A stretch of DNA of 22,551 nt from a virus. The notes under the pieces are model-generated. The model saw only the letters and a program-made list of their open reading frames with translations. It ran no database searches and was not told the DNA's origin. Position numbers and translations under genes: made by a program. Position 1 is the stretch's first letter. Every line of letters starts with the position of its first letter. Location of the stretch: IMG/VR virus record IMGVR_UViG_3300022745_000148, positions 1-22,551 of that record; one strand, given 5' to 3'. Of this stretch, positions 1 to 22,551 are shown one piece after another.

Positions 1-458
1 CAGTTAATCTTTGAGAGGATGAAGTGGTCAACTGGAACCTGCTTCCCGTTAATAAGCCAAGTTCCCTCACGATGGGAGAACTTGAAACCCGTAGCGATAG
101 CCAACTTTCTAGCTACCCTATTAGTAATTGGGACCTTAGTGGTAATAGCCACAGATCCCGGAACTTCCTTGAAGAGCTTCTCTGCGGAAGCCTTGGCGAG
201 GGCTACAGTCCTCGGACCTCGGCCCTCTGGGAGGAACTGAGTGTGGACCTCGTAGACTCCCGGAGCTACCTTATGAAAGAAGAATCCCCCAAAGTCTCCA
301 TCCCTATGAATGAAACAGTCTGGAGATTCAAGGAGAGAGCTAAGATCCAAGCTATTCGGATACAGCTCTCCACACACATACGGATAGATGGAAGGATGGT
401 TGACAATAGAGTTAAACCATCCCGCATCTTTAGAGGTCTCTAAGTTACTTACTACCAT
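1..458 (-). CDS. GNAT-fold acetyltransferase-like phage protein, partial (C-terminus outside window)
   Basis: An open frame of about 152 codons starts at the ATG at 458 and runs off the left edge. It reads MVVSNLETSKDAGWFN and later GVYEVHTQFLPEGRGPRT, then VPITNRVARKLAIATGFKF. A beta strand ending in H-x-Q-F-L-P, an R-G-x-G-like loop, an alpha helix, then P-x-x-N-x-x-A-x-x-x-A-x-x-x-G-F is the usual GNAT fold order (acetyl-CoA loop, then the conserved Asn). Phages carry such proteins both as virion-associated proteins and as modifying enzymes; substrate unknown. The start overlaps the stop of the upstream coiled-coil/TM gene by 14 nt, suggesting translational coupling. No strong Shine-Dalgarno is visible. 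The GNAT assignment is from motif reading only. Confidence 0.7.
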   Translation of the reverse strand, partial: MVVSNLETSKDAGWFNSIVNHPSIYPYVCGELYPNSLDLSSLLESPDCFIHRDGDFGGFFFHKVAPGVYEVHTQFLPEGRGPRTVALAKASAEKLFKEVPGSVAITTKVPITNRVARKLAIATGFKFSHREGTWLINGKQVPVDHFILSKIN

Positions 459-669
459 ACCCGGAGAGACGAAGAACAACGTCTACAACAAACGTGAGGA
501 TGACTCCCAGCGTGAGGATGACCGCCCAAGCGCCTTTGGTACGGTTCATCACTCGTGCCACTTCCTGCTGGGCCTTAGTATTGGCCTCGACAGCAGCAGT
601 CAGACGGTCGATCTTCTCGTCCGTCACGGCCTGTGCAATCTCAAGGGCTCTAACGCGGTCTTCCACCAA
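445..669 (-). CDS. Small coiled-coil protein with C-terminal membrane helix (XhlA-like; lysis/holin-associated candidate)
   Basis: The product has 74 aa if TTG at 669 is used, or 73 aa from GTG at 666; GGGAAG upstream fits either. Residues about 3-45 form a charged heptad-like helix (VRALEIAQAVTDEKIDRLTA). One hydrophobic segment follows at about 47-66 (AWAVILTLGVILTFVVDVVL), then a short polar tail. This architecture and size resemble XhlA-type haemolysin/holin-associated proteins and some spanin components. Its place at the distal end of the late operon, after a 45-aa membrane protein and the tail fibre genes, fits a lysis module. Function is inferred from architecture and position only; no catalytic motif is present. 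Confidence 0.7.
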   Translation of the reverse strand: MVEDRVRALEIAQAVTDEKIDRLTAAVEANTKAQQEVARVMNRTKGAWAVILTLGVILTFVVDVVLRLSGYGSK

Positions 670-671
670 GG

Positions 672-809
672 TTACTTCCCGTCAGTCGAGTTCGGACCCT
701 TCTTCCAAGTAAACGAGTACTTGGTCAGCTTCTTCTCAAGGTAAGTGGCTACGAAGTAGAAAACCACAATACCGAGGAAGCTCAGGGCAATAACAGTAGA
801 CTTAGACAT
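672..809 (-). CDS. 45-aa single-pass membrane protein (small holin/spanin candidate)
   Basis: The frame reads MSKSTVIALSFLGIVVFYFV then ATYLEKKLTKY and ends STDGK. One membrane helix covers about residues 5-24, followed by a basic/polar tail. The ATG at 809 has AGGA about 10 nt upstream. The gap between is an uninterrupted TA run. The gene ends 2 bases before the TTG start of the next gene, so the two are probably translated together. Small one-helix proteins next to fibre genes in phages are often holins, antiholins or inner-membrane spanins, but nothing here distinguishes these. Too short for most ORF callers. Confidence 0.65.
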   Translation of the reverse strand: MSKSTVIALSFLGIVVFYFVATYLEKKLTKYSFTWKKGPNSTDGK

Positions 810-826
810 ATATATATATTCCTAAA

Positions 827-1300
827 TTAAGTAATGCTAAACGCTCTGGAAATACCTATATCAAACGTGACTGCGGAACTCCAAGTCCATGTAGCTACTC
901 CAGCGGAGTATCCATAAGAAGAAGTAGCAGCAGTCCTAGACTGTCCATTATAGGTTACAGTAGTGAAAAATCCGTTCTGACCCGGGTCTCCAGAAAACCC
1001 GCTAATAACAACGGTGAACACTGTGAAGGCCATTTGGAACTGAGTGACTGTCTGGCCGGTAGCAAAAGTAACCGGGGACATGGTGCCACCGGAACCGTTT
1101 TGATAGCCTACGTTAAATCCGCCATTGTACTGTGCGGCGGTTAGAGTACCAGACATCGGAGTAAACGCAGCATAAACCTGCTGCCAAACCCCCGACACTT
1201 TCACAAAAGCCTTGGTAACAGTCTGCCAGACTCCAGATACCTTTACCTGTAGCTTGGTAGCGGTCTGCCACGTACCAGCAACTTTCATCTGAGTCTTCAT
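827..1300 (-). CDS. Tail fibre-associated / receptor-binding candidate with N-terminal triple repeat
   Basis: 157 aa. The N-terminus has three tandem copies of about 15 residues built on K-V-x-G-x-W-Q-x-V-T-K (MKVAGTWQTATK, VKVSGVWQTVTK, VKVSGVWQQV). A Gly/Ser/Thr-rich beta domain follows (SGTLTAAQYNGGFNVGYQNG, later SSYGYSAGVATWTWSSAVTF). The short W-containing repeats resemble those at the start of small phage tail-tip or fibre accessory proteins. The gene directly abuts the upstream fibre gene (stop and start touch at 1300/1301), and the lysis-candidate genes follow it. Adsorption or fibre-cap function is inferred from location and composition; no enzyme motif is seen. Confidence 0.65.
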   Translation of the reverse strand: MKTQMKVAGTWQTATKLQVKVSGVWQTVTKAFVKVSGVWQQVYAAFTPMSGTLTAAQYNGGFNVGYQNGSGGTMSPVTFATGQTVTQFQMAFTVFTVVISGFSGDPGQNGFFTTVTYNGQSRTAATSSYGYSAGVATWTWSSAVTFDIGISRAFSIT

Positions 1301-2293
1301 TTAATTATACCGGAACCACACGTCACCATCTGACCCGCCGAACGCGTCTGCGCCGTTAGAGAAGGTCATTAGCTGAACAGCAGCATTGGTACCATTGCCC
1401 CTGACGAAGTTACCCGTAGTAACTCCGATAAACGCATTGAGGGCAGCCTGCGCAGTAGTCTGACCAGTGCCTCCATTGCCGATTGCCACAGTGCCAGAGA
1501 CGTTGGTGGCAGTAGTAGCAGTAGTGGCTGACGTTGCCGTAGTGGCAGTAGCCGAGTTACCAGAGCAGGAAGAAGCAACCGTGGCGGTAGCCGCGTTGCC
1601 CGTGGTACTCTGATTCAGAGTGGGGAACGTGCAGTTAGCGAGGTTACCGCTGACGGGGGTACCCAGAGCAGGAGTGACTAGGGTAGGGCTAGTATTAAGC
1701 ACCACACTTCCGGAACCCGTAGACGAGGTAACACCAGTGCCTCCAGAGAGTACGCCGAGAGTGGCAGAGAGACCGCCAGCAGTTCCAGTCGTATTCTGGT
1801 TGAGAGTCGGGAAAGAGCAGTTAGCCAGATTACCGGACACCGGAGTACCGAGAGCCGGAGTAACAAGCGTCGGGGAGGTCTGAAGAACAACACTACCCGA
1901 CCCCGTCGCAGCGGAAGCGCCGGTACCGCCTGACGTGATCGGGAGGGCCGTAGTAAAGCTTACCGCTCCCGTAACGCCCAGAGTACTGTTAATCGTAACG
2001 CCAGCATTGAAAGTGCTAGTACCAGCAAAGGTAGTAGCAAGAGTGAACGCATTAGTACTGTCAAGATACGCCGTGTTTGCATACTGGTTAGCCTTAAGGA
2101 GCTTACTGGTAGCATCAAGACCGGCATACCCGTTGGCAGCATTCTTGTTGGTAGTCTCTTCCTTGGTAGCAATTGCCGTAGCAATGTTATTCAGCTCGGT
2201 ATCAATCTCAGTACCCTTAGCCACCTTGGCTGGGTTAAGGTGAGCTAGGGCATCCTTGGCAGCAAAGTTTACAGTTTTAACGTAATTCGACAT
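1301..2293 (-). CDS. Tail fibre protein with tandem 62-residue repeats
   Basis: 330 aa. The N-terminus (MSNYVKTVNFAAKDALAHLN, then GTEIDTELNNIATAIATKEE) is the podophage fibre type that anchors to the tail. Two tandem repeats of about 62 residues lie at about 122-245 (GGTGASAATGSGSVVL..SPTLVTPALGTPVSGNLANC..FPTLNQ). The C-terminal part has further GNGGTGQTTAQAALNAF-type motifs common in fibre shafts. The product is the host-recognition fibre shaft, probably a trimeric beta-rich rod. The protein ends with a short SNGADAFGGSDGDVWFRYN segment that looks like a fibre tip. It lies immediately downstream of the nozzle protein with a gap of 8 bases. Confidence 0.85.
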   Translation of the reverse strand: MSNYVKTVNFAAKDALAHLNPAKVAKGTEIDTELNNIATAIATKEETTNKNAANGYAGLDATSKLLKANQYANTAYLDSTNAFTLATTFAGTSTFNAGVTINSTLGVTGAVSFTTALPITSGGTGASAATGSGSVVLQTSPTLVTPALGTPVSGNLANCSFPTLNQNTTGTAGGLSATLGVLSGGTGVTSSTGSGSVVLNTSPTLVTPALGTPVSGNLANCTFPTLNQSTTGNAATATVASSCSGNSATATTATSATTATTATNVSGTVAIGNGGTGQTTAQAALNAFIGVTTGNFVRGNGTNAAVQLMTFSNGADAFGGSDGDVWFRYN

Positions 2294-2301
2294 GGGTTAC
2301 C

Positions 2302-3861
2302 TTACTTTGCCAGACGGCCAATTTTCGTGAACATGTTCATCTGCTGCATAGCAAACTGAGAGTTGTTGATTGCTGCCGAGATACCTACTCGGAAGTATTG
2401 GCCGGTTCCCGTAGTGGAGATACCAACCTTGGTGAGAGCCAGACCACCAGACCACTCATCGGTACCCCACTCCATGATTCCCCACTCAGAGGAAGTAGAG
2501 TCTCCAGTAGCCACGGAGACAGACTTGAAGTTGCCCGAGAAGTCAATGTCCCACTTGAGGGAGATATTGATGGCAGCAGTGGTGAATACCGTAGCCGTAA
2601 GGGTCTTGAGGATCTTGAGGTACTGAGCAACGTCCTGTCCGAGGTCAATCCACCCAGAGGCGTAGGACATGTTGATGACAGCCCCGTTGTCCAAGTACCC
2701 TGTGTATGCTCCCACCTGACCGCCTACAGCGGCTAGGGAGATATAGAAGGTACCGTTCTGGGCAGCACACATGGCGTAGGGGATCATAGTGTCCCATGTA
2801 GTCATGGGATACGTACCGTCGTCCAGCTTGTTCTTCGTGTTGAAGTAGAAGGCTAGACCAGAGCCGGGGCAGGACAGAACGTACATAGAGTTGTACGGGG
2901 AGTACTTGCCCTTGATACGGATAGGGGTCTCGTTGGTGATAATCGAAACCATGTAGTCTCGGTTATTACCAGAGATATTAAACAGAGGGTTGGACTTGGT
3001 GATTACCAGCTTCTGGAGAGATTGAACACCAACCTTGGAAAGGAACAGAAGGTCCGTACCCTCAACCTCAGAAACTGAGTCCCGAGCGATACAGCCAACC
3101 GAGTTGACCATATCGTAGACGTACATAGTGTTAGGGTCGATACCCTTAGCCGAAGCGTTGCCATCCGTCAGAAGGATAATAGAGTTCTTACCAAAGACCA
3201 CAAGGGCTTTATTGAACGTCGCCAGAGCCACAATCTCATCAGAACCATTAGGCCAGACGGATGTAAAATCAAAGGATCCAGCACCATCTGCGGTTGCCCA
3301 TTTGGTTGCATCGAGGAGGGCAGAATACTTGATAGACTGCTTGTTGGAATCGCTGATCCAAAGCCGTCCGGAGAAAGCGAGAGCGCAATTGCCCGTGGGC
3401 AAGGTGCCAGTGGCTGCCGTGAGATTGGCAAATGACGTTGATCCATCGTACACAATAGGCGTCATGCCCTGCTGGACACCGTACACCTTCCCGTTGTAGT
3501 TGACAAATTGCCAATCGTCTGCTGTAACAGTTGCGGTCCCGGTGATGTCTGTAGGAGTAGAAACTCCGAGGTAGAGCTTATGATTACTGGCAGACAGGAT
3601 GATCTGGGTAGTCCCGTCCAGCTTGATCTGTTCAAAAATACCGGTGATAGTGGGAGTCCCAGAGATAGGGGAGGAAGTCTGGGTAGCCCATCCGTTACGG
3701 GCACAAAGCCTACCGGAGCCATCGAATGCACAGTTGTTAGCCTCCGTAGCCCACGTAACCCCAAGGATCGTGGCTTCGTTCTGCTTATTGAGTCCATTGA
3801 AGCCCGGCGTAACCAAAGAGATTGGTACAAGCTGGGCACCACTGCGGGGAGTAATCGGCAT
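2302..3861 (-). CDS. Tail nozzle / head-to-tail stabilisation protein (P22 gp10 / T7 gp12-like)
   Basis: 519 aa, beta-rich, starting MPITPRSGAQLVPISLVTPG. Segments such as NNCAFDGSGRLCARNGW, FNYNGKVYGVQQG-like strands, and ATFNKALVVFGKNSIILLTD are typical of the beta-propeller nozzle/stabilisation proteins of podoviruses. These close the tail tube below the adaptor ring. It follows the adaptor with a gap of 3 bases and precedes the fibre gene, the usual podovirus order. Length is within the range of P22 gp10-like proteins. The assignment rests on composition, motif style and order rather than on a unique catalytic signature. Confidence 0.8.
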   Translation of the reverse strand: MPITPRSGAQLVPISLVTPGFNGLNKQNEATILGVTWATEANNCAFDGSGRLCARNGWATQTSSPISGTPTITGIFEQIKLDGTTQIILSASNHKLYLGVSTPTDITGTATVTADDWQFVNYNGKVYGVQQGMTPIVYDGSTSFANLTAATGTLPTGNCALAFSGRLWISDSNKQSIKYSALLDATKWATADGAGSFDFTSVWPNGSDEIVALATFNKALVVFGKNSIILLTDGNASAKGIDPNTMYVYDMVNSVGCIARDSVSEVEGTDLLFLSKVGVQSLQKLVITKSNPLFNISGNNRDYMVSIITNETPIRIKGKYSPYNSMYVLSCPGSGLAFYFNTKNKLDDGTYPMTTWDTMIPYAMCAAQNGTFYISLAAVGGQVGAYTGYLDNGAVINMSYASGWIDLGQDVAQYLKILKTLTATVFTTAAINISLKWDIDFSGNFKSVSVATGDSTSSEWGIMEWGTDEWSGGLALTKVGISTTGTGQYFRVGISAAINNSQFAMQQMNMFTKIGRLAK

Positions 3862-3864
3862 GTA

Positions 3865-4578
3865 TTAGTCCGGCCAGAAGGTAAGAGCGTGAGGAGACTG
3901 CGAGGAGTCCAGCGCAATAGCGTCTGCGAGGGAGGTCAGGTACTTCTTTTCAGCCTCGTTTCCGGGCTGTCCAATCTCTTCTCCCTTTTCTTGGAGGGCG
4001 TAGTTTGTAGCCAAGAGGATGACTGGCTGGTAGGGAACGAGTAGGGCGTCCGAGTCCCCTGCCAGTGCGACCTGAGGATTCTTAAATACCATTTGCCAAT
4101 TTCTTGTTCCAGCGGGCTTCTCCAAGAGATTTACCACGACTCCAGTTGAAGTGGTAGTGAGAGCAAAGATACTGGGGAAAGGAACGTCTGGGTGAGTAGA
4201 CATGAGCTGGAACTGACGGTTCACCCACTCGATGTCATACTGACGCAGGTAATAGGGGTTGCCCGTCGTGTTATCCACGGCTAGGGCAGTGTTATAATAG
4301 GGGTCAGTGATGATCTTGGATCGTTCACTTAGTTCGTTACCAGCCCCAACAATAGCAGTCTGGGACAGGTCATAGGTGTAGGTACCCGCGCTAAGCGTGA
4401 AGTTAATCACCTTGCGGAGGCAGGCCCAATTCCACGCATCCTCTACAGCGATCTTAGCATCATTGATATATTCACCAATGAGGGTAGAGTAGGCGTTCTC
4501 CGTGACAGTACCAACCTGAGCCTCCCGAACTCTGCGGAGGACTGCATTCACCAAAGTCAGGAAAGTCTTTTGAGCCAT
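3865..4578 (-). CDS. Head-tail adaptor / tail tubular protein A-like (T7 gp11 / P22 gp4 class)
   Basis: 237 aa. The N-terminus contains LVNAVLRRVREAQVGTVTEN followed by YINDAKIAVEDAWNW, the helix pair characteristic of podovirus adaptor (tail tubular A) proteins that dock under the portal ring. The central part is beta-rich (TLSAGTYTYDLSQ). The C-terminus is a helix rich in A/E. It lies between capsid and nozzle genes, as expected. The ATG at 4578 is preceded on the coding strand by TTAAGG about 7 nt upstream. That Shine-Dalgarno is itself one arm of a CCTTWACATGTAAAGG palindrome, so translation may be controlled by it. Confidence 0.85.
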   Translation of the reverse strand: MAQKTFLTLVNAVLRRVREAQVGTVTENAYSTLIGEYINDAKIAVEDAWNWACLRKVINFTLSAGTYTYDLSQTAIVGAGNELSERSKIITDPYYNTALAVDNTTGNPYYLRQYDIEWVNRQFQLMSTHPDVPFPSIFALTTTSTGVVVNLLEKPAGTRNWQMVFKNPQVALAGDSDALLVPYQPVILLATNYALQEKGEEIGQPGNEAEKKYLTSLADAIALDSSQSPHALTFWPD

Positions 4579-4582
4579 GTAT

Positions 4583-4604
4583 AAACCTTAACATGTAAAG
4601 GTTT
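4583..4604. promoter_or_regulatory. Palindromic element, copy 1 (CCTTAACATGTAAAGG)
   Basis: A 22-bp near-perfect palindrome with a single mismatched pair, located between the major capsid and adaptor genes. On the leftward transcript its arm supplies the TTAAGG Shine-Dalgarno of the adaptor gene. It belongs to a family of seven related elements in this window. It could be a DNA operator or an RNA hairpin hiding the ribosome site; the sequence cannot decide. Confidence 0.65.
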
Positions 4605-4605
4605 C

Positions 4606-4623
4606 GGGCCCCCGAAGGGGCCC
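4606..4623 (-). terminator. UUCG-loop hairpin after the major capsid gene (partial terminator or mRNA-stabilising stem)
   Basis: On the leftward RNA the sequence is GGGCCCC-TTCG-GGGGCCC: a 7-bp all-GC stem capped by the very stable UUCG tetraloop, starting 13 bases after the capsid stop codon. No U tract follows (the next bases are GAAACC), so it is not a complete intrinsic terminator. A structure here could reduce read-through or protect the capsid mRNA 3' end. Confidence 0.6.
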
Positions 4624-4636
4624 TCCACCTAGTAGA

Positions 4637-5569
4637 TTAGACCACCGGGACCATGAAGCCAACGCCCGCTTCCGGACGCAGCACACCGCCACCGAAGATC
4701 GTATCCGCCGTCATCAGGTCAGCAAGCCATTCCAGCTTGTACTGAGTCTGCATACGCGGAGACTCCTGATTGATGAACACCAGCGCATCCTGATGGAACA
4801 GGAGGCCAGCCCAGTTGTTGGTCGTACCGTCCGTGGCGAGAACCTTCGTCACGTTCGAGGACACATACACCGGAACACCATACAGGTCACCGATCAGACC
4901 ATTACGGATCGGATTACCACCAGCACTCTCACCCGTGAACGCCTGTTCCGTGAAACGAGCAAGGCCCAGCAGGCGGCGCTTCTCGATCGGCGGAATGACG
5001 AACTGGCGACCACGACCCGGAACGTCCGCATCGTCGAGCTTCTGGATCAGACGACGAATACCGTCATCCGTCAGAGCCGCCGCGTTACCCGTATTGGTGT
5101 TAGCCGACGGGTTCCAGACAGTGACACCATCGCCCGCGAGGAACTGGTTGTAGTTCGTACCAGACTGGAAGGTAGCAGCCTTCGACTGGATGAACGAGTC
5201 AATCTTCTTCGCAAGGGCGTAGCCCGCATCGTCCGTGTAGAACTTGCGGAGCGACGGGAGAGCCTGCACCGACACGATGTCTTCAATCAGTCGGGAATAC
5301 TCCCAGTGCTGGTCGATCGTGAAGGAGTAGGTCGATTCCGTGGCAGCGATCAGGGTAACCTGAGTCGAGGCCGCCTTAGCAGACGGCGAGCCGCGGGTCG
5401 GCTTCGGGATGTTGATAACAGCACCCTTCTTACCCGTGTGGTCCATCGTGGTGACGAGATCTGCCACAACGAGATTCTGCTTGAAAGCAGCCGTAACTTC
5501 ATCAGACCACATCTGCGGCAGGAAGGTCGCTGCCGTAGTAAGGGTTACGTTATTAGTACCTAGAGCCAT
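4637..5569 (-). CDS. Major capsid protein
   Basis: 310 aa. Typical HK97-fold phage coat features: N-terminal MWSDEVTAAFKQNLVVADLV, then KGAVINIPKP, HWEYSRLIEDI, a spine-like helix region around YALAKKIDSFIQ, and a C-terminal LYGVPVYVSSNV strand followed by LVFINQESPRMQTQYKLEWL. It forms the procapsid shell with the scaffold protein encoded just upstream. GGAG lies 7 nt before the ATG, a strong ribosome site. Codons are strongly biased to C-ending forms (AAC, ATC, GTC, TTC) compared with neighbouring minor structural genes, consistent with very high expression. It is followed by a GC-rich UUCG hairpin. Confidence 0.93.
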   Translation of the reverse strand: MALGTNNVTLTTAATFLPQMWSDEVTAAFKQNLVVADLVTTMDHTGKKGAVINIPKPTRGSPSAKAASTQVTLIAATESTYSFTIDQHWEYSRLIEDIVSVQALPSLRKFYTDDAGYALAKKIDSFIQSKAATFQSGTNYNQFLAGDGVTVWNPSANTNTGNAAALTDDGIRRLIQKLDDADVPGRGRQFVIPPIEKRRLLGLARFTEQAFTGESAGGNPIRNGLIGDLYGVPVYVSSNVTKVLATDGTTNNWAGLLFHQDALVFINQESPRMQTQYKLEWLADLMTADTIFGGGVLRPEAGVGFMVPVV

Positions 5570-5590
5570 TCTATTTCTCCATAGAGTTTA

Positions 5591-6337
5591 TTACTTCACT
5601 CGACCTCCCGCATACGCAGCTTCACGGGCACGTTGAAAGGCAGGGTCATTCCACTTGGCCTTTGCAGTAGGATCACCAGCAATTGCACGACGCTGTAGGT
5701 CGATGAAGTCTGCTCGGGAGTACGTCTTTTCAACGTCACCGCCACGAGTCGAGGCTCCTTCGAGGATACCGTCCTTTTCCTGCTGTCGCTTCTTGGTCTT
5801 GCTCAGCTCTTTGGCTGCTGCCAGATCCTGCTTCTTCTCTTCCCAGAGACTCCACAGGGAGGTTGCAGCTTCGTAGTTACCGTTGTTAGCAGCGGTGCCT
5901 AGAGCCGTACGGACCTTATTCGACTTGATCCAATCAGCAAATTCCGGGTCTTCGATGTCTTTCTTATAGTTGGGATAGGTCAGTTCAAACTCCCTCTGGG
6001 AGAGATCCCGCTCAAGGCGGTCCACTCGTTCAAGGGTCTTTGAGACTGTAGGACTATCCGACACAGCCCGTTCTAGTACGTCATCGGGATTAGTGAGCAG
6101 TTCGTCAGTAGTGACGGGTTTCCGCTCATGCCGAGGCACGTCCTGTTTGTTTCGTTCTAGTCCCAGAAGCTGGTCCGCGATCTGCCTTGCCGCCCCAAGC
6201 TCGTTAGCAATCCGGGAGCGATCCCGTTCTGCTTCCATGTGCATCTTGGCTACGTCCTCAAGGGACTTACCTCGATACTTCTCGGGGAGTTCATTCTCGA
6301 TCTGGTCGTTCTGGTCCTGCGAATCCAATTCAGACAT
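5591..6337 (-). CDS. Capsid scaffolding protein
   Basis: 248 aa, acidic and highly charged, starting MSELDSQDQNDQIENELPEK then YRGKSLEDVAKMHMEAERDR. Long helical charged segments (RVDRLERDLSQREFELTYPN; EEKKQDLAAAKELSKTKKRQ) and a basic C-terminus ending AYAGGRVK are typical of podovirus scaffolds. In these the C-terminal helix-turn-helix binds the coat protein. The gene lies directly before the major capsid gene (gap 21 bases), the standard position. The start overlaps closely with the preceding 37-aa gene (TAA-TA-ATG). No protease motif is seen, so it is probably a reusable scaffold rather than a self-cleaving one. Confidence 0.88.
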   Translation of the reverse strand: MSELDSQDQNDQIENELPEKYRGKSLEDVAKMHMEAERDRSRIANELGAARQIADQLLGLERNKQDVPRHERKPVTTDELLTNPDDVLERAVSDSPTVSKTLERVDRLERDLSQREFELTYPNYKKDIEDPEFADWIKSNKVRTALGTAANNGNYEAATSLWSLWEEKKQDLAAAKELSKTKKRQQEKDGILEGASTRGGDVEKTYSRADFIDLQRRAIAGDPTAKAKWNDPAFQRAREAAYAGGRVK

Positions 6338-6339
6338 TA

Positions 6340-6453
6340 TTAGTTTCCTAACCTAAAGTAAGTTCCCTGCCCACGATAGTGTGGGTTATAGAGAGATAGA
6401 CCTGCCGCTTTAGGAAAGACGGTTGTAGATCTAGTCTGGAGAAGGTTACTCAT
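6340..6453 (-). CDS. 37-aa conserved-position small protein, unknown function
   Basis: The frame reads MSNLLQTRSTTVFPKAAGLS followed by LYNPHYRGQGTYFRLGN. The start at 6453 is chosen because ATG AGT AA overlaps the stop of the upstream zinc-ribbon gene by 8 nt, a typical coupled junction. The longer open frame to 6588 would run entirely inside that gene. The stop is two bases before the scaffold ATG, so the gene exactly fills the gap. No membrane helix or known motif. Packed position and a polar, aromatic C-terminus suggest a minor head protein or assembly factor, but this is a guess. Confidence 0.55.
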   Translation of the reverse strand: MSNLLQTRSTTVFPKAAGLSLYNPHYRGQGTYFRLGN

Positions 6454-6709
6454 CGTAATGAGCTTTACCCTTCTTATGATGTTCTCTTCGGGTGCGTTCC
6501 CATTTATCCACCGCCGTGGGGAAAGAGCCATCAAGTCCAAGTCGCGGGTCCAGACGGGGCGCCGAAACTTGCCGTATCGCCTTCGCATTGCACTCAGGGC
6601 ACGGAGCCCGGAAGATATTGCGATAGACTAATTCTTCAAAGATGTTCCCGCATTCGGGACACTCAAAATCAAATAAAATCCTACTCGTCGGCTGAGACAC
6701 TTGCTTCAT
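6446..6709 (-). CDS. Small zinc-ribbon protein
   Basis: 87 aa. Two CxxC knuckles, C17-P-E-C20 and C37-P-E-C40 (DFECPECGNIFEELVY; APCPECNAKAIRQVSAP), make a FmdB/rubredoxin-like zinc ribbon. A basic tail follows (KWERTRREHHKKGKAHYDE). Such ribbons occur in many phage head-gene clusters between portal and scaffold; exact role unknown. It might bind DNA or RNA or help head assembly. The start overlaps the upstream gene by 29 nt and its end overlaps the 37-aa gene by 8 nt. AGAGG lies just upstream of the ATG, though spacing is short. Confidence 0.75.
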   Translation of the reverse strand: MKQVSQPTSRILFDFECPECGNIFEELVYRNIFRAPCPECNAKAIRQVSAPRLDPRLGLDGSFPTAVDKWERTRREHHKKGKAHYDE

Positions 6710-6941
6710 CTTCCTCTTTCAGAACGTGCTCCAGCATCGTGTACATAGTCAGGAAGTCGTTATAGGTCAGAATCCTTCCCTGCGCCACCCTGAGTACATC
6801 ACCATCTGTAGTCGTGGGGTCAACTAGTGCAGACTTGATCTGCTCTACCTTCTCCCGCATATCGTTCTCTAGGTCTTTCCAGCCGGGCGTATTCACGGTT
6901 TCCCAGATACGCGCCAGCTTTTCAGCCGTCTTGTCGTCCAT
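6681..6941 (-). CDS. 86-aa acidic helical protein between portal and scaffold, unknown function
   Basis: Starts MDDKTAEKLARIWETVNTPG, continues WKDLENDMREKVEQIKSALV, and ends in an acidic tail LKEEDEASVSADE. Predicted mainly helical, no cysteine pairs and no membrane segment. It follows the portal gene with a gap of 6 bases and overlaps the zinc-ribbon gene by 29 nt. Short helical proteins in this slot are common in podovirus head clusters and may be portal-associated assembly proteins. I do not recognise a named family. Confidence 0.65.
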   Translation of the reverse strand: MDDKTAEKLARIWETVNTPGWKDLENDMREKVEQIKSALVDPTTTDGDVLRVAQGRILTYNDFLTMYTMLEHVLKEEDEASVSADE

Positions 6942-6947
6942 AAGAAG

Positions 6948-8984
6948 TTATTTAGCCTTTGGTTTAGGTTTGTTCTTGGCCGCCTGAATCTTCAAGCGGT
7001 CAGTTCGCTCTTTCGAGTCGATCTGGTGGTGGCCCATAGCATGATCCATGAGGCCCTTAACGTGGGTATGAACTGCCCCAGCAACGCCAATCTGGTGAGC
7101 AGACTGGGTCTTGGCAGCACTAATCTGGTTCTGATCCATGAGCGCCTTAACCTTGAGGGGCTCAAGCTGGGTCTGGACCTTGGTGTGTTCCGTCTTGGCA
7201 ACCGTGAGCCCTGCGTTAGTCTGGGCAGCGGATACCTTGCTCTGAAGGACAGCATTCTCAAGCTGAGCGTTCTGGAGCTGAAGCTGCTGAATCTGCTGCT
7301 GCATCTGCTCCTTCTGCGGATCAGGCTGATTCATCTTGTCCAAGGCCTTGAGGAGTTCTCCCTTATTCGGGGTAGCTCCATTATCAATGATGCCCTTGAT
7401 GACAACATTGAAGATCGGGGACTCAGGGGGAACCATCTGGAGAAGCTGGGTCAGGGTAGCCTGCTCAAACTCTCGGGCCATGATGCCCATAGCAGACCTG
7501 ACCTCAAACTTGAACTCCTCAGGGAAGTTCTCCGGATCAAACTGCATGTAGCGCCACATGGCTTTCTGCACAAGCTTCGAGAGGAAGTTACGCTCGATGT
7601 TCTGCATGGTACGCTTGGAACGCTTCACGAAGCCAGAGTAGATCATACTCATGCCGGAAGCAGTACCATTACGCTGGTTATCCTCAGACGAGATAGCGGA
7701 GTCCATGGCTCCGGTACCCATCTGCACCATACGCTCTAGGTCGGAGGACTGCTGGAACGTGGCGGGATTGAGGTTTCCGAATATGATGGGTTCAAGGACC
7801 TCAGAAGGACGCCCGTTCGTGAGAAAGAGTTTACCGGGTCTAATCTTAAGATCCATTCCACGGGGTATGCGAGTAGCGTCAGCTCCCATGACAGGATAGG
7901 TGAGTAGGCCAAGAGCGTCGATACGTGCTCGGAGTTCAGCATCGAGAGCCTTCTGGGGGTTGTAGCCCTTCTCAGACACTCCACGGCCCCAGAACTGATT
8001 GGGGACAGTCTCGTGCTGGTAGGAGATAATAGCCCGGTCCTGCTTCTGGATCGGGTTCTCGTAGGGATTAGCGACAGCGCGGAGGAGAACGGTCTTATTA
8101 CCAATGGTAACAATGGCCTCAGTCATGTCCTCGTCGTCGTCGTCAGGAGGAGCCCCAGAACCTTCCGCAGGATCGCGGATACGGAACTCTCCAATGTCGT
8201 CGTTATCCCCCTCGTCGGGAGCGCCAGTCAGCAACCGAGTCGGCACAAGGCCGTGGTACTCAGTCACAAAACACACATCATCATCGTCCATTACACGATG
8301 GATAGGCTCTCCCGAGGTATTGAACATTTCCTGTTCACCTAGGAAGGTGCCAATTGGGGTATCGTAGTAGACTCCGTCAGCCTGCTTCTTGAGCACTCGA
8401 TGGCGGGGTACCGGGATTTCGTGGGCACAGCCGAGGGCCTCATCCACGTTTCTCGCAGCGGGGTCGATGACAAAGTTCTGGGGAGCGATAGGCTCAAGCC
8501 AGACTTTGAAGGTATCTGAATCGTCACGACCAATCATGATCTTGCCGATCCCATTGCCATACAACGCACTATTCAGGTACGTCTCAGCAACGGCTCCCTT
8601 TACACCATTGCGATCAAACTCACAGAGGAGTTTGTCCCGGAGTTCAAGAATGTGGTTACGCTCTGGCGGCTCGTAGTCATCTGAAATATCGAACCATGTA
8701 GCACGGCCAAAGGTGGCCTCCTCCATTTCGGAGACGGTCATTTCAATAGCCTGCTGGAGCGCAGGAGCAATCAGCTTGCTACGCTCGGCGTCCTTGTTCT
8801 TGTCCTTGGGGTCCCAGAATCCTCGCCAGAGGCGGTAGTATTCCGCCCAGCGAGACTGGAACATAGAGTTGCGATAGGTCCGCCACTTGTCAACACGCTG
8901 CATGACCCAGCTAGCGAGTTCAGCCTGTCGGTTGGCCTCAGGGTCTCCCTGCTGCGGATTGTCGAGAGTGGGGTCTAGCGCCAT
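6948..8984 (-). CDS. Portal (head-tail connector) protein
   Basis: 678 aa. The N-terminal part carries WVMQRVDKWRTYRNSMFQSR and LWRGFWDPKDKNKDAERSKL, then VSEMEEATFGRATWFDISDD and YLNSALYGNGIGKIMIGRD, which are typical portal wing and stem surroundings of P22/phiEco32-type podoviruses. The middle part has GRGVSEKGYNPQKALDAELR and SDLERMVQMGTGAMDSAIS. The C-terminus is a long Gln-rich coiled coil (about residues 560-640) that could form a barrel as in P22. It is the twelve-subunit entry ring for DNA, partner of TerL encoded immediately upstream (gap 3 bases). The large size suits podovirus portals. Confidence 0.9.
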   Translation of the reverse strand: MALDPTLDNPQQGDPEANRQAELASWVMQRVDKWRTYRNSMFQSRWAEYYRLWRGFWDPKDKNKDAERSKLIAPALQQAIEMTVSEMEEATFGRATWFDISDDYEPPERNHILELRDKLLCEFDRNGVKGAVAETYLNSALYGNGIGKIMIGRDDSDTFKVWLEPIAPQNFVIDPAARNVDEALGCAHEIPVPRHRVLKKQADGVYYDTPIGTFLGEQEMFNTSGEPIHRVMDDDDVCFVTEYHGLVPTRLLTGAPDEGDNDDIGEFRIRDPAEGSGAPPDDDDEDMTEAIVTIGNKTVLLRAVANPYENPIQKQDRAIISYQHETVPNQFWGRGVSEKGYNPQKALDAELRARIDALGLLTYPVMGADATRIPRGMDLKIRPGKLFLTNGRPSEVLEPIIFGNLNPATFQQSSDLERMVQMGTGAMDSAISSEDNQRNGTASGMSMIYSGFVKRSKRTMQNIERNFLSKLVQKAMWRYMQFDPENFPEEFKFEVRSAMGIMAREFEQATLTQLLQMVPPESPIFNVVIKGIIDNGATPNKGELLKALDKMNQPDPQKEQMQQQIQQLQLQNAQLENAVLQSKVSAAQTNAGLTVAKTEHTKVQTQLEPLKVKALMDQNQISAAKTQSAHQIGVAGAVHTHVKGLMDHAMGHHQIDSKERTDRLKIQAAKNKPKPKAK

Positions 8985-8987
8985 AGG

Positions 8988-10280
8988 TTAGAATCCAATT
9001 ATGTCGTCAAGTACGTCATCCGAGCCCTTGATGGACTCAGGATCGAAGTACGAGGTAAGGGCCAACTGGTCGATGTACGCCACCGCATCCAGAAGGTCGT
9101 CGTGAGCTAGGGACGAAGGGAAGTCCGCAGCCTGTTTCACAAATCGTTTAGTCCATTCTCCATCATTCAGGGTGATCCGGCCTTTCTCGGCTCGGCCTTG
9201 GAGGGCCCAGCGGATTCGATCAGCCTTCTTTTGATTACCGTGTGTGAGTTCACGGACGACGTAGTAGCACTGAAGTCGCCCCATTTCATCTTCGAGATAG
9301 GGCATAACGGCGTTCTTTGCCATCCCACGCTCGATACCAACGGCCACAGGACGGTACTTTCGATAAGCTTGCATGAGTTCAAGGGCCGTCCGTCGTACAT
9401 CCCACTGCCCATGGATGATGTCCTTAACGTACCACCCCTCGATACCCGCCTTAACAATCGCAATGGCTGACTCATCCCGAATTTTGAGTTCTTTTCGCGT
9501 GAGTGATCCAGCATTAGAAAACCCAGCCAGATCAACGGCCATGTAGTAATCACCATCAACGGGTTCCACATCGCTGTGCTTCCACCATTTGGCGTTGAAA
9601 ACAGACCCCTGAGCCGTAGCAAAGGAGGCCTCGTATTCCTGAGCGAAGTCCACCGAGGAGAGCTGGTTCTTGGCCTCCATAACGTCACCCTTATCTAGGG
9701 TGGGGTTATCTAAGGTCGTGAACTGCCATGCTTCCCACATCGGAAGACCCGCTGCCTTAGCTTCGCAGAAGGTATCGAAGAAGTGATTCTCGCCTTCTGG
9801 GGTCCCGATGAATAGCGCGTCACCCTCTACGTCCGTCAGGGCAGGACGTACAATTTTGGTCCAGACCTCGGGCTTCATAAAGGCATATTCGTCCATTACG
9901 ACGAAATGATATCCGAGTCCACGCAAGGAATTAGGATCATCTGCACCTTTAATGATGATCTTGCGTCCATTTATCAGGGTGATAGTGGCACTATTTTCGT
10001 GTGTCTTGGCGATCAAAGGACCACCAAGAAACTGCAATAGATCCCAAATAATACGCTTGGCCTGCTCGAAAGTAGGCCCAACGTAGTAGATGGGCTTTTG
10101 TGAAACGTCGTAGACCTTGCCACTGAGCCCTGTGTGCGTGTCTTTAGCTCCGTACATCAGCATAAGCATCGCAGCAAGGTACGACTTACCAAACCGGCGT
10201 CCTGCGGCAACTACCTTGAAACGAGCACTAGAGTCGTAGATAATCTGCTGGGCAGGGTGAAAATGAAAATTAAGTTCCAT
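8988..10280 (-). CDS. terL: Terminase large subunit (packaging ATPase and nuclease)
   Basis: 430 aa. Walker A at residues 27-33 (GRRFGKS), Walker B with D130-E131 (HFVVMDEYA), and coupling motif at about 158-163 (IGTPEG) form the ATPase. The RNase H-like nuclease has D250 (AVDLAG), E317 (VGIERG) and D394/D395 (AHDDLLDA). All key residues are present, so it should be active. It cuts concatemers and pumps DNA through the portal encoded next. Its ATG shares one base with the stop of the upstream repeat-protein gene (TGATG). A run of decoration-like genes separates it from the small-terminase candidate at 15642-16058. Confidence 0.94.
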   Translation of the reverse strand: MELNFHFHPAQQIIYDSSARFKVVAAGRRFGKSYLAAMLMLMYGAKDTHTGLSGKVYDVSQKPIYYVGPTFEQAKRIIWDLLQFLGGPLIAKTHENSATITLINGRKIIIKGADDPNSLRGLGYHFVVMDEYAFMKPEVWTKIVRPALTDVEGDALFIGTPEGENHFFDTFCEAKAAGLPMWEAWQFTTLDNPTLDKGDVMEAKNQLSSVDFAQEYEASFATAQGSVFNAKWWKHSDVEPVDGDYYMAVDLAGFSNAGSLTRKELKIRDESAIAIVKAGIEGWYVKDIIHGQWDVRRTALELMQAYRKYRPVAVGIERGMAKNAVMPYLEDEMGRLQCYYVVRELTHGNQKKADRIRWALQGRAEKGRITLNDGEWTKRFVKQAADFPSSLAHDDLLDAVAYIDQLALTSYFDPESIKGSDDVLDDIIGF

Positions 10281-11599
10281 CAGGGCTCGACTACTTCAAC
10301 CACTGGCAGGTGGCCGTCGTCGTCTGTTCTCCACTTCTTGGCGTCAGGGGTACTGACAAGTACAATCGGAATATAGTCGGTCCAAGGCACTAGTCCCGTA
10401 TTGGAACTGAGGGTCTTGACTCCCAAGGCACCTATATCGTCGTATCGGTTAACCTCAATAGAGGTCGGGAAGTTAACCTTAACTGGGATATAGTCAACCC
10501 ACTTGGTCTTACCAGTTGGGGAGACAGCGTAGATCACCTTCCTTATCTGGGCATGGATCACAGAACCATTAGAAGCGGAGAGGGTCACAGTCTGCCCATT
10601 CAGGGTATAAGTTCCCTGCTGGGCTACGAGAATAAGCTGTCGGGTAGCAGCAAGGGTTCCTACGGAGCCGGTAGCCTGTACACCAGCTATGGTGGTACTG
10701 AAGGCAGAGGCTACAGCCCCGAGCTGCCCAGTTCCGGTAACCCCAGAGAGTCCGGTAGAGATAGACGGTACCAGAGTACCGAGACCACCAGAGCCCTGCA
10801 CACCATTGAGAGAGACTGTTACGTCACTTCCAGTGGTTACGTTACCTAGGGCGCCAGTACCAACTATACCGACTAGGGCTAGGGCTACTGACTCGGAGAG
10901 GGAACCAATCTGACCGGTACCAGTGATGCCTACGAGAGCATACGAGATACTCGGCACTAAGGTACCCAGAGCACCAGAACCAGAGACCCCCGACACGCCC
11001 ACCGAGAAGGAGGGAGTAAGCGTGCCGAGAGACCCAGTACCCGTCGTAGAGGTCAGGGGAAGGCTGGAGGAATAGCCTATAGACCCCACACTACCAGTAC
11101 CAGAAACATTGGAGAGGGTAGCAGCTATTGCCGCCCCAACGGTTCCTAGAGCCCCTGTGCCTGCTACGCCCGTGAGGGAGAGGGTTAGGTTACCTCCAGC
11201 AGTTACAGTACCTAGAGCACCAGTACCCGTAACGCTAAGGAGGGGAATCGAATATGCAGGTACCAGAGTACCCACAGAGCCCGTACCATTAACCCCGGAG
11301 AGAGCCAAGGAGAGTGCTGGAACTAAGGTTCCCACAGATCCCGTACCGGTTACCGAGGTAACCCCAACTGTCCTATTAGGAGCCAGAGTACCTAGGGAGC
11401 CCGTACCACTAACACCAGAGAGGTTAACAGTGATGTTAGGACTGCCTCCACCGTCCCCGAGGAGACCGATGGCGGGTAGGAAGGCTGCCGTTTTAGCGTA
11501 CGCATTGATTAGAGTTAGCGTACCAACAGAACCAGTAGCACTAACGCCGGTCAGTGTTACGTTTACATTTTGTAGATTCTGTCTAAATAGAAGCAGCAT
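10280..11599 (-). CDS. Repeat protein with fourteen G-x-G-T-G-type units of about 20 residues
   Basis: 439 aa. Fourteen copies of a core like GVSGTGSLGTL recur about every 20 residues from about residue 10 to 345, with occasional 22-residue spacing. The residues between cores alternate hydrophobic and small (VPALSLALSGV), which suggests a regular beta-solenoid or beta-fibre. The C-terminal 95 residues are not repetitive and contain two W-[VT]-D-Y-I-P motifs (KWVDYIPVKV; PWTDYIPIVL). It is encoded directly before TerL among decoration-type genes, so it is probably a virion surface or head-fibre protein. I know of similar Gly/Thr-rich repeats in environmental phage structural proteins, but no established function. 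Confidence 0.7.
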   Translation of the reverse strand: MLLLFRQNLQNVNVTLTGVSATGSVGTLTLINAYAKTAAFLPAIGLLGDGGGSPNITVNLSGVSGTGSLGTLAPNRTVGVTSVTGTGSVGTLVPALSLALSGVNGTGSVGTLVPAYSIPLLSVTGTGALGTVTAGGNLTLSLTGVAGTGALGTVGAAIAATLSNVSGTGSVGSIGYSSSLPLTSTTGTGSLGTLTPSFSVGVSGVSGSGALGTLVPSISYALVGITGTGQIGSLSESVALALVGIVGTGALGNVTTGSDVTVSLNGVQGSGGLGTLVPSISTGLSGVTGTGQLGAVASAFSTTIAGVQATGSVGTLAATRQLILVAQQGTYTLNGQTVTLSASNGSVIHAQIRKVIYAVSPTGKTKWVDYIPVKVNFPTSIEVNRYDDIGALGVKTLSSNTGLVPWTDYIPIVLVSTPDAKKWRTDDDGHLPVVEVVEP

Positions 11600-11612
11600 C
11601 TAGCTACTCCTA

Positions 11613-12233
11613 TTAGTATTCGTAGCCGATAATCACCACGTCCCACGTGGGGGCGTTAGTCGTAAATGTCGCAGCAGCAGTGATACCGAACTGCATCGTA
11701 CCGTCACCAACAAGCTCAATACCGTCATCAGGGAGGGTAATTACGTACCGATCCCATGCGGAGGCGGTAGCTGGAGTGGCGGAACGAGCAGAAAGAATGA
11801 CTGGGGTAGAAGTCGTAGTGACAGCGCCAGCGGTATTCTGCCGAAGGTTAAACGTCGTAGTCTGGGCCGTGGCCGTAGCATTGCCACGAGTGGCGATCGA
11901 CAGATGGGTGATCTTGAAGCGCTTACCAGAGGTAACAACAAAGGAAGCACCGGTAGTAGTAGCCGAAGTACCCGAACTCTTGGTCAGGGTAATGGCCGTC
12001 TCGACAGTGGTAGCACCAGCAGCCGCTGCAACAGCGTAGAAGCGAAGCTCCGTACGACCCGTGTTGATTACCTGAACTGGCATGGGTTTGGCAGTGGACA
12101 CTAGGTACTCAGTAGCACCGGTACCTCCTGCATCCATCTGGACTACCTGAGTCTTAGGGCCAGTACCAGACCGGTCAATGTCTCTAATAGAGTCACCACC
12201 AGAACCAGTATTAAGGGTTGTATTATCAGCCAT
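11613..12233 (-). CDS. Virion structural protein, MADN-GSGG family (head decoration candidate)
   Basis: 206 aa beginning MADNTTLNTGSGGDSIRDID. The N-terminal MADN-x-x-x-N-x-GSGG block is shared with the next gene upstream and is common at the start of small phage structural proteins. The rest is a Thr/Ala-rich beta sandwich (KRFKITHLSIATRGNATATA; TFTTNAPTWDVVIIGYEY). No catalytic motif. Its ATG overlaps the upstream stop by one base (TAATG). Likely role: capsid decoration or head-fibre attachment; inferred from family style and location. Confidence 0.7.
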   Translation of the reverse strand: MADNTTLNTGSGGDSIRDIDRSGTGPKTQVVQMDAGGTGATEYLVSTAKPMPVQVINTGRTELRFYAVAAAAGATTVETAITLTKSSGTSATTTGASFVVTSGKRFKITHLSIATRGNATATAQTTTFNLRQNTAGAVTTTSTPVILSARSATPATASAWDRYVITLPDDGIELVGDGTMQFGITAAATFTTNAPTWDVVIIGYEY

Positions 12234-12700
12234 TAGGCGTACCCAATCCAGAGGAGAATTTCATTGGCAGCTACAGCAGCAGTATCCGCATCTGCTACGC
12301 CAGTCGTAGTGGCATAGGCTATACCCGTACTGAAGGCTACGCCTCCCGGAATAGGGAGCATGAAGCCGGCACCAGTCGTAGAGGCTGGAATAGCTAGCGT
12401 AGCTACAGGAGTATCAGTACCGACCGTAGGGGCTGAGGCCTTGTTGTAGAGCTTCAGGTACCGTACCGCAGCATTCAGGTTGATAGCGTAGATGAACCCA
12501 ACAGCCCCCGCAGAGGCCTTAACACTGGTAGCATTGGTAGTGGCTGCTGAGAGGAGGCGTGCCTGCGACCAGTTGTCCTGAGCTACGGAGTCCGAACCAA
12601 CTGATACCTTAACTCGGGGGTATTGTACTCCGGGCCCTACGTCATCTGAGGCAAAGGTAGAACCACCGGAACCAGCATTTGTGATAAAATTATCAGCCAT
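12233..12700 (-). CDS. Virion structural protein, MADN-GSGG family, second paralogue
   Basis: 155 aa beginning MADNFITNAGSGGSTFASDD, followed by VGPGVQYPRVKVSVGSD. This GSGG-x-x-F-A-x-D-D...P-R-V-K-x-x-x-G arrangement recurs in many phage structural proteins that carry a small jelly-roll-like domain. The C-terminal half is beta-rich (NLNAAVRYLKLYNKASAPTV; ANEILLWIGYA). It pairs with the downstream 206-aa paralogue, with overlapping stop and start. Probably a decoration or head-surface protein. No enzymatic residues are seen. Confidence 0.72.
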   Translation of the reverse strand: MADNFITNAGSGGSTFASDDVGPGVQYPRVKVSVGSDSVAQDNWSQARLLSAATTNATSVKASAGAVGFIYAINLNAAVRYLKLYNKASAPTVGTDTPVATLAIPASTTGAGFMLPIPGGVAFSTGIAYATTTGVADADTAAVAANEILLWIGYA

Positions 12701-12702
12701 CT

Positions 12703-13383
12703 TTAACCGGCTCCGAGAATAGAAAGTCTAGAAGTAAAGGGGACGCCGCCATCTAGATAAACAACAATGCTGGTGTTGTTTCGATCAAAGCTAGCATTCG
12801 CAAAGTTGCCAGTGAGCGAACCCGTCGAAGTGACGGCCTTGGTCTGGATCGAAACCTTGTCAAAGGTCCCGGACGCAGCTCCTGACAGGGTCCAACCAGT
12901 CCCCTGCGTGAGCGTGCCGCCCTGCAGGTCCGTACCCATCATCACGGCGAAGCCGGGCTGCGCGACTACCGTGTCTGTTATCGTGCCTGTCGGGTTGTTT
13001 CCCGCGTCGCCGCCAGTGGCGGAAACTGAAGAATCGACACCGGAGACGCCGGTGACTTCGACTGCCTCGACGGATGCGCCATTTAGTGCAATCGACCAAG
13101 TGACGAGTATATCCAACGTGCCCGTGCCCGTTACCGGGATCACATAGGTTTTCGTGCACCCACCGGTTCCAGATTCGACCGCGGACTCTCGAAGCACCGG
13201 CGTCCCAATCGTCGCGGTGCCGGCGTTCTTTGTGACGGTCGCCGTGTCGTTCGCTAGGCTGTTGGCGCTTAGCTGAACGAAGTTTCCAGAGGTCACATTC
13301 GACGCGAATGCGCCCGTGGCCAGACTTGTCGCGCCGCCGGCGTTCTCGTTGCGGACCCTCTGGCCTGAGACTAGTGATCCCAT
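12703..13383 (-). CDS. Structural protein of unknown class, unusually GC-rich
   Basis: 226 aa, Gly/Ser/Thr-rich and beta-predicted (MGSLVSGQRVRNENAGGATS; ALNGASVEAVEVTGVSGVDS; SFDRNNTSIVVYLDGGVPF). It contains repeated TGTGTL/SGAASGTF-like turns. The ATG at 13383 immediately follows the stop of a 33-aa ORF. Local base composition is higher than in most neighbours (43 of 60 bases G/C at 12901-12960), with codons such as TCG, GCG and CGG, which suggests later acquisition from another phage or host. Likely a surface or decoration protein by neighbourhood. Confidence 0.65.
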   Translation of the reverse strand: MGSLVSGQRVRNENAGGATSLATGAFASNVTSGNFVQLSANSLANDTATVTKNAGTATIGTPVLRESAVESGTGGCTKTYVIPVTGTGTLDILVTWSIALNGASVEAVEVTGVSGVDSSVSATGGDAGNNPTGTITDTVVAQPGFAVMMGTDLQGGTLTQGTGWTLSGAASGTFDKVSIQTKAVTSTGSLTGNFANASFDRNNTSIVVYLDGGVPFTSRLSILGAG

Positions 13384-13485
13384 CTATCTACCTAATTTTA
13401 GCGTAGCACGAGCCGTTAGGGCGAGCATATCCACGTCCAGCTTAATAAGGACGTGGGCTAGAGTGGCTTGCTCTACAACTGGCAT
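13384..13485 (-). CDS. 33-aa mini-ORF filling the joint between two structural genes
   Basis: Reads MPVVEQATLAHVLIKLDVDM then LALTARATLKLGR. The upstream gene ends TAA-T-ATG and this ORF ends TAG directly followed by the ATG of the 226-aa gene, so it fills the interval without slack. The peptide is amphipathic and helical, with regular Leu/Val spacing. The DNA also contains an 8-bp stem (CCACGTCC/GGACGTGG, 13431-13456) that would fold in the mRNA. No clear Shine-Dalgarno. Either a true small protein or a coupling/leader ORF. Confidence 0.4.
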   Translation of the reverse strand: MPVVEQATLAHVLIKLDVDMLALTARATLKLGR

Positions 13486-13486
13486 A

Positions 13487-13945
13487 TTAGGCAATACGAA
13501 CGAGGGCAGTGCCCGCGGCATTCGTAGGCATCGTGAGGGTCAGGTTGCCCGCAGTGATCGTCTGGGAACCAAACGTAAACACACCCACCGCATTCTTACC
13601 GGCAGCCGTGTTATTGTAGATCAGGAGGGTATCAAACGCTGTAGCGAGGGTAACCGTGGTCCACACGAGGTTGGCAGTCGGGGTCGTATAGCCCGTAGCC
13701 GAGCCCGTAGTCGGGGCGTTCCAGCTACCAACCGTCTGACCAGCAGCCGTATAACCTGTACCCGAGACCTCGGACGTGGCCGAATACGCAGTCGTGGCTG
13801 CACCGAGGGTACCAGACGCCAGATAGAGGGCGCCAAAGAACGTGTCGGCCGTCGTGGCACCACGAACTACCGACGTACCAAAAGCATGGAGACCGTTAAG
13901 GATGTCCTGCTTGAAAGAAGTGCACATTGCCTGCGTATTAGCCAT
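13487..13945 (-). CDS. Structural protein, GTGYTA family (decoration or tail-associated)
   Basis: 152 aa: MANTQAMCTSFKQDILNGLH, then FFGALYLASGTLGAATTAYS and EVSGTGYTAAGQTV. This order (C-T-S-F-K-x-x-x-L near the start, F-x-x-A-L-Y, Y-S-A-T-x-E-V-x-GTGYTA) is common in short phage structural proteins. It recurs in weaker form in the 141-aa protein at 14728-15153. C-ending codons dominate, as in the capsid gene, suggesting abundant product. No enzyme motif. Probable virion surface protein. Confidence 0.72.
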   Translation of the reverse strand: MANTQAMCTSFKQDILNGLHAFGTSVVRGATTADTFFGALYLASGTLGAATTAYSATSEVSGTGYTAAGQTVGSWNAPTTGSATGYTTPTANLVWTTVTLATAFDTLLIYNNTAAGKNAVGVFTFGSQTITAGNLTLTMPTNAAGTALVRIA

Positions 13946-13958
13946 AATTAAATCCTAT

Positions 13959-14162
13959 TTAAGCGAAAGCTCCGGTCTCGCCTAGACCAGCGATTCCCTC
14001 TTTAATGAACACATGAGCGGACTCTCGGACGATTTCTCCCGTAGGGTCGGTATAGCGCTCAATGAGCTTGATGTAGGTATCAGTATTTTCCCAAAAAGCC
14101 TCAACTTTGAGGGTTTCGATGGGCAGATTACCCTTGGAAGTATAGATCAGAGGGGTTTCCAT
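13959..14162 (-). CDS. 66-aa small protein, unknown function
   Basis: METPLIYTSKGNLPIETLKV, then EAFWENTDTYIKLIERYTDP and a C-terminus HVFIKEGIAGLGETGAFA. The open frame extends to 14204, but the ATG at 14162 is preferred because the upstream gene stops two bases before it (TAA-T-ATG), the junction style used throughout this operon. Predicted alpha/beta, no membrane helix, no cysteines. Unrecognised; by position a minor virion or assembly protein. Confidence 0.6.
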   Translation of the reverse strand: METPLIYTSKGNLPIETLKVEAFWENTDTYIKLIERYTDPTGEIVRESAHVFIKEGIAGLGETGAFA

Positions 14163-14163
14163 A

Positions 14164-14427
14164 TTAGGCAATGGTCCCCGAGATAATGCCCTTAGTGATG
14201 GCATAATCGTAGATAGCGTCCGTAATATCGGCTCCTCGGGGCTTATCTACAACACCCGGAACAGCGATAATACCCAAGAACTCAGTGCCCTCAATGGTGG
14301 CTAGGACATCATTCTGGGGAACACCGTCAATAGCACGGACAAACTTAACCACAAGCTGGGGAACCGTCATATCAATGGACAGGCCCGTCAGGGTATGGGT
14401 CAGAACAGCACTTTTGGTGACTGGCAT
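14164..14427 (-). CDS. 87-aa small protein, unknown function
   Basis: MPVTKSAVLTHTLTGLSIDM, then TVPQLVVKFVRAIDGVPQND and a C-terminus KPRGADITDAIYDYAITKGI. The frame is open to 14502, but the ATG at 14427 sits one base after the upstream stop (TAA-A-ATG), so the longer N-terminus is a shadow of the coiled-coil gene. Predicted beta-rich first half and helical C-terminus. No known motif. Packed between two small genes in the structural cluster. Confidence 0.62.
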   Translation of the reverse strand: MPVTKSAVLTHTLTGLSIDMTVPQLVVKFVRAIDGVPQNDVLATIEGTEFLGIIAVPGVVDKPRGADITDAIYDYAITKGIISGTIA

Positions 14428-14428
14428 T

Positions 14429-14743
14429 TTAGTGGAAAAATCTCTTAAAGAAGGTGGAAATACGGGGGAAACGAGAAACTTTAACCGGAACAGCCATTTC
14501 AACCCTAGCTCCCCGGTGCTGGAGGTCTACAATCTGATTCTTGAGCCGGATGTAGTTATATTCACTACGAATCTTGTCAATTTCAGAGGCTAGACGGTGG
14601 GTTTCGTGCTTGTAGACCTGAAGTTCTAGGTTGGCTTTGTCCAGTTTCTTCTGGAGAGGGGCCAATTTCTGGTCAATATGGAGCTTCTCAAGGTACAAAG
14701 ACTTGAAATGCGCCTGCTCTTCTGGGGTTAGGTTAGCTGCCAT
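14429..14743 (-). CDS. 104-aa coiled-coil protein
   Basis: MAANLTPEEQAHFKSLYLEK, then LHIDQKLAPLQKKLDKANLE and HETHRLASEIDKIRSEYNYI: a continuous heptad pattern from about residue 12 to 75, followed by a basic tail (SRFPRISTFFKRFFH). The start overlaps the upstream gene by 16 nt. Coiled-coil proteins of this size in late clusters may be assembly chaperones or internal head proteins. The basic Phe-rich C-terminus could contact DNA or membrane. Function unassigned. Confidence 0.65.
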   Translation of the reverse strand: MAANLTPEEQAHFKSLYLEKLHIDQKLAPLQKKLDKANLELQVYKHETHRLASEIDKIRSEYNYIRLKNQIVDLQHRGARVEMAVPVKVSRFPRISTFFKRFFH

Positions 14744-15153
14744 AGTCCGTTCGTTGAGTCAATAGAGATTGTGAAGGTCTCAGTTACGTTAAGAGTAAGG
14801 GAAACCCCATAGTCAAACCAGCAGACTAGAGGCTTCAGAGGGGAGGTGGCCGTGGCGTTGTAGATTACAGCATACCGAAACGGGCCAATGGATCCCCCAG
14901 TAGCAGTCAGGATGTCATTGGCAAAGACGATCTTACTTGTACCAGTAGCTGTGGTAAGAGAACCACTGGTTAGAGCAAGACCGCCTGCCGTATACCCATT
15001 GCCTGCTGCAATTTCCACGATGTCCGAAAACACCGTGTTGGAAGTGGCCGGAGCAGTGTTCGTAAGACACACATTGAACGTATGGGTAGCCCAGTTATGG
15101 ACCGCCCGATCGAGCTGGTTTGTGTAGTCGTTGAACTTCTGATAGGCAGCCAT
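14728..15153 (-). CDS. Structural protein, GYTAGG family
   Basis: 141 aa: MAAYQKFNDYTNQLDRAVHN, WATHTFNVCLTNTAPATSNT, then EIAAGNGYTAGGLALTSGSL and a beta-rich C-terminus (FRYAVIYNATATSPLKPLVC; LNVTETFTISIDSTNGLWQL). The F-x-V-x-L-T-N...GNGYTAGG core is the same scheme as the 152-aa protein at 13487-13945 and is widespread in phages as a short virion protein. It overlaps the downstream coiled-coil gene by 16 nt, so the two are likely coupled. Confidence 0.72.
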   Translation of the reverse strand: MAAYQKFNDYTNQLDRAVHNWATHTFNVCLTNTAPATSNTVFSDIVEIAAGNGYTAGGLALTSGSLTTATGTSKIVFANDILTATGGSIGPFRYAVIYNATATSPLKPLVCWFDYGVSLTLNVTETFTISIDSTNGLWQLT

Positions 15154-15164
15154 CTAGCTAGACG

Positions 15165-15491
15165 TTAGACAAACGCCGAGGCATTCGGACGACCCGCACA
15201 AATCAGGATCGTGCCCGAAGCAAGGTCAACCGCACCAGCGGTGTTGTTCATAACCGTAACCGTGACCGTATTAGCAGCCGTCACAGCACCGTTGAAAACA
15301 AGGCCGCCAGTCGAAAGACTGAAGCTAACGCCAAGAACAATATCGCCAAGAGCCACACCGGGAACGGTGAAGGTCTGGGTGACCTGCGTACCGAGGCCTG
15401 TCGCCACGTTGGCCGGGTCATACGTACCCTTGAACGTGAAGATCTGGTCGAAGACATCCCGGAACTGATAAGCCTGTGCCTGAGTACCCAT
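15165..15491 (-). CDS. 108-aa beta-rich structural protein (decoration candidate)
   Basis: MGTQAQAYQFRDVFDQIFTF, then KGTYDPANVATGLGTQVTQT and a regular beta pattern ending GTILICAGRPNASAFV. The frame is open to 15530, but ATG at 15491 follows the stop of the 51-aa gene by two bases and is preferred. The layout (PGVALGDIVLGVSFSLSTGG, AANTVTVTVMNNTAGAVDLA) resembles small phage capsid-decoration or trimeric jelly-roll proteins. Codon use is C-biased like the capsid gene, suggesting abundance in the virion. Confidence 0.7.
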   Translation of the reverse strand: MGTQAQAYQFRDVFDQIFTFKGTYDPANVATGLGTQVTQTFTVPGVALGDIVLGVSFSLSTGGLVFNGAVTAANTVTVTVMNNTAGAVDLASGTILICAGRPNASAFV

Positions 15492-15493
15492 AA

Positions 15494-15649
15494 TTACGAC
15501 CCAACCTTCTGATCTTTGCCGCGCTTGCACGCGTTCGGCACAACGCCGATAGTGCCGCCAATCTTGGCGGGCTTATAAACATTATTAGAACTTGCCTTAC
15601 TCGGGGTGCTGACCGGCTGAACTCGGCCACCCTGCTCTTTATTAGCCAT
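15494..15649 (-). CDS. 51-aa basic, Gly-rich small protein
   Basis: MANKEQGGRVQPVSTPSKAS, SNNVYKPAKIGGTIGVVPNA, ending CKRGKDQKVGS. The ATG overlaps the stop of the small-terminase candidate by 8 nt, and its own stop is two bases before the next ATG, so it fills the interval exactly. Basic and probably disordered except for a short beta segment. It may bind nucleic acid or act as a minor structural peptide; unrecognised. It is short and easily missed. Confidence 0.6.
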   Translation of the reverse strand: MANKEQGGRVQPVSTPSKASSNNVYKPAKIGGTIGVVPNACKRGKDQKVGS

Positions 15650-16058
15650 TTGGTGTTTCCTTAAATTCGCCTTCTATTGCACCCGTCTCTAGAGGGGATG
15701 TGGAGATAACTGTCTTCTCCCGAGGCATTTGGTTAATGTTAATCGTGATCTTGTCGTCTGCCGACTTAGTATCATCCTTGTCCGAGGTCTTCGAGATATG
15801 AAGCTCAAGGAGTAGCTTAATCATACCCGGATGGCCCTTGAGAGCCATCGCAAACGCTTTATCTAGGACCGCATCCATTCGGGGAGCGGCCTGTTCTCGA
15901 AGAGCTTGCTCAAGCTCTAGCTTGAGAAGCGTAATCCGATTCTTAGACCCTTTCGGCCTTCCGAGGGGATTTGCCACCTGTCCGGGCTGAAACCGGCTGA
16001 CCGGGCGGTTTGTAGAACTCCCACTCTCGGACACACTGTTCGAGGGTAGCTCGTTCAT
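15642..16058 (-). CDS. DNA-packaging candidate with PGQ-NP-GRPKGSKN motif (possible small terminase)
   Basis: 138 aa from the internal ATG at 16058 (MNELPSNSVSESGSSTNRPV). The frame is open to 16145 (167 aa), but the extra N-terminus is low complexity. The motif SRFQPGQVANPLGRPKGSKN followed by RITLLKLELEQALREQAAPR is the AT-hook-like N-terminal signature of a phage family (DUF5681 type) that often occupies the small-terminase position. A helical domain (KAFAMALKGHPGMIKLLLEL) follows, then an acidic linker. It probably recognises or binds DNA at packaging initiation; inferred. It overlaps a well-formed 70-aa ORF by 116 nt in another frame. Confidence 0.6.
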   Translation of the reverse strand: MNELPSNSVSESGSSTNRPVSRFQPGQVANPLGRPKGSKNRITLLKLELEQALREQAAPRMDAVLDKAFAMALKGHPGMIKLLLELHISKTSDKDDTKSADDKITININQMPREKTVISTSPLETGAIEGEFKETPNG

Positions 16059-16155
16059 TGTAGTCAAAAAGGGAGGAGTCTCTGGGGTCAACTCCGTAGG
16101 CTTCACAGACTTTTCCGAGGAGTTTGATCGTTTCGACATAAGCATGCTTGTTCAT
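15943..16155 (-). CDS. 70-aa protein overlapping the packaging candidate
   Basis: MNKHAYVETIKLLGKVCEAY, GVDPRDSSLFDYNERATLEQ, CVREWEFYKPPGQPVSARTG, ending PRKAERV. Its first 52 residues look like a genuine soluble alpha-helical domain. The last 18 are encoded opposite the conserved GRPKGSKN motif of the overlapping gene in another frame, so they may be overprinted. The start lies 42 bases after the previous gene. Unknown function. Confidence 0.55.
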   Translation of the reverse strand: MNKHAYVETIKLLGKVCEAYGVDPRDSSLFDYNERATLEQCVREWEFYKPPGQPVSARTGGKSPRKAERV

Positions 16156-16197
16156 TTGTTTTAGAAGCTCGGCCCGACAAGCGGGCTATATGCGTGT

Positions 16198-16413
16198 TTA
16201 TTCATCGTGTGTAGCCGGAGTAGGGTTAGTGTCATGCCCGACTCTCGGGATCGTATGAGCGCCTACCTGCTCTTTAATCCAAGAGTCTCCTTTGTGTACT
16301 CGGACACTCTGGTTATCAGGTCGTCGAGTAATCACATCAGGATTGGCACCATCGTATCGACTATAACTAATATCGGTATTGGCGTCTGTATTTGGTTTCT
16401 TTGGTGCTGGCAT
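16198..16413 (-). CDS. 71-aa protein with shared C-terminal peptide HDTNPTPATHDE
   Basis: MPAPKKPNTDANTDISYSRY, DGANPDVITRRPDNQSVRVH, KGDSWIKEQVGAHTIPRVGH and the final peptide. Hydrophilic and probably largely disordered. The last 12 residues (60-71) are identical to those of the 65-aa protein at 16819-17016, although 8 of the 12 codons differ synonymously. AGGG lies 7 nt before the ATG. The rest of the two proteins does not align convincingly, so the shared ending is probably a functional tag. Function unknown. Confidence 0.68.
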   Translation of the reverse strand: MPAPKKPNTDANTDISYSRYDGANPDVITRRPDNQSVRVHKGDSWIKEQVGAHTIPRVGHDTNPTPATHDE

Positions 16414-16416
16414 ATA

Positions 16417-16815
16417 TTACCCTAAAAGTTCCGTACTACACTCACCACAAGCAACCATACTTACTGTACGTCCATTACTAAGCTTGCGGTTGGTTCTAAA
16501 TAGCTTGGTAGCTCCACAGGAGGGACAAGGGGGTCCTTGATCGACCGGAGGGGGAGGAGGTACCGGGGGAGGTTCCGGGACTGCCTGTAGGCGTCTAGGA
16601 GCTTCTGTGCGGTGTGCCCGCTCTGGATCAGATTCGACCAGTACAGGTCGAGGATTCTTTCCCGTGAGGATGGAGTGAGCGGAGGTAAGGGAGTCGAGGG
16701 TTTTCTGTGCTTCATCTAGGTCTTTAGCTACACTTAGGAGTAGTTCTTTGTACTCGTCTACCCTTCGGGTGTAGTCACCAATCTCCTCTTGGAGACCGGT
16801 CAGGATTTGTTCCAC
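16417..16815 (-). CDS. 132-aa coiled-coil protein with C-terminal zinc ribbon
   Basis: Starts at GTG (16815). Residues 1-50 form a coiled coil (LQEEIGDYTRRVDEYKELLL; DLDEAQKTLDSLTSAHSIL). A proline-rich linker spans about 80-95 (EPPPVPPPPPVDQGPP), followed by a zinc ribbon with C97-P-S-C100 and C123-G-E-C126 (PCPSCGATKLFRTNRKLSNG; MVACGECSTELLG). The ribbon suggests nucleic-acid or protein binding, with oligomerisation through the helix. It sits between the two genes that share the C-terminal peptide, an arrangement that may mean a three-protein functional unit. Family not recognised. Confidence 0.7.
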   Translation of the reverse strand: MEQILTGLQEEIGDYTRRVDEYKELLLSVAKDLDEAQKTLDSLTSAHSILTGKNPRPVLVESDPERAHRTEAPRRLQAVPEPPPVPPPPPVDQGPPCPSCGATKLFRTNRKLSNGRTVSMVACGECSTELLG

Positions 16816-16818
16816 GTA

Positions 16819-17016
16819 TTACTCGTCGTGTGTCGCGGGGGTTGGGTTGGTATCATGGGAAGCCCGTACCCATCCAGCCGCATCAGGACCATAGGAGTCG
16901 TTGATGGTTTTGATGGTTCGGGGGTCCACTGAGGTGGGGCCATTGATCCGGGGTCCTTGGCTCTTCTTAGTCTTTAGACCCATAGACTCCCGGAGGGTCT
17001 TGCCGTACTCAGCCAC
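16819..17016 (-). CDS. 65-aa protein with shared C-terminal peptide HDTNPTPATHDE
   Basis: Starts at GTG (17016): MAEYGKTLRESMGLKTKKSQ, GPRINGPTSVDPRTIKTIND, SYGPDAAGWVRAS and the tag at 54-65. Basic, probably flexible N-terminal part; acidic C-terminus. An in-frame ATG at 16983 is an alternative start. The tag is identical to that of the 71-aa protein at 16198-16413. The start lies 5 bases after the 60-aa gene. Function unknown. Confidence 0.65.
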   Translation of the reverse strand: MAEYGKTLRESMGLKTKKSQGPRINGPTSVDPRTIKTINDSYGPDAAGWVRASHDTNPTPATHDE

Positions 17017-17021
17017 CGCAG

Positions 17022-17204
17022 TTAGCTGTGTCTAGTCGAGGGAAGCTTATGGGACTTCATCTGGGAAGGACCATAGTTGAGCTTAGGCTTACTAGCATTA
17101 TGACCACCGGGGATCGAGGCGTACACAACGGCTGCCGGATTGTAGCTGAATCCGCCCGGCGCAGCGGGGCCCATTGCTGGGGATAGATCTTTCTGCTTAC
17201 TCAT
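17022..17204 (-). CDS. 60-aa protein, first gene of the late leftward operon
   Basis: MSKQKDLSPAMGPAAPGGFS, YNPAAVVYASIPGGHNASKP, ending MKSHKLPSTRHS. The ATG at 17204 has GGAG 7 nt upstream, better than the TTG at 17210 that would add two residues. Pro/Gly/Ala-rich, no membrane helix, no catalytic motif. It is the most upstream gene of the late unit, directly below the AT-rich leader, so it is probably the first translated. Unrecognised. Confidence 0.6.
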   Translation of the reverse strand: MSKQKDLSPAMGPAAPGGFSYNPAAVVYASIPGGHNASKPKLNYGPSQMKSHKLPSTRHS

Positions 17205-17215
17205 ACACAAACTCC

Positions 17216-17480
17216 AGACGGATTACCATTAAGCAACTTTCCGTTAAGTAACAGTTTTAAGTAACTAAACTAAACCAAAACTTAACTTATTCAACGTAAA
17301 GTTACTTAGACAACTCTCGACCCCCTAAAGTTCCGTAAATTTGAAAATAAATTTCAAATATTACATAACTTTGTTACTTATAATATAAATATCTTCTTTT
17401 TTTCTATAATTTAATAACCACTCCAGAATCTCGGTTACTTCGTAACACGTCCCTCACTGTCGTTCGTTACTCTCGATTCT
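17216..17480. promoter_or_regulatory. AT-rich leader/upstream region of the late operon with AAGTAAC/GTTACTT repeats
   Basis: This region holds no credible gene. It is strongly AT-rich, especially 17331-17420. The 7-bp word AAGTAAC occurs at 17246 and 17259 (13 bp apart), and its complement GTTACTT at 17301, 17373 and 17434. A hairpin-type repeat ATTTGAAA/TTTCAAAT lies at 17339-17359. I could not find a convincing host -35/-10 pair facing the late genes, so a phage-encoded factor may be needed for late transcription. Confidence 0.55.
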
Positions 17481-17483
17481 GGA
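17422..17483. repeat. Long inverted repeat TCCAGAATC/GATTCTGGA with nested GTTAC-TTC-GTAAC hairpin
   Basis: The 9-bp arms at 17422-17430 and 17475-17483 are perfectly complementary and enclose 44 bases. Inside, GTTACTTCGTAAC (17434-17446) is itself a 5-bp stem with a 3-nt loop, and contains one of the GTTACTT words. It could be a structured RNA, a protein-binding site or an origin cruciform. Confidence 0.45.
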
Positions 17484-17767
17484 CAGCCTAAGGTCACAAA
17501 CCCAAAGGTTTGCTCCCTTTTTCCGGTCCCTTCGGTCCCATTCACTGACACCCCCCCCTTCTTCCAGAAGACCTTTCCCCGGATTTACTAGTCATCCCTG
17601 ACTTTTACCCTATTGTAGGGCTTGGTAGGTGCAGCAAACATTTCTATGGATCCACAGGGGGGTGCCGGCCTCGATGCGAATGCGAATCGTTCTCAAATGC
17701 TGCGCTGCGATAGTTCAGCGTGGAAATACTGGCAAGGCAGGGATTGATGCAGGACAGCATTACCATG
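17484..17767. other. Non-coding stretch with minor hairpins
   Basis: No gene is supported. It contains CAAACC-CAAA-GGTTTG (17497-17512), followed by CTCCCTTTTT, a weak rightward terminator-like pattern. A run of nine C lies near 17552, and CCCTA-TTG-TAGGG at 17608-17620. A 64-codon rightward frame (17629-17823) has no ribosome site and runs through the promoter and LexA box, so I do not count it. Confidence 0.5.
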
Positions 17768-17796
17768 TTGCGTTGCGTGATGTAGTTAGATATAAC
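17768..17796 (+). promoter_or_regulatory. Candidate sigma70 promoter TTGCGT-N17-TATAAC
   Basis: A -35 box TTGCGT (17768-17773) and a -10 box TATAAC (17791-17796) are separated by exactly 17 bp. The predicted start is around 17803, just ahead of the LexA-type box at 17811, so SOS repression would sit at about +8 to +27. No obvious gene follows; the product could be an RNA or transcription that activates the origin. Confidence 0.5.
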
Positions 17797-17810
17797 ACTA
17801 GCACAGGGCA

Positions 17811-17864
17811 TACTGTACACTGATACAGTACTGGCTAGGCGTACAGCACTGGACAGCGGGACAG
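17811..17864. promoter_or_regulatory. Tandem LexA-like array: one perfect SOS box and two degenerate copies at 18-bp spacing
   Basis: Box A, TACTGTA-N6-TACAGTA (17811-17830), fits the E. coli-type LexA operator (CTGT-N8-ACAG, flanked by TA). Box B (CTGG at 17831, ACAG at 17843) and box C (CTGG at 17849, ACAG at 17861) each keep the N8 spacing with one core mismatch. Unit starts are 18 bp apart. It could be a cooperative LexA operator, as in colicin promoters, or 18-bp iterons of a replication initiator. Confidence 0.6.
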
Positions 17865-17872
17865 TGTGAAAC

Positions 17873-17886
17873 CTTTACATGTAAAG
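17873..17886. promoter_or_regulatory. Palindromic element, copy 2 (CTTTACATGTAAAG)
   Basis: A perfect 14-bp palindrome, 8 bases after the LexA-like array, preceded by AAAC and thus matching AACCTTTACATGTAAAG. It lies far from any start codon, which favours a DNA-binding operator for at least this copy. An extra inverted repeat TTGCATA/TATGCAA follows at 17890-17916. Confidence 0.65.
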
Positions 17887-17934
17887 CTATTGCATAGCAG
17901 CATAACTAGTATGCAAAGACTGTGCCACCTAGAG

Positions 17935-18029
17935 TTATGCACAGGTTATACACAAGTAATACACAGGCTTGTGGTATAAATGACACGTGTAGAATCAATG
18001 GGTTAGCCTGTGGATAAGTCTGTGGATAA
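17935..18029. other. DnaA-box cluster (candidate replication origin)
   Basis: Three boxes on the plus strand are phased 11 bp apart: TTATGCACA (17935), TTATACACA (17946) and TAATACACA (17957, one mismatch). Two perfect TTATCCACA boxes on the minus strand lie at 18009-18017 and 18021-18029. The palindrome ACACGTGT (17983-17990) lies between the two groups. This density and phasing is what host-DnaA-dependent origins show. It sits in the divergent non-coding centre of the genome segment, next to AT-rich DNA. Replication function is inferred. Confidence 0.65.
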
Positions 18030-18369
18030 CTCGCTAGAATCGACGATCGGCACCCAACCTATACCTAGGCATAGGGTAAGGGCTAGTCCGCTGTAATCGC
18101 GTCTGCGGGGCTTATACGCGCAAGCGCCCTAGAGCGTAGAGTGTGACCTGTAATAACTACACGCTTGGGAGTGTTGCGCTCGCAACGTGATATGGGCGGA
18201 CATACTTGACCCCGTGTCTATGTACTGGGTTTGTCCGAAAGCCGCTGTAAAGGGCTCTAATGCGGTTATACGCGATTCTACGGGTACAGTGTAGGTATTG
18301 CACGGATAAACGCACCAGAATGGTGCTAGTGGTGCAAACAGGATGCTGCAATGCAACATTTGGGGGTGT
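18030..18369. other. Non-coding stretch next to the DnaA boxes, with short repeats
   Basis: No convincing gene. It contains GTTGCG-CT-CGCAAC (18173-18186), and the 9-mer TTATACGCG twice (in the 18110s and near 18265), similar to a DnaA box. An isolated half-site TGTAAAGG of the dispersed palindrome lies at 18246. Leftward frames here lack ribosome sites. Confidence 0.45.
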
Positions 18370-18397
18370 AAAAAAGCCCGCCGGATTAGGGCGGGCT
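18370..18397 (-). terminator. Intrinsic terminator for the leftward small membrane gene
   Basis: On the leftward RNA: AGCCCGCC, 7-nt loop, GGCGGGCT, then a run of six U. An 8-bp GC-rich stem with a U tract is a strong intrinsic terminator. It lies about 60 bases beyond the stop of the 71-aa membrane gene and would stop leftward transcription from entering the DnaA-box region. Confidence 0.85.
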
Positions 18398-18459
18398 GTT
18401 AGCTGGCACGGTATTTGCTAGGGGTTAGGACTCAATCAGATGATTGTTACCCCATAGCG

Positions 18460-18675
18460 TCACATGCTCAACCAATGGCCTAGACTGACTAGGGCTTGTG
18501 CCCAGAACCGGACCGACTGGAGCATCATGTAGCCTAGGATTGCCAATACCGGCAGGCCGGCCAGTACGCCAGACACGTACAAGGCTGGCCGCTCCAATGA
18601 CTTGCGCTCGATGCCTATGCCAAGCGCATACGATGCAAGGCTCAGACATAGGGCAAACATGTAAAATCGGACCAT
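18460..18675 (-). CDS. 71-aa membrane protein, leftward, in the control region
   Basis: MVRFYMFALCLSLASYALGI then GIERKSLERPALYVSGVLAG and LPVLAILGYMMLQSVRFWAQ, ending LVSLGHWLSM. Two membrane helices (about residues 3-20 and 33-53) are joined by a charged loop (IERKSLERP). GGAGG lies 8 nt before the ATG at 18675, an ideal ribosome site. An overlapping ATG at 18679 in another frame is only 4 nt from it and gives a less protein-like product. It is a lone leftward gene with its own terminator, isolated from the late operon, so it may be an early or exclusion-type membrane protein. No family recognised. Confidence 0.65.
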   Translation of the reverse strand: MVRFYMFALCLSLASYALGIGIERKSLERPALYVSGVLAGLPVLAILGYMMLQSVRFWAQALVSLGHWLSM

Positions 18676-18887
18676 ACATAGAACCTCCGGGTTGTTGCTT
18701 GTCAGGTAGTCAGACAGCGGGAGTTTAGGATAGTTCCCTTACATGTAAAGTTTTTGATTGTGCTATGCAGAAAAAATAATTTGAAAATTCCCGGAACTAT
18801 CCAGAACGCCGACTGACTAACCCTACGTACACTGTGCAAACTAGTGGAAACGGTCAAAGCCCCGAGGGTTGGATAACCTGACAGGAT
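18676..18887. other. Intergenic control segment between divergent small membrane gene and early promoter
   Basis: Holds the ribosome site of the leftward 71-aa gene and one copy of the dispersed palindrome. An A/T-rich patch (18770-18790) could melt or bind protein. No gene is seen. A leftward promoter is expected here, but I see no good -35/-10 pair, apart from TTTACA supplied by the palindrome itself. Confidence 0.4.
18736..18751. promoter_or_regulatory. Palindromic element, copy 3 (TTACATGTAA core)
   Basis: A perfect 10-bp core (18739-18748) in CCCTTACATGTAAAG. The left arm is one T shorter than in other copies, so it is the most degenerate member. It lies about 64 bases upstream of the leftward 71-aa gene and could be an operator for it. 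Confidence 0.5.
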
Positions 18888-18916
18888 TTGACGCTAGAAC
18901 CACCTAAGCGCATAAT
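18888..18916 (+). promoter_or_regulatory. Strong sigma70 promoter TTGACG-N17-CATAAT driving the 246-aa gene
   Basis: -35 TTGACG (18888-18893), spacer of exactly 17, -10 CATAAT (18911-18916). The start site would be near 18923, giving a leader of about 125 nt that contains palindrome copy 4. The context ATTTGACGC is shared with the promoter at 19889, suggesting both are early promoters read by host polymerase. Confidence 0.75.
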
Positions 18917-18985
18917 GTACCTACGCTATCCAATGCGGTAGCGCAGTTCCTTAAAAATCTGGGCACGCACTCCACGGGCTAAGAA

Positions 18986-19002
18986 CCTTTACACTGTAAA
19001 GG
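18986..19002. promoter_or_regulatory. Palindromic element, copy 4 (CCTTTACA-C-TGTAAAGG)
   Basis: Two perfect 8-bp arms separated by one base, in the leader of the 246-aa gene about 35 bases before its ribosome site. As RNA the arms would form a hairpin; as DNA they would sit about 65 bp downstream of the transcription start. Confidence 0.7.
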
Positions 19003-19049
19003 CCGGACCGGGGAATCTGTGTGTCCGCAACCAATTGGAGATTACTACC

Positions 19050-19790
19050 ATGTCGAAGAATCAGAATGTTTCGAGCATCACGGAAAGGGCTGACAAGGCC
19101 GCGAACGTAGATGCAACGGTTATCGCCTTGACGGACTCGAAGGACCACAAGGCGGCGAAGGCCGAAGCGCACAAGGCGATTGACGCCATTTATGATGGCT
19201 ACTATCGCAAGGGTGGCGTTGCCGACCTGATGGAACAGGCTGCCAATGCAAGCGCCAAGCTCTCCGAACACGTGTACAAGCTCGCCATTCGTGCGGTTAC
19301 CCTCGCGGGTAACAACCTGCCTCTCGCAAAGAGCTATTTTAAGCTCCTTTGTAAGGAAGCGGAAACCTACCTCAAGGCGAAGCACACGGATAAGGATGGC
19401 AAGGCGCCGACCATTGAATCCCTGCTACCGCCGTGGACGTCGTACAAGTCTCAGATTAACTCGGGCATTGAATTCGGGTGCAACCCTGCGGACTTTGCGA
19501 CGCAAGGCGCTTTCCGGGCCGCTGCCGCCAAGAAAAAGGCAAGCATGGCGCCGGGAGGTGCGGTAGCCGGGGAGGCCAGTGTGCCGGCCGCAGCGGGTAA
19601 AGAGGGCGGAATCAAGGGCGAAGCCAAGATTGCCTTTGAAGCTCTCCGGTCCGCCCTTCTGCGCCTCACGGACGAAGGCCAGAACGCCGCCGCGCCGATG
19701 GTTCAGGAATGTGCCCGCAAGGTCGCTGCCCTCCTGAATACGAAGGAAGGCGACAAGGCAACGGACGACGCCGAAGAACAGGCCGCGTAA
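19050..19790 (+). CDS. 246-aa early protein, unknown function, own promoter and terminator
   Basis: MSKNQNVSSITERADKAANV then DATVIALTDSKDHKAAKAEA. GGAG lies 10 nt before the ATG at 19050; the in-frame TTG at 19035 overlaps that site and is rejected. Residues 1-150 are mainly helical and charged (HKAIDAIYDGYYRKGGVADL; LPPWTSYKSQINSGIEFGCN). An Ala/Gly-rich linker follows at about 155-190 (KKKASMAPGGAVAGEASVPA), then a helical C-terminal domain (KIAFEALRSALLRLTDEGQN) with an acidic tail. Strong promoter upstream, perfect terminator downstream and a C/G-biased codon choice indicate high, independent expression. It may be an ssDNA- or nucleic-acid-associated early protein or a host-takeover factor, but I see no diagnostic motif. 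Confidence 0.85.
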   Translation: MSKNQNVSSITERADKAANVDATVIALTDSKDHKAAKAEAHKAIDAIYDGYYRKGGVADLMEQAANASAKLSEHVYKLAIRAVTLAGNNLPLAKSYFKLLCKEAETYLKAKHTDKDGKAPTIESLLPPWTSYKSQINSGIEFGCNPADFATQGAFRAAAAKKKASMAPGGAVAGEASVPAAAGKEGGIKGEAKIAFEALRSALLRLTDEGQNAAAPMVQECARKVAALLNTKEGDKATDDAEEQAA

Positions 19791-19810
19791 GACTAGCTGA
19801 CAGACCTATG

Positions 19811-19842
19811 CCCCCGCCGGGAGACTGGCGGGGGTTTTTTTT
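19811..19842 (+). terminator. Strong intrinsic terminator after the 246-aa gene
   Basis: CCCCCGCC (19811-19818), 8-nt loop, GGCGGGGG (19827-19834), then eight T. The perfect 8-bp GC stem and long T run are textbook; it insulates the 246-aa gene from the next promoter at 19889. Confidence 0.93.
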
Positions 19843-19888
19843 GGCCTATGCTATTTGACATAATCCCTTACCGATAATCTTACATAAT

Positions 19889-19917
19889 TTGACGCAACGC
19901 ACCAAGTTTGCTATAAT
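19889..19917 (+). promoter_or_regulatory. Strong extended -10 promoter TTGACG-N17-TATAAT
   Basis: -35 TTGACG (19889-19894), 17-bp spacer, perfect -10 TATAAT (19912-19917) preceded by TGC, an extended -10. Predicted start near 19924. It drives the leader and the chain of small genes ending in the amidoligase. A second TTGACA (19855) lies upstream without a matching -10. Confidence 0.88.
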
Positions 19918-19992
19918 ATTGGGGTACAGTGAGAGAACGGCAGAGAGAAAAGCGAACCGGGTTTGAAAGACCTAACCGGAACCTGCAAGGTT

Positions 19993-20009
19993 CCTTTACA
20001 TTGTAAAGG
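19993..20009. promoter_or_regulatory. Palindromic element, copy 5 (CCTTTACA-T-TGTAAAGG)
   Basis: Two perfect 8-bp arms separated by one base, within the leader downstream of the 19889 promoter and just before the duplicated attenuator arms. Confidence 0.7.
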
Positions 20010-20052
20010 TTTGCTTTAGGATCTCCCCGTCTGGTTGGTTGCTTTTAAGGAT

Positions 20053-20082
20053 CTCCCCGGCTGGCTTCGGCCGGGGAGTTTT
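20053..20082 (+). terminator. Leader terminator/attenuator hairpin
   Basis: CTCCCCGGC pairs with G-CCGGGGAG to form a stem of at least 9 bp (20053-20061 with 20070-20078), followed by TTTT. It stands in front of the 31-aa gene, whose ribosome site GGGAG (20086-20090) begins a few bases later, so transcription must read through it to reach the operon. Confidence 0.7.
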
Positions 20083-20097
20083 ACCGGGAGAATTCAA

Positions 20098-20193
20098 ATG
20101 GCATTTGCGTGGATACTTGCAATTGTGCTGTGTTTCGTAAGCCCTCCTATTGGAGCCCTTGCGGTTATCATCCTGATAGTCGCAGACCGATAG
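20098..20193 (+). CDS. 31-aa two-helix membrane peptide
   Basis: MAFAWILAIVLCFVSPPIGA then LAVIILIVADR. GGGAG lies 7 nt before the ATG. Almost entirely hydrophobic, with a central Ser-Pro-Pro-x-Gly turn that would give a hairpin of two short membrane helices; the PPxG turn loosely resembles that of Pmp3/UPF0057 peptides, without real evidence of homology. Its stop TAG is directly followed by ATG of the next frame. As the first gene after the attenuator, it may be a host-membrane effector. Confidence 0.65.
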   Translation: MAFAWILAIVLCFVSPPIGALAVIILIVADR

Positions 20194-20601
20194 ATGCTTA
20201 GGATCCCCACTTCTACAGACGAGAGCAGGACGGACGCCTTGCCCGATTTCCCTCGTATGTTCGGGGGGAAACGAAAGACTAAACGCAAGGCCAAATCCCG
20301 GCCCTCAAGCCAGCTAACAAAGATCCAAAGGATCCCCACCCGTCAGGTATCCATAAAGGATCTCCCCATCTGCCTGCGCAGGTACTATGAGCATATTGGC
20401 AAGCCCCATATATGGGCAGAACCATATGCCTATCCCAAGTCTCCGATAACGTACATGCCCTCGCGTGTGTACGTTCTTTTGATTTCCGACGTGCCTGTGT
20501 GTACGTTCACCTGTGTTCGTGAAGCAACCTTAACATGTAAAGCTTTACAGGCTTTCTTGGAAGGGTCCGCTGTGTCTGTGTGTTGTAACGAAATAACCTA
20601 A
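20194..20601 (+). CDS. 135-aa basic ORF, doubtful in its second half
   Basis: Starts immediately after the 31-aa stop (TAG-ATG). MLRIPTSTDESRTDALPDFP, then a strongly basic patch GGKRKTKRKAKSRPSS at about 24-40, and RRYYEHIGKPHIWAEPYAYP in the middle. Three AGGATC(T)CCCC repeats lie inside the frame (20200, 20329, 20357), and palindrome copy 6 lies in its last quarter, although most other copies are intergenic. That makes the downstream part look partly regulatory. Tight coupling to the previous gene supports translation at least at the start. No family recognised. Confidence 0.45.
   Translation: MLRIPTSTDESRTDALPDFPRMFGGKRKTKRKAKSRPSSQLTKIQRIPTRQVSIKDLPICLRRYYEHIGKPHIWAEPYAYPKSPITYMPSRVYVLLISDVPVCTFTCVREATLTCKALQAFLEGSAVSVCCNEIT
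20526..20542. promoter_or_regulatory. Palindromic element, copy 6 (CCTTAACATGTAAAG)
   Basis: AACCTTAACATGTAAAG, followed closely by CTTTACAGG, which could pair with the same right arm. It lies about 95 bases before the 71-aa gene at 20638 and inside the doubtful 135-codon frame. Confidence 0.6.
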
Positions 20602-20603
20602 AC

Positions 20604-20635
20604 GAACCCGAAGGGTTCTTCTAGAGGTATCTAGA
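20604..20635 (+). other. Paired hairpins before the 71-aa gene
   Basis: GAACCC-GAA-GGGTTC (20604-20618) and TCTAGA-GGTA-TCTAGA (20620-20635) lie back to back, ending just before the ATG at 20638. The second would enclose the AGAGG ribosome site in its stem and loop. No T run follows, so they are more likely mRNA processing or translation-control structures than terminators. Confidence 0.45.
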
Positions 20636-20637
20636 GT

Positions 20638-20853
20638 ATGTCGCTGAGTCAGAAAGTTGTTTTCCCTCCCACGTTCCGGTGTCGGTACCGGGTCAAGGCC
20701 AGCATGTCGGATAAGCGAGTAACCACCCGCTTCTACATGAACCTGCAGGCTGCACGTAGGGCTCTCACTGAGCTGTCCCGATTGGAGAAGGTCGTGCATG
20801 TGGCCTTGGACCTTGGGGACTTCAATGTGGTGGAGGAATTAGTCTATGGCTAA
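20638..20853 (+). CDS. 71-aa small basic protein, unknown function
   Basis: MSLSQKVVFPPTFRCRYRVK, ASMSDKRVTTRFYMNLQAAR then RALTELSRLEKVVHVALDLG, ending DFNVVEELVYG. A beta-strand start (FRCRYRVKAS), a Y-x-x-L-x-A-A-R-x-A helix and a final strand suggest a small alpha/beta fold. AGAGG lies about 11 nt upstream within a hairpin. Its end overlaps the next ATG by 8 nt, the first of a series of coupled junctions. Unrecognised. Confidence 0.65.
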   Translation: MSLSQKVVFPPTFRCRYRVKASMSDKRVTTRFYMNLQAARRALTELSRLEKVVHVALDLGDFNVVEELVYG

Positions 20854-20974
20854 TCCCCGCCCCAAGAAGCCAGCCTCCAACCACCCGTGGAAGCGTAGCA
20901 CCCGGCCAGTTCCGGCCCCCGGTGTACGTAAGTGGTGGGAACACTACCGGGAAGTCCTCAGGAGCCTCGAATGA
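20846..20974 (+). CDS. 42-aa basic Pro/Trp-rich peptide
   Basis: MANPRPKKPASNHPWKRSTR, PVPAPGVRKWWEHYREVLRS, LE. GGAGG lies 9 nt before the ATG, a strong ribosome site, and both ends overlap neighbouring genes (8 nt at the start, ATGA at the end). Basic, proline-rich N-terminus and a short helical C-terminus containing WW-x-H-Y-R. Probably a real small protein, possibly a binding peptide for a host factor. Too short for ORF callers. Confidence 0.65.
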   Translation: MANPRPKKPASNHPWKRSTRPVPAPGVRKWWEHYREVLRSLE

Positions 20975-21186
20975 ATCCCAACACAACGGTAGAAGCTGTG
21001 TTCTACCTCGGTGATGACAATAAGCCCAGATTTCTGGGCATTTTTGAGTCCCGAGATAGGATGAAAGCTGCAAGGCTCTCCCTTCTCTGTCAGGCAATGG
21101 GCTGGGACAATCGCAGACTCTGCTATTACCCGGCAAACCTCAACGAAGTGATCGACAACTTCCAAGTCGTGGCGGCATACCCATGA
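20971..21186 (+). CDS. 71-aa small protein, unknown function
   Basis: MNPNTTVEAVFYLGDDNKPR, FLGIFESRDRMKAARLSLLC, QAMGWDNRRLCYYPANLNEV then IDNFQVVAAYP. GGAG is 6 nt before the ATG at 20971; the frame is open to 20932 but the upstream part overlaps the 42-aa gene. Compact alpha/beta pattern (V-F-Y-L, F-L-G-I-F, helix R-D-R-M-K-A-A-R), similar in style to the preceding 71-aa protein. It overlaps the next gene by ATGA. Function unknown. Confidence 0.7.
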   Translation: MNPNTTVEAVFYLGDDNKPRFLGIFESRDRMKAARLSLLCQAMGWDNRRLCYYPANLNEVIDNFQVVAAYP

Positions 21187-21419
21187 GCAAAGACTTCGCA
21201 ACGGTGAGCATCGAAGATGCGCATTACATTCAGATCCTCAACAAACTCGACGAGGAGGGCATTGAAATCAAGATCCGAACCGATCCCAAGATCCCTGAGA
21301 CTCGGTTCTTCATCCTCGGCCCCAAGCAGGCTGTATTCGGGCTGGGGCGCGATAAGGATCGCCTTGTGGCTGCTCGCACGGCGGTTGAGCAATACATAGC
21401 CCGGATCATGCCCAGATGA
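21183..21419 (+). CDS. 78-aa small protein, unknown function
   Basis: MSKDFATVSIEDAHYIQILN, KLDEEGIEIKIRTDPKIPET, RFFILGPKQAVFGLGRDKDR then LVAARTAVEQYIARIMPR. Start and stop overlap neighbours by ATGA, so it is translationally coupled. Helix-strand-strand-helix pattern without catalytic motif. It occurs within the small-gene chain before the amidoligase. Unrecognised. Confidence 0.7.
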   Translation: MSKDFATVSIEDAHYIQILNKLDEEGIEIKIRTDPKIPETRFFILGPKQAVFGLGRDKDRLVAARTAVEQYIARIMPR

Positions 21420-21598
21420 GTACAGACATAGCTTGGGCTATCTGGACCATAGGGGCCATCATCCTTTTTGTCCTGTGTTTGGTTGCCACAGACCTCATGC
21501 CAAATAACAGGAAAACCGCCTACGCTATCTGGATATTATCTGCGCTATGGGTAGCTCCTAAGGCTATTCAGGCGTGGCTGACTGTCCTAGCATCCTGA
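21416..21598 (+). CDS. 60-aa two-helix membrane protein
   Basis: MSTDIAWAIWTIGAIILFVL, CLVATDLMPNNRKTAYAIWI then LSALWVAPKAIQAWLTVLAS. Two membrane helices, about 7-24 and 34-48, with a polar DLMPNNRKT turn between. ATGA overlap with the previous gene. Its stop codon runs into palindrome copy 7. Possibly a host membrane effector or a small phage membrane protein; no family recognised. Confidence 0.68.
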   Translation: MSTDIAWAIWTIGAIILFVLCLVATDLMPNNRKTAYAIWILSALWVAPKAIQAWLTVLAS

Positions 21599-21616
21599 AC
21601 CTTAACACTGTAAAGG
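21598..21616. promoter_or_regulatory. Palindromic element, copy 7 (CCTTAACA-C-TGTAAAGG)
   Basis: Located between the 60-aa membrane gene and the amidoligase GTG (21627). The right arm TGTAAAGG supplies the AAAGG that is the only ribosome-site candidate for the amidoligase, about 10 nt upstream, as at copy 1 for the adaptor gene. Confidence 0.65.
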
Positions 21617-21626
21617 TATTTACAAC

Positions 21627-22551
21627 GTGACAAAGCGAATTCGAGTGGGGTGTGACCCCGAACTGTTTGTGAAGCCCATTGACTCCGAGGAGCACATCCC
21701 AATCTGCGGGAAGATTGGCGGCACCAAGGACAAACCCTTGGCTCTGTCCAAGGAGGCCCAAGGCTTCCCCCTCGGCAAGAACTACGGCCTACAGGAGGAC
21801 GGGGCTGCCCTAGAGTTCAACACTCCTCCCTTCTCCGACATGCTGGAGTTCGGCCTTCGTATCGACCAGTTCATGAAGTGGCTTCCGAAGTACCTTGCCC
21901 CCAAGGGTCTCCGGCTGTCCTATGACTGCGTGGCGACCTTCAAGCCGGAAGCCTTCAAGGAGTTCCCGGACGCCATGCGGTTCGGTTGTGATCCGGACTT
22001 TGATCCCTACGAACGCAGCCAGCGCCCCCCGATCGAAGTGGAACAGGTCGGGAACCAGCGGTTCGCTGCGGGGCATCTTCATCTGGGGTATGACACTCAG
22101 ACAGTCCCTGTGCCCATCATGGCCCAGCTCTTGGACCTTATGGTCGGGATACCCTGCGTCCACTTGGACAAACAGGGGCCTCGTAGGCAGTTCTACGGTG
22201 TTCCGGGTCTCTACCGGGAGAAGCCCTACGGGGTGGAGTATCGGACTCTCTCCAACTTCTGGCTCAGGCCGGATACCATCGGAGAGGATGGTAACTTCGT
22301 CCATCTGCTTGCCCGATGCCTGAATGACATCGCGTACTGGGCAGAGACGAACAACCAGCTCATCCGGGACCTCTACAAGGCTGTTCCGTGGGATGATGTG
22401 CGTACCGCCATTCAGACCGAGAATGACGAAATGGCTACCGCTATCCTGCAGTTTGCCCACAAGATGGCCCCGGAAGTCATGCGGATTCCCCGTCAGGTCC
22501 ACCAGTGGCAGGTGTATCGGGATCCGAACCTCGGCAAAATGTCCAAAACCA
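21627..22551 (+). CDS. phiEco32-type phage COOH.NH2 ligase (amidoligase), C-terminus outside window
   Basis: At least 308 residues from GTG at 21627: MTKRIRVGCDPELFVKP (D10-P-E12), KIGGTKDKPLAL, then LQEDGAALEFNTPP (E57-D58-G, E63-F-N65), AAGHLHLGY (H150, H152), RRQFYGVPGLYREKPYGVEY and RTLSNFWL (R206). The order G-x-D-P-E, EDG...EFN, G-H-x-H-x-G, RR..YG..G.YR..PYG.EYRTLSN is the signature of the glutamine-synthetase-fold amidoligases described in phiEco32-like phages. These are proposed to form amide bonds between carboxyl and amino groups using ATP. All expected metal/ATP-binding acidic and histidine residues visible here are present. Partners such as an ATP-grasp or GATase could lie beyond the window. 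The small genes before it form its operon. Confidence 0.88.
   Translation, partial: MTKRIRVGCDPELFVKPIDSEEHIPICGKIGGTKDKPLALSKEAQGFPLGKNYGLQEDGAALEFNTPPFSDMLEFGLRIDQFMKWLPKYLAPKGLRLSYDCVATFKPEAFKEFPDAMRFGCDPDFDPYERSQRPPIEVEQVGNQRFAAGHLHLGYDTQTVPVPIMAQLLDLMVGIPCVHLDKQGPRRQFYGVPGLYREKPYGVEYRTLSNFWLRPDTIGEDGNFVHLLARCLNDIAYWAETNNQLIRDLYKAVPWDDVRTAIQTENDEMATAILQFAHKMAPEVMRIPRQVHQWQVYRDPNLGKMSKT

Follow-up and report, generated by a model that had tools for sequence, protein, structure and literature searches.

Two small proteins encoded in the window, by which we mean the whole 22,551-base stretch of DNA that was analysed, an IMG/VR virus record of an uncultured phage, end in the same twelve residues, HDTNPTPATHDE, followed directly by TAA. 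In the two copies of this tail 8 of the 36 nucleotides differ, so that 8 of the 12 codons are different, yet every difference lies in a third codon position and is synonymous, with none at the 24 first and second positions. The two tagged proteins, called here tagA and tagB, and their tails are located as follows.

16198..16413, minus strand: tagA, 71 aa; ATG start preceded by an AGGG Shine-Dalgarno-like sequence (TTAGGGTAATATATG)
16201..16236, minus strand: tail copy A, HDTNPTPATHDE codons, GC3 4/12
16819..17016, minus strand: tagB, 65 aa; GTG start 5 nt past the p62 stop, no clear Shine-Dalgarno sequence
16822..16857, minus strand: tail copy B, HDTNPTPATHDE codons, GC3 8/12

One copy reads CAT GAC ACT AAC CCT ACT CCG GCT ACA CAC GAT GAA, and the other CAT GAT ACC AAC CCA ACC CCC GCG ACA CAC GAC GAG. 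The original prediction, that a 71-aa and a 65-aa protein share an identical 12-residue ending in which eight of the twelve codons differ synonymously, was thus confirmed at these coordinates on the minus strand and codon by codon.

Codon divergence under an identical peptide

When the 12-mer was back-translated and searched for in the window, exactly two copies were found (16201-16236 and 16822-16857, both on the minus strand), each abutting a stop codon, against 0.00 expected from 100 dinucleotide shuffles of the window. A chance match is ruled out by these two copies against none in the shuffles. Four tail codons are identical between the copies, where 4.83 would be expected under independent draws, as computed with the codon usage of the window's longer genes; a codon identity at this level implies that the synonymous sites are saturated. 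An assembly duplicate or a recent copying event is ruled out by the eight differing codons and the random-level codon identity, and a DNA or RNA element as the conserved unit is ruled out because every difference is in a third position. The earlier claim that neither a recent duplication nor chance would produce such a pattern, and that the peptide is selected while the DNA drifts, holds on these counts, the synonymous sites being saturated without any amino-acid change. Selection on the peptide rather than on the DNA or RNA, with the codons left to drift, is well supported, as judged from one sequence pair.

Taken the other way round, the codon differences argue strongly that tagA and tagB are translated in this frame, or were for a long time. 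This is of value because no homologues were found for either ORF and no clear ribosome-binding site precedes tagB. The GC3 of each tail resembles that of its own gene (4/12 in tail A and 21/58 in the tagA body; 8/12 in tail B and 33/52 in the tagB body), and the two bodies differ from each other (Fisher P 0.007). Small as the tail counts are, this suggests that each tail has long been part of the gene that carries it.

Outside the tail the two proteins seem to have little in common. BLASTP of tagA against tagB reported only the last 15 residues (RVG or RAS plus the tag), of which 13 are identical; both have an Arg three residues ahead of the tag, and the remainder is dissimilar, in agreement with the expectation that the proteins are otherwise unrelated in sequence. 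The bodies are basic (pI 9.3 for tagA and 9.9 for tagB) and the tail is acidic, the charges at pH 7 being -3.1 for the tail and +1.7 and +3.5 for the two bodies. AlphaFold2 gave low-confidence beta strands for tagA and low-confidence short helices for tagB, and the tail had no predicted secondary structure in either model, with a pLDDT of about 42-57 there; these are single-sequence models made with no alignment, so they are weak evidence of disorder and too weak to decide the fold. No family was found for tagA or tagB in Pfam, PHROGs or PADLOC, apart from one sub-significant PHROG match of tagA (E 0.044), and tblastn of both proteins in phages and plasmids returned nothing better than an E of 1.

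The gene cluster and the rest of the window

On the minus strand the genes run in the order p62, tagB, a 132-aa gene and tagA, and then the gene of a DUF5681 protein (16145-15642). The gaps from p62 through tagA are only 3-5 nt, making a tight cluster, and the TerL, portal and major capsid genes of a tailed phage lie downstream of it; the capsid gene of the window matches phage major-head families. The neighbours of the tagged genes are as follows.

17022..17210, minus strand: p62, a 62-aa ORF heading the cluster; alternative ATG at 17204, no tag, no family match
16417..16815, minus strand: 132-aa gene between tagA and tagB; probable coiled-coil N-terminus, CPSC...CGEC zinc-ribbon-like C-terminus
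15642..16145, minus strand: DUF5681 protein, a possible small terminase, next downstream; Pfam PF18932 (E 7e-13), no tag, orthologue in the nearest relative

The nearest relative found by terminase, L001 (78% identity, 46.7 kb), keeps both genes that flank tagA. Its orthologue of the 132-aa protein, at 5644-6039, is 43% identical over the zinc-ribbon end and retains all four Cys, and its DUF5681 gene shows 52% identity. The 65-aa ORF that lies between these two genes in L001 is dissimilar and lacks the tail, and upstream of the 132-aa gene of L001 nothing corresponding to p62 or tagB was found. Thus both tagA and tagB are absent from L001 despite the kept flanking genes, implying that the conserved neighbours do not need them. 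From this comparison tagA and tagB seem to be accessory genes added to a conserved gene neighbourhood. The original prediction described the gene between them as encoding a coiled-coil/zinc-ribbon protein; the zinc-ribbon-like end stood, its four Cys being kept in L001, whereas the coiled coil is weakly supported, by a sub-threshold Pfam match. An alignment search of IMG/VR found no further relatives of the zinc-ribbon protein. The tagB, 132-aa and tagA genes share one common frame, with TAA-TAY-start between them, and read-through across the three was considered and set aside, because the 132-aa gene of L001 is a free-standing ORF.

Several other features of this region were seen. A 70-aa ORF (15943-16155, minus strand) overlaps, in a different frame, the part of the DUF5681 gene that encodes its S/T/P/E-rich N-terminus, and a similar overlapping ORF is present in L001, 6256-6534 over 6305-6802 (30% over 43 aa, BLASTP E 2e-7 in a two-sequence comparison); the overlapping ORF and the DUF5681 gene are possibly a conserved dual-coding pair. 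Just upstream of the p62-tagB cluster, an AT-rich 195-nt stretch (17246-17440) holds five AAGTAAC heptamers in both orientations, and the window as a whole has eight against 2.4 expected. This cluster of heptamers, which is not repeated in L001, is a candidate operator or set of iterons. Four DnaA-box-like sites (TTATNCACA; two on the plus and two on the minus strand) fall within 95 nt, at 17935-18029, in a 1.8-kb gene-poor region between two divergent gene blocks. The whole window would be expected to hold 0.45 such sites and none of 100 shuffles reached four, and we regard 17935-18029 as a candidate replication origin. Among the other minus-strand genes, a 439-aa protein encoded before TerL (10280-11599) consists largely of GVxGTGxxGTL-type repeats, and only its last ~85 residues match L001; a 330-aa protein (1301-2293) has internal repeats, with SPTLVTPALGTPVSGNLANC occurring twice. 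Two proteins within 1.7 kb (13487-13945 and 14728-15153) match phrog_644, a PHROG of unknown function, and are by this assignment an apparent paralogous pair.

Search for further bearers of the peptide

Recurrence of the ending on unrelated phage proteins, which the original prediction had named as support for a tag, was not seen on phage or bacterial proteins in IMG/VR, in the species genomes or in the record itself. The 12-mer, a stop-anchored 9-mer and a relaxed form had no match in IMG/VR, the last nine residues of the tail had none in about 85,000 species genomes, and the 22.5-kb record holds no third bearer of HDTNPTPATHDE; for these negatives, the searched collections may omit the source genome or its near neighbours. 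When HDTNPTP alone was searched for in IMG/VR and HDTNPTPxxxxx-stop in the genomes, 24 matches were obtained, none of which repeats the tail. In all 24 the following residues differ and the frame continues well past the length of the tag; in one of them (L104) the stored stretch ends before the frame does, and in the species-genome match to HDTNPTPxxxxx-stop the 'stop' is TGG, which the pattern allows. No mention of the HDTNPTPATHDE string was found in the literature searched. An FmdB-like protein with the ending HYDE was considered as a weaker third copy and dropped, as the ends of its homologues vary freely.

We also compared the ends of 7,942 ORFs of any kind from 105 other records (about 0.9 Mb in all), and found no further pair that differs elsewhere but ends in the same 12 residues. 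Four pairs agreed in at least 8 of the 12 end residues, one being a 28-residue identical suffix and the other three agreeing at 8, 9 and 10 of 12. The peptide is therefore an orphan in the searched collections, and the pattern rests on one pair.

Possible roles of the shared tail

That the tail is a docking, targeting, processing or modification tag, as originally proposed, is plausible. To HDTNPTPATHDE-COOH being a shared C-terminal docking motif for one common acceptor we give about an even chance. Strict conservation limited to the terminal peptide, on bodies that differ, points to a common binding site: an acidic and flexible tail would be carried by two small, basic and unrelated proteins, and both tails would fit the same acceptor site. 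This fit would fix every residue of the tail and leave the codons free to be randomised. With a virion or packaging component as the acceptor, tagA and tagB would both be brought to one assembly by their tails, much as the diverse internal proteins of T4 are by their capsid-targeting sequence (CTS). It is in favour of docking that the tail is acidic and, in the weak single-sequence models, without predicted secondary structure, as expected of a linear motif. Against it, there is one sequence pair, with no relative and no third bearer in the record, IMG/VR or the genomes; identity at 12 of 12 residues is unusually strict, many docking motifs being shorter or more tolerant; and the record spans only 22.5 kb.

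We infer the binding, the single acceptor and the identity of the acceptor alike. As the cluster headed by these genes continues into those for DUF5681, TerL, portal and capsid, the acceptor would most plausibly be a virion or packaging component, an assignment made from gene position that we consider doubtful. The 132-aa protein is another candidate acceptor, although L001 keeps that gene without tagA or tagB.

Other explanations of the tail can be considered. It might be a structural or metal-binding tail rich in His, Asp and Glu, through which the two proteins, as ancient paralogues with diverged bodies, bind each other or a common metal. The 12 residues include two His, two Asp, one Glu and one Asn, the Arg three residues before the tag is common to both, and the two genes flank a single gene, the layout expected after a segmental duplication; but the bodies have no detectable similarity, their predicted secondary structures differ (helices versus strands, at low confidence) and no known metal-binding family was recognised, so that we think this unlikely. 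Basic bodies and a tail charge of -3.1 would also suit an acidic C-terminal tip on nucleic-acid-binding proteins, which, in the manner of phage SSBs, would vie with nucleic acid for the basic body and contact replication or packaging partners. This is rather improbable, since no OB fold or other DNA-binding family was detected, the neutral residues (T, P, N and A) are as fixed as the charged ones, which is more than charge alone would demand, and the tail lacks the terminal aromatic residue with which SSB tips end. The exact C-terminal position in both proteins is what one would see if a host or phage enzyme recognised the tail as a signal for processing, modification or turnover, but we recognised no protease or modifying enzyme among the genes tested, the record has no further bearer, and the acidic end is unlike ssrA-type degrons, which are hydrophobic; such a signal is accordingly quite improbable.

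Arrest peptides are expected to be constrained in their amino acids near the C-terminus of a short ORF, and the tail is a peptide-level constraint at just such a place; moreover, the 132-aa gene starts 3 nt past the tagB stop with no independent Shine-Dalgarno sequence beyond the tail codons. We nevertheless find it very improbable that a nascent chain pauses the ribosome at the end of the small ORF to set translation of the next gene, as the tail has no RAPP or poly-proline motif, the next start is 3 nt away for tagB versus over 40 nt for tagA, a common RNA fold at the two tail ends is not evident, and both ORFs encode bodies of 50+ residues. Two reports describe arrest peptides as acting as nascent chains encoded upstream of the regulated gene (PMC7897499, PMC10951299). 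It is scarcely credible, finally, that the tail is functionless, left by partial duplication, gene conversion or an assembly error, with codon differences that are accidental or anti-recombination. Only one pair is known, and codons would diverge faster if repeat-mediated loss of the 132-aa gene were selected against, but there are eight third-position changes against 0 of 24 at first and second positions, with codon identity at the random level. In a duplicated read or a recent copy the codons would still agree, under neutral drift the residues would change, and recoding alone would still need the peptide to be kept.

Going beyond the docking motif itself, the tail might be a kind of phage address tag not described before, a strict C-terminal 12-mer that sends several unrelated small proteins of one phage to a single acceptor; this we put forward only speculatively, and further bearers would then lie on the part of the genome outside the 22.5-kb record. 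Were this so, a single peptide would mark a co-working set among uncharacterised small phage proteins, the acceptor would be reachable by a simple pull-down, and the tag would be a C-terminal counterpart of the T4 CTS. The within-genome comparison of protein ends, together with a synonymous-saturation score, could be applied to all phages and would find such tags in a homology-free way.

Among known systems, the T4 CTS is N-terminal and is removed by the prohead protease. The peptide described here is C-terminal and shows no N-terminal cleavage-site arrangement, and no prohead protease was recognised among the window genes scanned. The likeness is that a terminal peptide is common to otherwise dissimilar small phage proteins, the short peptide of the T4 CTS being the sole conserved part of diverse small internal proteins (PMC3012670). 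Encapsulin cargo likewise carries short C-terminal targeting peptides, which bind an HK97-fold shell (PMC8346489), but encapsulins are cellular compartments with enzyme cargo, whereas the present peptide is on two uncharacterised small phage proteins, and the neighbours here, a zinc-ribbon-like protein and DUF5681, differ from the encapsulin gene context. The acidic C-terminus on a basic protein recalls the tips of phage and bacterial SSBs (PMC5686142); here, in contrast, no OB fold was detected with Pfam or PHROG, there is no terminal aromatic residue, and the neutral residues are strictly identical. With the SecM, MifM and RAPP arrest peptides (PMC10987492, PMC10951233) the tail shares peptide-level constraint and a short ORF upstream of other genes, but it has no known arrest motif and occurs in two copies with differing downstream contexts. 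The arrangement is of a known kind, that of shared terminal targeting peptides, in no known family.
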